Positions 1 through 64,000 of a DNA stretch of 64,000 bases are shown piece after piece. The position numbers and the translations under genes were made by a program. Each line of letters starts with the position of its first letter. The first letter of the stretch is position 1. The notes under the pieces are model-generated. The model had not been told where the DNA came from and ran no database searches. It saw nothing but the letters and a program-made list of their open reading frames with translations. This DNA is from Acidobacteriota bacterium (lineage in GTDB: Bacteria > Acidobacteriota > Blastocatellia > Pyrinomonadales > Pyrinomonadaceae). The DNA lies in assembly GCA_019242475.1 (NCBI GenBank), contig JAFAVK010000074.1, positions 1 to 64,000 of the forward strand, in the 5' to 3' direction.

Positions 1-262
1 CCGGCTCACCTTGCAGATCGAGCGGCAGCGGTGGCGCGCGACGCTGGCCGGCTGCCGGGTGACGGTCTACGAGCACTTGGACGGGACGCTCTCGCTCGGC
101 TACGGCGCCCACGAGGTCGGGCGCTATAACTCCGAGGGCGTACCGCCGAGGGCACCGGCGGCGAAAGCTGAGACGAAGAAGGCCGTGAAGAGACGCGCGG
201 CTTAAACTGCAAACCGGACATCTAATGTGCTACTAAATGCGGACATCTTCACGTGCTACGAA
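1..262. mobile_element. Right end of an ISNCY-type insertion sequence (partial)
   Basis: The window opens inside a transposase C-terminus. Just after its stop codon come two near-copies of a short motif: GGACATCT followed by GTGCTAC at about 213-231, and GGACATCTT followed by GTGCTAC at about 240-258. Tandem short repeats like these are what one expects at the terminus of this IS group. The left part of the element lies outside the window, so neither the terminal inverted repeat nor the target duplication can be confirmed, and the right boundary is approximate. Confidence 0.6.
2..205 (+). CDS. ISNCY-family transposase, C-terminal fragment
   Basis: The reading frame enters from the left edge and ends with TAA. 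The visible residues include RATLAGCRVTVYEHLDGT followed by a GYGAHEVGRY segment. I recognise this as the C-terminal end of ISNCY-type transposases, downstream of the DDE catalytic core, where an arginine-rich tail follows the HEVGRY motif. The catalytic residues themselves lie outside the window. The lysine- and alanine-rich tail is typical. A TTG at 11 could be mistaken for a start codon, but the frame is open from position 2, so this is a truncated view and not a short gene. Confidence 0.72.
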   Translation, partial: RLTLQIERQRWRATLAGCRVTVYEHLDGTLSLGYGAHEVGRYNSEGVPPRAPAAKAETKKAVKRRAA

Positions 263-320
263 CATGGCGAGGGCGAGTCCGTCCGGGCGGCCACGGGCGC
301 GTGCTTTTGTCGGCGGGGCG

Positions 321-803
321 TCAGCGCTCCGAGTCGTTGCGCAGGATTCTTTCGAGCGGCGTCTGGCCGCGGTCGTCGAACTGCTGGACGGGCGGGCGCG
401 CGGCGTCGAGCGCGGGGCGCGTCGGCGTCACGTTGAGGCCGAGCGGGGAGGCCGGGGCAACGCCCGGGTCGGCGGAGAGATTCAGAGTGTTTAAGCGACG
501 GCTTTGCTCCCGGCGCTTGAGGGCCGGGAGGAGGTGGAACCACTGGGCGTAGCCGAGCCCCATCGCCGCCGCCCAGAAGGCGAAGCGGCCGGTGACGCCG
601 AAGGCCGGCGAGTGGAAGACGAAGGCGACGGCCGTCCCCAAAGGGAACGAGAGCAGCGCCATCACGGCCTCAAGCAGGGAGCTGGGCGCCGCGTCGAAGA
701 AGAGCGTCCGGTGCTCGCCCGGCATGATCGAGTAGAGGACGAGCAGCGTGGTGCAGAGCAGCAGCCAGGGCTTCCGCAGGTTGGGTTGGAAAGGGTTCTG
801 CAT
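321..803 (-). CDS. Small integral membrane protein of unknown function
   Basis: The 160-residue protein begins MQNPFQPNLRKPW. The ATG at 803 is chosen because GGGAGGAAG sits directly upstream; a longer frame reaches 881 without a ribosome site. Two or three hydrophobic segments are visible: LLLCTTLLVLYS near residue 15, LLEAVMALLSFPLGTAVAFVF near 43, and FAFWAAAMGLGYAQWF near 75. They are followed by a basic, proline-rich soluble tail of about 60 residues ending RILRNDSER. I do not recognise a family. The topology suggests an inner-membrane protein with a cytoplasmic tail. It is divergent from the VIT/VWA gene that starts at 993. Confidence 0.6.
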   Translation of the reverse strand: MQNPFQPNLRKPWLLLCTTLLVLYSIMPGEHRTLFFDAAPSSLLEAVMALLSFPLGTAVAFVFHSPAFGVTGRFAFWAAAMGLGYAQWFHLLPALKRREQSRRLNTLNLSADPGVAPASPLGLNVTPTRPALDAARPPVQQFDDRGQTPLERILRNDSER

Positions 804-992
804 CACTTCCTCCCGTTCGAACGCACGGCTTAAAAGAGTTGACAGACTTCGCGGCGTGAATTTAGACACCGCGACTTTCAACCTTGTTCCCGCGCAAGAA
901 AGCCGGGGGGAGGCGTTCTACCGACGGAGCGGCCGTTCTGGAAACCTGAGAGCCGCCCGAATTCGCGGAGGATGTTTTTGAGGAGAAAAGGG

Positions 993-3278
993 ATGCGAAC
1001 CTTCAGAGACCTGTTGTGCCTCTTCTTCGGACTGCTGCTGGTGGCGCTCGTCACCGCCACCGCCGACGCGCAGGGCGTCATCGTCCCCGGCCCCTGCCGG
1101 CGCTGCCCCGTGCCGCCGCGGCCCGTCACGATGCCGCGCGCGCTGCCCGTCAAGTCCATCAAGATCGACTCGAAGATCGCCGCGCAGGTCGCCACCACGC
1201 ACGTCGAGCAGGTCTTCCGCAACGACACCGACGCCGTGCTCGAAGGCACATACTTCTTCCCCATCCCCGAGTCAGCCTCCATCGTCGAGTTCGCCATCTG
1301 GGACGGCGACAACCGCCTCGTCGGCGAGGTGCGCTCGCGCGAGGAGGCGCGCCGCATCTACGACGAGATCGTCCGCCATCAGCGCGACCCCGGTCTGCTC
1401 GAATACGCCGGCCGCGACCTCTTCCAGGCGAGCATCTTCCCCATCCCGCCCCACTCGGACAAGAAGCTCGAGCTGACCTACACGCAGGTTCTGAAGGCCG
1501 AGGGCGGCACCGTCAACTACCGCTACCCGCTCGGCACGGGGCGCAACGTCGCGCAGATCGAGGGCACCGTCTCGGGGCGCGTCGAGATCGAGGGGCGCGA
1601 GGCCGTCCGGAACATCTACTCGCCGAGCCACGAGATCGAGGTGGCGCGCAAGGGCGAGCGCAACGCGCGCGTCTCTTTCGAGTCCGGCCCGGGGCGCGAG
1701 CCGCAGGACTTCCAGCTCTTCTACACGCTCTCGGACGCCGACTTCGGCATGACGCTCCTCACGCACCGCGAGCCGGGCAAGCAGGGCTTCTTCCTTCTGA
1801 CCATCTCGCCGAAGGACGAGCTGTCCGAAGCCGAGTACGTGGCGAAGGACGTGGTCTTCGTCCTCGACACGTCGGGCTCGATGGCCGAGGCGGGGAAGAT
1901 GGAGAAGGCGCGGGCGGCGCTCCTCTTCGGCGTGCGGAGCCTGCGACCGGCCGACCGCTTCAACGTCATCAACTTCGCCGGCGAGGAGCATCTGATGACG
2001 ACCGGGCTCGTGCAGGCCGACGCGGCGGGGCGCGCGAAGGGCGAGGAGTTCATCGCGCAGCTCAGGCCGGTCGGCGGCACGAACATCAACGGCGCGCTGC
2101 TCGCGGCCATGCAGCAGTTCGACCGCTCGGAGCGCCCGCGCCTGCTCGTCTTCCTCACCGACGGCCTGCCCACCGTCGGCGAGACGAAGGTCGAGCGCAT
2201 CCTCGACAACGCGCGCGCGGCGCGCGTCCCCGGCGTGCGCCTGTTCACCTTCGGCGTCGGCTACGACGTGAACACGGCCCTGCTCGACAAGCTCGCGGCC
2301 GACAACGGCGGCGCGGCCGAGTACGTCGAGCCGAAGGAAGACCTCGAAGTCAAAGTCTCGAACTTCTTCACGAAGATCAATCACCCGGTGCTGACGAACC
2401 TCGCGCTCGACATGGGCGGGGTCGAGTCCGACCTCGTCTACCCGCGCGAGATGCCCGACATCTTCCGCGGCACGCAGCTCACGCTCATCGGCCGCTACCG
2501 CAACCAGCGCGACCTCGACAACGTCGTGCTCCGCCTGACGGGGCGCGCGGGCGAGGCCACGCGTTCGTTCACCTACAACAACGTGAGCTTCCCGCTCGAC
2601 ACCGAGCGCAACGAGTTCCTGCCGCGGCTCTGGGCGACGCGCCGCGTCGGCTGGCTGATGGAGCAGATCCGCACGAACGGCGAGCAGAAGGAGCTGACCG
2701 ACGAGATCGTAGACCTCGGCACGCGCTACGGCATCGTCACCCCCTACACCTCCTACCTCGCCGTCGAAGGCGCCGAGTCAAGCCGCCTGGGCCTCGACCG
2801 GAAGGACGTTGACGCGGACGATGTCGCGCGCCCCACGCCCGGCCTCTCGGGCGTCCGCCGCGAGCGCTCCGAGCGCCGCCCCGCGACCGGCGGGGGCGTC
2901 GGTTCGGCGCCCATGACCGTCTACAACGCGCCGCCGCCGATGCCGAAGGAGGCCGCGAAGGCGACGACCGGCGAGCTGGCCGTCCGCCAGAGCAAGCGCG
3001 ACCGCGCGCAGCAGGAGGCGGTGCGCGAAGAGGAGGGCGCGGCCACCTCGTCCGTGCGCAAGGTCGGCGACAAGACCTTCTACCTGCGCGACGACGTGTG
3101 GACGGACTCCGAGTTCAAGGCCGAGGCGAAGCTGCCCGAGACGGCGGTCGAGTTCGGCGGCGAAGAGTATTTCGCGCTCGTCAAGCGCGACCCGCAGCTC
3201 GCACGCTTCTTCTCGCTCGGCGAGCGCGTCGTGGTCGTCTACAACGGCCGCGTCTACCGTGTGACGGCCAAGCCGTAG
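993..3278 (+). CDS. Secreted VIT plus von Willebrand factor A domain protein
   Basis: The protein has 761 residues. The ATG at 993 follows AGGAG; an in-frame ATG at 972 lacks a good site. An N-terminal hydrophobic segment (LLCLFFGLLLVALVTATADA) is a likely signal peptide. Next comes a VIT domain (residues about 40-165), with the typical THVEQVF, YFFPIPESASIVEFAIWDG and EYAGRDLFQASIFPIPP segments. A VWA domain (about 285-470) carries the MIDAS motif DTSGSM, a threonine in GGTN, and the TDGLPT aspartate. This is the inter-alpha-trypsin-inhibitor heavy chain-like architecture. In bacteria it is usually an extracytoplasmic, metal-dependent adhesion or scaffold protein. The C-terminal 150 residues are low-complexity and then form a small basic module. 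The ligand cannot be predicted. Confidence 0.88.
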   Translation: MRTFRDLLCLFFGLLLVALVTATADAQGVIVPGPCRRCPVPPRPVTMPRALPVKSIKIDSKIAAQVATTHVEQVFRNDTDAVLEGTYFFPIPESASIVEFAIWDGDNRLVGEVRSREEARRIYDEIVRHQRDPGLLEYAGRDLFQASIFPIPPHSDKKLELTYTQVLKAEGGTVNYRYPLGTGRNVAQIEGTVSGRVEIEGREAVRNIYSPSHEIEVARKGERNARVSFESGPGREPQDFQLFYTLSDADFGMTLLTHREPGKQGFFLLTISPKDELSEAEYVAKDVVFVLDTSGSMAEAGKMEKARAALLFGVRSLRPADRFNVINFAGEEHLMTTGLVQADAAGRAKGEEFIAQLRPVGGTNINGALLAAMQQFDRSERPRLLVFLTDGLPTVGETKVERILDNARAARVPGVRLFTFGVGYDVNTALLDKLAADNGGAAEYVEPKEDLEVKVSNFFTKINHPVLTNLALDMGGVESDLVYPREMPDIFRGTQLTLIGRYRNQRDLDNVVLRLTGRAGEATRSFTYNNVSFPLDTERNEFLPRLWATRRVGWLMEQIRTNGEQKELTDEIVDLGTRYGIVTPYTSYLAVEGAESSRLGLDRKDVDADDVARPTPGLSGVRRERSERRPATGGGVGSAPMTVYNAPPPMPKEAAKATTGELAVRQSKRDRAQQEAVREEEGAATSSVRKVGDKTFYLRDDVWTDSEFKAEAKLPETAVEFGGEEYFALVKRDPQLARFFSLGERVVVVYNGRVYRVTAKP

Positions 3279-3289
3279 GCCGGTTTGAG

Positions 3290-3380
3290 GCGGAAGCCCG
3301 ACCGTCGGGGAGGGCGTGTGTCTTACTCAGCTCGCGCTGTTGTGAAAGACATACGCCCTCCCCGACGGTCGGGCTTCCGC
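3290..3380. terminator. Very long hairpin downstream of the VIT/VWA gene
   Basis: The arms at 3290-3324 and 3346-3380 are reverse complements over 35 bp with one or two mismatches (GCGGAAGCCCGACC at one end, GGTCGGGCTTCCGC at the other). The loop is about 21 nt. It lies 12 bp after the VIT/VWA stop and before the next gene, so it probably ends or protects that transcript. No T-run follows, so it is either a non-canonical terminator or a mobile REP-like hairpin. The core GACCGTCGGGGA also occurs near 9270. Confidence 0.6.
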
Positions 3381-3475
3381 CTTGTGTCCCGGCTGTTCAT
3401 TAATGTACAAAGGGGAGGCGTCGAGGGGGAAAGTCAGTCTTATCGAACTCCTTTGAGGAGAGAGTCGAGTCGGTG

Positions 3476-4462
3476 ATGAGTTTAAAAAGTCTGAGTCGTT
3501 GGGCCGCGCTCGCGTCGTGCGCGGCCGTTCTTTTGGCGGCGGGCGCGGCGCGGGCGCAGGAGGCGCAGGGCTGGTCGGGCGGGCGGCAGGGGCTGCCGGG
3601 GAAGGACTTGAACGCCGTCTACTTCCTGGACTCGAAGCGCGGCTGGGTGGCGGGCGACGGCGGCGTCGTCCTGCGCACGCGCGACGGCGGGCGCACGTGG
3701 GCGCGCCAGACGGTCGAGACCAGGGAAGCCATCAACGACGTCTACTTCCGCAACGACGAGGACGGCTACCTGCTCGCCGCCTCGCAAATCTTCACCACCG
3801 AGGACGGCGGCGAGACCTGGACGCCGTCGGCGCGCTTCTACGCGCAGACCTTCGGCGCCGACCCCGAGCTGTACAGCGTGCGGTTCACGAGCAAGAAGCG
3901 CGGCTGGATCGTCGGGAGCTTGAGCCGCGGCGAGAGCGTCATCGACAGCCTCGTGCTCTCGACCGACAACGGCGGCGCCTCCTGGCAGCGCCAGCGCCTG
4001 CCCGTCAAAGACGAGCTGATCCATCTCGACTTCGACGGCGACAAGCGGGGCTGGATCGTCGGCAGCGGCGGCCGCGTGCTCCACACGCGCGACGGCGGCG
4101 AGACGTGGGAGGTGCAGGAGTCGGGCACGGCGGCCGCGCTCTACCACGTGGACTTCGAGGGCGACGAGCGCGGCTGGGCGGTCGGCGCGCGCGGCACTAT
4201 CCTGCGCACCGAAGACGGCGGCCACACCTGGCGCGCGGTGCCGCCGCGAGTGCCCACGACGCTTTTGAGCGTGAAGTTCGTCAACAAGGATGAGGGCTGG
4301 GCGGTCGGCCGCAACGGCGTCATCCTCCGCACCGACGACGGCGGCCTGACCTGGAAGCAGCAGGAGAGCAACACGCGCCAGCACCTCTACGCCCTCTTCT
4401 TCGACAAGAAGGCCGGCTGGGCCGTCGGCGGCGACGGCCTCGTGCTGCGCTACGAACGATGA
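3476..4462 (+). CDS. Secreted YCF48/BNR-repeat beta-propeller protein
   Basis: The 328-residue protein has a signal peptide (LASCAAVLLAAGAARAQ). It then repeats a roughly 45-residue module about six times, each with a GWVAGDGG-like or GWAVG strand and a T-x-DGG-x-TW motif (RTRDGGRTW, TTEDGGETW, STDNGGASW, HTRDGGETW, RTEDGGHTW, RTDDGGLTW). This is the YCF48/HCF136-like BNR beta-propeller. The founding members assist photosystem II assembly; in non-phototrophs these are extracytoplasmic proteins of unknown binding partner. A GTG at 3473 directly precedes the ATG; the purine-rich GAGGAGAG at 3455-3462 is slightly distant. The gene converges on the next one through a repeat hairpin. Confidence 0.85.
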   Translation: MSLKSLSRWAALASCAAVLLAAGAARAQEAQGWSGGRQGLPGKDLNAVYFLDSKRGWVAGDGGVVLRTRDGGRTWARQTVETREAINDVYFRNDEDGYLLAASQIFTTEDGGETWTPSARFYAQTFGADPELYSVRFTSKKRGWIVGSLSRGESVIDSLVLSTDNGGASWQRQRLPVKDELIHLDFDGDKRGWIVGSGGRVLHTRDGGETWEVQESGTAAALYHVDFEGDERGWAVGARGTILRTEDGGHTWRAVPPRVPTTLLSVKFVNKDEGWAVGRNGVILRTDDGGLTWKQQESNTRQHLYALFFDKKAGWAVGGDGLVLRYER

Positions 4463-4525
4463 TGAGAAAGATGAACGATGAAATGCAAGACAGAAGTCTT
4501 TAGTTCATCGTTCTCATCATCGTTC
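4454..4525. repeat. Heptad-repeat hairpin between convergent genes
   Basis: The left arm (from 4454, GAACGATGATGAGAA, then ATGAACGATGAA) and the right arm (4504-4525, TTCATCGTTCTC then ATCATCGTTC) are complementary and built from related 7-bp units. The structure overlaps both stop codons of the convergent genes at 4462 and 4517, so it probably acts as a two-way transcript end. It is one of six such structures in the window. Confidence 0.65.
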
Positions 4526-5698
4526 TGCCTGCTCCCACAACTCGCGCAGCAGCCTCCAACTCTCCTGCCTCATCTTCCAAGCCTTTGTGATGTCCGCCTC
4601 TCGCCCGTAACTCTGGGCGGGGAGGAGGTCACGGCGCACGTCGCGGAGGCGGAGCTGCGTGATGTCGGGCGTGCGGCTGAGCACGGAGTGGATGCCGGGG
4701 CGGAAGTGGCAGGCGACGCAGGAGCCGCGGACGGGGCTGAGGTGATTTTCGATTCGGTCGCGTCCGCCCTGAGACTCGAAGGGGTCGATGCCGTGTGATT
4801 GGAAGAGGGGGAACTCCTGCTCGTCACGGGCGACCGCGCGCAGGCCGCCCGACTCGCCCGCGAAGAGGCGCGCGCGGCTCAGCCTGAACTCGTAGAGCGA
4901 GAGGGAGGCGCGGGCCGCGGCCCCGACGCTGTCGAAGGCCGCGGGGATTTCCGCGGGGAGCGCGCGGTGGATTCTGAGCTGCACGCTCTCGACGATGCCG
5001 GTCGGCACGGGCTCGCCGCGTTCGACGCCGAGCAGTACCCAGGGGCCGTTCGTCTGAAAAAGGTCTGGCGGGAGGAAGGGCTTGTCGGGCGCGCGCGGGT
5101 CGAAGTCGGGCGCGAACGCGCCGGAGGCGGCGGCCGCGCGGTATGTGTCCGGCAGCGAATCTATCTGCGCGGGCGAGAGCGCGAGGCGGCGGATGACTGC
5201 GGCCAGCCTGCGTCGGAGTTCTTGCAGCTCGGGCGTCGGGCGCTCTGACCTCTGCGCCGTCCAGTCGAAGACGGCCCACAGGTCGCGCTGCAACATCGCG
5301 CGCTTGAGCGGGTCTGCGACGAGCCGCTCGGCGCGCGTGTCGAGGAACTCGTCCAGGCACGCGGACGCCTGCGCGTAGGACTCGCCGCCGAGCAGGTGTT
5401 CACTCGTGCCCGACCATAAGAGCGGGTCAACCTCATCCCGCCCGAACTCCCGCCCGTCGCGCGCCGCGCGCAGGTAGAGGCTTCGATACAGACGGTTCCA
5501 CAAGTGCCCCGCGTCGTCGTCGTACACGCGCCACGCTTCAGAGCCCTGCGCGCAGCGCGAGCCTTTTTGCACCGCGCCGAAGTCTCCTTCGGCCGCGGCA
5601 CCGCGAAACAGGTGAAGGCAGACGAGCAAGAGGCAGGCGAGCGGGACGAGCGGCCCGACGACTTTCAAGCACCCTCGACTGAGTTTGTCCCGGCGCAT
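4517..5698 (-). CDS. Secreted protein with a single CxxCH haem-binding motif
   Basis: The protein has 393 residues. An N-terminal segment (VVGPLVPLACLLLVCLHLFRGAAAEG) is a probable signal peptide or membrane anchor. Most of the chain is helical and charged, with no family that I recognise. Near residue 330 the motif CVACH appears, within a GSCVACHFRPGIHSV context. CxxCH is the covalent haem c attachment motif, so an exported cytochrome-c-like protein with a C-terminal haem is a reasonable inference. The single motif and the lack of an obvious cytochrome fold make this tentative. The ATG follows ACGAGG immediately; a slightly later start is possible. Confidence 0.6.
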   Translation of the reverse strand: MRRDKLSRGCLKVVGPLVPLACLLLVCLHLFRGAAAEGDFGAVQKGSRCAQGSEAWRVYDDDAGHLWNRLYRSLYLRAARDGREFGRDEVDPLLWSGTSEHLLGGESYAQASACLDEFLDTRAERLVADPLKRAMLQRDLWAVFDWTAQRSERPTPELQELRRRLAAVIRRLALSPAQIDSLPDTYRAAAASGAFAPDFDPRAPDKPFLPPDLFQTNGPWVLLGVERGEPVPTGIVESVQLRIHRALPAEIPAAFDSVGAAARASLSLYEFRLSRARLFAGESGGLRAVARDEQEFPLFQSHGIDPFESQGGRDRIENHLSPVRGSCVACHFRPGIHSVLSRTPDITQLRLRDVRRDLLPAQSYGREADITKAWKMRQESWRLLRELWEQAER

Positions 5699-5766
5699 CC
5701 TCGTTTATTAGACGGCGAGCCGCGCCGCATTCATCCGAGAAAGTTTTGAGCAACGCGGGGGCGCGG

Positions 5767-5897
5767 GGTGGGCATCCGAATGAGTAGCATAGCAATTACC
5801 CACAAAGGCCGCGGGGGGAACGCGGCCGGAGGTAATTTGGACGGTTCTCCTGTGGTTTTACGCCCGGCGTCGGACGAAACGCCGGGCGTTTTTTTAT
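5767..5897 (+). ncRNA. Candidate structured RNA ending in an intrinsic terminator
   Basis: No gene is apparent on the plus strand here, yet a strong intrinsic terminator is present: ACGCCCGGCG, a 10-nt loop, CGCCGGGCGT, then a T-run (5860-5895). Upstream, CCACA (5800-5804) and TGTGG (5851-5855) enclose two hairpins, GGCCGCG/CGCGGCC (5807-5827) and GGAG/CTCC (5828-5850), giving a three-way junction. CCCAC at 5799-5803 could alternatively pair with GTGGG at 5768-5772, so two exclusive folds are possible. I cannot match it to a known riboswitch or sRNA, and no clear promoter is visible. The terminator reaches to within 10 bp of the convergent DinB-like gene's stop. Confidence 0.35.
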
Positions 5898-5904
5898 CCA
5901 ATTT

Positions 5905-6420
5905 CTATTTGAGCCGGCGCAGCTCCGAGACGGCGGCGAGGTGGTGGTCGTCGTGCTCGGCGGTGAAGTAGGCCATGTCGATGACGCGCATCTGCTTGCG
6001 CAGGCGCGGGTGGAGCGCGGAGGCCGCGGCCTCCTCCTCGGACAGCGCTTCGAGCCGCCGGACGAAACCGAGGCGCGCGGCGCGGAAGGCGGCCAGAATC
6101 TCTTCGAGGCGCGCGTCGTTGTGGCCGGCCTCCTCGGTCTTGCGGTTCTTCATGTCGGCCGCGCGCAGCACTTCGAGACCCCGCGCGTAGTCTTCGAGAC
6201 GCCCCTCGTGCAATTCGTCCAGGTCGGAGAGGTGGCCCGCCTGCTCCTGCACCGACCAGAGCCCGCCGGGCTTCGCCGTCAGCTCCCCGCGCGTGAGGCC
6301 GCGCGTCAACTCTTCGAGCCGCGCGGGCGTGCCCCGCAGCCGCTCGACGACGCACGGGAAGACCCCGACCGGCAGGTTGAACTCGAACTCCCTCTCGACC
6401 CAGCGCATCCTCTTAAACAC
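5905..6420 (-). CDS. DinB/YfiT-like four-helix metal-binding protein
   Basis: The 171-residue protein fits the DinB/DUF664 superfamily. It has a helix with LWSVQEQAGHLSDLDELHEGRL, where the GH-L-x-D-x-D segment carries the first metal histidine, and a C-terminal helix with HDDHHLAAVSELRR carrying the other two. Such proteins are four-helix bundles that bind a divalent metal; some are thiol-dependent S-transferases. Bacillithiol-dependent members exist, and a bacillithiol-type gene (bshA) lies 6 kb away, which makes a thiol-transferase role attractive but unproven. The GTG at 6420 is preferred because GAGGAGG lies 6-7 nt upstream; an ATG at 6435 falls within that ribosome site. Confidence 0.72.
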   Translation of the reverse strand: MFKRMRWVEREFEFNLPVGVFPCVVERLRGTPARLEELTRGLTRGELTAKPGGLWSVQEQAGHLSDLDELHEGRLEDYARGLEVLRAADMKNRKTEEAGHNDARLEEILAAFRAARLGFVRRLEALSEEEAAASALHPRLRKQMRVIDMAYFTAEHDDHHLAAVSELRRLK

Positions 6421-6440
6421 GGCGCACCTCCTCATAAAGA

Positions 6441-6543
6441 AGTAGGCAGTAGGCAGTTAAAGCAAAAACTCCGGCGGCATGTGAGAATAAACGAGCCACA
6501 CGCCGCCGGAGTTCAACTGCCAACTGCCAACTGCCTACTGCCC
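6441..6543. repeat. Heptad-repeat inverted repeat with inner GC hairpin
   Basis: The left copy (AGTAGGCAGTAGGCAGTTAA, 6441-6460) faces the right copy (6514-6543, three CAACTGC units and one CTACTGC unit). Inside, AACTCCGGCGGC and GCCGCCGGAGTT form a second perfect stem. It lies directly after the stop of the minus-strand gene at 6544 and before the DinB-like gene, so it probably ends the former transcript. Confidence 0.65.
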
Positions 6544-7083
6544 TTAGCCGATCTTCTTGATGCTCTTGACCAGCTCCGTGTACTCGCCCGAGTGCTTTTG
6601 CAGCCCTTCGGCCGTGCCGAAGGAGAGGATGATGACGGGCTTCTTCGCCGCGAGCAGGTCGGCGCTGAAGATGATGTCCTGCCCCTCGATCTGGCCGGAG
6701 CCCTTGACGGACTCGTAGGACATGCCGTTGTGCGTGCCCTCCTTGGGCTCGCCGTCGAACTTCAGGTTCTTGACCTGCTTGCCGAGTTCCTCGCCCAGCG
6801 CCTTGGCCGCGTCCTCGAAGTCGTCCTCCTTCGTGACCCACAGGACGATGCTGATGCCGCCCTCCTCCGGCGAGACGGTGATCTGCTCGCCGTCGGGCTC
6901 GGCCTTCCAGCCGGCAGGCACGGTGAAGGTGATCCCGCCGGCCTCGTGCGTGAAGGTCTTGGGCTCGGACTGTTCGGCGGCGCCGGCTTTCTGGGCGGCG
7001 CGGGCGTTGCTTGCGGCGGGGACGACGGCGGCGGCCAGCGAGAAGGACAGGGCTGCGCCGAGTAAGAGTTTCCTTGTGTTCAA
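6544..7083 (-). CDS. Secreted small alpha/beta protein, DcrB/PsbP-like fold suspected
   Basis: The protein has 179 residues and starts with TTG at 7083, supported by GGAGG nine bases upstream. A clear signal peptide (KLLLGAALSFSLAAAVVPAASNARA) ends near residue 29. The mature part contains GGITFTVPAGWKAEPDG, a motif typical of DcrB/DUF1795 and PsbP-like proteins, in which an edge strand with a VP-x-GW turn opens the fold. It ends with a lysine-rich helix. The role is probably periplasmic and non-enzymatic; I cannot give a specific function. Confidence 0.62.
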   Translation of the reverse strand: MNTRKLLLGAALSFSLAAAVVPAASNARAAQKAGAAEQSEPKTFTHEAGGITFTVPAGWKAEPDGEQITVSPEEGGISIVLWVTKEDDFEDAAKALGEELGKQVKNLKFDGEPKEGTHNGMSYESVKGSGQIEGQDIIFSADLLAAKKPVIILSFGTAEGLQKHSGEYTELVKSIKKIG

Positions 7084-7141
7084 AGTCTAAATCCTCCGGG
7101 GTGCTGTGTAGGTGAAATGTTCGGGTCGGGTCAGAGAAAGA

Positions 7142-7257
7142 GGAGCCGCGGACTTCTGCGGCTCCCCGCGAGGGGTTAATGCTTCAAAGTGTCGCCTGCG
7201 CGGCGTGCCCCTGCGGGGGCCGGCGCGCTCTTAAATCAGATTAAAGCAGCGCGCCGG
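7142..7257. terminator. Cluster of GC-rich hairpins between two minus-strand genes
   Basis: Three hairpins fill the 200-bp gap: GGAGCCGC facing GCGGCTCC (about 7141-7164), GCGCGGCGTGCCCC facing GGGGCCGGCGCGC (about 7199-7230), and GGCGCGC facing GCGCGCC (about 7224-7257) around an AT-rich loop. They lie downstream of the 655-residue secreted protein, read on the minus strand, and probably terminate it. The runs of T are weak, so exact function is uncertain. Confidence 0.4.
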
Positions 7258-7284
7258 AAAAGGCTAGCGGCCGGGCCTTCCCCC

Positions 7285-9252
7285 TCAGTTCGCGGCGCGC
7301 TCCTGCCCCTTCTCGCCCTTGCTGTCGAGCACGGAGCGCGCGACGGCCAGCGTGGCGAAGGCCCGCGGCGCCTCGCCGTCGAAGCCGCGCGCGAGGTCGG
7401 CCGCGCGTTGCAGCTCCTCGCGCGCCAGCTTCGTGAAGATGTCTGTGAGGTCGAACGACTGCACCGTGCTGCTCGACACCATCGTCATGTTCTTCGACTG
7501 GAAGCGCGTGCTGATGCGGCCGTCCTCGCCCGTATACTCCTTGGCGGCGTTCGCCGCCTTGACCACGTCGAGCATCACCTCCCACGCGCGCGGGCGGTCG
7601 AGGTCGTAGAGCTGCGTCGCGATGGCGACGAGCGCGCTCACGCGCTCCTTCGAAGCCGCGTCGATGCGCTCCTTCGCCTCGTGCAGTGCCTCGTCGAGGA
7701 GTTCGACGGCGCGGCCCGGCTCCTTCTTCGAGAGCAGCCGCGCGGCCTCGGTCAAAACCCACGCGCGCTGGATGCTCGTCAAAGTGTTCCCGCGCGCGAT
7801 CCTGAGCGCCTCGTCCGTGTTCTTCTCGTTGACGGCCGCGCGCGCCGCCTCCATGTCGATGTAGGCGCGCAGGCGCTGGCGCGTGTCCGTGTCCTCGATC
7901 TTGTTCAGGAACTCTTCGAGGCGCGAGTCCTTCTGCCGCAGGGCGTCGAAGGCGGCGTCCACGTAGACGGCGTCGCGCTCGTCGGCCGTCTTGGCGCGGT
8001 CGAGGCGCGCGAGCGTGTCGCCGACGCGGTCGCGGTTCGGGTCTTCGGGGACGAGCCCGCGCGTGAGCGCGTTGTTGGCGCCGGGCTGGCGCAGGCCGTC
8101 GGGCGTGTCGGGCGAGAGCGAAGCCTGCTTGGCGCGCAGCGCCGCCGACTTGTCCGGCGCGTACTGGTCGAAGAGCGGCAGCAGCCGCGTGATGACCATG
8201 TACCAGCCGGCGCGGCCCGCAGACGTTCGATCCTGTTCGGGCGCCGGCGTCGGGCGCATGAGGATCGCGGCCGCCGCGTTGAAGTAGACGGCGCGGAGCT
8301 GCGGCGGGACGTCGGCCGGCGGCTGGAACTGACCCTGCCCGTTCCCCCACGAGTTCGCGTTCGAGCCGGCGTCGGCCGAGAAGGTCATGTAGAGCGTCGG
8401 CGAGAAGAGGTAAGAGGCGAGCAGCGAGGCGGTGTTGGCGTCCGCCGCGGGGTTCGACGCGGCGCGGCCGGCCATCGCCGCGTAGCGCTCATCGGCCGCC
8501 TTCGCGTTCTGCGCGCGCAGCCGCGTCAGGAACTCAAGCCCGGGCGGCGTGACCCCGCCGAGCGCGGGGTCTGCGAACTGCGTCGCGCGCTCCACGTCGC
8601 CGTCCTGTAGAAGCTGGATGGCGAGGCGCAGGCGCTTGGCGACGGCGGGCGGCGTCTCCATCGGGTCGGGGCGCTGCTGCTCGGACTGCTGGTCGCCGCC
8701 CGCGTCGGCCGGCCGCTCGTTGGAGGTGGCGGCCGACTCCATCTCGCGCTTGCGCGCCTCGTCGAGCTTCGTCAAAAACTCTTCGCCGAGCGCGCGGTCG
8801 CGCTTGGCGGCGAGGCGGAGGACTTCCGTGCGCAGGCTCGGCGGGAGCTGGACGGAGGCGTAGCCGCGCTCGCGCTGCTGGCGCGCGCGGTCTTCGGCGA
8901 CGCGGCGGTCGGCCTCGGCGTCGGCCGCCTCGGCCTCGTCCCACGCGCGGCGGAAGAGCGTGACCGCCTTCTCGCGCTCGGTCTCCCAGAGGGCGTCGGC
9001 CGAGCGCGCCTGCACGCGCGCGCGCAGCGCGGGGTCGCGGAACATGCGCGCGTCGTCGGCGAGCGTGGAGACGAGCGAGATGGCGGTCGTGCGCCTGATC
9101 TCGGCCATCGGGTCGGCCGGCTCGGCGCCCGGCTTCTTCGCGGAAGCCTTCGCGGGCTTCGGCCTGGCGGCCGCCGGCTCCTGCGCGCCGGCTTGCAAGG
9201 GCGAGACGACGGTGCAAAGGGCGAGCGCCAGCAGCGAGACTCTTTTCGACAT
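7285..9252 (-). CDS. Large secreted helical-repeat protein, tandem paralogue 1
   Basis: The protein has 655 residues. The ATG at 9252 follows GGAGGT at good spacing. A signal peptide (SLLALALCTVVSPLQAGAQ) is followed by an alanine- and proline-rich linker. The remainder is almost entirely alpha-helical, with repeated A-x-x-L-x-x-A-R patterns such as ALRIARGNTLTSIQRAWVLTEAARLLSKKEPGRAVELLDEA in the second half, suggesting TPR- or HEAT-like solenoids. It is clearly homologous along its whole length to the neighbouring gene at 9382-11301: both have a DPMAE-(I/V)-RR start to the mature part, a LEDGD- or LQDGD-VERATQFADPAL segment, GLVPEDPNRDRV, and a C-terminal LARSVL motif. I do not recognise the family. 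A periplasmic scaffold role is possible. Confidence 0.7.
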   Translation of the reverse strand: MSKRVSLLALALCTVVSPLQAGAQEPAAARPKPAKASAKKPGAEPADPMAEIRRTTAISLVSTLADDARMFRDPALRARVQARSADALWETEREKAVTLFRRAWDEAEAADAEADRRVAEDRARQQRERGYASVQLPPSLRTEVLRLAAKRDRALGEEFLTKLDEARKREMESAATSNERPADAGGDQQSEQQRPDPMETPPAVAKRLRLAIQLLQDGDVERATQFADPALGGVTPPGLEFLTRLRAQNAKAADERYAAMAGRAASNPAADANTASLLASYLFSPTLYMTFSADAGSNANSWGNGQGQFQPPADVPPQLRAVYFNAAAAILMRPTPAPEQDRTSAGRAGWYMVITRLLPLFDQYAPDKSAALRAKQASLSPDTPDGLRQPGANNALTRGLVPEDPNRDRVGDTLARLDRAKTADERDAVYVDAAFDALRQKDSRLEEFLNKIEDTDTRQRLRAYIDMEAARAAVNEKNTDEALRIARGNTLTSIQRAWVLTEAARLLSKKEPGRAVELLDEALHEAKERIDAASKERVSALVAIATQLYDLDRPRAWEVMLDVVKAANAAKEYTGEDGRISTRFQSKNMTMVSSSTVQSFDLTDIFTKLAREELQRAADLARGFDGEAPRAFATLAVARSVLDSKGEKGQERAAN

Positions 9253-9279
9253 CGATGACCTCCGGGGCGACCGTCGGGG

Positions 9280-9360
9280 AATGATGAATGCTGAGTGATG
9301 AGTGATGAATAAAGGGCAAGCCGCTTCTTATTCATCACTCATCACTCAGCATTCATCATT
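9280..9360. repeat. Perfect 33-bp inverted repeat made of 7-bp units
   Basis: The arms at 9280-9312 and 9328-9360 are perfect reverse complements built from TGAGTGA/TGAATGC-type heptamers (right arm: TCATCAC, TCATCAC, TCAGCAT, TCATCAT). The loop is 15 nt. The structure lies between the two tandem paralogues, just downstream of the upstream copy's stop on the minus strand, and probably ends its transcript. Confidence 0.75.
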
Positions 9361-9381
9361 CCAAGGTCGTAAGTTCCAAAA

Positions 9382-11301
9382 TCAGTTCGACGCGATGCGC
9401 GCCTCTTTCTTGACGAGGACGGAGCGGGCGACGGCGAGCGTCGCCACCGAGCGTGGCGCCTCGGCCTTGAGCGAGCGAGCGAGCGCGGCGGCGCGGTCGA
9501 AGTCGTCGCGGGCGAGCGCGGCGAAGACGCCCGTCAGGTCGAACGCCTCGACGTTGTTGTTCTGCGTCATCGCGCCGCCGTCCTTGAACTCGACGCGGAC
9601 GGTGATGTCGCCGCCCTCGCCGCTGAAGTCCGAAAGGTCGTTGGCGGCCTTGACGACCTCCTGCATCGTCTCCCACGCGCGCGGCCGGTCGAGTTCCGTC
9701 AGCCGCGTGGCGACGGCGAGGAGCGCGCGCACGCGCTCGGGCGTGCGGTCGTCGAGCTTACGCGCCTCGGCCGCCGCCTCGTCGAGCGCTTCGGCGGCGC
9801 GGCCGGGCTGCTCCCTGGCGAAGAGGCGCGCGGCCTCGGTCAGGCCCCACACGCGCTGCACGCGCGTCAGCTCGTCGCCGTGCGAGAAGCGGAGCACGTC
9901 GTCCGGCTTCTTCGCGCGCACGGCCTCCTGCACCTGCCGGAAGGCCATGAACGAGAAGAGCTGCTTGCGCGTGTCCGGGTCTTCGATCTTGTTCGCCAGC
10001 TCGCGCGCACGCGCGGGGTCTGCTTCGAGCGCCGCCATCGCGGCGCGGAAGTAGACCAGGTCGCGCTCGTTGGAATTCTTGGCGCGGTCGAGCCGGTCGA
10101 GCGCGTCCTGCACGCGGTCGTGGTTCGGGTCTTCGGGGACGACGCCGCGCGTGAGCAGCTCGTTGTCGGGCTGGCGCGCGCGCTCGGGCGTGTCCTGCGC
10201 GAGCTGCGCCTGGCGCGCGCGCAGGGCCGCGGCGCGGTCGGGCGCGTAGCGGTCGAAGAGCGGGAGCATGCGCGTGACGACGACGTACGCGCCGGCACGC
10301 CCCGAAGAGGTGCGATCCTCTTCGACGGGCGGCACGGGCCGGAGCAGAATCTGCGAGGCCGCCCCGATGAACGCCTCGCGCAGGCGCGGGTCGAGGTCGT
10401 CGAACGGCGTGAAGGGGCCGAACTGCCGCGTGTGGCTGTTGCCGTCGGGGCGCACGGTGACGTAGAGGAGCGGCGTGAAGACGTAGGAGGAGAGCAGCGA
10501 GACGGTGTTGGCGTCGGAGAGCGGGTCGCCGGCCGCGCGCGTGACGAGCGCCAGGTAGCGCTGGTCGGCCGCCTCCCGGTTCTTCTTGTGCAGCGTGTTG
10601 AGGAAGTGCATCCCGAAGGTGTTGACCGGGTAGAGCACCGGGTCGGCGAACTGCGTGGCGCGCTCGGCGTCGCCGTCTTCGAGGAGTTGCTGCGCGAGGT
10701 TGAGCCGCTGCATCATCGGGCCGGGCGGGTTGTCGGGGTTGATGCGCTGCCCTTCGGTCTGCGCGGGCACCTGCGGGGAGGTCGTGGCGTTCGCCTCGTC
10801 CTTGCGCGCCTCGTCCAGCTTGGCGAGGAACTCTTCGCCGAGGTCGTGGTCGCGGCGCGAGGCGAGGATGACGACCTCGCGGCGCATGTTGAGCAGGCCG
10901 CGCGCGCCGGCCGCGCCCTGCGCGATCTCCCGGCGCTTGCGCTCTTCGTCGGAGAGGCTCGCGGTGTCGCGGTCGGCCGCCTCGGCCGCCTCCCAGGCGC
11001 GGCGGAAGAGCCCGCGCGCCTTCTCCTTGTCCGTCTCCCACAAGGCGTCTGCCGCACGCGCCTGCACGCGCGCGCGCAGGGCCGGCTCCGAGAAGGTGCG
11101 CGCCTCGTCGGCGAGCGCCGAGACGAGCGAGACGGCCGAAGCGCGGCGCACCTCGGCCATCGGGTCGGCCTCCTTCCCGGGACTCTTGGCTGCGGGCTTC
11201 TTCTGCGCGGCGGCCGGGGGCGGCGCCTGTGCGGAGGCTGCCGCCGGGGCCAGCGCCGAGACGCAGAGCGCGAAGGCCAGGAGGCGCGGGTGTCTGTCCA
11301 T
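9382..11301 (-). CDS. Large secreted helical-repeat protein, tandem paralogue 2
   Basis: The protein has 639 residues, with a signal peptide (LLAFALCVSALAPAAASAQ), a lysine- and proline-rich linker, and then the same helical body as its downstream neighbour. Shared landmarks include DPMAEVRRASAVSLVSALADE, DKEKARGLFRRAWEAAEAAD, GDAERATQFADPVLYP, a SSGRAGAYVVVTRMLPLFDRYAPD segment and RGVVPEDPNHDRV. The pair arose by tandem duplication and has diverged throughout. The presence of two exported copies suggests paired or differentially regulated roles. No catalytic motif is visible. The ribosome site is weak (AAGGACG). Confidence 0.7.
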   Translation of the reverse strand: MDRHPRLLAFALCVSALAPAAASAQAPPPAAAQKKPAAKSPGKEADPMAEVRRASAVSLVSALADEARTFSEPALRARVQARAADALWETDKEKARGLFRRAWEAAEAADRDTASLSDEERKRREIAQGAAGARGLLNMRREVVILASRRDHDLGEEFLAKLDEARKDEANATTSPQVPAQTEGQRINPDNPPGPMMQRLNLAQQLLEDGDAERATQFADPVLYPVNTFGMHFLNTLHKKNREAADQRYLALVTRAAGDPLSDANTVSLLSSYVFTPLLYVTVRPDGNSHTRQFGPFTPFDDLDPRLREAFIGAASQILLRPVPPVEEDRTSSGRAGAYVVVTRMLPLFDRYAPDRAAALRARQAQLAQDTPERARQPDNELLTRGVVPEDPNHDRVQDALDRLDRAKNSNERDLVYFRAAMAALEADPARARELANKIEDPDTRKQLFSFMAFRQVQEAVRAKKPDDVLRFSHGDELTRVQRVWGLTEAARLFAREQPGRAAEALDEAAAEARKLDDRTPERVRALLAVATRLTELDRPRAWETMQEVVKAANDLSDFSGEGGDITVRVEFKDGGAMTQNNNVEAFDLTGVFAALARDDFDRAAALARSLKAEAPRSVATLAVARSVLVKKEARIASN

Positions 11302-11379
11302 TTTTTTCGTCCTTAGTCCGGGGGCGTGAACCCTCGGTCGGGGTCGCGGTTCACGCCGGGCGTTAGCTGAAAGGTCTGG

Positions 11380-11420
11380 GACGCGCGCAGGCCCCCGGAT
11401 AGACGGCGGCCTGCGCGCGG
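11380..11420. terminator. GC-rich hairpin in the gap before the Nfu-like gene
   Basis: GCGCGCAGGC at about 11382 pairs with GCCTGCGCGC at about 11410 around a short loop. A second possible stem (CGTGAACC with GGTTCACG) sits at about 11326-11355. The 180-bp gap lies between the start of paralogue 2 and the stop of the Nfu-like gene, both on the minus strand. These hairpins probably end the Nfu-like transcript. Confidence 0.35.
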
Positions 11421-11481
11421 GCTGAGTTGGAGGGGTAAACGCCCCTGCTTCGGGGCCAGTTCCAAAAAACTGTTAGAGCGT

Positions 11482-12048
11482 TTAGACGGCGACGACTTCG
11501 ATGTCGGGGTCGATCTCCTGGCGGATGAGCCCTTCGATGCCGAGGAGCGTGCCCGAGAGCGAGCTGGGGCAACTACCGCAGGCGCCCTGGTAACGGATGG
11601 TGAGCGTCTTGTCGTTGAGCGAAAGTATTTCGAGCCAGCCGCCGTCCGAGGCGAGGTAGGGGCGCACCTTCTCGTCCAGAATCTCGTTGATGCGGGCGAG
11701 ACGCGGGTCGTCGCTCATGATGGCGCCGAGCGGGCCGCCGACGCCCGGCGGCTGCACCGCCGCGCCGCCGTTCGACGCGACCGACTCGGCCGCGCGGATG
11801 GGCACGGCGAGGCGCGGCAGGAGGTCGTCCCAGTCGGCCTCGTCCGTCTTCTCGACCGTGATCATCCTGTCCATGTAGAAGACCGACGAGACCTCGCCCA
11901 CGGCGAAGAGCGGGCCGGCCAGGGGGTCGCCGGCGGCCTCCGCCGCGCTGTGGAACGAGCGGGTCGTGCCGGCCGTCACCGGCTCCTTCAGGATGAACTT
12001 GACGGCGTTCGGGTTCGGCGTCTCTTCGATGTTGTCTATCTTCGGCAT
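11482..12048 (-). CDS. Nfu-type iron-sulfur cluster scaffold/carrier protein
   Basis: The protein has 188 residues and two domains. The N-terminal half (residues 1-85, beginning [17 protein letters not shown], with a later [11 protein letters not shown]) matches the Nfu N-terminal domain. The C-terminal half (about 115-188) is the NifU-like domain, with [15 protein letters not shown] and the cluster-binding CGSC in GACGSCPSS. Nfu proteins hold a [4Fe-4S] cluster between two subunits via this CxxC and deliver it to apo-proteins. The domain order matches the mitochondrial/NfuA-like type rather than nitrogenase NifU, which also carries an IscU domain. The gene stands alone. The nearby endonuclease III homologue is an Fe-S protein, but no operon links them. 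Confidence 0.92.
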
Positions 12049-12269
12049 CCGTTAACTCTCCGTAATGATAAAAAGGTCACTCAAATCAAAACGCGCCGCG
12101 GGCGAAGGCTTGTTGTCTGATTTTCGTCTGCGCCCATTATAACCCGATTCGCCGCCGCGCGCAGTCGCCGGCCGCGCGGCCCGCGCCCGGGCTAAATCGC
12201 GCTCCGGCTCGACTTCCGCGGGCGTCATTCATGGTGCCAATCCGTGTCTGCTGCCGGACAAAATTTAAT

Positions 12270-12298
12270 TTGTCAAAAGGGGAAAGTAGGCGTATAGT
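12270..12298 (+). promoter_or_regulatory. Strong sigma-70-type promoter
   Basis: TTGTCA (12270-12275) and TATAGT (12293-12298) are separated by exactly 17 bp, in an AT-rich patch (AAATTTAATT just upstream) of an otherwise GC-rich region. Transcription would start near 12305 and run into the hairpin structures at 12310-12388 and then toward bshA. Confidence 0.65.
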
Positions 12299-12304
12299 TC
12301 TGGC

Positions 12305-12388
12305 TCTCGCTTGTCCCCCCTTCGCAGGTGAGACAAGTTGAGACGAGAGGCAGACGGTAGCGAGGGCCGGCTGCCTCTCGGTATTTTT
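12305..12388 (+). ncRNA. Candidate small RNA or attenuator leader upstream of bshA
   Basis: Downstream of the promoter at 12270 lie two hairpins: CTTGTC/GACAAG (12310-12337), then a 10-bp stem CGAGAGGCAG/CTGCCTCTCG (12344-12380) followed at once by GTATTTTT. The latter has the form of an intrinsic terminator. The roughly 85-nt product has no open reading frame of note. It may be an independent small RNA, or a leader whose read-through controls bshA, which starts about 120 bp later. Nothing identifies a ligand or family. Confidence 0.45.
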
Positions 12389-12389
12389 A

Positions 12390-12502
12390 GAGCTGTTGGC
12401 CGTTAGCTGTTGGCTGTTAGCCCGACGCTTCCGGCCAACAGCTTTTCATTTGTTCGTGGGGTTTTGCTAAGCTAACAGCCAACAGCTAAAAGCTAACAGC
12501 TT
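12390..12502. repeat. Heptad-repeat inverted repeat upstream of bshA
   Basis: Left units (AGCTGTT, GGCCGTT, AGCTGTT, GGCTGTT, about 12391-12420) face right units (CTAACAG, CCAACAG, CTAAAAG, CTAACAG, about 12472-12500). A further partial copy, GGCCAACAGC, lies at about 12433. The right arm ends only a few bases before the bshA ATG and could overlap its ribosome-binding region, for which no clear Shine-Dalgarno sequence is otherwise seen. Confidence 0.65.
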
Positions 12503-12505
12503 CTT

Positions 12506-13651
12506 ATGAACATCGGAATCACAGTCTACCCGACCTACGGCGGGAGCGGCATCGTCGGCTCGGAGCTGGGGAAGGAGCTGGCCGAGCGCGGGCACACCGT
12601 GCACTTCATCTCGTCGGCGCTGCCGACCCGGCTCACGCAGCTCGGCGAGCGCGTGCGCTTCCACGAGGTCGAGATGATGTCGTACCCGCTCTTCGAGCAC
12701 CAGCCCTACACGCTCGCGCTCGCGACGAAGATGGCCGACGTGGCCGAGTCGGAAGACCTCGACCTGCTCCACGTCCACTACGCCATCCCGCACTCGATCA
12801 GCGCCATCCTCGCGCGCGAGTCTTTGAAGCCGCGGCGGACGCTGCCCGTCGTGACGACGCTGCACGGGACGGACATCACGCTCGTCGGCGCCGACCGTTC
12901 GTATTTGCCCATCACGCGCTACGGCATCGCGCAGTCGGACGGCGTCACCGCCGTCTCGCACTACCTCAAGCAGGCCACGGCCGAGACGTTCCAGTTCGAG
13001 CACATCGCCGTCATCCCCAACTTCATCTGCGCGACCGACTACAGCCGCAAGCCTAAAGAAGAGCTGCGCCGCGAGTTGTCTCCTGACGGCGAGCCCCTGC
13101 TCTGCCACGTCTCGAACTTCCGGCCCGTGAAGCGGCCCGTTGACTGCGTGGAGATTCTGGCGCGCGTGCGCGGGAAGGGCGTTAAGGCGCGGCTCGTGAT
13201 GGTGGGCGACGGGAGCGAGCGCGCGCGGGCCGAGCACCGCGCGCGCTGTCTGAAGGTGGAGCGCTACTGCTCGTTCGTCGGCAAGCAGCCGCGCATCACG
13301 GATTACCTCTCGGTCGCGGACGTGCTGCTCCTGCCTTCGGAGCAGGAGTCGTTCGGGCTCGCCGCGCTCGAAGCGCTGGCGTGCGAGGTGCCGGTCGTCG
13401 CCTCGCGCGTCGGCGGCGTCCCCGAAGTCGTGGACGACGGCGTGACGGGCTGCCTCGCGGAGGTCGGCGACGTGGAGAAGATGAGCGAGGACGCGGCGCG
13501 CCTGCTCTCGAATGAAGACACGCGCCGGGAGATGGGGCGGCGCGCGCGCGCGTCGGCCGTCGGCCGCTACAGCACAGACCTGGTCATCCCGCAGTACATC
13601 GAATTCTATGAGCGCGTCATCGCCGCGTCGAAAGAGAACCCCACGAAGTGA
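12506..13651 (+). CDS. bshA: N-acetyl-alpha-D-glucosaminyl L-malate synthase (BshA)
   Basis: The 381-residue protein is a GT4 glycosyltransferase. It opens [21 protein letters not shown], the BshA signature, and continues with [31 protein letters not shown] and [13 protein letters not shown]. The donor-binding half has SNFRPVKRP, the GDGSER loop, and the [22 protein letters not shown] motif with the conserved glutamates. BshA transfers GlcNAc from UDP-GlcNAc to L-malate, the first step of bacillithiol synthesis in the cytoplasm. The later-step genes bshB and bshC are not in the window. The stop overlaps the presumed start of nth. A small-RNA-like leader and repeat hairpin lie upstream. Confidence 0.93.
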
Positions 13652-14360
13652 GGCCGCGCGCCCTTCGCCGGCGGTCGAAGAGTGGGTCGGGTCGGTCGCC
13701 GAGGAGAAGCCGGTCGGCTACATCGTCCAGAACCTTGAGCGCGCCTACGGCGTGCCCGAGAACAGGTGGACGGACTGGGACGTGCTCGACATGCTCGTCG
13801 CCGTCATCCTCTCGCAGGCGACGAGCGACGCCAACAGCGACCGCACCTACGACGCCCTCAAGAAAAGGTTCCCGACCTGGGACGCCGTCCTGCGCGCGCG
13901 CGAACAGACGCTCGTCGAGACCATCCGCCTCGGCGGGCTCGCCAACCAGAAGGCCGCGGTCATCCGCGAACTGCTCCGTCAAATCAAAGAGCGGCACGGC
14001 TCCTTCGACCTCTCTTTCCTGCGCGGGCTGCCGGCCGCGGAGGCCGTCGCCTACCTCGCCTCGTTCCGCGGCGTCGGCCCGAAGACGGCGGCCTGCACGC
14101 TCCTCTTCGCCTGCGCCACGGAAGTCTTCCCGCTCGACACGCACATCTTCCGCGTGCTGCGCCGCGTCGGCCTCATCCCCTTGAAGTGCACGGACGAGTT
14201 CGCGCACCGCGTGATGAACCGCCTCGTGCCCGCGGGCAAGTTCTACTCCTTCCACGTCAACCTCATCCGCCACGGCCGCCGGCTCTGCCGGCCGCGCGAC
14301 CCCGTCTGCGAGCGCTGCCCCGTCGTCGAGTACTGCGACTACGGGCAGAAAAATATTTGA
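13608..14360 (+). CDS. nth: Endonuclease III homologue (DNA glycosylase/AP lyase)
   Basis: The protein has about 250 residues. The helix-hairpin-helix FRGVGPKTAAC holds the catalytic-type lysine, and PLDTHIFRVLRRVGL supplies the catalytic aspartate. The C-terminus has a four-cysteine [4Fe-4S] loop, CRPRDPVCERCPVVEYC, with the exact C-x6-C-x2-C-x5-C spacing. The enzyme would excise oxidised pyrimidines and cleave the abasic site. The start is uncertain: the ATG at 13608 lies inside the end of bshA, and a GTG at 13752 would still leave the core intact but cut the first helices. No ribosome site stands out. Overlap with bshA implies co-transcription. Confidence 0.88.
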   Translation: MSASSPRRKRTPRSEAARPSPAVEEWVGSVAEEKPVGYIVQNLERAYGVPENRWTDWDVLDMLVAVILSQATSDANSDRTYDALKKRFPTWDAVLRAREQTLVETIRLGGLANQKAAVIRELLRQIKERHGSFDLSFLRGLPAAEAVAYLASFRGVGPKTAACTLLFACATEVFPLDTHIFRVLRRVGLIPLKCTDEFAHRVMNRLVPAGKFYSFHVNLIRHGRRLCRPRDPVCERCPVVEYCDYGQKNI

Positions 14361-14584
14361 GGAACGGGCCCGACGCCTGTGCAATCTCCCGCCCGCTGTC
14401 GAGAGCGTCGCATGCCCCGTCCCGCGGCGCCGCACTCACGACTGATAGTTTTAGAAATCATTCAGAGCGTTAACTGACGAGAGCGAGTCAGGGCGTTGAC
14501 GAATTGGGGCGGGGCTGTCTCTTCACGGGCGCCCCGCGTCCGCGTTTGAGGTGGCCCCGCCGCAGCGCGAAAGGAGAAGCGCAG

Positions 14585-16450
14585 ATGCACGACGTAAGAA
14601 TCGTTTACCTCGTCAGAGACGAGAAGCCCATCAAGGAGTCCCAGTTCTTGCCCGGTGCCGTGGGCGGGTGCCCCATCACCGGGGCGCGGGCCTCGACCGA
14701 GAAGGTTATGTACCCGCCGGTCTGGTTCGGGAGGATGTTCCCCCCGAGGCGGATGGAGGGCCTGAGCGAAGAGCAGTTGATGAAGATTGCCGGGTGCCTC
14801 ATCAAGTTGGGCAAATGTATGGACAACCCGGCGGCGTACTTCAACGTCCCCGAGAACAAGCCGGATGCGCCGGCCGGCGTCGTCGCCAACCCCCCGCAGC
14901 AGGAGTCCGACATCCCGGCGGGCTACACCTACCTCGGCCAGTTCATCGCGCACGAGGTTACTTTCGACGGCGTGGGCGCGAAGAGCCTGCCGCTCGTCGA
15001 GGAGCCCGAGAACATTCGCTCGCCGAGCCTCGACCTCGACAGCCTTTACGGGGCGGGGGCGGACGACGAGCCCCCGAAAGAACTTTACGAGCAGGGGCCG
15101 TACCCCGTGCGGCTGAAGGTCGGCTGGACGCAGCCCCCGCCCCCGACCGCCCCGACCGATTCGTCCAAGCGCAGCACGTTCCCCGAGTTCCAGAACGACC
15201 TGCCGCGCAAGGTGACGCGCGCCGGAGACGGCGACGAAAAGGAGAGGGGCGTGGCCCTCATCGGCGACGAGCGCAACGACGAGAACCTGCCGCTGGCGCA
15301 GACCCACGTCGCCTTCCTCAAGTTCCACAACCGCGTCGTCGAAGACCTCAAAGGCGGGCGCTATAAAGACTGCCCACCCCCGGCCTCCGAGGAGGAGCTG
15401 TTCAAGAGGGCGAGGGAGGAGGTCGTCAAGCACTTTCAGTGGATAGTCCTGAAGGACTACCTCCCGAGAATCGTGAACAAAGACCTGCTCAAGTCCCTGA
15501 CCCGGGAGCCCTCCTCCGACAAGTTCACCTTTAAGGATAAAAACGACCTCTTCATCCCGCTCGAATTCTCCGCCGCCGCCTTCCGCATCGGGCACAGCAT
15601 GGTGCGCCGGGAGTATCTGTGGAACCAGGAGCAAGGTAAGGTGAAGGTGTTTCAACTCTTCACCCAAACGAAACGGAGCGGCAACCTCGGCGGCTTCGAC
15701 CGCCTGAACAGCACGTGGGTCATCGACTGGAAGCGTTTCTACGACTTCACGCCGTTCGCCAGCGAGTACCCGCCCCCGTACGACCCGCCGCAGGTTTTCA
15801 ACAGGGCCGCGAAGATCGACACGGTCTTCGACCTCCATCTCGAAAAGATAACGGGCTTCCAAAACCTCCCGCAGCCCGGAGCGGCGAACGGCGCCGGAGA
15901 GAAGCCCGACGAAAAGAAGGCCGCGGACACTCTGTTCAACGGGGAGAAGGCGCTCCCCGCCCGCAACCTCCTGCGCGGCCTCGCGCTCGGCCTCCCGTGG
16001 GCCGAGGACGTGGCGGATGAGTTGCAAAAGAAGGAGCTGCTTACGGAGGAGGAGCGCCTGACGCCTGCGGAGTTAAGGGACGGGCCGCACGCGAAGCTGC
16101 TCGACGCCGAGGCATTCGATAAGAAGACGCCGCTCTGGTTCTACGTCTTGAGGGAGGCCGCGGCGCAGGAGGCCAAGGTGCCGGAGAACCACGGCCGGCT
16201 CGGGCCGGTCGGCGGGCGCATCGTCGCCGAGACGCTCATCGGGCTCATCCGCCACAGCACCTACTCGATCCTCCAGCGGGTCGAGGGGGAGGAGTCCGAG
16301 TGGGAGCTTTCCGACTGGCGCCCGGCGTACGGCCGCGTCCGGGACGTGCCGGAGGGGGTGAAGTTCGAGATGGTAGACCTGCTCCGCGCCGCCGACGTGG
16401 TCGATCCGATGGGCAAGTTCAACTATCAGACCGTCCATCCCCGGCCCTGA
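14585..16450 (+). CDS. Animal-type haem peroxidase superfamily protein
   Basis: The 621-residue protein starts at the ATG at 14585, preceded by AAGGAG. It has no signal peptide, so it is probably cytoplasmic. Peroxidase-cyclooxygenase superfamily landmarks are present: YTYLGQFIAHEVTFD near residue 115 (distal histidine region), LPLAQTHVAFLKFHNRVV near 240, and FSAAAFRIGHSMVRREY near 330, where the GHS histidine is the usual proximal haem ligand. Bacterial members of this superfamily oxidise small substrates or tyrosines with hydrogen peroxide. It is followed by a small unknown gene and a lanthionine-synthetase-like kinase. The grouping suggests that the peroxidase modifies, or works with, those products. 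Confidence 0.85.
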   Translation: MHDVRIVYLVRDEKPIKESQFLPGAVGGCPITGARASTEKVMYPPVWFGRMFPPRRMEGLSEEQLMKIAGCLIKLGKCMDNPAAYFNVPENKPDAPAGVVANPPQQESDIPAGYTYLGQFIAHEVTFDGVGAKSLPLVEEPENIRSPSLDLDSLYGAGADDEPPKELYEQGPYPVRLKVGWTQPPPPTAPTDSSKRSTFPEFQNDLPRKVTRAGDGDEKERGVALIGDERNDENLPLAQTHVAFLKFHNRVVEDLKGGRYKDCPPPASEEELFKRAREEVVKHFQWIVLKDYLPRIVNKDLLKSLTREPSSDKFTFKDKNDLFIPLEFSAAAFRIGHSMVRREYLWNQEQGKVKVFQLFTQTKRSGNLGGFDRLNSTWVIDWKRFYDFTPFASEYPPPYDPPQVFNRAAKIDTVFDLHLEKITGFQNLPQPGAANGAGEKPDEKKAADTLFNGEKALPARNLLRGLALGLPWAEDVADELQKKELLTEEERLTPAELRDGPHAKLLDAEAFDKKTPLWFYVLREAAAQEAKVPENHGRLGPVGGRIVAETLIGLIRHSTYSILQRVEGEESEWELSDWRPAYGRVRDVPEGVKFEMVDLLRAADVVDPMGKFNYQTVHPRP

Positions 16451-16564
16451 TATGTTCCGCCGCGGAGTCGGAACCCGCGGCCAACCCGACCGCGACGCCG
16501 CCCCGCGGACGCGTCACGGCCTTCGCAAAACGCTCCGCGCGAGCACGCCGAGGAGGCACAACCG

Positions 16565-16972
16565 ATGAGCATGAAAGATAACCTACAGAAGGCCCGGAAG
16601 GCGATAAACAATGATCCCACGGCAATCGGAGTAGCCAAAGAACTCCGCGAGGCGGCTATCGAGGTCATCACGCACGGCGGCATAGAGTCCGAGCTGGGGA
16701 GGAAGTACATGGCGCTCTTCTGCGACACCAAGAACGAGCTGGCGCGACTGACGGTCGCGAGCGACAGCGACGCGAACTACATGCCGCGGGTGAGGGCCTA
16801 CACCGCGGCGGACGCCATCTGCATACCCGAAACGGGCGCCGGGTTCGCGGCCAGGATTCTGAGTCCGGACATAGTGCTGGAGCCGGTCGCGGACGAGGAG
16901 GTGCCGGCGGATATGAAGGAACCATCCACCATCAGGGACGTCGCGCTCTTTCAGAAGTTGCAGCAGGGATAA
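16565..16972 (+). CDS. Unknown 135-residue protein between peroxidase and LanKC-like genes
   Basis: The protein starts at 16565 with GAGGAGG eight bases upstream, a strong site. It is soluble, with a helical N-terminal half (DNLQKARKAINNDPTAIGVAKELREAAIEV) and a mixed second half. It has two cysteines, in ALFCDTK and DAICIPE. I recognise no family. Its position directly between a haem peroxidase (115 bp upstream) and a lyase/kinase of the lanthipeptide type (81 bp downstream) makes it a candidate substrate of one or both enzymes, although it is longer than usual class III precursors. It could equally be an accessory subunit. No signal peptide is seen. Confidence 0.55.
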   Translation: MSMKDNLQKARKAINNDPTAIGVAKELREAAIEVITHGGIESELGRKYMALFCDTKNELARLTVASDSDANYMPRVRAYTAADAICIPETGAGFAARILSPDIVLEPVADEEVPADMKEPSTIRDVALFQKLQQG

Positions 16973-17053
16973 GAACGCGAACCCCGGACGTGCCTCGTGA
17001 GGGCCGCCGCGTCTTGGGGCGGCCCTCCGCCCTGCGCGCCTTCCACCAGGAGC

Positions 17054-18601
17054 ATGGAACAAGAACGCCTCCCGAAAAACCGCCGGCCGCCGTCCCGGTC
17101 ACCGCATACGCGCTGGACTGAACTCTGCCGCCGCCTCCTGCCGGTGACGGTCGCGGGCTCGGTCTGGAGATACAGCCGCGAGATGTCGCCGGACGACCCC
17201 GAGCAGGGATGGAAACTACACGTCCCCGCGACCGTGCTCACGGCCGGTAAGGTGCTGCGCCGGGTCGGGCCGCTGCTGCGCGACCGCGGGGTCTTGTTCA
17301 AGGCGACCGCCTCGCTGGGCGAGTTGATGAGGCTCAACAGCGGCTTCCACTACGGCTACAGCCAGGTCGGCAAGTTCATCACCGTCTACCCGCGGACGAG
17401 CGAGGAGGCCGTGCAGCTCGCCGAACGCCTCCACGAGCTGACGCTCGGGATGAGGGCGCCGGCCGTCCCCTTCGACGAGAGGTACAGGCCCGGCGGCTGC
17501 GTCTACTACCGCTACGGCGCGTTCAGGTTGATGGAGGTCGAGGGGGAGGACGGCGAGACAGCCCACGCCATCCGCGACCCCGAGGGCAACCTCGTCCCCG
17601 ACGTGCGCGGCGCCGCGTTCAAGCCCGACTGGGTCGCCGACCCGTTCCTCGACGGGTCGGCGCGGCCCGCGCCGGCCCCCGCCAGACCCACCCCGCTCCA
17701 GACCACCTTCAAGGCTTTCGGGGCGCTGAGCCAGAGGGGGCGCGGCGGCGTCTACCAGGCTCTCGACCTGGGCGCGACGCCCCCACGCCTCTGCGTCCTG
17801 AAGGAGGGGCGGCGCGACGGGGAGACGAGCTGGGACGGGCGCGACGGCGCGTGGAGGGTCAGGCACGAGGGGCGCGTCCTCGCCGCCTTGAGCAAGGCGG
17901 GCGTCGGCGTGCCCCGCCTCTACTCTTCGTTCAGGGCGGAGGGGAACCGCTACATCGCGGTCGAGTTCATCGAGGGCGAGAGCCTGGACGCCAGGCTGGC
18001 GCGGAGGCGGAGGCGTCTGCCCGTGGCCGCCGCGCTGAGGCTCGGGGCGGAGCTGGCGCGGCTCGTCGCGAGCGTCCACGCCGCCGGGTGGGTCTGGCGC
18101 GACTGCAAACCTGCCAACGTCGTCGTCACGAAGTCGGGCGGGCTGCGACCGCTCGACTTCGAGGGCGCGTGCCCCGTCGGCCGTCCCGACCCGCAGCCGT
18201 GGGGCACGCCGGCCTTCTTAGCGCCCGAGTGCGAAACAGTCTTCCGCGGGCAGTCGCGCCAGCCCGAAGACCTCTACGCGCTCGGCGCGGTCGTCTACCT
18301 GCTGCTGGCGGGACTGACCCCCGAGGCCGCTTCCCCGCCGCCCTCAAAAGTACGGAGGAACGTCCCCGCGGCCGCGTCAAGGGTGGTCGAGGAACTGCTC
18401 AGCCGCGACCCCGCCCTGCGCCCCGACGCGGCGTCGGTCGCGCGCGAGCTTGAGGCGGCGCTCAAGTCTCTGACTTCGGCGCGCGCTCAGGGCGTGAGGT
18501 TGAGGCGGCGCGTGAGGTCTGCGAACCGCGGGTCGTCGCGGATGACGTCGAAGGCCGGCTCGACCGCGAGGACAGTGAGGTTGGGCGTCCGCAGGTCGTA
18601 A
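17054..18601 (+). CDS. Class III lanthipeptide synthetase-like lyase/kinase lacking the cyclase
   Basis: The protein has 515 residues. Residues about 45-215 match the RamC/LanKC N-terminal lyase region: GWKLHVPAT, FKATASLGELMRLNSG, GKFITVYP, then DERYRPGGCVYYRYGAF. Residues about 225-480 form a protein-kinase domain, with CVLKEG (beta-3 lysine, about 248), WRDCKPANV replacing the HRD loop, DFEGA in place of DFG, and TPAFLAPE. DFE and the loss of the HRD histidine are typical of LanKC enzymes, which phosphorylate Ser/Thr and then eliminate phosphate to give dehydroamino acids. The usual C-terminal LanC-type cyclase is absent: the chain ends soon after the kinase. The last 115 bp overlap the convergent kinase gene. 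The start at 17054 follows GGAG very closely; a GTG at 16997 is an alternative. Confidence 0.75.
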   Translation: MEQERLPKNRRPPSRSPHTRWTELCRRLLPVTVAGSVWRYSREMSPDDPEQGWKLHVPATVLTAGKVLRRVGPLLRDRGVLFKATASLGELMRLNSGFHYGYSQVGKFITVYPRTSEEAVQLAERLHELTLGMRAPAVPFDERYRPGGCVYYRYGAFRLMEVEGEDGETAHAIRDPEGNLVPDVRGAAFKPDWVADPFLDGSARPAPAPARPTPLQTTFKAFGALSQRGRGGVYQALDLGATPPRLCVLKEGRRDGETSWDGRDGAWRVRHEGRVLAALSKAGVGVPRLYSSFRAEGNRYIAVEFIEGESLDARLARRRRRLPVAAALRLGAELARLVASVHAAGWVWRDCKPANVVVTKSGGLRPLDFEGACPVGRPDPQPWGTPAFLAPECETVFRGQSRQPEDLYALGAVVYLLLAGLTPEAASPPPSKVRRNVPAAASRVVEELLSRDPALRPDAASVARELEAALKSLTSARAQGVRLRRRVRSANRGSSRMTSKAGSTARTVRLGVRRS

Positions 18602-21153
18602 GACTCGTTCAGCAGCGCGAAGGCTTCGTCCCTCCGATTCATGCCGATGTAGATGAGCGCCTTCTCGAAGGGCGGGACGAACACGCCCTGCCGCGAGAAC
18701 TCGTCCAACTCGCCGATCATGCGGAGGGCGTCCTCCTCGCGGCCCGCCCGCCCGTAGGAGTAGCCGAGCGCGGCGGCGGAGTAGAGCCGCCGCTCCGGGG
18801 GCAGTTTCTCGAAGATCGCGATGGCCTCGTCGATCCGCCCCTGCTGCAACAGCACATAGCCCAGCATGTGCTGTAACTGCGGGACTCCCGGCTTCTCTTC
18901 GATCTTCTGACGGAGGTAGGCTTCGGCCTCGCCGGGGCGGCGCGCGTAGTAGAGGGCGCGGGCGTAGTTCTGGTCGGCGAACGCCGAGTAGGGGTCGAGC
19001 GCGCGCGCGGCCTCGCTCTCCCTGATGGCCTCGTCGAAGCGGCCCCGGGCGGCCAGCACCGACGTGTACCAGAAGTGCGCCTGCGCGTACTCCGGGTTGA
19101 GTTCGATGGCCCGCTTGAACTCACGCTCCGCCTCGGCCCAGTCCCAGTCGTACCTCAGCCTGACGAGCCCCATCGAGGTGTGCGCCTCCGCGAGCGAGTC
19201 GTCCAGCTCGAGCGCCATGCGCGCGTTGTAGCGCGCCTTGTTCATCGCCTCGCTGGTTCGAATCGGGCCGTAGAGGATGTTGTCCGACATCGCGTAGCAG
19301 TCGGCCAGCCCCGAGTACGCCCTGGCGAAAGTCGGGTCCGCCGCCACCGCCTGCTCGAAGAGCCTGATGGCCTCCTGTGTGTTCTCCCCGTTCCTCTTCA
19401 GGCTCCAGACGTTGCGCCCGAGCATGTAGAACTTGAGCGCCTCCTTGCTGTCGGTCTCGTGCTTGGTCAGGAGCGCCTGGTCGGCGCCGACGAGCCGCAG
19501 CCCGAGCCGCGCGGCCACCTCGCGCGTGATGTCGTCCTGGAGCGCGAAGATGTCGGCCGAACTGAGGTCGAAGGTGGCGTCCCACAGCAGCGAGGCGTTC
19601 GCCGTGTCGAGCAGCGAGAGGCGCAGGCGGGGCGAGGCGCGCAGGCCGAGCAGGCTGAGCAGGTCGCGCCCCGCGATTATTTCGCCGGAGAAGACGGCGT
19701 CGGCCTTCAACTCCCGCCCGGCGCGCAGCAGGACATCGGTCGCGTTCGCGCCGGGCGGCGCGGCGCTCGGCCGCCTGAGCTTGAGCTGTGGGAGGTAGGA
19801 GAACTTGTCGTAGAGGACGCGCGTCAGACCTACGCTCATGGTAGCGCCTTCCACGTCTCCGCTCGCGTCGGTGATGGGCAGGACGGCCAGCGTGGGCACC
19901 CCCGACACCTTCAGCGTGCGCACCTCCGGCCGCCTCAGGTAGAGGTAGCCGGAGATGGCTGAGAGCAGCAGCAGGAGCGCGAGCGCGGAGGCGACGAGCG
20001 CCCGCGCTTGGCGGCGCAGGGCGGGGAAGCGCGGGGCCTCTACCGTCTCCGGCGAGAGCCCCGCGCCCGCCCTGCCCATGACCACCCGCTGTAGAGCGCG
20101 GAGCCGCTTCGCCAGCGCGTCGGCCGAATCGGGGCGGCGCGCGCGCTCCTTCCAGAGACACTCGATGGCGATCTCGCCGAGCGCACCGGGGGCGCCCGCC
20201 GGGGAGATGGGGAGCGGCGGCGGGTTCTCCGAGCGGACGGCCGAGAGGGTCTCGTCGATGGTATCGCGCAGGAAGGGGTTGCGGCCGGAGAGCATCTCGT
20301 AGAGGACGACGCCGAAGCTGAAGATGTCGGTGCGGGAGTCCAGCTCCTCGCCCCGCGTCTGCTCGGGGGACATGTAGGCCGGCGTGCCGACGACTCCGCC
20401 GAGGTTCAGAGTCTGCTCGGGGTCTTCTCCCGCGCGCCCCTCATCGCGGTTCGGCCGGACGAACTTGGCGAGGCCGAAGTCGAGCACCTTGGCCTGCCCG
20501 CCCGGCGTGACCATAATGTTCTGCGGCTTCACGTCGCGGTGGATGACGCCCCGCGCGTGCGCGTAGGCGAGCGCGCCCGCTATCTGCTCGGCCACCTCCG
20601 CGACGCGCGGCAGAGCAATCCACTCGCGCCGCATGAGCGACGCGAGCGTCTCGCCCTCGACGTACTGCATGACGATGAAGTGGTGGCCGTCGATCTCCTC
20701 GACGGCGTAGACGGGGCAGATGTGCGGGTGTTCGAGCCGCGCGACCGCGCGCGCCTCCTTCATCATCTGCTCGCGCGCCCACTCGTCGCCGGCGTAGTGG
20801 TTGGAGATGAACTTGAGCGCGACGGGGCGTTCGAGCCGGCAGTCTTCGGCGAGATAGACTTCGCCGCCCATCCCGCCGCCGTCGAGCATCCGCAGGATTT
20901 TGTAGTGGCCGAGCGACCTGCCTTCCAGCGACTCCGACTGACCGCCGTAGAGCGCGCGCAGCCCCGTGCTGAGCAGCGGCTCCTCCAGAAAACTGCGGTT
21001 CGACTCGAAGGCCGCGACGAGCGACTCGACCTCGCGGCGCAAACCCTCGTCGCCCGCGCACTCGCGCGCGAGGTACTCGTCCCGCTCCGCCACCCCGAGC
21101 TGCGACGCGTCGTGGAACATCCGCTCGACGAGCGGCCAGTCCTCAGTCCTCAC
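18487..21153 (-). CDS. Membrane serine/threonine protein kinase with TPR sensor domain
   Basis: The protein has 888 residues. The N-terminal 60 residues ([37 protein letters not shown]) are the short helical domain common in acidobacterial kinases. The kinase domain (about 80-345) has a [13 protein letters not shown] glycine-rich loop, VALKF lysine, [11 protein letters not shown] catalytic loop and DFGLAK. A single transmembrane helix (about 385-410, [22 protein letters not shown]) leads to a periplasmic TolB-N/adenylate-cyclase-like segment and about five TPRs ([42 protein letters not shown] and so on). The start overlaps the ECF sigma stop by 4 bp (ATGA), so the two are translationally coupled. 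Confidence 0.92.
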
Positions 21154-21776
21154 CCCTCGACCTCCCTCCTCAGCCAGGCCTTCGCCGCCTTCCAGTCGCG
21201 CTCGACGGTGACGACCGAGACGCCCAACACCTCGGCCGTCTCCGCGGCCGTCAGCCCGCCGAAGTGGCGCAGCTCGACGACGCTCGCCTTGCGCGGGTCG
21301 AACTCCGCCAGCCGTTCGAGCGCCTCGTCAAGCGCGAGCAGCTCCGCCGAACGCTCCTCACTCATGACGGTCACCTCCGAGAGCGACACCTGCACGGCGC
21401 CGCCGCCGCGCTTGTCGCGCCGCCGGTCGCGCGCGTAGTTGGTCAGGAAGCGGCGCATGATCCGCGCGGCGATGGCGAAGAAGTGCGCGCGGTTCTGCCA
21501 GCGCACGCGCGTCTGGTCACAGAGTTTCAGATAAGCTTCGTTGACGAGCGCCGTCGTCTGGAGCGTGTGGCCGGGGTTCTCCCGCCGCATGTAGCGGCGC
21601 GCGAGCCGGTGCAGTTCGCGCTCGACGAGCGGCAGGAGGCGTTCGAGTGCTGCCTGGTCGCCATCGCTCCAGGCGATGAGCAGCCCAGTGATCTCTGAGG
21701 GTGCGGGCAAGAAGTGTTGTCCTCGGCCGCCGGCCACCCCACTGTTAACGGGCTGGCGCGGCGCTAAAGCTGTCAC
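21150..21776 (-). CDS. ECF-family RNA polymerase sigma factor, Sig-70_X6 type
   Basis: The protein has 208 residues. Region 2 contains [32 protein letters not shown] and [28 protein letters not shown], the hallmark of the TIGR02999 (ECF-like, acidobacterial/planctomycete) group. Region 4 has [40 protein letters not shown], a helix-turn-helix that contacts the -35 element. The gene is coupled by ATGA overlap to a membrane kinase, suggesting control by phosphorylation rather than by a classical anti-sigma factor; no anti-sigma gene is present. A later start near IAWSDGDQ would also give a full domain. Confidence 0.9.
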
Positions 21777-22222
21777 CCCGGCGGAAAAAAAATAAGAGGC
21801 CGGCGGATAGTTTTCGTGCTGATTCGGTGCGTTAACCGGTGAAAGAGAAAGACGGCTCCGAGGGCCGCGGCGGCACTGTCGCGGGGCTCGGGCAGCTTCT
21901 GGCCCCGGCGTGCGCGTAGTTTATATAGCGACACGCGCCGGATTTGCAATCATTTCTCCGCCCCAGCCCGAACGCGACCGCCGCGCCGCCCGAAAGCCCC
22001 GAGCCCGAAGGCCGCGCGGCCCGCGCCCCCGCCCCAGTCCCGCCCCAGCCCCCGCGCGCGCCCCCCACAAAGGCGCGCGCGGCACCACCTCACGCCCCAG
22101 GCCCGCGCCACACATGTTCGGCTACGCGCCAACCGTACCGTTTCCCCGTGCGGCGCGCGGGAGGGAGGGGGGCGACTTCAGACCCCTCCCTCCCGCGAAA
22201 ACTTTGGCGAACGTACGCCTCC
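21777..22222. other. Intergenic stretch between sigma factor and secreted protein
   Basis: No convincing gene lies here. The left part, around 21780-21960, holds short AT-rich patches (GTTTATATAG at about 21919) that could serve promoters. The middle, 21960-22120, is extremely C-rich on the plus strand and is open in several frames, giving proline-, alanine- and arginine-rich nonsense. I see no repeat or terminator of note. Confidence 0.4.
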
Positions 22223-23830
22223 GTGCCGCAGCAAATTTTCTGGCGGCGGTTAACCTCTCAAAAGTTTCCGCTTAATATCTCTCGGCCGACTCTGAGAAAT
22301 ACCTCGCCGAGACTCAAAGGAAGTCCTCCCTTCGGCGTCCGACTGGTAAATCTCTCGAAGGCAATCATTCAGACAGTTCGGGTATCTATCTTTGGCCGGC
22401 GTTTGCGCCCCACTCCGACCTTCCCTCCCGTCGGCAACTCGAACCCGGGCGGCGTTGACCCGCTCGCCGGGCAGAACGGCACCATCACGGCCTACGCGCA
22501 GCCGAAGGCCGCGACCACCGGCGTCCCCGTTGACCCGAGCTTCCGCGTCGCGCCGCCCGACACGACGGGAGACCTCGGCCCCAATCACTACGTCCAGTGG
22601 GTCAACCTGCGCTACGCCGTCTACACGCTGTCGCGCGACACCACGACGAACCAGATCACCGGCTTCAACCTCGTCCCCGGCTTCCCGAAGAACGGCAACA
22701 CCCTCTTCCAGGGCTTCGGCGGGCGCTGCGAGTCGGACAACGACGGCGACCCCATCGTCCAGTACGACCAGTTCGCCGACCGCTGGATTCTGACCCAGTT
22801 CGCCGTCTCCGCCACGCCCTACACGCAGTGCGTCGCGGTCTCGACGAGCCCTGACCCGACCGGCACCTACTACCGCTACTCCTACTCCTTCTCGACCGAC
22901 TTCAACGACTTCCCGAAGCTGAGCGTCTGGCGCGACGGCTACTACATCACCTACAACATGTTCAAGCGCGGCCGCACCTTCTCGGGCGCCAACGTCTGCG
23001 CGCTTGAGCGCGACAAGATGCTCGTCGGCGCCGCCGCCCGCCAGATTTGCAAGCTGACGACCGCGGCCGCGAGCATCGAGCCGGCCGACATCGAGGGCTC
23101 GACGCTGCCGCCCGCGGGGAGCGCCAACCCGCTCTTGAGCATCAGCAGCACTTCGCTCCAGGCGTGGCGCTACTCGGTGAACTGGACGGCCGGGACTTCG
23201 ACTCTGACGGGGCCGACCACGGTCGCGGGCATCACCGCCTTCAGCCGCGCCTGCGGCGGCGGCACCTGCGTCCCGCAGCCCGGCACGACGCAGCAGCTCG
23301 ATAGCTTAGGCGACCGCCTGAACTACCGCCTCAGCTACCGCAACTTCGGCGACCACGAGGCGATGGTCATCAACCACCCGGTCGCGACGGGCGGCACGAG
23401 CGGCATCCGCTGGTACGAGCTGCGTAACGCCGCGGGCCAGACCCTCGGGAGCGCCGCGCCGGTCGTCTTCCAGCAGGGGACGTACTCGCCCGACGCGACC
23501 TACCGCTGGATGGGCTCGGCCGCGATGGACAAGGCGGGCGGCCTCGCCATCGGCTACAACGTGTCGAGCACGACCGTCGTCCCCTCCATCCGCTACGCCT
23601 ACCGCGCGGCGGCAGACCCCGCGGGCGTGCTCGGCAACGAGACGAACATCCTCGTGGGCGGCGGCTCGCAGTCCGGCAACAGCCTGGCGCGCTGGGGCAA
23701 CTACAGCACCATCAGCGTTGACCCCGTGGACGGCTGCACGATGGTCTTCACGACCGAGTACCTGCCGGCGACCGGCAACTACAACTGGACGACCCACATC
23801 TACTCGTTCAAGTTGAGCTCTTGCCAGTAA
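22223..23830 (+). CDS. Large surface/secreted-type protein with uncertain, possibly lost N-terminus
   Basis: The well-formed part begins near 22430 (PVGNSNPGGVDPLAGQNGTITAYAQP) and runs about 470 residues to the stop. It is rich in Gly, Thr, Ser, Tyr and Asn, with DTTGDLGPNHYVQWVN, YDQFADRWILTQFAVS, DFPKLSVWRDGYYITYNMF and WGNYSTISVDPVDGCTMVFTTEYLP. It looks like an exported beta-propeller type protein common in environmental bacteria. No signal peptide precedes it in any usable frame: the upstream stretch is basic and proline-rich. The GTG at 22223 is only the nearest in-frame start and has no ribosome site. Either the 5' end has been lost by a frameshift or deletion, making this a decaying gene, or the start was misread. 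Function unknown. Confidence 0.5.
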   Translation: MPQQIFWRRLTSQKFPLNISRPTLRNTSPRLKGSPPFGVRLVNLSKAIIQTVRVSIFGRRLRPTPTFPPVGNSNPGGVDPLAGQNGTITAYAQPKAATTGVPVDPSFRVAPPDTTGDLGPNHYVQWVNLRYAVYTLSRDTTTNQITGFNLVPGFPKNGNTLFQGFGGRCESDNDGDPIVQYDQFADRWILTQFAVSATPYTQCVAVSTSPDPTGTYYRYSYSFSTDFNDFPKLSVWRDGYYITYNMFKRGRTFSGANVCALERDKMLVGAAARQICKLTTAAASIEPADIEGSTLPPAGSANPLLSISSTSLQAWRYSVNWTAGTSTLTGPTTVAGITAFSRACGGGTCVPQPGTTQQLDSLGDRLNYRLSYRNFGDHEAMVINHPVATGGTSGIRWYELRNAAGQTLGSAAPVVFQQGTYSPDATYRWMGSAAMDKAGGLAIGYNVSSTTVVPSIRYAYRAAADPAGVLGNETNILVGGGSQSGNSLARWGNYSTISVDPVDGCTMVFTTEYLPATGNYNWTTHIYSFKLSSCQ

Positions 23831-23846
23831 GTTCGGCTTAAGGCGC

Positions 23847-23898
23847 AAAAGTTGAGGGGCTGACGCGTTCAAGCGTCAGCCCCTCAACTTTTGTTTTA
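23847..23898 (+). terminator. Intrinsic terminator
   Basis: AAAAGTTGAGGGGCTGACGC (23847-23866) and its exact complement (23873-23892) form a 20-bp stem with a 6-nt loop (GTTCAA), followed by GTTTTAT. It ends the transcript of the secreted protein and lies just before the next gene's presumed -10 (TATACT at 23897). Confidence 0.85.
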
Positions 23899-23929
23899 TA
23901 CTCGTCGCGGATGAAGAAGGGAGGTCACT

Positions 23930-24409
23930 TTGAAACGAAGTCTGAAGCTCACACTCGCACTCGCCGCGCTCCAACTCTTCGCGGCGCTCCCGGCGGCACA
24001 CGGCTTAACTGCGGCAGGGCGGAGGCCGACGACGACTCAAGGCGGAACGCGTCGTGCCCGCAGGCGTGCGCCCGAGGCGCTCACGCCGGGCGTGTGGGGC
24101 GGCGAGCACATACGCTTCGAGGTCACGGAGGGCGGCGCCAGCGTCGAGTACGACTGCGCGCACGAGACGGTCGAGGGGAGGATCGTCCTGGACGGCCGCG
24201 GGCGCTTCAACGTCTACGGCCTGCACTACGCGGAGCACGGCGGCCCCGTGCGCCGCGGCGAGGAGGCGGCCGGCTACCGCGTCCGTCTGAGCGGACGGGT
24301 CGGCGGGAGCCTGATGAAGCTCACCGTCACCCGCGCCGACACGCGCAAGGTGGTCGGCACCTTCGACCTCGCGCGCGACCGCGAGCCCCTGCTCGTCAAG
24401 TGCCGGTGA
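23930..24409 (+). CDS. Small secreted protein of unknown function
   Basis: The protein has 159 residues with a TTG start at 23930, chosen because GGAGG lies five bases upstream. A signal peptide (SLKLTLALAALQLFAALPAAHG) is followed by a basic linker. The mature domain begins VWGGEHIRFEVTEGGASVEYDCAHETVEGRI, a short beta-rich fold with two cysteines (DCAH and the C-terminal KCR) that could form a disulfide. I recognise no named family. It shares a TGATG overlap with the NYN-domain gene downstream, so they are co-translated, although one product is exported and the other cytoplasmic. Confidence 0.65.
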   Translation: MKRSLKLTLALAALQLFAALPAAHGLTAAGRRPTTTQGGTRRARRRAPEALTPGVWGGEHIRFEVTEGGASVEYDCAHETVEGRIVLDGRGRFNVYGLHYAEHGGPVRRGEEAAGYRVRLSGRVGGSLMKLTVTRADTRKVVGTFDLARDREPLLVKCR

Positions 24410-24894
24410 TGTCATACCTGGTTGACGGCAACAACGTGATGGGGCAGCGCGTCGGCTGGCACAGGGACAAGGCGGGCGCGCGAAGGCGTCTGCTGTGTGA
24501 GCTGGCGCGTTTCGCGCGCGCGGCGGGCATGACGGTGGAGGCGGTCTTCGACGGGGCGCCGGACGAGTTCTTCCCCGACGGGTCGTCCTTCATGGGCGTG
24601 CGCGTCTTCTACGCCGAGCGCGGCGCGGACGCCGACGCGCGCATCAAGCGGCTGGTCGAGGAGTCGCGCGAGCGCCGGACGCTGAAGGTCGTCACCTCCG
24701 ACCGCGCGCTGGCCGACTACGTCCGCCGCTGCGGCGCCGAGGTCATACGCTCGGGCGACTTCCGCCGCCGCCTCGACGCGCTCCCCGATAACGAAGCGAC
24801 GCGGGACGACGCGCGGTCGGGCGTGCAAGAGTTCGAACTGGGCGAGTGGATGTGCTACTTCGGCGCCGACCCCGCAGACGAAGAAGAGAAGTAA
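24409..24894 (+). CDS. NYN-domain (YacP/Rae1-like) ribonuclease
   Basis: The 161-residue protein starts at the ATG that overlaps the preceding TGA. It has the PIN-like NYN fold: YLVDGNNVMGQ at the N-terminus (first acidic residue plus the DGNN motif), AVFDGAPDEFF, then ERGADADARIKRLVEES and VVTSDRALADYVRRCGAEVIRS, with the conserved acidic residues and the TSD motif. YacP/Rae1 proteins are endoribonucleases linked to ribosome-associated mRNA cleavage. The C-terminal acidic tail is variable. Cytoplasmic location is expected. Confidence 0.85.
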   Translation: MSYLVDGNNVMGQRVGWHRDKAGARRRLLCELARFARAAGMTVEAVFDGAPDEFFPDGSSFMGVRVFYAERGADADARIKRLVEESRERRTLKVVTSDRALADYVRRCGAEVIRSGDFRRRLDALPDNEATRDDARSGVQEFELGEWMCYFGADPADEEEK

Positions 24895-24973
24895 GCAGTA
24901 GGCAGACGGCAGTAGGCAGTTAAAGGCAAGAAGTCTTTAACTGCCTACTGCCGTCTGCCTACTGCCTACTGCT
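24894..24973. repeat. Heptad-repeat hairpin between convergent genes
   Basis: The left arm (AGCAGTAGGCAG, ACGGCAGTAGGCAG, TTAAAG from about 24894) and the right arm (CTTTAACTGCC, TACTGCCGTCTGCC, TACTGCCTACTGC up to 24973) are near-perfect complements of 7-bp units. The structure overlaps the stop of the NYN gene and the 3' end of the FKBP gene, so it likely terminates both. Confidence 0.75.
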
Positions 24974-25397
24974 TTTCGACCAATTCCACGTCGAAGATGA
25001 GCTTCTGGCCGGCGAGGGGGTGGTTGCCGTCGATGGTGACGTGCGTGTCGTTGACTTCGGTGATGACCACCTCGATCTGGCTGCCGTCCTGGAGCGGGAG
25101 GCCGAAGCGCATGCCGACCTGCGGCTCGACGGGGAAGTGCGCCGCCTCGCGCGAGACTTGGGTGACGAGTCCGTCGCGGCGCGGGCCGTAGGCGTCCTCG
25201 GGCTCGATCTCGACGGTCTTCGAGTCGCCGACGTTGAGTCCGCGCACGGCCTCGTCGAAGCCCGGGATGACCTCGCCGGCGCCGACGGTGAACTCCAGCG
25301 GCTCGCCGTCGCGCGACGAGTCGAAGACCTGCCCGTCTTCGAGCCGCCCCGTGTAGTGCACGCGCACCCGGTCGCCGTTTTTCGCCGGCTCTGTCAT
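24966..25397 (-). CDS. FKBP-type peptidyl-prolyl isomerase, SlyD-like
   Basis: The protein has 143 residues. The ATG at 25397 follows GGAGGGCG at normal spacing. The FKBP part has RVRVHYTGRLEDGQVFDSS, GEVIPGFDEAVRGLNVGDSKTVEIEPEDAYG and, after an inserted IF-type domain, IDGNHPLAGQKLIFDVELVE. This is the SlyD arrangement, in which the flap insert binds unfolded chains. The metal-binding histidine/cysteine-rich tail of E. coli SlyD is absent. It would catalyse proline isomerisation and act as a cytoplasmic chaperone; no signal peptide is present. It is divergent from the VWFA gene. Confidence 0.92.
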   Translation of the reverse strand: MTEPAKNGDRVRVHYTGRLEDGQVFDSSRDGEPLEFTVGAGEVIPGFDEAVRGLNVGDSKTVEIEPEDAYGPRRDGLVTQVSREAAHFPVEPQVGMRFGLPLQDGSQIEVVITEVNDTHVTIDGNHPLAGQKLIFDVELVEKQ

Positions 25398-25507
25398 AAT
25401 CGCCCTCCGTCCGCTCTGTAAAGTTTGACCGGAAGCATCGCATAAACGTCTCCCAAAGGCCAGCCGCCCGCCCCCGCGGCGGCGCTTCACCGACGAGAGG
25501 GCGACAG

Positions 25508-27754
25508 ATGAGAAGAGACCTCGCGCTTGCATTCGCACTCCTCCTGGCCTTCGCGCAGGCGCCCGCGCAGACGCCCGCGCCCCGACAGCCCGCGCAGCAG
25601 CAGCAACAACAGCCACAGCCGACGCCCACGCCCGGGCAGGAGTCCGAAGAGGACGTGGTGCGCATCACCTCGAACCTCGTGCAGTTCGACGCCGTGGTGA
25701 CGGACAAGCAGGGCCGCCGCGTCGCAGACCTGCGGCCCGAGGAGTTCGAGGTCTACGTGGACGGCAAGCGGCAGGAGATCACCAACTTCAGCTTCGTCTC
25801 GGACGCGGCCGGGGCGGGTCGCGCGAACGCCCCGGCCGCGCGCGTCGAGAAGTCCGGGCCGTCCGGGCCCGTCCCGCCCGTGCCCCTGCGCGCGTCGCAG
25901 GTGCGGCGCACCATCGCGCTCGTCGCCGACGACCTCGGCACCTCCTTCCAGGACATCGCGGGCGTGCGGCGCGCGCTGAAGAAGTTCGTGGACGAGCAGA
26001 TGCAGCCGGGCGACTTGGTCGCCATCATGCGGACGAGCGCAGGCATCGGGGCGCTCCAACAGTTCACGACCGACAAGCAGCTCCTCTACCGCGCCATCGA
26101 GCGCGTGCGCTGGAGCGCGCAGGGGCGCGCGGGCGTCAGCACCTTCGCGCCGCTCGAACCCGACCCGCTCGCCGACTCGCGCTCGACGGCCGGGGGCAAG
26201 CCGGCCGGCGACAGCAAGGGCGGCGGCGGCGACGACGCGGACGAGGACAAGGAGAAGGGCGGCGCCTCCGTCGATGAGTTCCGCGAGGGCGTCGTCACCG
26301 TCGGCGTGCTCGGCACGCTCAACTTCATCGTGCGCGGGATGAAGGAGCTGCCCGGCCGCAAGTCGGTCGTCGTCTTCTCGGGCGGCTTCAAGATTTTCAG
26401 AAACCCGAAGGACAGGAACGACTACCGCAACACCGACCGCATCATGGAGAACGTGCGGCGTCTGACCGACCAGGCCAACCGCGCCTCGGTCGTCATCTAC
26501 ACGATGGACGTGCGCGGGCTGGTGTGGACGGGCCTGACGGCGGCCGACAACTACAGCCCCTTGGCCGGCGGGCAGCCCGACTTCTCGGCCGTCAACGACC
26601 GCAACGAAGAGCTGCTCGGCAACCAGGAGGGGCTCGCCTACCTCGCCGAGCAGACCGGCGGCATCTTCATCAAGAACACCAACGACCTCTCCGGCGGCAT
26701 GCAGCGCGTGCTCGACGACCAGAGGGGCTACTACCTCATCGCCTTCCGCCCCCCGGAGGAGGTCTTCCAGCCCTCGCAGGGCAAGACGCGCTTCAACAAG
26801 TTCGAGGTGAATCTCAGGCGCGCGGGCCTCAGCGTCCGCACGCGCGCGGGCTTCTACGGCTTCGCGGAGGGCACGACTAAGCCCGCGGCGCCGCGCACGC
26901 GCAACGAGCAGTTGATGGCGGCGCTCGGCTCGCCGCTCAGCTCGGGCGAGCTGACGCTGCGCCTGACCTCGCTCTTCAACAGCCCCGCGGAGAAGGCGGC
27001 CGCCGTCGATTCGCTCATGCACATCGAGGCGAGCCAGCTCAAACTAACCGACGAGGCCGACGGCTGGAAGAAGGCGGTCATCGACGTGGCCGCCGTCACC
27101 TTCGGTGAGGACGGGCGGCCCGTAGACGAGATCAACCGCACCGAGACCGTCCGCGCGCGCGGCGAGGCGCTCCAGTTGATGCTCTCCGAAGGGCTCGTCT
27201 ACATGATGAAGGTGCCGATCAAGAAGCCCGGCGCCTACCAGCTCCGCGTCGCCGTCCGCGACGCGCAGACGGAGAAGGTCGGCTCGGCCAGCCAGTTCAT
27301 AGAGGTGCCCGACCTCTCCAAAGGCGGCCTCGCGCTCTCGGGCGTCGTCCTCACCACGGCGCGGGACGAGCCCGCCCCCGGCGCCGCGCCGCAGGCCGCG
27401 GCCGACCGCGACCCGCTGCGCGACGCGACCGTGCGCCGCTTCCGCGGCGGCTCGCAGGTGGACTTCTTCTACCACATCTACAACGCGAAGCTTGACCCCG
27501 CGACCGGGCGCCCGCGGCTCGTGACGCAGGCGCGCCTCCTGCGCGACGGCCAGCCCGTCTTCACAGGCCCGCTCGTGCCCTTCGACCCCGGCCCGCAGAA
27601 GGAGATGGCGCGCCTCAAGATGGGCAGCCGCCTCCGCCTCGGCCTGAACCTCGCGCCCGGCGACTACGTCCTCCAGGTCATCGTCACCGACGAGCTTGCC
27701 AAAGGCAGCCGCGCCACCGCCACCCAGTGGCTCGACTTCGAGATCGTCAAGTAA
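25508..27754 (+). CDS. VWFA-related acidobacterial secreted protein
   Basis: The protein has 748 residues. A signal peptide (LALAFALLLAFAQAPAQ) and a Gln/Pro-rich linker lead into VRITSNLVQFDAVVTDKQGRRVADLRPEEFEVYVDGKRQEITNFSF, the opening of the TIGR03436 VWFA-related acidobacterial domain. The VWA core includes IALVADDLGTSF (degenerate MIDAS), FVDEQMQPGDLVAIMRTSAGIGALQQFTTD, and LPGRKSVVVFSGGF. It ends with VDRVL-like RVLDDQRGYYLIAFRPP and a C-terminal beta-rich region. These proteins are exported and abundant in Acidobacteria; their ligand is unknown. The MIDAS DxSxS is replaced by DDLGTS, so metal binding may differ from classical VWA. Confidence 0.9.
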   Translation: MRRDLALAFALLLAFAQAPAQTPAPRQPAQQQQQQPQPTPTPGQESEEDVVRITSNLVQFDAVVTDKQGRRVADLRPEEFEVYVDGKRQEITNFSFVSDAAGAGRANAPAARVEKSGPSGPVPPVPLRASQVRRTIALVADDLGTSFQDIAGVRRALKKFVDEQMQPGDLVAIMRTSAGIGALQQFTTDKQLLYRAIERVRWSAQGRAGVSTFAPLEPDPLADSRSTAGGKPAGDSKGGGGDDADEDKEKGGASVDEFREGVVTVGVLGTLNFIVRGMKELPGRKSVVVFSGGFKIFRNPKDRNDYRNTDRIMENVRRLTDQANRASVVIYTMDVRGLVWTGLTAADNYSPLAGGQPDFSAVNDRNEELLGNQEGLAYLAEQTGGIFIKNTNDLSGGMQRVLDDQRGYYLIAFRPPEEVFQPSQGKTRFNKFEVNLRRAGLSVRTRAGFYGFAEGTTKPAAPRTRNEQLMAALGSPLSSGELTLRLTSLFNSPAEKAAAVDSLMHIEASQLKLTDEADGWKKAVIDVAAVTFGEDGRPVDEINRTETVRARGEALQLMLSEGLVYMMKVPIKKPGAYQLRVAVRDAQTEKVGSASQFIEVPDLSKGGLALSGVVLTTARDEPAPGAAPQAAADRDPLRDATVRRFRGGSQVDFFYHIYNAKLDPATGRPRLVTQARLLRDGQPVFTGPLVPFDPGPQKEMARLKMGSRLRLGLNLAPGDYVLQVIVTDELAKGSRATATQWLDFEIVK

Positions 27755-27760
27755 CGCTTG

Positions 27761-27905
27761 AGCCGGGAGCGCGGGCATCCCTGCCCGCCAAAGCGTGCCC
27801 CGGCACGCTTAGCCGTGAGCCTTTACCCCTCGACGTTGAGGTGTACAGTCTGACGGCCTTCGCGCTTTCGCGCTCATGGCGGGCAGGATGCCCGCGCTCC
27901 CGGCT
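27761..27905. repeat. REP-like long inverted repeat with nested palindrome
   Basis: The arms at 27761-27795 and 27871-27905 (AGCCGGGAGCGCGGGC versus GCCCGCGCTCCCGGCT at their outer ends) are near-perfect complements, with small differences in the inner part. Within lies the perfect hairpin AAGCGTGCC/GGCACGCTT (27791-27810). The unit containing GCGGGCATCC and GCCCGCC is a common type of repetitive extragenic sequence in GC-rich soil bacteria. It follows the VWFA stop codon. Confidence 0.65.
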
Positions 27906-27969
27906 TTCACCTCTAACCCCAGGAATCCACAGGGGATTTGCAGCCCCGCCGCCCCCGCCCGCGCGCCCG

Positions 27970-28200
27970 CACCTGTCAGGAACGGCCCCGTTCCTGGGAA
28001 GTGCGGGGCCGCACCTGTCAGGAACGGGGCCGTTCCTGACAAGTGCAGCCCCGTTCCTGGGAAGTGCGGGGCCGCGGATGACAGGTGCGGCCCCGTTTCT
28101 AGGAAGTGCGGCCTGGTTTCTGACAAGTGCGGCCTGGTTTCTGACAAGTGCGGCCCCGCACTTCCCGTCCGCAGCGCCGCACTTTCCATCTGCGGCCTCG
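27970..28200. repeat. Tandem array of eleven 21-bp units in both orientations
   Basis: The stretch divides exactly into eleven 21-bp units with no spacers. Type A units resemble TTCCTGACAAGTGC then AGCCCCG; type B units resemble CACCTGTCAGGAA then CGGGGCCG, and are a phase-shifted reverse complement of type A. Two adjacent copies (28111-28152) are nearly identical. All units being multiples of 3 keeps several frames open on both strands, so the array mimics a coding region with a 7-residue repeat. No gene start is apparent. Its role is unknown. Confidence 0.75.
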
Positions 28201-28303
28201 CGGAGAACACCGCTGACGCGGCGGGACTCCGGGGCTCGAAGTTCGGGGTCGGGGGCCGTCGGGCTTTCAACTTCGGGCTTTGAGCCTTTACACTTCGAGC
28301 CCT

Positions 28304-30607
28304 ATGGCGCTCGTCTTCGCCGTCGCGCTCTTCGTCAGCGCGTTCCTGCTCTTCTGGGTGCAGCCGCTCGCGGGCAAGATGCTCCTGCCGCTGCTGGGCG
28401 GGACGCCGGCCGTCTGGAACACCTGCATGCTCTTCTTCCAGGCGTTGCTGCTGGCGGGCTACGCCTACGTTTTGGCGCTCGCGCGCTGGCTGTCGGCGCG
28501 GGCGCAGGCCGCGGTGCACCTCGCGCTGCTGGCGCTGGGGGCGCTGGCGCTCCCCGTCGCCCTGCACGCGGCGGCCGCGGGCGGCGTGCCCGAGGGCGCG
28601 AGCCCCGAGTGGTGGCTTTTGAAGACGCTGCTCGTCACGGTCGGGCCGCCCTTCTTCGTGCTCTCGGCCAGCGCGCCTTTGCTGCAAGGCTGGTTCTCGC
28701 GCACGCGCGCCGAGTCGGCCAAAGACCCCTACTACCTCTACGCGGCGAGCAACGCCGGGAGCCTCTTCGCGCTCCTCGGCTTCCCCGCGCTGCTTGAGCC
28801 CACGCTCACGCTCGGGCAGCAGAGCCGCTGGTGGGCCGCAGCCTACGGCGCGCTCCTCCTCCTCTTCGCCGCCTGCGCCGTCCTCACCGTCCGGCACGCG
28901 CGCACGCCGGCCGGGACGTTCGAAGCGAGTGACGCGCCCGCGGAGAATCTGAGCGCCGGGCGGCGTTTGCGCTGGGTGCTGCTGGCGTTCGTGCCTTCGA
29001 GCCTCGTGCTCGGGGTGACGACGCACGTCACGACCGACCTCGTCGCCGTCCCGCTGCTGTGGGTCATCCCGCTCGCGCTCTACCTTCTGAGCTTCGTCAT
29101 CGTCTTCGCGCGCGGCTTCCGCCTCCCGCGCGGTTTCGCGGCGCGTGTGGTGCCGGTGACGGCCGTGCTGGTGTCGATGGTCTACCTGTCGGGCGCGGCG
29201 CGGCCGGCGTGGTTCCTCATCCTCTTCCATCTCGCCTTCCTCTTCGCGGCGGCGCTCGTCTGCCACGGCCGGCTCGCCGCAGACCGCCCCTCGGCCGCGC
29301 ACCTCGCGGAGTTCTACCTCTGCCTGGCCCTCGGCGGCGTGCTCGGCGGACTCTTCAACGCGGTCGTCGCGCCGCTCGTCTTCAACTCGGTCACCGAGTA
29401 CCCGCTCGTCATCCTGCTTGCGACCTACCTGCGCCCCGCCTACCGCAACACCGGCGGCACGCTGTTGGGCCTGCGCCTCGGCGCGAAGAAGAAGGACGAG
29501 GGTGCCGCGGTCGGAAACGACTCGACGGGCGAGGCGGACGAAGTTGACGGAGGGGAGGGGAGGCGTTGGGACGTGCTCGACGTGCTGCTCCCCCTGGCGT
29601 TCGGGCTGCTGGCGGCCGCGCTCATGCTCGTCACGCGGCAGTACCAGTTGGAGCCGGTCGAGCGCGCGGCCATCACGCTGGGCGCCCCGCTCTTCCTGCT
29701 CAACCACTTCCTCGGGCCGCGCCCCATCAGGTTCACGCTCGGGCTCGGCGCGGTCATGCTGGCCGTGCTGCTCTTCGCAGAGCCGGGCACCCGGACGCTG
29801 CAAGCCTCGCGCAACTTCTACGGCACGCACCGCGTCGAGGCCGACGCGGACGACACGCTCCACTGGCTGCACCACGGCAGCACGCTCCACGGCAAGCAGT
29901 ACACGGACGCCGCGCACCGCTGCGAGCCCGTCTCCTACTACCACCGCGGGGGGCCGCTCGGCTCCGTCTTCCAGCACCTCCACGAGAAGCACGACGCGAC
30001 CGGCTCCCCGCTCTCGGTCGCCGTCGTCGGACTGGGCGCGGGCACCACCGCCGCCTACTCGCGCGCGGGCGAGAACTGGACGTTCTACGAGATCGACCCG
30101 TCGGTCGTCGCGCTCGCGCGCGACCCGCGCCTCTTCACATACCTCTCCGAGTGCGCGGGCGCGCGGCCGAACATCGTCCTCGGCGACGCGCGGCTGCGGC
30201 TGCGCGAGGCGCCGCCCGCCTCCTACGACCTCATCGTGCTCGACGCCTTCAGCTCGGACGCCGTGCCCGCGCACCTCATGACGCGCGAGGCGCTCGCGCT
30301 CTACCTCTCGAAGCTCAAGCCCGGCGGCGTCATCGCCTTCCACGTCTCGAACCGCAGCCTCAAGCTCGAACGCGTCGCGGGCGGCATCGCGCGGGACGCG
30401 GGGGTCGCCTCGCGCATCTTCGACGACGGCCGGCAGGGCTCCGACCTCGGCCTCGACGCCTCGACCTGGGTCGCCGTCGCGCGCACCGACGCGGACTTCG
30501 GCCCGCTCGCCTCCGACACCAACTGGCCCGAGTTCGACCCCGCCGTGTACAAGCTCGAAGTCTGGCGCGACGACTTCTCCGACATCCTCAGCGTCTTCAG
30601 GTGGTAA
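28304..30607 (+). CDS. Fused MFS-like transporter/spermidine synthase-like protein
   Basis: The protein has about 767 residues. The first part holds some 12 hydrophobic helices, starting [45 protein letters not shown], the signature of fused MFS/spermidine-synthase proteins. The C-terminal part (from about 510) is a SpeE-like Rossmann domain: [31 protein letters not shown] (glycine-rich loop plus the acidic ribose-binding residue), GDARLRL, and [28 protein letters not shown]. The polyamine substrate is not established for this subfamily, so the reaction is uncertain. The start at 28304 (MALVF) is favoured; a TTG at 28280 is an alternative. No ribosome site is clear. The selB gene follows by 16 bp. 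Confidence 0.85.
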
Positions 30608-30623
30608 CGTAAGACCAGGGCAT

Positions 30624-32660
<2,037 letters not shown>

Positions 32661-32816
32661 CAAAATCCCTTGCGTCCGGCGGGGCGCGGCGCTAACATAG
32701 CGGCGAATCCAGAGCAATACCGTTGGAAGTAAAACCCGGCAAATTCTCCAGAACTTTTCCGGCTTAACCTTTTCAAGCCGACGAGAGTCTGACTGACCGA
32801 ACTCAGGAGGTTCACA

Positions 32817-33035
32817 ATGAAGAGCCTGATTGACGTTCTGCTTGGGGTCGTGGGAGTCGGCGCGCTGGCGTTTGCGCTGTACCACTTCTACCAGTTCGCG
32901 GCCGGAACTGGCCCCGAGGGTAACAAACCGCATCTCTGGTGGGCCATAGGCGCGGCGGTCGTCCTCTGCGTCTGTGTCCTCGCCATCTTCATCCGCCACT
33001 CGGGCGCGGAGGAGGAGATTCACATCACGCAGTGA
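32817..33035 (+). CDS. Small two-helix membrane protein
   Basis: The 72-residue protein begins with ATG after a strong CAGGAGG seven bases upstream. It has two hydrophobic helices, SLIDVLLGVVGVGALAFALYHFYQF and HLWWAIGAAVVLCVCVLAIFIRH, joined by a short polar loop, with an acidic tail (SGAEEEIHITQ). It is probably an inner-membrane protein; no family is recognised. It is followed by a long GC hairpin. Confidence 0.7.
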   Translation: MKSLIDVLLGVVGVGALAFALYHFYQFAAGTGPEGNKPHLWWAIGAAVVLCVCVLAIFIRHSGAEEEIHITQ

Positions 33036-33125
33036 CGGGCGGCCGTCGCTCCCCTTCGCTGTGGCCGGCGGCCGCGCGTCCGCGCCCCGGCGCACGGGAG
33101 TCTGCCCCCGCAACCGCGTCACGCT

Positions 33126-33181
33126 CTGAGGGCGCCGCGGGCGCCGTCGCGACCTGACAGCCGGCGGCGCCCGCGGCGCCT
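33126..33181 (+). terminator. GC-rich hairpin after the small membrane gene
   Basis: GAGGGCGCCGCGGGCGCCG (from 33126) pairs with CGGCGGCGCCCGCGGCGCCTC (to 33181), with a 17-nt loop. It is very stable, but no T-run follows, so termination would be factor-assisted or incomplete. Confidence 0.55.
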
Positions 33182-33226
33182 CGCATTTGAAAACCGCCGT
33201 CCGAGAGACCGGAAAGGACTAGCCTG

Positions 33227-33598
33227 ATGCTCTCCTCCTACTTCGCGGCCTTCGCGCAGATGCGGCTGCCCTCCTACTTCCCCTGGGTCGTGCTGGGCCT
33301 GCTCTGCGTGGGCGCCCTGGGGTGGCTCATCGCGGCGGCCCTCGGGTTCGCCCGCGCCCGCGCCTTCGGCGAGTCGCCGCGCTGGTTCGCCATCTCGGCC
33401 GTCTGCCTGCTGCTCTACCACGTCCAGTGGCTCATCTTCGCCGTCTACGGCATCAACGAGACCAACTCCGAGAACGTCGTCGGCATGGCCGCCTTCTTCA
33501 ACCTCTTCGTTGCGCTCGGCGCCGTCTGCTCCATCATCGGCTTCATGCGCATGAGCGACCCGCGCGCGCGGGAGGCCGGCGGGGAGAAGCTGGACTGA
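33227..33598 (+). CDS. Small three-helix membrane protein
   Basis: The 123-residue protein has three hydrophobic segments: FPWVVLGLLCVGALGWLIAAALGFA, WFAISAVCLLLYHVQWLIFAVYG, and VVGMAAFFNLFVALGAVCSIIGFM. It ends in a short charged tail. A purine-rich GGAAAGG lies 15-20 bp upstream of the ATG at 33227. I do not recognise a family. It may be co-expressed with the neighbouring 72-residue membrane protein, although a hairpin separates them. Confidence 0.65.
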   Translation: MLSSYFAAFAQMRLPSYFPWVVLGLLCVGALGWLIAAALGFARARAFGESPRWFAISAVCLLLYHVQWLIFAVYGINETNSENVVGMAAFFNLFVALGAVCSIIGFMRMSDPRAREAGGEKLD

Positions 33599-33619
33599 CC
33601 CGCGCGTCTCGGCACAGAG

Positions 33620-33662
33620 AAAGCGAAGCCCCTCCGGCCGTCAGTCGAAGGGGCTTCGCTTT
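33620..33662. terminator. Bidirectional intrinsic terminator
   Basis: AAAGCGAAGCCCCT (33620-33633) and AGGGGCTTCGCTTT (33649-33662) form a perfect 14-bp stem between the convergent membrane gene and hemB. The A-tract and T-tract flanks allow termination in either direction. Confidence 0.8.
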
Positions 33663-33676
33663 GTTGTGTGACTGAC

Positions 33677-34654
33677 TCAGCGCCGGTTCAGCGCGCGCGC
33701 GGCCTCGACGGCGTAGTAGGTGAGAATCACGTCGGCGCCCGCGCGGCGGATGCCCGTCAGGGTCTCAAGCATCGCGCGCTTCTCGTCGATCCAGCCGCGC
33801 TGCGCCGCGGCCTTGAGCATCGCGTACTCGCCCGAGACGTGGTAGGCGGCGAGCGGCAGGTCGAACCGGTCGCGCACCTGCCGCAGGATGTCGAGGTAGG
33901 GGCCGGCCGGCTTGACCATCAGGAAGTCCGCGCCCTCCATCACGTCCAGCTCGGCCTCGCGCATCGCCTCGCGCGCGTTGGCCGCGTCCATCTGGTACGC
34001 GCGGCGGTCGCCGAACGCGGGCGCGCTGTCGGCCGCCTCGCGGAAAGGCCCGTAGAAGGCCGACGCGTACTTCACCGCGTACGACATGACGGCGACGTGC
34101 TCGAAGCCTGACTCGTCGAGGCCCGCGCGGATCGCCCCGACCTGCCCGTCCATCATCGCCGACGGCGCGACGATGTCGGCGCCCGCCGCGGCCTGGCTGA
34201 CGGCCGTGCGCGCGAGCAGTTCGAGTGACTCGTCGTTCAAGACCTCGCCCTCGCGCACCACGCCGCAGTGGCCGTGCGAGGTGTACTCGCAGAGGCACGT
34301 GTCGGCGATGACGACCATCTCGGGGGCGGCGCGGCGCACGGCGCGGACGGCCTCCTGCACGACGCCGCGGTCGGCGTAGGCGCCCGTGGCGGTCTCGTCC
34401 TTCGACTCGGGCAGGCCGAAGAGGATGACGGCCGGCACGCCCGCGTCGAAGGCGGCCGACGCCTCGCGCGCGACCTGGTCGGTCGAGAGGTTGAAGACGC
34501 CCGGCATCGACGAGACCTCTTTCCGCACGCCCTCGCCCGGGCACGCGAACAGCGGCAGGATCAGATTCTCCGGGGCGAGGCGCGCCTCGCGCACCAGCGC
34601 CCGCACGCCCTCGCGCCGCCTCAGCCGCCGCGGGCGATGAACAAGCTCACTCAT
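33677..34654 (-). CDS. hemB: Delta-aminolevulinic acid dehydratase (porphobilinogen synthase)
   Basis: The protein has 325 residues, the normal length. It begins [18 protein letters not shown] and contains the cysteine-rich zinc site [14 protein letters not shown], the first Schiff-base lysine region [18 protein letters not shown], and the active-site lysine in [15 protein letters not shown], followed by [12 protein letters not shown]. The enzyme condenses two 5-aminolevulinates to porphobilinogen in tetrapyrrole (haem) synthesis in the cytoplasm. The three cysteines indicate the zinc-dependent type. The gene stands alone, transcribed away from the tRNA-Met gene. Confidence 0.97.
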
Positions 34655-34763
34655 GAACTGCCTCTCTCTTCAACCAAGGATCGGAAAACCCCGGAGTCCT
34701 GAATCCCGCGGCCACCGCCCGAATGATACGTCCCCACCCACCGGCGCGCAAACCAGCCCGCGC

Positions 34764-34791
34764 TTGACCTTTCCACGCCGCCTCTTATAAT
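34764..34791 (+). promoter_or_regulatory. Sigma-70 promoter of the tRNA-Met gene
   Basis: TTGACC (34764-34769) and a perfect TATAAT (34786-34791) are 16 bp apart. The tRNA begins 17 bp downstream of the -10 element. Confidence 0.85.
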
Positions 34792-34807
34792 TGAACACCT
34801 CCAACAC

Positions 34808-34884
34808 GGCGGGGTAGCTCAGCTGGTCAGAGCGTGGGATTCATAACCCCAAGGTCGGGAGTTCAAGTCTCCCCCCCGCTACCA
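34808..34884 (+). tRNA. tRNA-Met(CAT), elongator type
   Basis: A full cloverleaf is visible: acceptor GGCGGGG with CCCCGCT (a G-T closing pair), D-arm GCTC-AGCTGGTCA-GAGC, anticodon loop TTCATAA with CAT, T-arm GGGAG-TTCAAGT-CTCCC, discriminator A and an encoded CCA. The sequence GGATTCATAACC is typical of elongator tRNA-Met. The 3' half, from the anticodon loop to beyond the CCA, is the attachment site of the downstream element, which restores the gene on integration. Confidence 0.93.
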
Positions 34885-34893
34885 ACATTTTCA
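34840..34893 (+). repeat. attL, 54-bp core in tRNA-Met
   Basis: The 54 bp from TTCATAACCCC in the anticodon loop to ACATTTTCA beyond the CCA end are identical to 49933-49986. The last three bases contain the integrase stop codon on the opposite strand. This is the tRNA-side attachment site. Confidence 0.95.
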
Positions 34894-36017
34894 GGAGTTT
34901 ACAGCCACCAGCTTTGGTGGCTGTTCTGCTTCTGTGGCAGGACTGTGGCAGGTCTGCGCCGCGCCTCGGCGCGTGGCCTCCACGGCCGCCTGCTTCCGCT
35001 CGCTAACCGGGTGCGCGTAGCGCCGGCTGGTCTTAATGTCGGCGTGCCCCATCAGCTCCGCGATCTCGTAGGCGCCGTAGCCGGCGCGCCCATGCGCGTG
35101 CCGAACGTATGCCGCAAGTCGTGCCAGCGGAAATCTGAGATACCAGCCAGGCGGCACGCGGTCTTAAAGCCCTTCTTCACCTCCTTAATGCGCGTGCCAG
35201 TCCTCACGCTCAGGAAGACGTATTCAGCGCTGGCGCTCGCACGCTTGAGGGCCTGAAGCTCTCGCCGCACGTCCTGATTCATCGGTACGTCGTATTCCTG
35301 CCCGGTCTTAGAATTCGGTACGTGAACCAGGTTGTGTTGAAAATCGACTTGGGCCCAGCGCAGGTTGAGCTGGTCGCCGAGGCGCATCCCTGTGCCCAGC
35401 GCGACGACGACGAGCGGCCGGAGATGTGCCCGCTTCCCTACCAGTTGCGCGAGCAGCCGCGGCTCCTCTTCGTCGAGCAGATAGCGCACGCGCTTGCTCG
35501 GCTCCGGTAGATGCTGAACGTCCGCACAAGGGTTGGACTGTTCCGTGACCTTGTACTTACGCGCCAGCGTGAAGATCTTAGAGAGCAGCTCCAGCTCACG
35601 GTTGACCGAGGCCGCGCTCCTGTCCGTTCCGCGCCTGCTCTTCGTGGCGCGGCGCTCCTGTTTGAACTTCTCGACCTGCACGGGAGTTATCTGCGCGAAA
35701 GTCTTCCCCTTGAACTGGCGGCTCGCGCAGATCGTAGCGGCGCGGAATTCATCGTGCTTCCAGGAGCGCTTATTCTGGCGAGCCCAAGGGAGGTAGACCT
35801 CCTCGACGAAATCGACGAAAGGTTGTGAGCCGGTCGGCCTACCGAAACGTCCTTCGAAGACTTCGCTCCGGAGCTTCGTCTCGGCCTGCTCGGCCTCGTG
35901 TTTAGTGCGCGCCTCAGGGAGTGATCCCCGATAACGCACGTTGCGGATGCAGAAGGCGTAGTGCCAGTGTTTCTTTCTACAGCCTTCGCTCCCGCATGGG
36001 CGCGTGAAAACTGACAT
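34891..36017 (-). pseudogene. Tyrosine recombinase/integrase, frameshifted near the C-terminus
   Basis: The N-terminal part (start at the ATG at 36017) has an SAM-like core-binding domain (FVDFVEEVYLPWARQNKRSW, VNRELELLSKIFTLARKY). The catalytic domain shows GTGMRLGDQLNLRW (first Arg) and WHDLRHTFGTRMG (His-x-x-Arg). Here the frame shifts by one base, near 35090-35100. The remainder, RAGYGAYEIAELMGHADIKTSRRYAH, carries the last histidine and the catalytic tyrosine in the other frame. All six catalytic positions are thus still encoded. One missing base in a GC-rich run would explain it, so a recent mutation or an assembly error are both possible. The gene ends in attL, and its product would drive integration into tRNA-Met. 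Confidence 0.85.
34932..34952 (+). repeat. Left copy of paired CTGTGGCAGGA direct repeats
   Basis: Two tandem copies of CTGTGGCAGG(A), 11 bp apart, lie about 40 bp inside attL, within the end of the integrase gene. The same 21-bp pair occurs about 120 bp inside attR. Such pairs near both ends are the expected form of integrase arm-type binding sites. Confidence 0.6.
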
Positions 36018-36081
36018 CACTCTATCCTTTCCCGAGTTGCAGCCACGGGCCGGCGCATCCTATCTCACTGGCGCGCGCCAG

Positions 36082-36345
36082 TCATCCTTTTTCAGCCCCG
36101 GGCTTTGTCCACTCGTCGATCTCTCTCGGGTCAAAGAGGAGTTGTGCTCCGGCTTTGCGGAAAGGGATTCGCTTCTCATTAACCATTTTGTAAATCCCTT
36201 TAGGAGTAAGCCGGAGCATGGCTGCAACCTCAGAGACGGTGAGGTACTGAGGCACGCCAGCGGGGAGAGGAGCCGGCGCCCCCTGTACCAGCGTGAGCTG
36301 AGGCTTCGAAGCCGCGGCCGGCGCCTTCTTACTTCTCGCGCTCAT
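36082..36345 (-). CDS. Excisionase-like helix-turn-helix DNA-binding protein
   Basis: The 87-residue protein has a basic, Ala/Pro-rich N-terminus. It then has an HTH_17/MerR-like excisionase domain: YLTVSEVAAMLRLTPKGIYKMVNEKRIPFRKAGAQLLFDPREIDEW. Such proteins bind attachment-site DNA and direct the integrase toward excision. It lies directly upstream of the integrase and overlaps the preceding gene by ATGA, so it is part of the same operon. Confidence 0.85.
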   Translation of the reverse strand: MSARSKKAPAAASKPQLTLVQGAPAPLPAGVPQYLTVSEVAAMLRLTPKGIYKMVNEKRIPFRKAGAQLLFDPREIDEWTKPGAEKG

Positions 36346-36815
36346 GACTGCCTCGCCAGCCCGGACGCCAGCTCACGCGCCCGCCGCTCGTTCTCCTCGG
36401 CCGACTCCCGCAGCCTGAGGGCCTGCGCCTGCGCGTTGTCGTACTCGACCCCGAGCCGGTTCGTGCGCGCGTGCGCCTCCAGGTACTCGGCGTGCGCCCG
36501 GTCGTACTCCACTTTCGCCGCCGCGGCTCGGGCTTCGGCCTCGGGCAAGAGCAGCCGCGCCCGCTCCGCCTGGAGCAGCCAGAGCCGGGCCTGCCCCTCG
36601 TCGATCTGCCCGCCCAGCTCGCGCCCCCGCGCCTCCAGCTCCCCCAGCCGCCACGAGTCGAGCGCCGCCCGCGCCTCCTCGGCCTGCCCCGGCAAGGCGT
36701 CGCGCTCGGCCTTCAGCGTTTGCAGCGCCGCGGCCGCCTCCGACAGCTCCGCCTCCACCTCGTCGAGCGTGCGCCCCGTCACGGCCCCCTGCTCTGTGTT
36801 GCTACCTCTGCTCAC
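36342..36815 (-). CDS. Coiled-coil protein of the satellite operon
   Basis: The 157-residue protein has a GTG start at 36815 with GGAGGT five bases upstream. Nearly the whole chain is a charged helix rich in Glu, Ala, Leu and Arg with heptad-like spacing (LDEVEAELSEAAAALQTLKAERDAL; LLLPEAEARAAAAKVEYDRAHAEYLEAHA). It is predicted to be a long coiled coil. It sits between the capsid gene and the excisionase. A scaffolding role for capsid assembly is a possibility from position and form only. Family unknown. Confidence 0.6.
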   Translation of the reverse strand: MSRGSNTEQGAVTGRTLDEVEAELSEAAAALQTLKAERDALPGQAEEARAALDSWRLGELEARGRELGGQIDEGQARLWLLQAERARLLLPEAEARAAAAKVEYDRAHAEYLEAHARTNRLGVEYDNAQAQALRLRESAEENERRARELASGLARQS

Positions 36816-36837
36816 AGTTCACCTCCAGTTGAACTAA

Positions 36838-37932
36838 CTACGGCACGAGCCCCTTCGACTTGCAGAAGCTCTCCGGGTGTCTCGGCGCTAGGTCTGCGAG
36901 ATAGAAGCCCGTCACCTGCACCAGCCCCTTCGCCGCCAGCGTGTACGGGTTGGCTAAGACCTCTATCGCCCCCCACTCGCCCACCACCAGCTCCGACCAG
37001 ATGCCGTAGACGCAGGCGTGCTCGTCGTGGCCCGCGCCTAAGTTCTTGGCGAGCTGGTTGGTGGCCTCTGCGCGGCGGTCGTTCATCCGGCCGTCCCGCC
37101 ACAGCCTGATGCCGGTGCCCGAGAACTCCTCGGTCAGCTTCGCCCGCTCCCGCACCTCCGGGGTCGTCAGGTAGCCGGCCGCCGCGGGGTCGGTCTCGCC
37201 GTCGGCGGCGGCCACCCGCCGCTCCATCTCGACGACTTTAGGGAGCGTCGGCGGGCCGGCGAAGTTCACCTCCGCCACGCCCGAGCTGACGTTGTAGAGC
37301 CCGAGCGGCTCGCTGCCCGCCCCGGAGCCGTGGACGGCGGCCTGGTCTAAGGCGACGGCGCTGGCCTGCGCCATGTCCTCGGCCACGACCTCATCGACCG
37401 AGGGGGTCGATTGGACGAGGAGCTGCCTGGTGAAGGTGGTAGAGCTGACCAGGAGGCGCGGCTTCAGCGGCACCTGGCTAAGCGTGAGGTTCGTTTGCGC
37501 GTAGTCGGCGACGGGGTTGTCCGCCGCCCACTGCGCCCCGCCCGAGGTGTCCTGGCGCGGGAGCGCGAGGTTGCCGGCCAGGCCGGTGAGCAGGCGCGCG
37601 CCGAGCGAGAGCACCAGGGCGCGCTTCCTGAGCGCCGTGATGAAGGGGCCGGCCACTTCAGAGACCAGCTCGGCGCCCCTGCCGGGCGTGTGTGCGTCGA
37701 GCGCGGCCCGGCTCATGACCGTGGGGATGAAGACGCCGCCGCGCTTCTGGTAGCTCGAAGGGAGCTGGCGCGCGATCTCCTCGGAGACCTCACTCTCGAA
37801 GGACTGCCGCGCCTCAAGGCCCGCGGCGACCGCGAGCGCGCGCCTGAAGCTGTAGCGCCTGCGCTCCGCCTCGTTCAGCTCGACGAGCGGCGCCCGCGCC
37901 CCGCCCCGGTTCTCCGTCGTGGTTGTGCTCAT
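36838..37932 (-). CDS. HK97-family phage major capsid protein
   Basis: The protein is 364 residues from the ATG at 37932 (MSTTTTENRGG), which follows CAGAGGG. Landmarks of the HK97 fold are ELVSEVAGPFITALRKRALVLSLGARLLTGLAGNLALPRQ (N-arm and spine-helix region), WAADNPVADYAQTNLTLSQVPLKPRLLVSSTTFTRQLLVQS (E-loop and following strand), and VAEDMAQASAVALDQAAVHGSGAGSEPLGLYN, the classic motif. The C-terminal part includes GIWSELVVGEWGAIEVLANPYTLAAKGLVQVTGFYLADLAPRHPESF. This would assemble a T-number shell in phages. No portal, protease or terminase accompanies it here, which is unusual for a prophage and fits a satellite that borrows the rest. Confidence 0.88.
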   Translation of the reverse strand: MSTTTTENRGGARAPLVELNEAERRRYSFRRALAVAAGLEARQSFESEVSEEIARQLPSSYQKRGGVFIPTVMSRAALDAHTPGRGAELVSEVAGPFITALRKRALVLSLGARLLTGLAGNLALPRQDTSGGAQWAADNPVADYAQTNLTLSQVPLKPRLLVSSTTFTRQLLVQSTPSVDEVVAEDMAQASAVALDQAAVHGSGAGSEPLGLYNVSSGVAEVNFAGPPTLPKVVEMERRVAAADGETDPAAAGYLTTPEVRERAKLTEEFSGTGIRLWRDGRMNDRRAEATNQLAKNLGAGHDEHACVYGIWSELVVGEWGAIEVLANPYTLAAKGLVQVTGFYLADLAPRHPESFCKSKGLVP

Positions 37933-37990
37933 GCCCTCTGCTGCCTCCTGTGAAAACGATTGACCACCGCCGCGCTCGCGCGCGGCCATC

Positions 37991-38410
37991 TCACTGCTCG
38001 GCGCCGGGGGCCTGCTCGGGCGTCGCGGCGTCGGTGCGCCGGCCCGGCCAGATCTCCCCGCCGAGCTGCTCCAGCTTCGGCCGCACGGCCTTGACGAAAG
38101 TGACCGTGGCCGGAGACCACAGCCACTCGGGCTGCCGGTCGAAGAGGCGGACGAACCGGCGCAGCTCCCGCTCCAGCTCCCCCCGCAGCGCCTCGCGCTC
38201 GGCCTGCCTGTTGATGATCATTTCGACGAAATCCTCCACCGCTTCGGGTGCTATGACCTGGAGCGAAGCGTAGTGGATCGCGCCCTTGCAATCATCACAG
38301 ACCGCGAAATTTCTGCTTGACCAGTGAGGCACAGAGAGGTAGAGGCGCGCGCCGCACAGGCAGCGGATGAGCGCCGTCAGGCCGGCGGAGCCGAGCCACG
38401 CGGCCCTCAC
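37991..38410 (-). CDS. Small cysteine-containing satellite protein
   Basis: The 139-residue protein has a GTG start that overlaps the previous stop by GTGA. Two CxC/CxxC groups occur near the N-terminus (IRCLCGARLYLSVPHWSSRNFAVCDDCKGAIHY), consistent with a zinc ribbon. The remaining two-thirds is helical and charged, with a region (RLFDRQPEWLWSPATVTFVKAVRPKLEQL) of unknown fold. Function unknown; its place next to the capsid gene suggests a role in regulation or assembly. Confidence 0.55.
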   Translation of the reverse strand: MRAAWLGSAGLTALIRCLCGARLYLSVPHWSSRNFAVCDDCKGAIHYASLQVIAPEAVEDFVEMIINRQAEREALRGELERELRRFVRLFDRQPEWLWSPATVTFVKAVRPKLEQLGGEIWPGRRTDAATPEQAPGAEQ

Positions 38411-38991
38411 GGCTCGACCTCCAGCTCGGCGCCCGCGTCGTGCCGGCGGAAGAGCCGAGAGAAGCCCTCGCCGCGGGGGTAGGCGGTAGGGTGATACTCC
38501 GTGGGCGGGAGTCCGGCCGCCTCCGCCTCCTCGCCGAGGCGGAAGGCGTCGCGCGTCTCCAGCTCTCCCTGCTCGATCAGGAGCCTGAGCGCGCTCTCTA
38601 CCGCCCAGCGCGACAGCCGCGTCTCCTCGACGACCTCATCCACCCGGCGGCAGCCGTGAATGAGCACGGCCCGGCGCACGGCCGCGACCTGCGCGGTGAG
38701 CTTATCGCCGGTGGCGCCGATCTGGCGCACCTCCTCCAGAGCGCGGCCGAGCACGTCGGCGAGTGAGGGCTCCGGATAGGCGTCGAGCAGTTCCAGCAGC
38801 TCCTGCTCCAGGAGCAGCGCCGCCTGCCCCTCACGGCCGCGGGGGCCGCGCACCTCACGGTGGCACTCTTTGCAGAGGGGGAAGCGACCGTCCTTGCTCG
38901 CCCTGCGGACGCTGAAGGCGGAGTGGGGCAGCGTGCGCCGGCACGGCCCCGTGCACGCCTTCACGGCCTCAGAGGTATCGGTGAGAGTCAT
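38407..38991 (-). CDS. Zinc-finger plus winged-helix-like satellite protein
   Basis: The protein is 194 residues from the ATG at 38991, which overlaps the stop of a 45-residue gene. The N-terminus has a four-cysteine zinc site, CTGPCRRTLPHSAFSVRRASKDGRFPLCKEC, of the C-x3-C ... C-x2-C type seen in phage HNH-associated zinc proteins. A helical domain follows, then RRVDEVVEETRLSRWAVESALRLLIEQGELETRDAFRLGE, which has the form of a winged helix. A DNA-binding regulator is a reasonable inference. A longer frame extends upstream, but its residues are unlike a protein. Confidence 0.55.
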   Translation of the reverse strand: MTLTDTSEAVKACTGPCRRTLPHSAFSVRRASKDGRFPLCKECHREVRGPRGREGQAALLLEQELLELLDAYPEPSLADVLGRALEEVRQIGATGDKLTAQVAAVRRAVLIHGCRRVDEVVEETRLSRWAVESALRLLIEQGELETRDAFRLGEEAEAAGLPPTEYHPTAYPRGEGFSRLFRRHDAGAELEVEP

Positions 38992-39125
38992 AAACTGGTG
39001 GTGCAAACCTCGCTTTCCCTGGTGATGAAATTCGAGAGCTGCTGCTGATAGCTCATCAGCACTGGAATTGACGCGAAACCCGCGTAAACACCGGCCGGGA
39101 TAAATCCGTTGATGATGATTTTCAT
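38988..39125 (-). CDS. 45-residue satellite protein (short, unrecognised)
   Basis: A small frame starts with ATG at 39125 and ends in a TGA overlapping the next ATG by 4 bp, the coupling used throughout this operon. The product begins MKIIINGFIPAGVYAG and continues SIPVLMSYQQQLSNF, with a somewhat hydrophobic N-terminus. There is no clear Shine-Dalgarno sequence. The first six codons and the leader are part of a 42-bp sequence repeated at 47511-47552. It could be a small regulatory peptide or a non-coding element that happens to be open. Confidence 0.4.
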   Translation of the reverse strand: MKIIINGFIPAGVYAGFASIPVLMSYQQQLSNFITRESEVCTTSL

Positions 39126-39148
39126 AAAAATTCTGCGCCGAGAGGCAG
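39107..39148. repeat. Dispersed 42-bp element, copy 1
   Basis: CGTTGATGATGA, then TTCATAAAA and CGCCGAGAGGCAG, matches 47511-47552 at 38 of 42 positions in the same orientation. Read on the minus strand it is a leader plus the first codons of a 45-residue frame. Its GAGAGGCAG end and AT-rich centre look like a regulatory or recognition site. Confidence 0.65.
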
Positions 39149-39194
39149 AGTGCGCGTTCGCGCGTCACCCTCATTCTTCCCCCTCGGGAAGAAC

Positions 39195-39365
39195 CTACGG
39201 CCGCGGCGCGCTCTGAGGGGCGGCCGCGGCCGGCGCTCGCAGGCCGCGGTACGCCGCGGCGGCCACACCGCACGCGAGCAGGAGCACGGCCGCGAGCACG
39301 AGCAGGAGGCAGCCTTCACAGCCGCTCCGCAGACTGCTGTTGGTGTCCGCCGGTTCGTAAGTCAT
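39195..39365 (-). CDS. 56-residue single-pass membrane protein of the satellite
   Basis: The ATG at 39365 follows a perfect AGGAGG at six bases. The peptide has a polar N-terminus (TYEPADTNSSLRSG), two cysteines (GCEGC), and then one hydrophobic helix LLLVLAAVLLLACGVAAAAY, with an Ala/Pro-rich tail. It overlaps the previous stop by ATGA. It resembles small phage membrane proteins such as pinholins or spanin-like peptides, but nothing proves a lysis role. Confidence 0.6.
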   Translation of the reverse strand: MTYEPADTNSSLRSGCEGCLLLVLAAVLLLACGVAAAAYRGLRAPAAAAPQSAPRP

Positions 39366-39676
39366 AGCACCTCCTGTCTCGGCGCGGCGCCCCCGCCTTC
39401 CGCCAGAGATGACCCGTGGGCGCCGAACTTGCTCCCGGTGCCCTCGTCCGCTCGTGCGCCGCGGGGGCGACTCCCGAGCTGCCCGATCAACTGCTCGACC
39501 ATCGGCTCTGACAGGTCGGCCGAGGCGACGCGCTCGCCGTCGAAGATCGTCAGCGTCGCCGAGCCGTCCGCGCGCAGGGCGAGCGCGTAGAGGAGGCGGC
39601 CGCGGCGCCGGCCGAGGAATCGCTCCAGCGACTCGGCGGCCAGCCGCAGCGGGTCTGAGGATGGTGCGTGCGCCAT
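39362..39676 (-). CDS. 104-residue satellite protein of unknown function
   Basis: The ATG at 39676 follows GGGGGAG. The protein opens AHAPSSDPLRLAAESLERFLGRRRGRLLYALALRADGSATLTIFDGERV, with a short helix and a beta hairpin, then SEPMVEQLIGQLGSRPRG and a glycine-rich tail. I recognise no family. A TGATG overlap couples it to the gene upstream, and ATGA to the membrane peptide downstream. It shares a composition and a hydrophobic strand pattern with its neighbour at 39676-40164 (both end in a Leu-Ile-Gln-Leu- or Val-Arg-Gln-Leu-type helix), so the two could be diverged relatives. Confidence 0.55.
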   Translation of the reverse strand: MAHAPSSDPLRLAAESLERFLGRRRGRLLYALALRADGSATLTIFDGERVASADLSEPMVEQLIGQLGSRPRGARADEGTGSKFGAHGSSLAEGGGAAPRQEVL

Positions 39677-40164
39677 CACTCCCCCTTCGCCCGCGCCGGG
39701 AGCTGGCGCACGAGCTGCTCCAGGTGCCGGGGCTCCAGGGCGACGAACTGTCTTTCGGGCTCCAGGGCCTCGGTCTCGACCTCGCATTCGAGCCGGCCGT
39801 CCGGGTGCAGCGCCACGACGCGCGCGAGCCTCGTCCCGAGCATGAGCGTGAGCTGAGGGCATCGGCGCAGCAGCTCCGTGAGCCAGGCCGTCAGGGCCGC
39901 GCCGGCCGCGGCGTAAGGGAAGGCGACGCCCGCCCCCGCGGGCGTGGGCAGCGGGTAGAGGAAGCCCTCGACGTAGCGCCCCTCCTCACTGAGGCGGAAG
40001 AAGCGGGCGCCCCACAGCAGGCCCTCGGCCGGGTGGCCGTTTGAAGCCATCAAGGCGAGGGCCGGCGTCCCCGAGACGCGCGCGGCGACCTCCCCGCCGC
40101 GAGTCCTCAGCGTGAGCCGGCCTTCTTCGGCCAGCTCCTTCAGGTCTTCGCTCTGTTCACTCAT
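39676..40164 (-). CDS. 162-residue satellite protein of unknown function
   Basis: The ATG at 40164 follows AGGAG. The protein has LTLRTRGGEVAARVSGTPALALMASNGHPAEGLLWGARFFRLSEEGRYVEGFLYP, a beta-rich start, then AWLTELLRRCPQLTLMLGTRLARVVALHPDGRLECEVETEALEPERQFVALEPRHLEQLVRQL. It looks soluble, with no signal peptide. No family is recognised. It lies between the primase-polymerase gene and small unknown genes. Confidence 0.55.
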   Translation of the reverse strand: MSEQSEDLKELAEEGRLTLRTRGGEVAARVSGTPALALMASNGHPAEGLLWGARFFRLSEEGRYVEGFLYPLPTPAGAGVAFPYAAAGAALTAWLTELLRRCPQLTLMLGTRLARVVALHPDGRLECEVETEALEPERQFVALEPRHLEQLVRQLPARAKGE

Positions 40165-40187
40165 CACTGACTCCTTTCACTGGTTGA

Positions 40188-42002
40188 CTACTTGCCGGGC
40201 TGGTAGCGCATCGCGCTCCTGGCGATCTTCCGAAGCTCGGCCTCTGTCATGGGCTCGGGCTCCTTCACACACCTCTGCTCGTAGGCGTCGAAGACTCCCC
40301 GCTCGATCTCCTCGTAGCCGGCGCCGTCGCCGCGCAGCGAGCAGGCGAGTTTGAAGAGCTGGGTGTTGCGCGCGCGGTAGGGGATGATCGCGCCGACGAT
40401 GGGAGAGCCCGCCGCTCGACGAGGGGCGGAAGGCTTAGCTGGTGCCGGAGGCTTCTCCTGAGTGAGGAGCTTCAGGAGCCATCCCGGCATCGACGCGGGG
40501 CTGCGCCTGGTGCGCCACTGGTAGCGCTTGCCCGAGGCGTGGAGCGACGGCGCGGCCACGACGTAGCCCCCATCGGTCTTCACGTCGAGCCCTTCGCCTA
40601 AGACCGAAGAGGAGTTCTTGAAGCTCACGCCCGGGTGAGCAAAGAAGATGTGAGAGCCGCCGCCTCCCGTCAGGGCCTCCAGCGTGTTGGGCAGCTCGCC
40701 GTGGGCCTCTATCAGCTCACACAGGGAGGCGTCTCCGCCGGAGCGCGGGTCTACGTCGAGAGCCACGAGTCCGGACTTGCGGCCCATCGCCAGCCCGACG
40801 CCCGCGAGCGGGTAGAGTTCCCACCAGCGGCGGATCTGCGCCGGGTCGGTCGAGGCGTCCTTCAGCCCTTTGCGCGTACGGGGGTGCTTGCCGGGGCTGC
40901 GGCACTTCAGCGCCTCCATGCAGGAGCAGCCGCGGTGCGGGTCGGGGTGATGGAGCGGGAAGACCGGCCAGCCCCGCCTGGCGTAGGCGAGGGCGGCCTC
41001 CAGCGGCGTCTTAGGCTTCGAAGCGACCGCGGGGCGCCCTTCAGAGAAAAGAGTCGGCTCGTCGAGCGCGAAGGGCTCGGAAGCGTCGGCGCCGCCGAGA
41101 GGGGGGCGGACAAAACTGTCCGCCCCCTCCTCATGATCGTGGGCCGGCTCCCGGTGCTCGACCTCGAGCACGTCGGCGGAGGGGGGGCGGACAGAACTGT
41201 CCCCCGTCGTATTACCACCCGCGACAGACGTGTCCCCCCCTCCCCGCTCGTCATCGAGCACGGCGCGCAGCGCCGAGTGGTCAAGGCGTGCCGGCGCGGT
41301 CTTCTTCAGCGACTCCAGGTTCTTCAGGGCGTCTTTGACGAGCTGGCGCGCCCACAGCTCGGCGTCGCCCCCGCGCTCCTCGATCTTGAGCGCGGCCCGC
41401 TCCACCTCGGCGAGGATCCTGCGCCTGACCTGCTCCTGGTACTCCGCCAGGGGAGGATCCTGGTCTTCGGCGCCGGCCCCCTCCTCGACGTCACAGCGCG
41501 GGAGCTGCTCGACGGCGCAGGCGACGGCCTCGCGCTTGGCCGCCTGCTTGTCCGTCTTCCAAAGGGGTGAGGAGAGCATCCGCTGTACGGCGGCGTCGGC
41601 TGCGGGCGTGAGGTAGTCGATGTACTCGGTAGCTTCTTCTTCACTCCCTGAGGTGACGTTGAAGAGGATGAGCCCTTTGCGCCGCTGGAACGTGCGGAGC
41701 GTGACGATCTCCCTGTACACAGCTTTGCGCCTGGCGTCGGGCGCGCCGTCGCACATCATGAGGTCGGCCAGCGTGAGGTGAGCACGGCGGAAGGGCGTGT
41801 AAGGGACTCTCGCGTCGTTGCCGCTGTTGGTGCTCTGGAGCGCGCAGATGAAGTCCCGGTGCCTCCTGGTCGGGTAGCCGACTGCCTGGAGGATGAGGCC
41901 GGTCATGGCCTCGATCTGCGCGTGGTTGCGGCGCCGGCGGAATGCCTGCTCATCGCCGAGGTCTGAGACGTTGTCCGAAGGCTTCTGGACGTGGGCGCTC
42001 AT
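40188..42002 (-). CDS. Bifunctional primase-polymerase with unusual N-terminal extension
   Basis: The protein has 604 residues. The primase-polymerase domain (about 335-520) has ALAYARRGWPVFPLHHPD, a cysteine-containing insert (CSCMEALKCRSPGKHPRT) and WWELYPLAGVGLAMGRKSGLVALDVDPRSGG, with the catalytic DVD, then TGGGGSHIFFAHPG. The C-terminus (ARNTQLFKLACSLRGDGAGYEEIERGVFDAYEQRC ... MTEAELRKIARSAMRYQPGK) is the PriCT-1 helical domain. This is the archaeo-eukaryotic-like replicative primase of phages and satellites. No helicase domain follows. The first 300 residues, with an acidic linker, have no domain that I recognise. The start overlaps the preceding gene by ATGA. Confidence 0.85.
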   Translation of the reverse strand: MSAHVQKPSDNVSDLGDEQAFRRRRNHAQIEAMTGLILQAVGYPTRRHRDFICALQSTNSGNDARVPYTPFRRAHLTLADLMMCDGAPDARRKAVYREIVTLRTFQRRKGLILFNVTSGSEEEATEYIDYLTPAADAAVQRMLSSPLWKTDKQAAKREAVACAVEQLPRCDVEEGAGAEDQDPPLAEYQEQVRRRILAEVERAALKIEERGGDAELWARQLVKDALKNLESLKKTAPARLDHSALRAVLDDERGGGDTSVAGGNTTGDSSVRPPSADVLEVEHREPAHDHEEGADSFVRPPLGGADASEPFALDEPTLFSEGRPAVASKPKTPLEAALAYARRGWPVFPLHHPDPHRGCSCMEALKCRSPGKHPRTRKGLKDASTDPAQIRRWWELYPLAGVGLAMGRKSGLVALDVDPRSGGDASLCELIEAHGELPNTLEALTGGGGSHIFFAHPGVSFKNSSSVLGEGLDVKTDGGYVVAAPSLHASGKRYQWRTRRSPASMPGWLLKLLTQEKPPAPAKPSAPRRAAGSPIVGAIIPYRARNTQLFKLACSLRGDGAGYEEIERGVFDAYEQRCVKEPEPMTEAELRKIARSAMRYQPGK

Positions 42003-42286
42003 CTGCCTCCTCGCGCGGCCTGACGAGTGGCCGGGGCTTCCGCCTCGGCCTCCTCGATGGAGAAGAAGGTGACGGGGGCTAACATCGCGGGAGGCGCCGG
42101 GCGTCCACGTCGTCGGCGTAAGGAAGGCGTGAGCCCGCGCAGCTCGTCCACGCGGGAGAAGAGGCGCCGGCGCTGCTCGTTGTTATCCTTGATGCGCGCC
42201 GACAGCTCTCTGACGGCCGCCTCGACCGGCTCGGCCTGCTCGACCGCCGCGGAGGCGGGTGATCTCAGCTCGTAGACGTTGCTCAT
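41999..42286 (-). CDS. 95-residue satellite protein, DNA-binding-like basic patch
   Basis: The chain has a helical N-terminus (AVEQAEPVEAAVRELSARIKDNNEQRRRLFSRVDELRGL), then a basic SLRRRRGRPAPPAMLAP stretch, the RGRP part resembling an AT-hook, and an acidic tail. The ATG overlaps the previous stop, and its stop overlaps the primase start. Family unknown; a DNA-binding helper for replication is possible. Confidence 0.5.
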   Translation of the reverse strand: MSNVYELRSPASAAVEQAEPVEAAVRELSARIKDNNEQRRRLFSRVDELRGLTPSLRRRRGRPAPPAMLAPVTFFSIEEAEAEAPATRQAARGGR

Positions 42287-42441
42287 AGCCAGTCCTCCGC
42301 GCCGCAGGTGTCGCAGGCGTAGTGATCGACCTCAGAGGTCGCGTCGCCGGCGACGAGCGGGCCGGCCGGCTTGGTCTCGACGAAGACCATGCGGCCCGTG
42401 CAGCCCGGCTCCCGGCACGTCATCGTGTCGTTGACCATCAT
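42283..42441 (-). CDS. 52-residue zinc-ribbon-like satellite protein
   Basis: The frame starts ATG-ATG at 42441 with GGAGG six bases upstream. It encodes MTCREPGCTGRMVFVET and ends HYACDTCGAEDWL, so the four cysteines (C-x4-C ... C-x2-C) form a plausible zinc ribbon. Its stop overlaps the ATG of the next gene. It is short but has the same coupling and composition as its neighbours, which supports it as a real gene. Confidence 0.6.
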   Translation of the reverse strand: MMVNDTMTCREPGCTGRMVFVETKPAGPLVAGDATSEVDHYACDTCGAEDWL

Positions 42442-42535
42442 CAGAACCTCCGGGGCGGGGCGGCGGAGCAGATGCCGCCCCAGCCCCTCCGGCGCGGCCG
42501 CGTGGTGCCCGTCACGCGGCCGCGAACCTACAGCC

Positions 42536-43018
42536 TCACGGCGCGGCCGGCGCCGCGTTGACCGCCCCGCCCGCGCACAGGCGCGTGATGGCTGCCTCGG
42601 CCGCGTCTCTCAGCTCGACCAGTTCCTTCACGGCCTCGGGCGTGGGCTTGCTTAGAGAGAGGGCTTCGACGGCCTCGGCCGCCTCACGCAGGATCTCCGT
42701 GCTATCGACGACTCTCTCGTGCTCGCAGTGGTAGGGCTCGGCCCCCAGCTCGACGAGCGAGACGTAGAACTCGCGGACGTAATCGACGAGGAGGCCGGCA
42801 CCCTTCATCCCGTCGGCGCCGAAGGTCGAAGCCAGGAAGATGACTTTGCAGAGACGATCTAAGTCAGAGGACGCGCCGGACTCCCCACCTCTGAGCCACT
42901 TGTAGGCGTGGTTATCGGAGACCGAGCAGCAGCGCGCGAGCTGGCGCACCTTGTCCGGCGTGTCGAAGACGCGCGCCATGATCTCGTGCGCCGGAGGGAG
43001 CTGTGCGTTCGATGGCAT
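42536..43018 (-). CDS. Phage-type helix-turn-helix regulator
   Basis: The protein has 160 residues. KVRQLARCCSVSDNHAYKWLRGGESG near residue 23 resembles the helix-turn-helix of phage regulators such as CII-type or Rha-like proteins. The rest is helical (TEILREAAEAVEALSLSKPTPEAVKELVELRDAAEAAITRL). No ribosome site is evident ahead of the ATG at 43018. It lies just after the small HTH protein and before the replication genes, where an early regulator would be expected. Confidence 0.55.
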   Translation of the reverse strand: MPSNAQLPPAHEIMARVFDTPDKVRQLARCCSVSDNHAYKWLRGGESGASSDLDRLCKVIFLASTFGADGMKGAGLLVDYVREFYVSLVELGAEPYHCEHERVVDSTEILREAAEAVEALSLSKPTPEAVKELVELRDAAEAAITRLCAGGAVNAAPAAP

Positions 43019-43073
43019 CAGGGGTTGATTGAACAGAGAGAAAAGAATCGTTCACGGGCGCCGCGGCGCTCGC

Positions 43074-43292
43074 CTATGCTGCCGCGGATTGAACCTCGGG
43101 CTTCGGCTCGAAGACCTCGGCCGGCTGAAGCCCCAGCGCGTTGATAACCTTCTCCAGGCTGACGGTCGTAACGCTTCTGCCGTTGCGGATGGCGCTAACG
43201 GTGTTGGGGTTAACCTCGGCACGCCTTGCCAGTTGACCGACCGACCAGCCGAGTTCGGCCTGTTTACCTCTGATTTTGTCGCTTCGGTACAT
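43074..43292 (-). CDS. Small Cro/XRE-type helix-turn-helix protein
   Basis: The 72-residue protein starts with ATG at 43292, after AGGAGGAGCG. It has a compact XRE domain: KIRGKQAELGWSVGQLARRAEVNPNTVSAIRNGRSVTTVSLEKVINALG. It is the first gene of the long minus-strand operon and faces the XRE repressor gene on the other strand, the standard Cro-CI-like arrangement. It is likely to bind the operators between them. Confidence 0.85.
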   Translation of the reverse strand: MYRSDKIRGKQAELGWSVGQLARRAEVNPNTVSAIRNGRSVTTVSLEKVINALGLQPAEVFEPKPEVQSAAA

Positions 43293-43311
43293 TGTCGCTC
43301 CTCCTATCATC

Positions 43312-43400
43312 CTGAGCGTTTCACTCAGAATGCGAGGACGGTAGCATGGCGAATTTAGGAGAGTCAACTAGAATTCTGAGAGACACTAACAGCATTCTAG
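43312..43400. promoter_or_regulatory. Divergent operator/promoter region of the satellite switch
   Basis: This AT-richer stretch lies between the two regulator genes. It has CTGAG/CTCAG arms (43312-43328) and CTAGAAT/ATTCTAG arms (43368-43374 and 43394-43400). The inverted repeats are likely operators for the Cro- and CI-like proteins. No strong -35/-10 pair is obvious. Confidence 0.45.
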
Positions 43401-43426
43401 GCGTCTACGATGGTAGGGTGCGTTCC

Positions 43427-43885
43427 GTGGATACTAAGAGCACGGAAAATCTTTCTGATTTTGTAAGGCGCATCCGCGGCGAGAAAGGACTCTCTACGCT
43501 TGATGTAGAGAGAAATAGCGGTAAGAGAATTACTGATGGATATGTTTCGCAGATTGAAAATGGGTATGTGAAGAATGTCTCTCCAGAGAAGCTACAGGCT
43601 TTAGCTAAAGGCTTGGCCGTCTCTGAGGAGGAGATCTTCGCCGTCGCGCGCGGGGCTAAGACCGTCGGCGAGATGCCGCTCGACGAGGTGCGGGTGCTTC
43701 AGTTCTACCGGGAGCTGCCGCCGGAGCGGAAGGAGGACGTGCTCGCGCACCTGGAGCTGGCCTGGAAACGTCACGGCGGCACCGGCCGCCAGCGTGGCTC
43801 CTTAATCCCTCCTGGCGGAAGGCGACTGCCCACCGTCACCAAAGGCGCGAGCGCCTCGAAGGGGCGGGAGCAGAAACCCGCGTGA
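43427..43885 (+). CDS. XRE-family repressor-like regulator
   Basis: The 152-residue protein begins at the GTG at 43427 (MDTKSTENLSDFVRRIRGEKGLSTLDVERNSGKRITDGYVSQIENG). The HTH includes STLDVERNS and DGYVSQIENGYVKNVSPEKLQALAKGLAVSEEE. The tail is basic. An ATG at 43346 would add 27 residues, but those cover the inverted-repeat operator region and are unlike XRE proteins. The 14-bp stretch around this GTG recurs at 44167, also after a good ribosome site, supporting the GTG as a real start. The first half of the gene is AT-rich and the second half GC-rich, so it looks mosaic. The likely role is to maintain lysogeny. Confidence 0.75.
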   Translation: MDTKSTENLSDFVRRIRGEKGLSTLDVERNSGKRITDGYVSQIENGYVKNVSPEKLQALAKGLAVSEEEIFAVARGAKTVGEMPLDEVRVLQFYRELPPERKEDVLAHLELAWKRHGGTGRQRGSLIPPGGRRLPTVTKGASASKGREQKPA

Positions 43886-43891
43886 GGTAAC

Positions 43892-44128
43892 TCACTCCGA
43901 CCCCGGCCAGGTGAGAGCTTCACCAGGCGCGAGGCGGCGGACGATGCACCCGGCCGGGAACGTCTTGATGAACCCCGGCCCTATTCCGTAGAGCCACAGT
44001 TCGCCGGCGATGAATTCTGATACGTGTATCACTACGTCATAAAAGCCCGACTCTAACTCCACCAGTACGCGGTCACCTTTCCTGTAGATCGGGCGCACGT
44101 CGGCCGTCTTACCCTCGGCGGCGGGCAT
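43892..44128 (-). CDS. Small unknown protein at the cargo border
   Basis: The 78-residue protein has RPIYRKGDRVLVELESGFYDVVIHVSEFIAGELWLYGIGPGF, with a beta-rich, small-barrel-like look, and a CIVRRLAPGEALTWPG tail. It converges on the XRE gene. No ribosome site stands out and the family is unknown. It may belong to the satellite core rather than the cargo because its base composition is intermediate. Confidence 0.5.
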   Translation of the reverse strand: MPAAEGKTADVRPIYRKGDRVLVELESGFYDVVIHVSEFIAGELWLYGIGPGFIKTFPAGCIVRRLAPGEALTWPGSE

Positions 44129-44500
44129 ACTTCAGCCTCTCATTGTGAAATTAGGGGAGGTTACTGCGTGGATACTAAGACGACGACGGGGCCGCCCGAG
44201 AGTCAAAAATTTTCTTCCGGGGCGTAAAAGGCGAGATTGGAAATCCGAGACTTAGCGGCGGCTGCAACTTTTGCAGCGCCGGGGAGGCGGCCCGAGAGGG
44301 TCGCTGTGGTTCAGGAAAGAGAGTTACGAGCTGTTCAGATTTGACTTAACTCAGGCGCTCTCCCCTCCCGAGTTGAGCGGCAGCCATTAACCGCAACGGT
44401 TACTCCCGACAGCCCGGACTCATAGTAATGTGAATAGCTGAAACTCTCCTCTTATGCTGGGCCTCAAGGATCAAGTCTATCCGGAAGGGAGAACACGATA
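44129..44500. other. Non-coding junction ahead of the STAND cargo gene
   Basis: Base composition falls toward A+T here. A GTG-GATACTAAGA (44168-44180) after GGGGAGG copies the start of the XRE gene at 43427, then stops after 19 codons, so it is a start-site remnant. GCTGCAA/TTGCAGC (about 44260) is a short hairpin. A purine-rich AAGGGAG (about 44484) serves the next gene. I see no clear promoter. Confidence 0.4.
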
Positions 44501-47458
44501 ATGACAAGCGATCAACCCACTACTTTCCAGGATTTACTTAAAAGAAAGCGGCAGAAACTTTTCGTTGGCCGTCAGGATTACTTGACCTTTTTTGAAAAGA
44601 ATCTGGTGTTATCAGTAGACGATGAGCGCCGCCAATCTATTTTTAATATCTATGGCCAAGCAGGGGTTGGCAAGACTAGCCTTATAGAACGCTTCCGGCG
44701 ATTAGCTGACAACACTAAGGCTATCACTGCATTGGTCGATGAGTCGCACAAAGACATACCATCAGTGTTGGAGCACGTCGCCAGAGAGTTTGAGCAGCGA
44801 GGTCATACGCTCAAGAAATTTAAAGATAGATATAAAGTTTATAGGCAACGCCGGCAGGAATTAGAGGCTGAGCCCGATATGCCAAAAGGGCTCTCGGCAA
44901 TCGCCGGACGTGCCGTGGTAAAGACCGGGTTCAGCTTTGTCCGCTCAGCCCCACTCGGCAGTGTGATTGCCGAACTTATAGATGAAGATTCACTGGCCAC
45001 GCAGCTCAGTGAATGGGGAATGTATGTAGCTCGTAAATTAAAGGATAAGGAGGAAGTGCTTCTGTTGCGAGACCCAGTTGCTGTTCTCACCCCTTTAGTT
45101 ATTGAAGCCTTCAGGGATATGTCCGAGGAGTCGCTCATTGTGCTGTTCTTCGACACTTATGAGCGGACAGACGCACTATTAAGCCCTTGGCTAAACGATT
45201 TGATGATGGGTCGGTACGGGGATTTGCCGGTGGATGTTATTTTCGTTATTGCAGGACAGCATGAGTTAGATAGAAATAAATGGGCTGCTTACGAAGGGCT
45301 AATCCACCGTATTGCCTTAGAACCTTTCACGGAAGCGGAGGCCCGTGATTATATCAGCCGGCAAGGAATCGTGGATGAGAAAGTAGTTGAAACGATTCTC
45401 GCCATTTCAGGAAGGCTTCCATTACTTGTGGCGACCCTGGCTGCTGAAAGCCCAAAAGACCCGGGCCAAGTAGGGAATCCGACGGGCCTAGCGATTATTA
45501 GATTTCTGAAATGGGTGGATACTGATCAGCAGAGACAGCTTGCTTTAGATGCCGCAATACCTCGGAAGCTAAACAGAGACGTACTTCAAATAATAGGCGG
45601 TAGTGACACCTCAGAGTCAAACTTCAGTTGGCTAAAAGAGATGCCTTTCGTACAAGAGCGTTATAACGGTTGGATATATCACGATGTTGTACGTTCTCAA
45701 ATGTTGAGACACAAACGCTCGGAATCACCACAAGGGTGGTTTGACATTCATGGCCGGCTGGCCGGTTATTACAATCAACTTAAGAATGATCTGGCTATTG
45801 CGGAAGACAAGGCGCACCTTAATCTAAAGTGGAGGCAATACGCTCTTGAAGACCTTTACCACTCACTTTGTCGTAGCCCTGAAAAAGAATTAAGTACAGC
45901 TCTCAACGGATTTATTAAAGCATATAGCGTTAGCAAGGAGTTCGCATCTGAGTGGGCTGAAACAGTTCTTGGCGCAGGCCAAGACTCTGAAGCTTCAGAA
46001 TTACTAGAGTGGGGCGCCCGCTTGGTACAGTCAATCAAGACCCATTCCGAGTTCGACCCTAACAAAGCCTTTGAGACTTACACATCATTAATCGGCTCAG
46101 ACAGGATAGAAGACACATTAAGAGGCGAACTCTATTATAGGAGGGGGGATGTTTCCTTAATTTTGGGGAACTTCGAGGATGCAATTGAAGATTTTGATCG
46201 TGCGCTGGTGGTGATGCCTAGCGACTTCTATTGCTGGCTAGCCCGCGGGCTCTGTAACTTTACCAGGGGGCATTTTGATCAATCGAAAGACGATTTACTT
46301 CGCGCCAGGCAATTAGATCCAGAGTCAAAAAAGCCTCCGGTTCTGCTTGCCTGTATTTATTATTATAACGGCCAAAAGCGAGAAGCCATTGAAACGCTAA
46401 ATCAGGCTTCGATTCTGAGTCCTCAAATAGTTTCTATAATTGCTTTAGCGATAGAACTCATGTTCTCAGGTGGATCTTTGCTAAAACGGCTAGTGGGCGC
46501 TCAGGATTTTTCAAAGGAAATTCACGCTAGTATCAGGGCAACACAAGAATTGAGTGAAAGAACATCTCGCGCGAAGCAATTAATTCAAAGCTCCGTGAGA
46601 GGTGAAGTCTCACTATCAGACTTCATACAAGAAGCGAGTAATTTTATCTCTGTCGCGTCGCCTACCATGATTCATGGAGCATTAAACATCATTATGAAGT
46701 CGGCACCTTTTATGAACGCAGTTCAGGATGAGGAGGAAAGGGGGGTAATTTCTGAAAGGCTTGAGTCGCTAGTCAATGAACGTGAGGCATTGATGTCTTC
46801 TATAAACATGCTCACACATATTTTCCCTGTTATCTATACGGCAGTGCCGTATCTTGTTATGGCCCGGTGCGCCTTGAAGCGATACGAAGATGCATTATTT
46901 ATCCTCGATAATGCTAGTCAGGTTTACCCTAACGATCCCAAGATTTCCCATCTCAAGACCGCTGTATACAATCAGCAAGGGATATATGAGGAGGCACTTG
47001 CAAGCCTAGATGAAGTAATAAAGTCAAGTGGTGAGGATGCCTCTGGAATACTTAGTGAACGTGGGCTGGTCCTAACTTATCTAGGGCGTTATGCAGAAGC
47101 GGTCGAAACATATAGAAGAGCACTAAGGAAAGAGCCCGACAGCTTTGCTCTCCTCTATAATTTGGCTGTAGCTGTCGCGCGTCTGGAAGGAAATGCCTCG
47201 GCAGAACCATATTTGGTAAGAGCCCGCGAAGTTTTGGAAAGCCTTCTTGAATCTAGCGCCCGCCCCTTGGCTTTGTATGGATTAGGCGGATTGGAAGCAC
47301 TATTGGGCAACTATGAAGAGGCACTGAATAAGCTACAAGAGGCGGTCCATTCCGATAAAAACATTTTAGAGTTTGCCGGTAGGGATGTTGCTTGGCTTGA
47401 TTTGCAGACAGATGAGCGATTCAAGAGAATTATAGATTCGAATTATTTGGATTCGTGA
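44501..47458 (+). CDS. STAND-type NTPase with C-terminal TPRs, putative defence protein
   Basis: The protein has 985 residues. The P-loop YGQAGVGKTSL is at about residue 49-59 and a Walker B-like LIVLFFDTYE at about 211, followed by VDVIFVIAGQHELDR (sensor-like) and a GRLPLLVATLAAE motif resembling the GxP helix of STAND NTPases. A winged-helix-like segment follows (LNRDVLQIIGG). From about 540 to the end are TPR-like helices (YYRRGDVSLILGNFEDAIEDFDRALVVMP; LSERGLVLTYLGRYAEAVETYRRALRKEP). STAND proteins often sense phage proteins with their repeats and then oligomerise. No N-terminal effector domain is obvious, so an associated effector, possibly the TIR protein next door, would be needed. 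It is AT-rich relative to the host. Confidence 0.8.
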   Translation: MTSDQPTTFQDLLKRKRQKLFVGRQDYLTFFEKNLVLSVDDERRQSIFNIYGQAGVGKTSLIERFRRLADNTKAITALVDESHKDIPSVLEHVAREFEQRGHTLKKFKDRYKVYRQRRQELEAEPDMPKGLSAIAGRAVVKTGFSFVRSAPLGSVIAELIDEDSLATQLSEWGMYVARKLKDKEEVLLLRDPVAVLTPLVIEAFRDMSEESLIVLFFDTYERTDALLSPWLNDLMMGRYGDLPVDVIFVIAGQHELDRNKWAAYEGLIHRIALEPFTEAEARDYISRQGIVDEKVVETILAISGRLPLLVATLAAESPKDPGQVGNPTGLAIIRFLKWVDTDQQRQLALDAAIPRKLNRDVLQIIGGSDTSESNFSWLKEMPFVQERYNGWIYHDVVRSQMLRHKRSESPQGWFDIHGRLAGYYNQLKNDLAIAEDKAHLNLKWRQYALEDLYHSLCRSPEKELSTALNGFIKAYSVSKEFASEWAETVLGAGQDSEASELLEWGARLVQSIKTHSEFDPNKAFETYTSLIGSDRIEDTLRGELYYRRGDVSLILGNFEDAIEDFDRALVVMPSDFYCWLARGLCNFTRGHFDQSKDDLLRARQLDPESKKPPVLLACIYYYNGQKREAIETLNQASILSPQIVSIIALAIELMFSGGSLLKRLVGAQDFSKEIHASIRATQELSERTSRAKQLIQSSVRGEVSLSDFIQEASNFISVASPTMIHGALNIIMKSAPFMNAVQDEEERGVISERLESLVNEREALMSSINMLTHIFPVIYTAVPYLVMARCALKRYEDALFILDNASQVYPNDPKISHLKTAVYNQQGIYEEALASLDEVIKSSGEDASGILSERGLVLTYLGRYAEAVETYRRALRKEPDSFALLYNLAVAVARLEGNASAEPYLVRAREVLESLLESSARPLALYGLGGLEALLGNYEEALNKLQEAVHSDKNILEFAGRDVAWLDLQTDERFKRIIDSNYLDS

Positions 47459-47510
47459 CGTATCGCTATCCTCCCTGTAATATCTTGCGCCTTATCCCCT
47501 GGTCTAGCCT

Positions 47511-47552
47511 CGTTGATGATGAAATTCATAAAACTTCTACGCCGAGAGGCAG
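47511..47552. repeat. Dispersed 42-bp element, copy 2
   Basis: This matches 39107-39148 at 38 of 42 positions, same orientation. It lies in the 203-bp gap between the STAND and TIR genes. Read on the minus strand, it gives the same leader and first codons, then a 28-residue frame with no other similarity, so the shared part is probably a DNA or RNA signal and not coding. Confidence 0.65.
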
Positions 47553-47661
47553 GTTGAGTGTGGGGCGTTCACCTCAGAATCTAGTACGCTGTAAGGACCC
47601 GACAGGGCCTGCTTATAACAAAGCCGGTTAACCCTCAGCTTATATGTGACATCACCTCCCT

Positions 47662-49743
47662 ATGCCGTGCGTATTCATAAGCCACTCCTCTCTGGACCGA
47701 GAGGTCGTGGAGCGCGAGATCATCACGCCACTCCGAGTGCACGGCGTTGATACCTGGTACTCGACTGACGACATCCAGACGGCCTCCGAGTGGGAGCGAC
47801 AGATCCATAAGGGGCTCACGGCGTGCGACTGGTTCCTCGTCGCCCTCTCGCCGCGGGCGGTCGAATCCGAGTGGGTCAGGCGCGAGGTTCACTGGGCCGT
47901 CATGAGGCGGAAGGATAAGGTCGTGCCGGTGATGCTGGAGACCTGTGAGCCGGAGGACCTGCACCTCGGGCTCCTGCCGATCCAGTACATCGACTTCCGC
48001 GGCGGAGGCGGGCGGGCGCTGGAGCGACTCCTTGCCGTGTGGGGCTTGGATAAGGGGACGCAGGTAAGGAGGCTATACCAAGCCGCGCAGGAGGCGATGG
48101 CGAAAGAGGATTGGACTTCAGCCGCGGAGACGTTGGAAGCAGTGTTGCAGCTCGACCCGACGCACTCACAGTCTCTAACGGATCTCGACCATGTTAGGCG
48201 GCAGGAATATGTAGCCTCCCTATATGAGGAGGGGAGTAGGGCCGTTCGGGAGAAACGCTGGAGCGACGCTCTGTTCAAGCTGGGGCGCCTGCGTGAGGCG
48301 AGCGCCGATTATAAGGATGTCGAAGGGCTAATAGCTTTTGCGCGTGCCGAGCTGGATAAGGCGGAGGCTGAACAGCTCTACCGTAGGGCGACAGAGGCAG
48401 CGGAGCGAGTGGATTGGGCCTCGGCCGTTGAACTGTTCCAAGCTGTGCTGAATATTACCCCGTTGCACGCCGGGGCGCAGGCCGGGCTCAGTGTGTCGAT
48501 TCGGCAGAAGGAATTGGCGGAACTGTATGAGGCGGGGCGAGAGCATCTGGAAGGGAAGCGGTGGGGTGAAGCTCTCAAGATGTTCCGGCGGGCGCGGGCT
48601 ATTGATAGGGGCTATAAAGATACAGGTGAACTGATAGCCGACGTGGACGCCCTACTGGCAGAAGAAGAGGAGCAGCACGGGAAGAAAGGTGCACAGGAGA
48701 GAGAGGGAAGAGAGGAGGCCGGAGGGCAATCACAACCAGTCCAAGACCAAGCGCCAGCAGAAGGCCAACATGGCATGCGAACAGCCAGCCTGACCCTGAA
48801 GGAAAAATTGTTCAGGGACTTAAAACTTCTGGCAGCAACGGTCGCTCTATTTTTTCTCGTGGTGGTATCTATTTTTATCACGCGCGGAATTCGAGCATCT
48901 TATCACGATAGTAAGGGTGACACTTTAAACGGGCAGAAGAAATACGCCGAAGCTGAGGCGGAGTATCGAAAGGCTGTCGAAATCGAGCCAGATACTACTA
49001 AGCATCACGACAACCTCGGACTTGTCTTATTACGGCAGGGCAAGTATGGAGACGCGGAGATCGAGTATCGAAAGGCAGTAGAACTGGATCCTATTAATGC
49101 TGATTACCACAATAAGCTCGGCGTTACCTTATTGCAGCAGGATAAGCATGCAGAGGCAGAAGCTGAACATCGAAAGGCTATAGGCTTGGATCCCAGCGTT
49201 GCCATGTATCACGACAACCTCGGACTTGTCTTATTACGGCAGGGCAAGTATGGAGACGCGGAGGTCGAGCAACGAAAAGCAGTTAGTTTGGATTCTAATA
49301 ACGCCGATTACCACATTCACCTCGGATTTGTCTTAAACGAGCAGGAAAAATATGGAGAGGCGGGAGGTGAGTATCTAAAGGCGATAGAGTTGGATCCTAA
49401 GAATGCCAAACGCCACGATAGCTTCGGGGTCGCACTAATCCGGCAGGGTAATTATGAAAGTGCGGAGGTTGAGTATCGGGAGGCAGTTGAACTGGATCCT
49501 AGTAACGCAGATTACCACAACAAGCTCGGGCTAGCCTTAATCCATCAAGGTAAGTATGGAGACGCAGAGGGGGAGTATCGAAAGGCAATCGCATTGGATT
49601 CCAATAATTCTGGCTATCACGTTGACCTTGCAGGTAGCTTACATTATCAGGGAAAGCACGAAGAAGAAAGAGAGGAACTTTTAAAGGCATTACTGATCGA
49701 TCCGAATAATAAAACTGCGAAACAATTCTTAACTCGTCGTTAG
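47662..49743 (+). CDS. TIR-transmembrane-TPR protein, putative defence effector
   Basis: The protein has 693 residues. The N-terminal TIR domain (1-135) has CVFISHSSLDREVV, HGVDTWYSTDDIQTASEWERQI and LVALSPRAVESEWVRREV, the last carrying the position of the catalytic glutamate in NADase TIRs. Residues about 140-330 hold three degenerate helical repeats (LYQAAQEAMAKEDWTSAAETLEAVLQLDP). A transmembrane helix (about 388-410, LLAATVALFFLVVVSIFI) follows a Gln/Glu-rich linker. The C-terminus is a row of about eight 34-residue TPRs, several nearly identical (YHDNLGLVLLRQGKYGDAE). The arrangement suggests a membrane sensor that activates the TIR NADase. No clear ribosome site precedes the ATG; a leaderless start is possible. 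Confidence 0.82.
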   Translation: MPCVFISHSSLDREVVEREIITPLRVHGVDTWYSTDDIQTASEWERQIHKGLTACDWFLVALSPRAVESEWVRREVHWAVMRRKDKVVPVMLETCEPEDLHLGLLPIQYIDFRGGGGRALERLLAVWGLDKGTQVRRLYQAAQEAMAKEDWTSAAETLEAVLQLDPTHSQSLTDLDHVRRQEYVASLYEEGSRAVREKRWSDALFKLGRLREASADYKDVEGLIAFARAELDKAEAEQLYRRATEAAERVDWASAVELFQAVLNITPLHAGAQAGLSVSIRQKELAELYEAGREHLEGKRWGEALKMFRRARAIDRGYKDTGELIADVDALLAEEEEQHGKKGAQEREGREEAGGQSQPVQDQAPAEGQHGMRTASLTLKEKLFRDLKLLAATVALFFLVVVSIFITRGIRASYHDSKGDTLNGQKKYAEAEAEYRKAVEIEPDTTKHHDNLGLVLLRQGKYGDAEIEYRKAVELDPINADYHNKLGVTLLQQDKHAEAEAEHRKAIGLDPSVAMYHDNLGLVLLRQGKYGDAEVEQRKAVSLDSNNADYHIHLGFVLNEQEKYGEAGGEYLKAIELDPKNAKRHDSFGVALIRQGNYESAEVEYREAVELDPSNADYHNKLGLALIHQGKYGDAEGEYRKAIALDSNNSGYHVDLAGSLHYQGKHEEEREELLKALLIDPNNKTAKQFLTRR

Positions 49744-49789
49744 ACCACGGTATATTCGCATTATAAAAACTTAGCCTGTGATGAGGTGG

Positions 49790-49810
49790 CTGTGGCAGGA
49801 CTGTGGCAGG
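49790..49810 (+). repeat. Right copy of paired CTGTGGCAGGA direct repeats
   Basis: It is identical to the 21 bp at 34932-34952 and lies about 120 bp inside attR. The two copies are therefore positioned near both ends of the element, in the same orientation, consistent with integrase arm sites. Confidence 0.6.
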
Positions 49811-49932
49811 AATTTAGAGAAACTCAGGGCAGCGCGGGGTAAGAGGTAGTAAGAGGTAGAAAATGGCTCGATTTTGCCCGCGGCTGCAAGTCGTAGCAAA
49901 ATCAGTTACTTGGTTCCGAGCGGGGATTGAGT

Positions 49933-49986
49933 TTCATAACCCCAAGGTCGGGAGTTCAAGTCTCCCCCCCGCTACCAACATTTTCA
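49933..49986 (+). repeat. attR, 54-bp core
   Basis: An exact copy of attL (34840-34893). The upstream half of the tRNA is absent here, so this is not a second tRNA gene. It marks the right end of the element. Confidence 0.95.
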
Positions 49987-49989
49987 ACG

Positions 49990-50018
49990 CTTTACGGCCG
50001 CCACCCACGGCGGCCGTT
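49990..50018 (+). terminator. Displaced tRNA-Met terminator hairpin
   Basis: ACGGCCGCC and GGCGGCCGT (49992-50016, loop ACCCAC) lie a few bases beyond attR. In the element-free chromosome this hairpin would sit directly after tRNA-Met and probably ended its transcript. The element's left end provides a comparable hairpin (ACAGCCACCA/TGGTGGCTGT, about 34901-34924). Confidence 0.5.
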
Positions 50019-53000
50019 CCTCTTGTGTGGGGACTTCCGGAGCCGGAGGCGCGGCTGCTGGGGCAGTTTGGCCTCGACCCGCGGCGCGTGAAGGTCGGGC
50101 CGGCGCGGCCCGACCTGATCGGAGTCCTTCCGCCCGCGGCCGAAGGCGGCAAGGCGCGTCTGCGCATCTGGGACTTCAAGGCGAGCCAGAAGGCTCGGCA
50201 CGACCATTACATACAGGTCGCCTACTACTCCTTCCTGCTCGACCATGTTGTCAGAGAGGCCGGACTGGCTTCCGTCGAAGTCGACCTAGACTTCGCGGTC
50301 ATCTGCTCGCGCGAAGGCACGCCGCCGTTCGAGTTGCGCCCTTACCGCCTAGCCGTGGACGACTTCCTACGCAATCGCGCGCCATCGCTCTTCGACACGC
50401 CTTCGGCCGACGCGCACTACGACCTCTCGCGCGTCGCCTACATCAGCTCGGAGTCGAAGCGGAGGCTGCGCGCCGAAGGCGTCAGGACACACCGCGAGCT
50501 CGCCGCGCTCGCGGACGAGGAGCGAGTCGGGCGGCTTCAGGCATCAAGCCACGACCTCTTCGTCAACCTACCACGCTACGTCTCGGCGGCGCAGGCGCTC
50601 GAAGACGGCTTGCCGCGGAGCTTGGGCGCGACGACGCTGCTGATGCCGCGCTACGAGGACGTGCGGGTCGTACTGTGCGCCGAGCACGACGCCGTCACGC
50701 AGACGTGCTTCGCGCTCGGCCTTAAAGTTTATGAGGGCTGGGACCAGGAGAGCGGTAAGCCTCTCGGGACTGAGCAGGTGTTCGTCGCGCGCGAGAAGAG
50801 CGGCGAGGCGCAAATCCTCCTCGACTTCCTCCGCGCCTTGAACGAGCTGCTGCGGCGCGTGGACGCGGAGAATCGCGAGGTCGCCGCGCAACCCGTAGAC
50901 GATTACCCTGCCGTCGCGGCCGCGACGGCAGAGTGCGACGGCGCGGAGGCCGCGCTAAACGACTTCAAGGCGAGATGTCCGAGGCTCACGAAAACGAATC
51001 CCGCCTACGAATCTCTGCTCGCCGAGCGCACCGCGCTTCAGGAGCATGTGAAGCAGTCGAAGGCGGGGCTCAAGCAGGCGCAGCGCGAGGCGGCCTGGGA
51101 ACTCAGGAAGCAGCAGCGTCGTCTGCACTTCCACGTCTACGACCCCATAGACCTTCACGTGCTGCGGAGTGTCATCGAGCGACACGTCTTAGACGAAGAG
51201 CCAGCCGAGATGGTCGAGCAGGTCTCGCATCTTGTCCGCCTCTTCCCGCCCTCTTCCATACTTCAGGACGCGGAGACATTTCGCAGCGTGCCGGGTACGG
51301 TCGTCACGCAAGTCCTGCGTTCGATAGTGGCGCCCCCGGCACCGTGCACGTACGACCTCGCGACCGTCTCGAAGGCGTACCAGCCGACGGGCGCAGAGGG
51401 CGAGGAGAAGGGCTACACATTCCGCCCGCGTTACGGCTTTGGCTGCGAGTTCACGAATCAGGTCGCGTTCGAGAGAATCCACGACGCCTGGAGCGGCAAG
51501 GGCTACAACCCCGACCCGAGGAACCCGGAGAGGCAACTGACGGCTGAAGAGGTCTACGAGCGAATCGAGGAGACGGTGAGGAACAAGCTGCACGCCACCG
51601 ACTCGGTCATACGGCGGCTGAAGCAGGAGTTCGGCGACGCGCTCCTATTGAGAAAGGAGCCGTTCCTGCTCTACGGCGAGCTCGACCCGATCAACTTCCG
51701 CCTGCTCGAAGCACTCAGGACATTCTCGCTGCTCGAACCCTCCTTCGAAGAGCTCGAAGTCAAGCACGTCCACACGCTCCCGGTGGAAGACCGCGTCGGC
51801 AAGTTCGTCTGCGTGAGCGGCCTCCGTTTCGTCGAGGGCAGCGAGCAGCCGGACGGCTCGATGTGGTTCACCTTCGACGCAGCGTCGCGCGACGTGAAGT
51901 TCGACGCGGGCGAGTACAACCTCGTCGTCACGCCGGAGCGGCAGCCGGAAATCCTGCTCGGCGACATCGACGGCAGGCTCTTCGATAGGAGCTTCCGCGC
52001 CGGGGATTTGAAAGTAACGCTTGTCGAGTACGACCTGCGCGGCGACCCGCCGTGCCTGCGCCTCCTGCCTGACAACCCTGAAAAGTTCAAGGAGAAGCTC
52101 GACCTCACGCAGCCGTGCGTGCTCGATCAACTCTACGTCGATTACAATTCCGGCCGCGTCATGCGCGTGCTCCGCGGGCTCCACGAGAACGCGGAGGCCG
52201 CGGGGCACCTCCACGAGTTGCTGAAGGGCGGGGTGGTCGAAGACTGGCAGCCTCCGGTCACCGAGTCCGGCGCGGCGGAACGCCGGCTCCGTGAACTCAT
52301 CGAGGCGAGCGGCCATGACCCGGACGGGCTGCTCAACGAGGGGCAGTGGGCCGCCTGGCGCGGCGTCTTCCGCGAGCCGCTCACGCGCGTCTGGGGGCCG
52401 CCCGGCACGGGCAAGACGCACACGGTCGCGCACATCCTCGTCGGCTACGCCCTCGCCGCGTGCGAAGCGAAGCGACCTCTCCGCATACTCGTCACCGCTT
52501 CGACACACCACGCCATCGCCAACGTTCTTAGAAAGGCCGCCGAGTTGGCCGGGGAGTACAGCTTAGGGGCGGAGAGCTTGAACGTGTACAAGCTGCAAGG
52601 AAGCGGCAACGCGGCGGACGCGGAGTTGCCGGCTTCCGTCGAGCGTGTTGGAAACGACGGCTTGGCGTCGCTCCTGCAAACGGAGTCACCGTGCGTTGTC
52701 GTGGGCGGAACGGTCTGGAGCGTCTACAAGGGGATGAAGGAGGCGGGCGGCTTCATCCAGCAGTGGTTCGACGTGGTGCTTGTGGACGAGGCTTCGCAGA
52801 TGAAGCTGCCCGACGCGCTCGTCGCCTTCAGCGCGAGCAAAGCGAACTCGAACATCGTCCTCGCGGGCGACGACCGGCAACTCCCGCCGATCATCCACGG
52901 CAGTTACCCCGAAGAGCACGGGCACATGCTCAACTCGGTCTTCGCCTTCGTGCGCCACCGCATAGGTGAGGCCGAGGCTGGAGACCCGGCCGTCAAGAGG

Positions 53001-53763
53001 CGCATGCTCTTCCAGCTCGAAGAGAACTTCCGCATGAACGAGCCGCTGACGGCCTACCCGCGCGACGTACTCTACGAAGGGCGCTTCCGTCCACCAAACC
53101 GCAAATACGCATCGCCACTACGGAGCCGGTAGAGTTCGACTCCGACGACATCCTCGATCTCCTACTCCACCCCGAGCGCCCCGTAGTGCTCTGTCGTTAC
53201 GCCGCTCCGCGCAGCTTCACCGCGCGCAACCCCGTTGAGGCGGAACTCGTCGCCGCGCTGGCGAAGAAGCTCGCCGCGTCCTGATTGACGAGAAAACAGA
53301 GGAAGCATTCACGCCGAGAGAGTTTGCCCGCTGCGCTCTAGCCGTGCTGTCGCCGCACCGCGCGCAGAACAGCGCGATCCGACAGGCGCTCCGCGAGCGC
53401 GGTTTCGACACCGCGGCCAAGCCGCTCCCACTCGTAGACACGGTCGAGAAGCTTCAGGGCAAGGAGCGCCAGGTCATTCTCGTCTCCTACGGCGTCGCGG
53501 ACGAAGAGTATGTTGAGGCCGAGTCCGAGTCCCTCCTGAGTCGCAACCGCTTCAACGTCGCCGCCACGCGCGCCGAGCGCAAACTCATCGTCTTCTGCTC
53601 CGACACAGTCCTCGACGTGGTGCCGACAGACCGCTGCGTGCTCCTAGAGTCGATGATGCTTAAAGAGTTCCGCCATTACTGTTGCGATGGCAGCGCCCAG
53701 ATTCCATGGAATTCCGCCGAGGACGGCGAAATCCTACTGAACGTCCAGTGGAAAGGTTTTTAG
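50019..53763 (+). pseudogene. Decayed RecB-like nuclease/DNA2-type helicase
   Basis: The remnant starts directly beyond attR with no N-terminus: ARPDLIGVLPP and RIWDFKASQKARHDHYIQVAYYSFLL are the D, D-x-K and Q-x-x-x-Y parts of a RecB-family nuclease. Later come VWGPPGTGKTHTV (Walker A, about 52393), VVLVDEASQMKLPDA and NIVLAGDDRQLPPI (Walker B and motif III), of the TM0106-type nuclease-helicase family. At about 53095 the frame shifts; TTEPVEFDSDDILDLLLHPERPVVL continues in another frame until a stop near 53283, and then a second shift restores VLSPHRAQNSAIRQALRERGFD and NRFNVAATRAERKLIVFC (motifs V and VI). Truncation plus two shifts imply loss of function, though sequencing errors could account for the shifts. 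Confidence 0.82.
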
Positions 53764-54366
53764 GCGCTCATCCCGTCGCCTTTCCTGTATATCAGGACGC
53801 AGGAAGAGGATGAGCCTTGTCCCGCTCAGAAAAAAAAGAATTGACTCCTCTGAGGGGCGTATGCTATTTCTCTACGCGTTGAGTTCAGGAACATGGACGG
53901 GGGTTCAAGGGGGTTGACAGATTTGACCTTCTAGCGTAAGTTCTCGCACGTGGTCGCGTGGCCCACTTGAAGCAGGAACATGGACGGCGGCTTGGGATTA
54001 ACCTGAGCAATTTCCACGCGGCCACATCTTCTTTCAGTCAAAGGCGTGTAGGTTTGAATCATCCCTTTTTAACTTATTTCTTCATGCGTTGACTGAAGGG
54101 GAGCTATGCCCAAAGAGAACCGTAAACTCAGCCTCAGCGACATCGAGATATACGTTTTGCGAGTGGCAAGCTTCATTCTACTTCTCCTTACGGTTCTTAA
54201 AATACTTAAGCTTGAAGTCAAATCTTGGTAAGACTGTAAGCGCAGCGACCTCGCTTGAATCTTCTTCACCGGCTTTAGTGATTCCTCAGCCAATCAGGTT
54301 GAAATATCATTCGCCGTTTGTCTCCCGAGACGATGCATGTCTCCTAGACGGACTTACTCTTACCCC
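53764..54366. promoter_or_regulatory. Upstream control region of the WYL-cas operon
   Basis: No gene is visible. A 15-bp direct repeat (CAGGAACATGGACGG) occurs at 53886-53900 and 53973-53987, 87 bp apart. GTGGTCGCGTGG (53950-53961) faces CCACGCGGCCAC (54014-54025). TTGACA (53914) and TAAGTT (53937) with a 17-bp spacer form a possible promoter. These could be operators of the WYL regulator. The rest (54030-54330) is AT-rich with only unconvincing short frames. Confidence 0.4.
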
Positions 54367-55404
54367 ATGGCCAAGACGGGATCTCACAAGTCTCCACCGC
54401 GGCGCGTTCACCTCTACGCCTACGAACAGTTGAGCCGCGTCTGCGCGGAGATTCAACGTGGGCGCTACCCGACGAAAACCGACTTGGGCCGAGTGGTGGA
54501 ACGCCACCCGCGCACAGTTCAGCGCATCATCGCCGCACTGGTCAACGACTTCGACGCGCCCCTTGAGTTCGACCAGCAAAGGAAAGGGTTCTATTTCACA
54601 GACCCGACGTGGCGGCTCCCGGCCGTTGCCCTCACGGAGGGTGAGTTGATTAACTTCTTCGCCGCCGAGCGAGTCCTGCGGCGTTTGGGCGCGACTTCAG
54701 AAGTGCGACTCGCGCGTAGCGCCCTGCGCCGTCTGTCGGCGCTCCTGCCCGCCGAAGTGGTGATAGACATTGGAGCACTCGAAGACGCCATTACCTTCGC
54801 CCCCGAGCCCGTCCTCGACGCCTCGCCTGCCGTCCTTCATCAACTCGCTTCGGCCGCCACACACCGCCAGACGCTTCACGTCCATTACTACTCACAGCAC
54901 CGCGCCGCGCACACCGAGCGGGACGTTGACGTGCTCCTTCTGCATAACCATCTGGGTGAATGGTACGCCGTCGGTTACGATCACGAGACCGGCGAAGTCC
55001 GCGACTTCCACGCCGGTCGCATCACTGACATTACAAACACGCGCCGCGCTTTCACTCAGCCGGAGGGCTTTGACGCCGAAGAGTACCTTCGCCGCGGCTT
55101 CGGCATGTTCCGCGGAGGCAGTGACGTTCTGGTCAAGGTGGAGTTCGACCGAAACCAGGCGCGCTACGCCCGCGAGCGCGTGTTCCACCCAACGCAGCGC
55201 CGCCGGGAGATGAACGACGGTCGTCTTCGCGTCACCTTCGAGACGACCGAAGCGGCCCTCAAACAGGTTGCCCGCTGGCTCCTTCAATACGGCGAACAAG
55301 CACGCGCTTTGCGTCCCCCGGCGCTCCGCGAGTTGATGCGTGAGCACCTGAGGCGCGCCGCCTCTCTTTATGACGAAACTATAGACGAGACTGACGATGA
55401 GTGA
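54367..55404 (+). CDS. WYL-domain transcriptional regulator of the CRISPR-Cas operon
   Basis: The protein is 345 residues from the ATG at 54367; an ATG at 54337 is possible. The N-terminus is a DeoR-like winged helix (RCVCAEIQ-like region RVCAEIQRGRYPTKTDLGRVVERHPRTVQRIIAALVNDFDAPLEFDQQRKGFYFTDP). The WYL part (residues about 160-235) has LHVHYYSQHRAAHTERDVDVLLLHNHLGEWYAVGYDHETGEVRDFHAGRI; the W-Y-L-type triad is EWYAVG here. Such regulators bind nucleotide or nucleic-acid ligands and control defence genes. It overlaps the cas3 start by 8 bp and so is part of the operon. Confidence 0.85.
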   Translation: MAKTGSHKSPPRRVHLYAYEQLSRVCAEIQRGRYPTKTDLGRVVERHPRTVQRIIAALVNDFDAPLEFDQQRKGFYFTDPTWRLPAVALTEGELINFFAAERVLRRLGATSEVRLARSALRRLSALLPAEVVIDIGALEDAITFAPEPVLDASPAVLHQLASAATHRQTLHVHYYSQHRAAHTERDVDVLLLHNHLGEWYAVGYDHETGEVRDFHAGRITDITNTRRAFTQPEGFDAEEYLRRGFGMFRGGSDVLVKVEFDRNQARYARERVFHPTQRRREMNDGRLRVTFETTEAALKQVARWLLQYGEQARALRPPALRELMREHLRRAASLYDETIDETDDE

Positions 55405-57925
55405 ACTAACGCGTGACTACGCCGAGTTTTTTCGCAGGGCCTTTGCGAGCAATCCGTTTGATAAGAATTACGAGCCGTTCTCTTATCAACGTCATCTTGC
55501 CGAGCCCGCCGAGCCGTTGCCATCGCTCCTCGAAGTCCCCACGGGCGCGGGGAAGACGGGGGCCATCATCGGCGCTTGGCTGTGGCGCAGGCTTCATAAC
55601 CCGTCGGGTGTCGGGCGGCGGTTGGTCTACTGCCTCCCGATGCGAACCCTGGTCGAACAGACGCGCGGGGTCGCGGAGCAGGCGATAGAAGCCCTCGGCT
55701 TGGAAGAGCGCTTCACCGTTCATACGCTGATGGGCGGTGACTTAAGCGACGGGTGGGACATGCAGCCTGAACGCGAGTGCATCCTGATAGGCACGCAGGA
55801 CATGCTGCTTTCGCGCGCGCTCAACCGCGGCTACGCGATGAGTCGCTTCCGTTGGCCGGTGCACTTCGGCCTGCTGAATAACGACTGCCTTTGGGTTTTC
55901 GACGAGATTCAGTTGATGGGCGACGGGCTCGCGACAACGACACAACTCGCCGCATTCCGCGAAATCTTCGAGACATTCGGGAGGTGTCATTCACTCTGGA
56001 TGTCGGCGACACTCGACCGCGAATGGCTGCGGACAATCGACTTCGACTCGCGGGTAAGGGGCTTGAAATCACTTGAACTAGGGGAAAGTGACCGCACCGC
56101 GCCCGCGTTGTCGGCCCGGCTCACCGCCGTGAAACGCCTCGCGCCGGCCCCGGTGGGATGTCGCACCCCGCGTGGATTGGCGGCTTTCGTCAAAGAGCGG
56201 CATGAGCTGGGCACGCAAACTTTCGTCATCGTCAACCGTGTAGCGCGCGCGCGCGAAATCTTCGCCGCGCTCGAAGACTGCTACGGTCTATCGCCTCAGA
56301 AGGCGAAGAAGAATGTGCCGGCCCCGACGCCAGACGCGCACGCGCCGGAGCTGCTTCTGATTCACTCGCGGTTCCGCCCGCGCGAGCGCAAGCAACGGGT
56401 TGCGCTGCTCAACGAAAAGCCGGAGGCGGCCGGCAACGGCAGGATCATCGTCGCCACGCAGGTCGTCGAAGCCGGGGTGGACATCTCGTCAAAGCTGCTC
56501 GTCACGGATGCCGCGCCCTACGCGAGCCTCGTGCAGCGTTTCGGGCGCTGCAACCGCGCCGGCGAGTTCGCGGAGGCGCAAATCTTCTGGGTTGACCGCC
56601 CGCTTACGGAGAAGGATGCAGCGCTGGCAGAGAAGGATCGGCTGGACGAGAAAGAGCTTGAGAAGGTTTCCAAGCCTTACGGGTGGGCTGACGTGGATGC
56701 CGCGCTCGAACTGCTCGCGACGATGAGTTCGGCCGCGCCCGCGGATTTGCCGCGACACAGCGACTCGTACGCCCCGGCGCAAGTTATACGCCGCCGCGAT
56801 CTGGTTGACCTGTTCGACACCACACCTGACCTGTCCGGCTACGACCTCGACATCTCGCGCTTCGTGCGAGGCGGCGATGAACGTGACGTATCGGTCGCTT
56901 GGCGCGGCCTGAAAGGCGAGAAGCCGCAGCACAACGCGCCGAAGCTGTCGCACGACGAACTCTGCGCCGTCCCCATCGGGGACGAACTCAGGCAGTTTCT
57001 CAGTGGCAAGGATGTGGCCGGGCGTCCCCGGCAAGCTTGGTCTTGGAACACACTCGACCGCGATTGGCAGAAAGTGAACGTGAGCGAGCTGAGGCCGGGC
57101 ATGACATTGCTGCTTGATACACGCGCAGGTGGCTATGACGAAAGGCGCGGGTGGGACTCAGCCAGTAAAGCCCCGGTTGAAGATGTCTCGCAGGCGGGGG
57201 CGGAGAAGAATGAAGCGTACGCCGACGACCCGCTCACCTTCGACCCACCCACTTTGGATCGCAAGAGATACGTGCAAACTCTAGCCGCACATTCCAAAGA
57301 GGCAAGGGACGCGGCCGAGGTGATTGTTAACGCACTCAGTGACCTTGAGCTTGACGACTGGCGCAGTGAGCTACTCTTCGCCACGCAGCATCACGACTGG
57401 GGCAAGTGTCACCGAATTTTCCAGCAGACGCTCCACAAGGGCCTTGACGATATCGAGCCGACCATCGTGCTGGCGAAGTCAACCGGAGATGACAGGCACG
57501 AACGCCCCTACTTCCGGCACGAGCTGGCGAGCGCGCTCGCGCTGTTGCACGTCAGCGCCAGCGACCTCGCGGTCTATCTCGCGGCGTGTCATCACGGCAA
57601 AGTCCGGTTGAGCATCCGCGCCCTGCCCGGCGAGAAGAACCCGGACGAGCCGGGGCGGAGGTTCGCGCGCGGCATCTGGGACGGCGAGACGCTGCCGGCC
57701 GTCGAGTTGGGCGAAGGCGTAGCTAAAGAAGAGGTCGAACTGAACCTTGACCCGATGCTGCTGGGCGCAGGCGAAGACGGGGCGCGCTCTTGGCTCGAAC
57801 GCATGATTGCGCTGCGCGACCGGCTGGGCGTCTTCCGCCTCGCCTTCCTCGAAAGTCTAATCCGCGCCGCCGACGTGCGCGCGAGCGCCGACCCGCAAGA
57901 CTACCTGCGTGTGGAGGGCCAGTGA
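55397..57925 (+). CDS. cas3: CRISPR-associated helicase/nuclease Cas3, type I-G
   Basis: The protein has 842 residues. The superfamily 2 helicase comes first: LLEVPTGAGKTGAII (Walker A, about 46), VFDEIQLMGDG (DEIQ in place of DEAH, about 167), WMSATLD, HSRFRPRERKQRVALL, IIVATQVVEAGVDIS and QRFGRCNRAGE. The HD nuclease is C-terminal (ATQHHDWGKCHRIFQ at about 660, later YLAACHHGKVRL), the order seen in type I-G (formerly I-U). Cas3 unwinds and shreds the DNA strand displaced by Cascade. The stop overlaps the csx17 start by TGATG. Confidence 0.9.
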   Translation: MSELTRDYAEFFRRAFASNPFDKNYEPFSYQRHLAEPAEPLPSLLEVPTGAGKTGAIIGAWLWRRLHNPSGVGRRLVYCLPMRTLVEQTRGVAEQAIEALGLEERFTVHTLMGGDLSDGWDMQPERECILIGTQDMLLSRALNRGYAMSRFRWPVHFGLLNNDCLWVFDEIQLMGDGLATTTQLAAFREIFETFGRCHSLWMSATLDREWLRTIDFDSRVRGLKSLELGESDRTAPALSARLTAVKRLAPAPVGCRTPRGLAAFVKERHELGTQTFVIVNRVARAREIFAALEDCYGLSPQKAKKNVPAPTPDAHAPELLLIHSRFRPRERKQRVALLNEKPEAAGNGRIIVATQVVEAGVDISSKLLVTDAAPYASLVQRFGRCNRAGEFAEAQIFWVDRPLTEKDAALAEKDRLDEKELEKVSKPYGWADVDAALELLATMSSAAPADLPRHSDSYAPAQVIRRRDLVDLFDTTPDLSGYDLDISRFVRGGDERDVSVAWRGLKGEKPQHNAPKLSHDELCAVPIGDELRQFLSGKDVAGRPRQAWSWNTLDRDWQKVNVSELRPGMTLLLDTRAGGYDERRGWDSASKAPVEDVSQAGAEKNEAYADDPLTFDPPTLDRKRYVQTLAAHSKEARDAAEVIVNALSDLELDDWRSELLFATQHHDWGKCHRIFQQTLHKGLDDIEPTIVLAKSTGDDRHERPYFRHELASALALLHVSASDLAVYLAACHHGKVRLSIRALPGEKNPDEPGRRFARGIWDGETLPAVELGEGVAKEEVELNLDPMLLGAGEDGARSWLERMIALRDRLGVFRLAFLESLIRAADVRASADPQDYLRVEGQ

Positions 57926-60168
57926 TGACTAATCGAATCACGTTGCGCGGCTGCGCGCCCGAGCCGCTGATTCACTACCTCAAAGCCCTCGGCGTGCTAC
58001 GCCTCGTCGCCGAACAACTAGACCCCGAAGCGCGCGGCGCATGGAGCGGCGACGCGTTCGTCCTCGATACAGGCAAGACGGAGGATGAGCTGCTCGACTT
58101 CTTCCTGACACGTTACTGTCCGACGCCGGTCGTCGCGCCCTGGAACGGCGGCAGTGGTTTCTACCCGCAGGACAAGAACCAGCGCGCTCTGATTGAAGTC
58201 TTGGAGAGGGCGGAGGCTGCCCGCCTCGACGACTACCGGACGACGATTGCGGCCGCGCGTCGCGTCGTCGCTGGCCGGAAGGAGCAGCCGAAAGACGAGG
58301 AGAAGGCTGCCCTGTTGAGGCGCGCCAGATGTGAATTCCCCGACAGCGCGCTGGCTTGGCTGGATGCGGCGTTCGTGCTGGGCGAGGAGAAGGCCGATTA
58401 TCCACCGCTGCTCGGCTCCGGCGGAAATGACGGGCGGCTTGATTTCACGATCAATTTCATCGCGCGTCTGCTGTCGGTGCTGCCGGAGGCAATCGAGCTT
58501 CAGACCTTTGCGCCGCTGCGTGAAGATGGCCGGCTCGACCCCGCGAAGCAGGACAAGCTGAGGAAGAAGCTGGAACAGCAGCGCGACGGACAGATGGCGC
58601 AGAGCCGCAACCAGCTACGCGCCGCCCTCTTCCAAGACGGCGTGGCGCGGTTGGAGCGGGCTGCGGTCGGCCAGTTCTACCCGGCGGGCGCGGGCGGGGC
58701 GAACGCGACGCAGGGCTTGGCCGGCGACTCGTACGTCAACCCCTGGGACTTCATTCTCGCCATCGAAGGGACGCTTGTGTTCGCGAGTGCCACCGTCCGG
58801 CAACTGGCGGCCGGGGCGAGGTCGAAGGCTTCGTTCCCATTCACGGCGCGCAACTCGACCGTAGGGTACGGCACGGCCTCGCCGGGCGAGAAGATGCGCG
58901 CGGAAATCTGGCTGCCGCTTTGGTCGCGCTTCACCGGCTATGCCGAGGTATCACACGTCTTCCGCGAAGGGCGCGTTCAATTCAGCCGTAGGCGCGACCG
59001 TGCCGTCCGCACGGGATTCGACTTCGCGCGCGCCGTGGCTGAATTGGGTATCGACCGCGGCATAGATGCCTTTCAACGTTACGGCTTTATCGAGCGCAAC
59101 GGCCAGGCCAACCTCGCCGCCCCGCTCGGGCGCTTCGATATACCGAAAGGCGAGCGAACACGCGCCGCCTTGATTCATGAACTCGACCATTGGCTCGACC
59201 GCCTAAGCCGCGCGACGAGCGACACGAAACGCACGCCGCCGCGCCTCATCCGAGTTCGAGAGCAAATTGAGGAAGCAATCTTCGACCTGTGCGCGAGCGG
59301 CGAAGCCGAGCACCTACGCGCAACGCTGCTCGCGCTCGGCGAAGCAGAGGCGGAACTCGCACGCGCCCTGCGCTTCCGTGAGGAGTACAGGTTGCAACCG
59401 CTCTCCGGCCTTTCGGCGGATTGGGAGCGTGAGTGCGACGACGTGACACCGGAGTTTGAGGTCGCCGCCGCGCTCGCCTCGATCGGCGGGGAGAGGGGGC
59501 GCTGGGCCTTCCGCACGAGTCTTGAGCCGGTCGAAGTCAGTGGGCCTGCCGTCAATTGGACGTCGGACGACGCGGGCGCGGTGTGGGGCGCGGGCACGCC
59601 CGCTGAGAACGTGGCGGCGGTGTTGCACCGCCGCTCAGTAGACGCGAGAAGGGCTGGACTGTCGCACCCCGTAATGGACGGTCGGCGGGTCGCGTCGCTA
59701 CATGCCGTCGGGCGTTTCCTGAACAGCACCTCCCCGAGGGGTGGGTTCGACGACGAGCGGACGGAGGCTTTGCTGCGCGGCTTGGCGCTGATTGACTGGC
59801 ACAACGCCGCTCCACGCACTGCGGGAGCTGGCGCCGCACCTCCACCCGAATTGCCGCGCGCTTACGCGCTGCTAAAGCTACTCTTTCTGCCGCGCGGTGA
59901 GTTGGTGCGCGAACCGGGAGGCAAGCCAGTGCTGATTAAGCATGAACCCTCAATTGTGCCCCTGCTACGCGCCGGGCATGTGCCTGAGGCTCTGAAGGTC
60001 GCCACCCGCCGGCTGCGCTCGTCCGGGCTGACACCTTTCACGAGCGAGTTCCTCTACCCGAACGACGAAGGCGTCCGGCTCGCCGCGGCGCTATTGATAC
60101 CTATCAGCGAGGGAGACGTAAGGGAACTAGCAAACATGGTCTTGCGTCCGCCCGCTAGTGCTGAATGA
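57925..60168 (+). CDS. csx17: Type I-G CRISPR-associated large subunit Csx17
   Basis: The protein has 747 residues. The ATG at 57925 overlaps the cas3 stop. It begins ITLRGCAPEPLIHYLKALGVLRLVAEQLDPEARGAWSGDAFVL, the start expected for Csx17. Later GSGGNDGRLDFTINFIARL and AFRTSLEPVEVSGPAVNWTSDDAGAVWG are also recognisable family features. Csx17 (Cas8 equivalent in type I-G) is the large subunit of the effector complex and is thought to take part in PAM recognition. The frame upstream of 57925, open in cas3, is not part of the protein. Confidence 0.88.
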   Translation: MTNRITLRGCAPEPLIHYLKALGVLRLVAEQLDPEARGAWSGDAFVLDTGKTEDELLDFFLTRYCPTPVVAPWNGGSGFYPQDKNQRALIEVLERAEAARLDDYRTTIAAARRVVAGRKEQPKDEEKAALLRRARCEFPDSALAWLDAAFVLGEEKADYPPLLGSGGNDGRLDFTINFIARLLSVLPEAIELQTFAPLREDGRLDPAKQDKLRKKLEQQRDGQMAQSRNQLRAALFQDGVARLERAAVGQFYPAGAGGANATQGLAGDSYVNPWDFILAIEGTLVFASATVRQLAAGARSKASFPFTARNSTVGYGTASPGEKMRAEIWLPLWSRFTGYAEVSHVFREGRVQFSRRRDRAVRTGFDFARAVAELGIDRGIDAFQRYGFIERNGQANLAAPLGRFDIPKGERTRAALIHELDHWLDRLSRATSDTKRTPPRLIRVREQIEEAIFDLCASGEAEHLRATLLALGEAEAELARALRFREEYRLQPLSGLSADWERECDDVTPEFEVAAALASIGGERGRWAFRTSLEPVEVSGPAVNWTSDDAGAVWGAGTPAENVAAVLHRRSVDARRAGLSHPVMDGRRVASLHAVGRFLNSTSPRGGFDDERTEALLRGLALIDWHNAAPRTAGAGAAPPPELPRAYALLKLLFLPRGELVREPGGKPVLIKHEPSIVPLLRAGHVPEALKVATRRLRSSGLTPFTSEFLYPNDEGVRLAAALLIPISEGDVRELANMVLRPPASAE

Positions 60169-60223
60169 CTGACCGCGTTGCCCAGGCCGAGTCTGTTCTT
60201 GAAACTGAATCTGGAGAAAAAAG

Positions 60224-61240
60224 ATGGCAGATAAACTCACACCAATCTTCGAGGCGCTCGCCGGCCAGCCGCGCCTGCTAATCGAGGCCGAGCTGAAGCC
60301 CGTGCAGGGAGACCGCTTTCAACCGACCGGCTTCCCGGACCTCGGCGCGGCGACCTACAAGCGCCCTGACGGGACGCCGATGCTCCTCGTCGAATCAGCG
60401 CAGTCGATGGCGAACCGGATGGAGGCCGTCTGTTGGGACGAGGCCGAGGACAGGATAGCCGCGCCGCTGGCGAACCTGCCGCACGTCGTCGTAGACCTCG
60501 GCGGTGGCATGACGACCAGCTCCGTTCAAGAGGCGCACCGGCTCAACTCGCCTTACATCATCAACAACGAGGGGCTGGGCGGGGCCATCAAAGCCGAGGT
60601 GGGCGATGCCGAGAGCGGCGTGCTCGATATACGCAAGCTGGCGCGGGCAGTCTTCAGTCGCGATGCGGGCGCGGTGCTGCATGGGGTCTTTCTGGAGAAG
60701 GTCGCGGGCCGACTGCGTCTACAAAGGCTGCTCTCAAGCTTTGTGGAGGCGGAGGGCGTCTCCACCGTCACCTCCGGCGGGGTGAAGCTCGACCGCGTCG
60801 ATCCCACAGGAAACGCGGCCGAAGGATACGGCAACGTTCCCTTCAGCCGCACGGAGTTCACCGCCCGAAGGATCGTCGCCTACTTCAACCTAGATTTGGC
60901 GACGATGCGTGGTTACGGACTCGGCGAGGAGGCGAATCGGCTGCTCGTCGCGCTCGCTCTCTTCAAGCTGCTCAAGATTCTCCATAGTGGCTTGCGCCTG
61001 CGGACGGCGTGTGACCTGGAGGCCGAGGCGATGAACGTCACGCGGCCCGCCGGTCTGGCGCTCGAAGGGCTGTCGCTGTCGGACGCGGAGGCGGCACTGC
61101 CGGGACTGATCGCGGCGTGCGGCTTCGGCGCTTCGTCGGTGACGCGCATCAGCGGCCGGATACCGGCTAGGAAGAAGGGCAAGCCTACGAAGGACGGCAA
61201 GGGCGCAGAGACACCGGCGGAAGCGGGGGCGGAGGCATGA
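60224..61240 (+). CDS. csb1: Type I-G CRISPR-associated Cas7 protein (Csb1/GSU0053 family)
   Basis: The 338-residue protein starts at 60224 with GGAGA upstream. It shows LIEAELKPVQGDRFQPTGFPDLGAATYKRPDG, LLVESAQSMANRMEAVCWDE, TSSVQEAHRLNSPYIINN and HGVFLEKVAGRLRLQRLLSSFVEAEG, typical of Csb1. This is the Cas7 backbone subunit, which binds along the crRNA in the type I-G effector. Its stop overlaps the next start by ATGA. Confidence 0.92.
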   Translation: MADKLTPIFEALAGQPRLLIEAELKPVQGDRFQPTGFPDLGAATYKRPDGTPMLLVESAQSMANRMEAVCWDEAEDRIAAPLANLPHVVVDLGGGMTTSSVQEAHRLNSPYIINNEGLGGAIKAEVGDAESGVLDIRKLARAVFSRDAGAVLHGVFLEKVAGRLRLQRLLSSFVEAEGVSTVTSGGVKLDRVDPTGNAAEGYGNVPFSRTEFTARRIVAYFNLDLATMRGYGLGEEANRLLVALALFKLLKILHSGLRLRTACDLEAEAMNVTRPAGLALEGLSLSDAEAALPGLIAACGFGASSVTRISGRIPARKKGKPTKDGKGAETPAEAGAEA

Positions 61241-62667
61241 TCGCGGTCAAGCTGCGCTTCCTCGCCGGGCGTTTTCACGCAACCCCCTGGGGCCACCACG
61301 TCAACGAAGGCGTGATGGAGTGGCCGCCATCGCCCTGGCGCCTCCTTCGTTCGCTGACGGCGACGTTCTACCGGGCGCGCCCGGCCGGGGTGACGCAAGA
61401 CCATCTGCGGCGCATCGTTGCGGCGCTCGCCTCGCCGCCGTCATTTCATCTGCCGCCCGCGCTCACCTCGCACACACGCCACTATGACCAGGCCAACGGC
61501 GGCATCAAGTTCTTCGACACGTTCGCCGCGCTCGACCCGCAGGACGAGGTCTGGTGGCTGTGGCCGGAAGTTGAGCTCGGGAACGAAGATAGGAACGCCC
61601 TCGCGGCACTGTTGCGCGACCTCGGCACGTTCGGACGTGCGGAGTCGTGGTGCGAGGCGGAGTTGTCAGGAGGGGATGATATGCCGCCGCCGAACAGCGT
61701 GCCGTTCGAGGAGGGACAGTCGCTTCCCGGGATTGAGCCGGTGCGTGTGTTACTGCCGGAGGGGAAAGGCGAGGCAGTGCTGGACAGTCTGCTGATCGAG
61801 ACGACAACGATGCGAAAGGGCAGGCAACTAGACCCGGAGGGGTCGCGCTGGGTCACGTACACGCGCCCGGCCGATGCGCTCCGCGCGCGCCAGGCCACGC
61901 CGCCGCGACCCGCTGCCCCTGCCGTAAAGCCGACGGTCGCGCGGTTCGCCCTTGACTCGACCGTGCTGCCGCTCGTGCAGGACGCGCTGCCGTTCGTGGA
62001 GCAGGTGCGCCGTAAGCTCATACACATCCGTAAGCAGGTCAGCAAAGAGCATTCAGAGGTTATCACCGGTAAGACGGCAGAGGGCGTGCCGCTTGAGGGC
62101 CACACGCACGCGCATTACATGTCAACGAGTGAGTACGAGCGTAAGGATGGACGGCTGGATCACGTCACCATCTACGCCCCGCGAGGGTTTGAGCCTGAAG
62201 ATGTTGCCGCGCTCGGCAATTTACGGTGGCTCAGACGTTACAACAACGGGCCGGAAGTGCATTTCGTCTTAACCGGCTTGGGCACGCCGGACAACTTCGT
62301 AAAGGACGTATCATTATTTCACAAGGCGAGGCGTTGGCGTTCGGTAACGCCATTTTCGCTGCCGCGGTTTGCAAGTCGCGGGGCGGGGAAACCCGCTCGG
62401 CCGCGCGACAGGCCGGAGGAGCAACTCAAGCGCGAGCTGCGTTTGCGCGGGCTACCTGAGCCGGTCTCGGTCACGTCCGTCGATGAATACGTTCCGGGTG
62501 AACGCCCGCCCGTACGCTGGTTGGAGTTTCAGGCGCGGCGCTTTAAGGGTGAGACGGGGTACGGGTTGGCAGGATTTGAGATAGAGTTCCCGAAAGAAGA
62601 GCGGGGGCCGATTGCGCTCGGGTTCGCATGCCACTTTGGGCTGGGGTTATTTGTGCCCGTCGAATAA
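61237..62667 (+). CDS. csb2: Type I-G CRISPR-associated Csb2 (Cas5-Cas6-like, GSU0054 family)
   Basis: The protein has 476 residues. It opens AVKLRFLAGRFHATPWGHHVNEGVMEWPPSPWRLLRSLTATFYRAR, a clear Csb2/GSU0054 signature, and ends YGLAGFEIEFPKEERGPIALGFACHFGLGLFVPV, where the glycine-rich stretch resembles a Cas6-type RAMP loop. Histidines of the N-terminal part (HATPWGHH) and the internal GHTHAHYM are candidate catalytic residues for crRNA processing. Csb2 combines Cas5- and Cas6-like functions in type I-G systems. Confidence 0.9.
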   Translation: MIAVKLRFLAGRFHATPWGHHVNEGVMEWPPSPWRLLRSLTATFYRARPAGVTQDHLRRIVAALASPPSFHLPPALTSHTRHYDQANGGIKFFDTFAALDPQDEVWWLWPEVELGNEDRNALAALLRDLGTFGRAESWCEAELSGGDDMPPPNSVPFEEGQSLPGIEPVRVLLPEGKGEAVLDSLLIETTTMRKGRQLDPEGSRWVTYTRPADALRARQATPPRPAAPAVKPTVARFALDSTVLPLVQDALPFVEQVRRKLIHIRKQVSKEHSEVITGKTAEGVPLEGHTHAHYMSTSEYERKDGRLDHVTIYAPRGFEPEDVAALGNLRWLRRYNNGPEVHFVLTGLGTPDNFVKDVSLFHKARRWRSVTPFSLPRFASRGAGKPARPRDRPEEQLKRELRLRGLPEPVSVTSVDEYVPGERPPVRWLEFQARRFKGETGYGLAGFEIEFPKEERGPIALGFACHFGLGLFVPVE

Positions 62668-62727
62668 TTTTCTGCCCACCCGTCACTTCAGACGTGCCCT
62701 CACTGATGCACCAAAAGGAGAAACGTT

Positions 62728-64000
62728 ATGTCCAACATGACTCCGGACGTTCCTGACCAACTTCCGGCGCGGATGCTTAACGAATTCACGTACTGCCCGC
62801 GTCTGTTCTACCTGGAGTACGTGCAGCGGGAGTGGGCGCATAGCGTAGACACGCTCGACGGGCGTTTCGTCCACAGGCGCGTAGACCGCGAGGAGGGGCG
62901 CGTGCCCGCGGCGGAAGACTTGAGCGGGCAGGTGCGTTTGCACTCGCGCTCGGTACTGGTCGGTTCGGACGCCCTGGGCGCGACGGCGCGGATCGACCTG
63001 ATCGAGACCGATGAGGGGCGCGTCATCCCTGTGGACTACAAGCGCGGGAAGCCGCCGGACGTGCGCGAGGGGGCTTGGGAGCCGGAGCGCGTGCAACTCT
63101 GTTTGCAGGGGCTGCTGCTGCGCGAGAACGGCTACGAGTGCGAAGAGGGGGCGCTCTACTTCGCGGAGGCGCAGGAGCGCGTGCGTGTGCCATTCAACGA
63201 AGAGTTGGTCGGCCGAACGCTCGCGCTGCTGACTGAGGCGAAGCGTGTGGCGCAGTCGGGCGAGATCCCGCCGCCGCTCGTTAATTCGCCGAAGTGCCCG
63301 CGCTGCTCCCTGGTCGGTATCTGCCTGCCGGACGAGACGAATATCCTGCGCGCGTCGGCCAAGCCGCCAGGCGCCACAGGGCAGCCCGCGCACGTCGAGT
63401 CGGGCGAACGAGCCGCGGTCGCGGCCAGACGTTTAATTCCTGCGCGGGATGACCAGTTGGCGGTCTACGTGCAGGGGCAGGGCTTCAGCGTCGGGCTTAA
63501 GGGCGAGACGCTGGAGATACGCGACTGCGGCAAGGCGGTCAACGAGGCGCGGCTGCTCGACACTTCACAACTGAACCTCTTCGGCAACGTCCAGTTGAGC
63601 GCGCAGGCCCTGCGCGAACTGGCCGCGCGCGAGATACCCATCCTGCACCTCTCTTACGGCGGCTGGCTGACGGCGGTCACCACATCGCCGCCGCACAAGA
63701 ACATAGAGCTGCGCCGCCGGCAGTTCGCGGCCGCCGCCGACCCGGCAGTATGCCTGCGGCTCGCGCGCTCGTTCGTCTCCGGCAAGATACGCAACGCGCG
63801 CACGCTGCTCCGACGCAACGCGCGCCGGCTCCCTGACGGGCTACTCTACCGTCTTGCTTTCTGGCGCAAGCGCGCCGAACGGGAGAACTCTCTGGAGAGT
63901 CTGCTCGGCGTCGAGGGGACGGCGGCGCGGGACTACTTTTCTCACTTCGCACTGATGTTCAAGAACGGCGAAGGCGCTCGCCCCACCGCGTTCGACTTCA
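62728..64000 (+). CDS. cas4-cas1: Cas4-Cas1 fusion protein, cut by the window edge
   Basis: The ATG at 62728 follows AAAGGAG. The N-terminal Cas4 part has NEFTYCPRLFYLEYVQ (first cysteine, residue about 23), ARIDLIE, VIPVDYKRGK (D-x-K), VQLCLQGLLL, and CPRCSLVGIC (three cysteines for the Fe-S cluster, about 190-199). Cas1 starts near residue 238 (LAVYVQGQGFSVGLKGETLEIRD) and includes REIPILHLSYGGWLTAV and LLGVEGTAARDYFSHF with the first metal-binding glutamate. At least 424 codons are visible with no stop. The fusion is characteristic of type I-G. It would select and integrate new spacers; Cas2 and the array would be expected beyond 64,000. Confidence 0.93.
   Translation, partial: MSNMTPDVPDQLPARMLNEFTYCPRLFYLEYVQREWAHSVDTLDGRFVHRRVDREEGRVPAAEDLSGQVRLHSRSVLVGSDALGATARIDLIETDEGRVIPVDYKRGKPPDVREGAWEPERVQLCLQGLLLRENGYECEEGALYFAEAQERVRVPFNEELVGRTLALLTEAKRVAQSGEIPPPLVNSPKCPRCSLVGICLPDETNILRASAKPPGATGQPAHVESGERAAVAARRLIPARDDQLAVYVQGQGFSVGLKGETLEIRDCGKAVNEARLLDTSQLNLFGNVQLSAQALRELAAREIPILHLSYGGWLTAVTTSPPHKNIELRRRQFAAAADPAVCLRLARSFVSGKIRNARTLLRRNARRLPDGLLYRLAFWRKRAERENSLESLLGVEGTAARDYFSHFALMFKNGEGARPTAFDF

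Follow-up and report, generated by a model that had tools for sequence, protein, structure and literature searches.

A conserved small RNA with its own promoter and terminator upstream of bshA in Pyrinomonadaceae, probably a gene in its own right

Small RNAs with C-rich loops are among the described systems closest to the locus analysed here. PMC3771888 describes sX13 of Xanthomonas as a trans-encoded sRNA of 115 nt with 4C and UCCCCCU motifs in hairpin loops; its C-rich loops, three in number, target mRNAs that carry G-rich motifs close to the start codon. One passage of the same paper, on which our whole comparison with HPnc5490 of Helicobacter pylori is based, gives that RNA a UCCCCCU loop motif, and the likeness consists in this motif (PMC3771888). 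For the Acidobacteria, a 2022 review counts 4 distinct annotated sRNAs in the phylum (PMC9029176). Among the matches listed for the open-licence literature, which were available as excerpts, nothing concerned the RNA described below or a bshA leader.

The locus lies in the window, the whole 64-kb stretch of Pyrinomonadaceae DNA that was analysed, between a divergent Nfu/NifU-like gene (nfu) and bshA. A preliminary description had placed there a promoter followed by two hairpins and a terminator with a T-run ahead of bshA, all of which were found within positions 12270-12388 (Table 1). Our reading is that they probably make up a small RNA gene, about 85 nt long, that stands alone with a sigma-70-type promoter and an intrinsic terminator of its own. 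Comparison among genomes shows that the unit is conserved, that it covaries and that it persists where bshA lies elsewhere. The RNA family is most likely new, having no Rfam match, and of a general kind already known. With the attenuator leaders of biosynthetic genes (PMC2965389) it shares a promoter, a hairpin and a terminator upstream of a biosynthetic gene; unlike them, the unit persists without that gene, and the one antiterminator pairing tested is without covariation. It resembles sX13 in its similar size and in a C-rich motif (UCCCCCCU in hairpin 1), whereas it differs in having two hairpins, a single C-run, partly paired in the predicted folds, and a terminator loop, GCGAGGG, that does not vary; we do not suggest that the two share an ancestor. 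HPnc5490 belongs to another organism and another phylum.

Table 1. Positions of the small RNA, its signals and its neighbours in the window
Feature	Position	Strand	Basis
Nfu/NifU-like gene, divergent neighbour outside the RNA unit	11482..12048	-	PF08712 and PF01106
-35 box TTGTCA	12270..12275	+	consensus scan; TTG in the best-scoring -35 of 37/37 homologues
-10 box TATAGT	12293..12298	+	consensus scan; TATANT in 35/37 homologues
Small RNA, about 85 nt (probable gene)	12304..12388	+	fold z -4.41; R1 match 103.8 bits, the window sequence itself being among R1's building sequences
Hairpin 1, apical part variable	12306..12342	+	helix 1 100% and helix 2 93.3% of cells paired (36 distinct sequences)
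Candidate pairing site: C-run of hairpin 1	12315..12320	+	at least 3 C in 34/37 and at least 4 C in 30/37 homologues, counted within the RNA's first 35 nt
Terminator hairpin (hairpin 2)	12344..12380	+	12/14 pairs changed on both sides
Terminator loop U[A/U]GCGAGGG, 9 nt	12358..12366	+	T[A/T]GCGAGGG in 37/37 homologues
U-tract TATTTTT	12382..12388	+	sequence and terminator-like scan
bshA, neighbour outside the RNA unit	12506..13651	+	TIGR03999, 491.8 bits (cut-off 273.7)

The small RNA's own promoter is conserved together with the RNA. TTGTCA-17-TATAGT is present just as it had been described; it agrees with the consensus at 10 of 12 positions and is the better of two promoter-like sites in the 8 kb from 9000 to 17000, where shuffled sequences contain 0.4 +/- 0.7. 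Among the 37 homologues, at least 9 of 12 positions are matched in 35 and at least 8 in all 37, compared with a mean of 2.4 and a maximum of 7 of 37 reaching at least 9 of 12 when the upstream sequences were shuffled (200 rounds). The spacer measures 17 nt in 36 homologues and 18 in one, and the distance from the promoter to the start of the covariance model R1 is 2-4 nt in 35 of the 37. We infer that the RNA is transcribed; its 5' end would fall at 12304, a position deduced from its spacing relative to the -10 box.

The segment from 12304 to 12388 folds at -42.1 kcal/mol, and 0 of 200 shuffles folded equally well. Hairpin 1 is closed by CUC/GAG (12306-12308 with 12340-12342) and CUUG/CAAG (12310-12313 with 12334-12337), and three of the 37 homologues have at most 2 C in their C-run. 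The RNA has its own intrinsic terminator, with a stem that covaries: arms of 14 positions (12344-12357 and 12367-12380) that are 93% complementary, longer than the 10-bp stem first noted there, are followed by GTATTTTT, which reaches 12388. A lone terminator-like site would be weak evidence, since the same 8 kb holds 12 of them against 6.0 +/- 3.3 in shuffles. The 85 nt carry no conserved ORF, as expected from the earlier view of an RNA without a gene. A leader peptide was considered and rejected, as the GTG frame from 12328 is frameshifted by an indel in one homologue (L010) and the GTG is missing in another (L015; both by eye). The name bshA given previously to the downstream gene agrees with its TIGR03999 score. 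Beyond nfu, two tandem long ORFs on the minus strand (7285-9252 and 9382-11301) look similar by eye, and other genomes again have relatives of the second close to nfu.

A DNA search of 97 genomes, including the window's own, matched the RNA in 22, with one match in each, the own genome among them. R1, built from these 22 matches, gave matches with E <= 1.9e-10 in 37 out of 119 genomes of the family (22 used for model building and 15 new), a lower bound because stricter filters apply above 40 genomes. The best match outside the family, among 162 genomes of the class searched with R1, had an E-value of 0.012. Twelve weaker R1 matches were kept out of the 37; ten of these were inspected, and the GCGAGGG loop was present in five (L052, L053, L054, L056 and L057) and absent in five. 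About 50 family genomes have bshA and no strong match, and in bshA-upstream regions from 19 of them the RNA was absent (best E 1; 20 regions sampled, one of 3 nt left out). Upstream of bshA in three genomes without the RNA (L107, L110 and L115), a palindrome-like TGTAAC...GTTACG, possibly an operator, overlaps the probable bshA promoter by eye. A stricter motif was matched in 20 named public records, namely MAGs labelled Pyrinomonadaceae (10), Acidobacteria or Acidobacteriota (8), Blastocatellia (1) and Chloracidobacterium (1); phage records were not matched.

Searches against Rfam 15 reached a gathering score in the whole window for one tRNA alone (34808-34881), and between 12200 and 12560 loose thresholds returned three matches with E-values of 0.19 to 9.6, all far under the gathering scores. 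SRP RNA and 6S RNA were rejected as identities, the genome's single matches to RF00169 (C111:27049-27147) and RF00013 (C6:41849-42042) being elsewhere. A hairpin-only model, R2, gave many matches in 28 genomes; in 20 further stretches that it retrieved, GCGAGGG stood in or beside the loop in seven (L124, L125, L126, L128, L130, L139 and L142) and not in 13. R2 mostly detects other terminators, and we therefore draw no count from it.

The preliminary description had proposed covariation in relatives as a check, and the stems do covary. In an alignment fitted to R1 (37 sequences, 36 distinct), 94.4% of cells are paired and 15 of 22 pairs changed on both sides, compared with 6.3 in shuffles; the covariation score is 0.267 against 0.151, a value reached in 0 of 500 shuffles, and slid registers score at most 0.088. 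That alignment is fitted to the model; an unfitted MAFFT alignment of 22 sequences points in the same direction more weakly (0.237 against 0.143; 0/500). In the unfitted alignment, 6 pairs changed on both sides against 3.4 (20/500), further pair types were not raised (18 against 20.0 in shuffles) and helix 1 had no pair changed on both sides, which places the covariation mainly in the terminator stem. Hairpin 1 hardly varies at its base, whose support is therefore chiefly compatibility; of the 5 pairs in the CUUG helix, 3 changed on both sides when the larger alignment, fitted to R1, was used.

Judged by genome comparison, the RNA is conserved independently of the downstream gene. bshA lies about 40-450 nt 3' of it in 31 out of 37 genomes, one of which (G028) has a small ORF inside the gap, and stands apart from it, with RNA and promoter still intact, in the other six, three of them on draft contigs. 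In G145, G150 and G147, bshA is found 4.6, 5.3 and 1.9 kb downstream, respectively, behind other ORFs. In G013, G053 and G058, separations that depend on draft contigs and are limited by contig breaks, bshA is on another contig, and the 1.7-2.4 kb upstream of it are without the RNA; the RNA is followed there by a peptidase M2 gene (G013), an ECF sigma factor gene (G053) or an opposite-strand ORF with no Pfam match (G058).

G145 and G150 (L069/L070) have the same CHAT gene between RNA and bshA. Two opposite-strand ORFs separate RNA and bshA in G150, one of them a CHAT/TPR gene whose 3' end lies directly behind the terminator, and at this position G145 retains a fragment of a similar CHAT gene (77% amino acid identity over 173 residues). 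Because both genomes share this gene at this position, the insertion probably predates their divergence. Promoter and RNA are nonetheless 80% identical between them, compared with 61% for the sequence upstream and 26% for that downstream. This suggests continued selection on the RNA after its separation from bshA, and the case for a separate RNA gene draws chiefly on such persistence.

Where bshA is near, the promoter might serve both, mostly making the short RNA and supplying bshA mRNA by read-through of a leaky terminator, an arrangement that we consider possible, if rather doubtful. It fits the proximity of bshA in 31 of the 37 genomes and the gap between them: a site of at least 8/12 occurs in 7 of these 31 gaps against 4.0 expected from shuffles, and a consensus scan of the window's own gap finds no promoter-like site. 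With no second promoter above chance, bshA may still use that of the RNA by read-through. It also fits the relocated bshA of G013, which has a promoter-like TTGACG-16-TATACT of its own (by eye). Against it, the gap commonly contains a long inverted repeat (20/31 gaps have a fold z < -3), which could hinder expression through a long leader. By eye, this repeat consists of degenerate units of about 7 nt, spans 12391-12501 in the window and recurs in many of the 31 genomes with a sequence that differs from one to the next (e.g. L003, L010, L011, L014, L016 and L021). In L007, an ORF stands between its arms, as in a mobile element; we take its product to resemble S23/four-helix-bundle proteins. 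Nothing fitting such gap repeats was found among the literature matches listed.

An attenuator or riboswitch-type leader, in which a signal would shift the fold between terminator and antiterminator and so control bshA, is unlikely. The closeness of bshA in most genomes and the lack of a second promoter above chance would suit it, as would the absence in the window of any gene reading in from upstream, nfu being divergent. However, an attenuator should always lie in cis to its gene, and the six separated genomes, with bshA kilobases away or on another contig, depart from this, among them G150 with its two intervening opposite-strand ORFs. Nor is the sequence from terminator to bshA conserved (by eye). 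The two hairpins are adjacent and compatible and hence form no built-in switch, and the one alternative pairing tested, 5' CCUC with GAGG of the terminator, scores 0.123 against 0.114, as high in 66 of 500 shuffles. Thus, of the two options offered by the preliminary description, the small RNA is upheld, as a conserved covarying unit that in 6 of 37 genomes is without bshA next to it, and attenuation as the main role gives way to the compatible hairpins and the persistence without bshA. A transcription stop alone, shielding bshA from the side of nfu and making no functional RNA, is highly improbable: the terminator hairpin does hold the invariant loop and the greater part of the covariation, but with nfu divergent there is nothing obvious to stop on the plus strand, and both hairpin 1 and the promoter, which an insulator does not need, are conserved as well.

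As a standalone small RNA, it would most likely act in trans by base-pairing with mRNAs. The C-run of hairpin 1 could pair with G-rich ribosome-binding sites, and the invariant GCGAGGG loop may be a pairing site instead of or besides it; in predicted folds, the C-run has a mean unpaired probability of 0.44 (range 0.004-0.99, n=34) and the loop one of 0.79 (n=37), with 0.35 for the whole RNA. Hfq, which is encoded in the own genome (at C67), would perhaps assist pairing; ProQ and CsrA had no match in this genome, which is roughly 91% complete. The adjacent genes are not supported as base-pairing targets: 90-100% of 227 background starts pair with the RNA at least as well as the start regions of nfu and bshA, so their pairing is not unusual. 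The two genes are neighbours, not demonstrated targets.

The GCGAGGG loop is no general terminator habit in the own genome, where 409 kb contain it in 1 of 40 T-tailed hairpins, this RNA itself. In 377 kb of G042 it occurs in 2 of 43, this RNA and one other; such counts are lower bounds, because the strict tail rule missed a sibling hairpin in G042. In a few relatives, hairpins shortly behind the ORFs of other genes bear the same loop, so that it may serve termination rather than targeting; those of G022 (L052) and G003 (L056) stand about 10 nt behind an ORF. The sequence AGAGGC is frequent in terminator-like stems (4/40 T-tailed hairpins in G000 and 6/43 in G042, counted without a control), possibly a habit of the lineage.

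A second RNA was seen in three genomes of one genus (G042 L054:2069-2154, G022 L053:2090-2174 and G052 L057:1306-1391), between ORFs that look response-regulator-like and TPR-like by eye. Its elements, likewise read by eye, are TTGTCA-17-TAGAGT, CCUUCCCCC and a terminator-like hairpin bearing the common UUGCGAGGG loop. Together with the similar hairpins, it suggests a shared module, too thinly documented for a superfamily claim. That the RNA founds a family of sibling small RNAs within the Pyrinomonadaceae, on a common scaffold in which a C-run precedes a terminator hairpin whose invariant loop U[A/U]GCGAGGG is functional as a seed or in protein binding, is a tentative idea that we regard as somewhat improbable.

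The location of this RNA calls for caution, as a position upstream of a biosynthetic gene can disguise a separate RNA gene as a leader. This RNA is conserved and structurally defined, has a promoter and a terminator and belongs to a genome that bears Hfq, which makes it a concrete and testable entry point.
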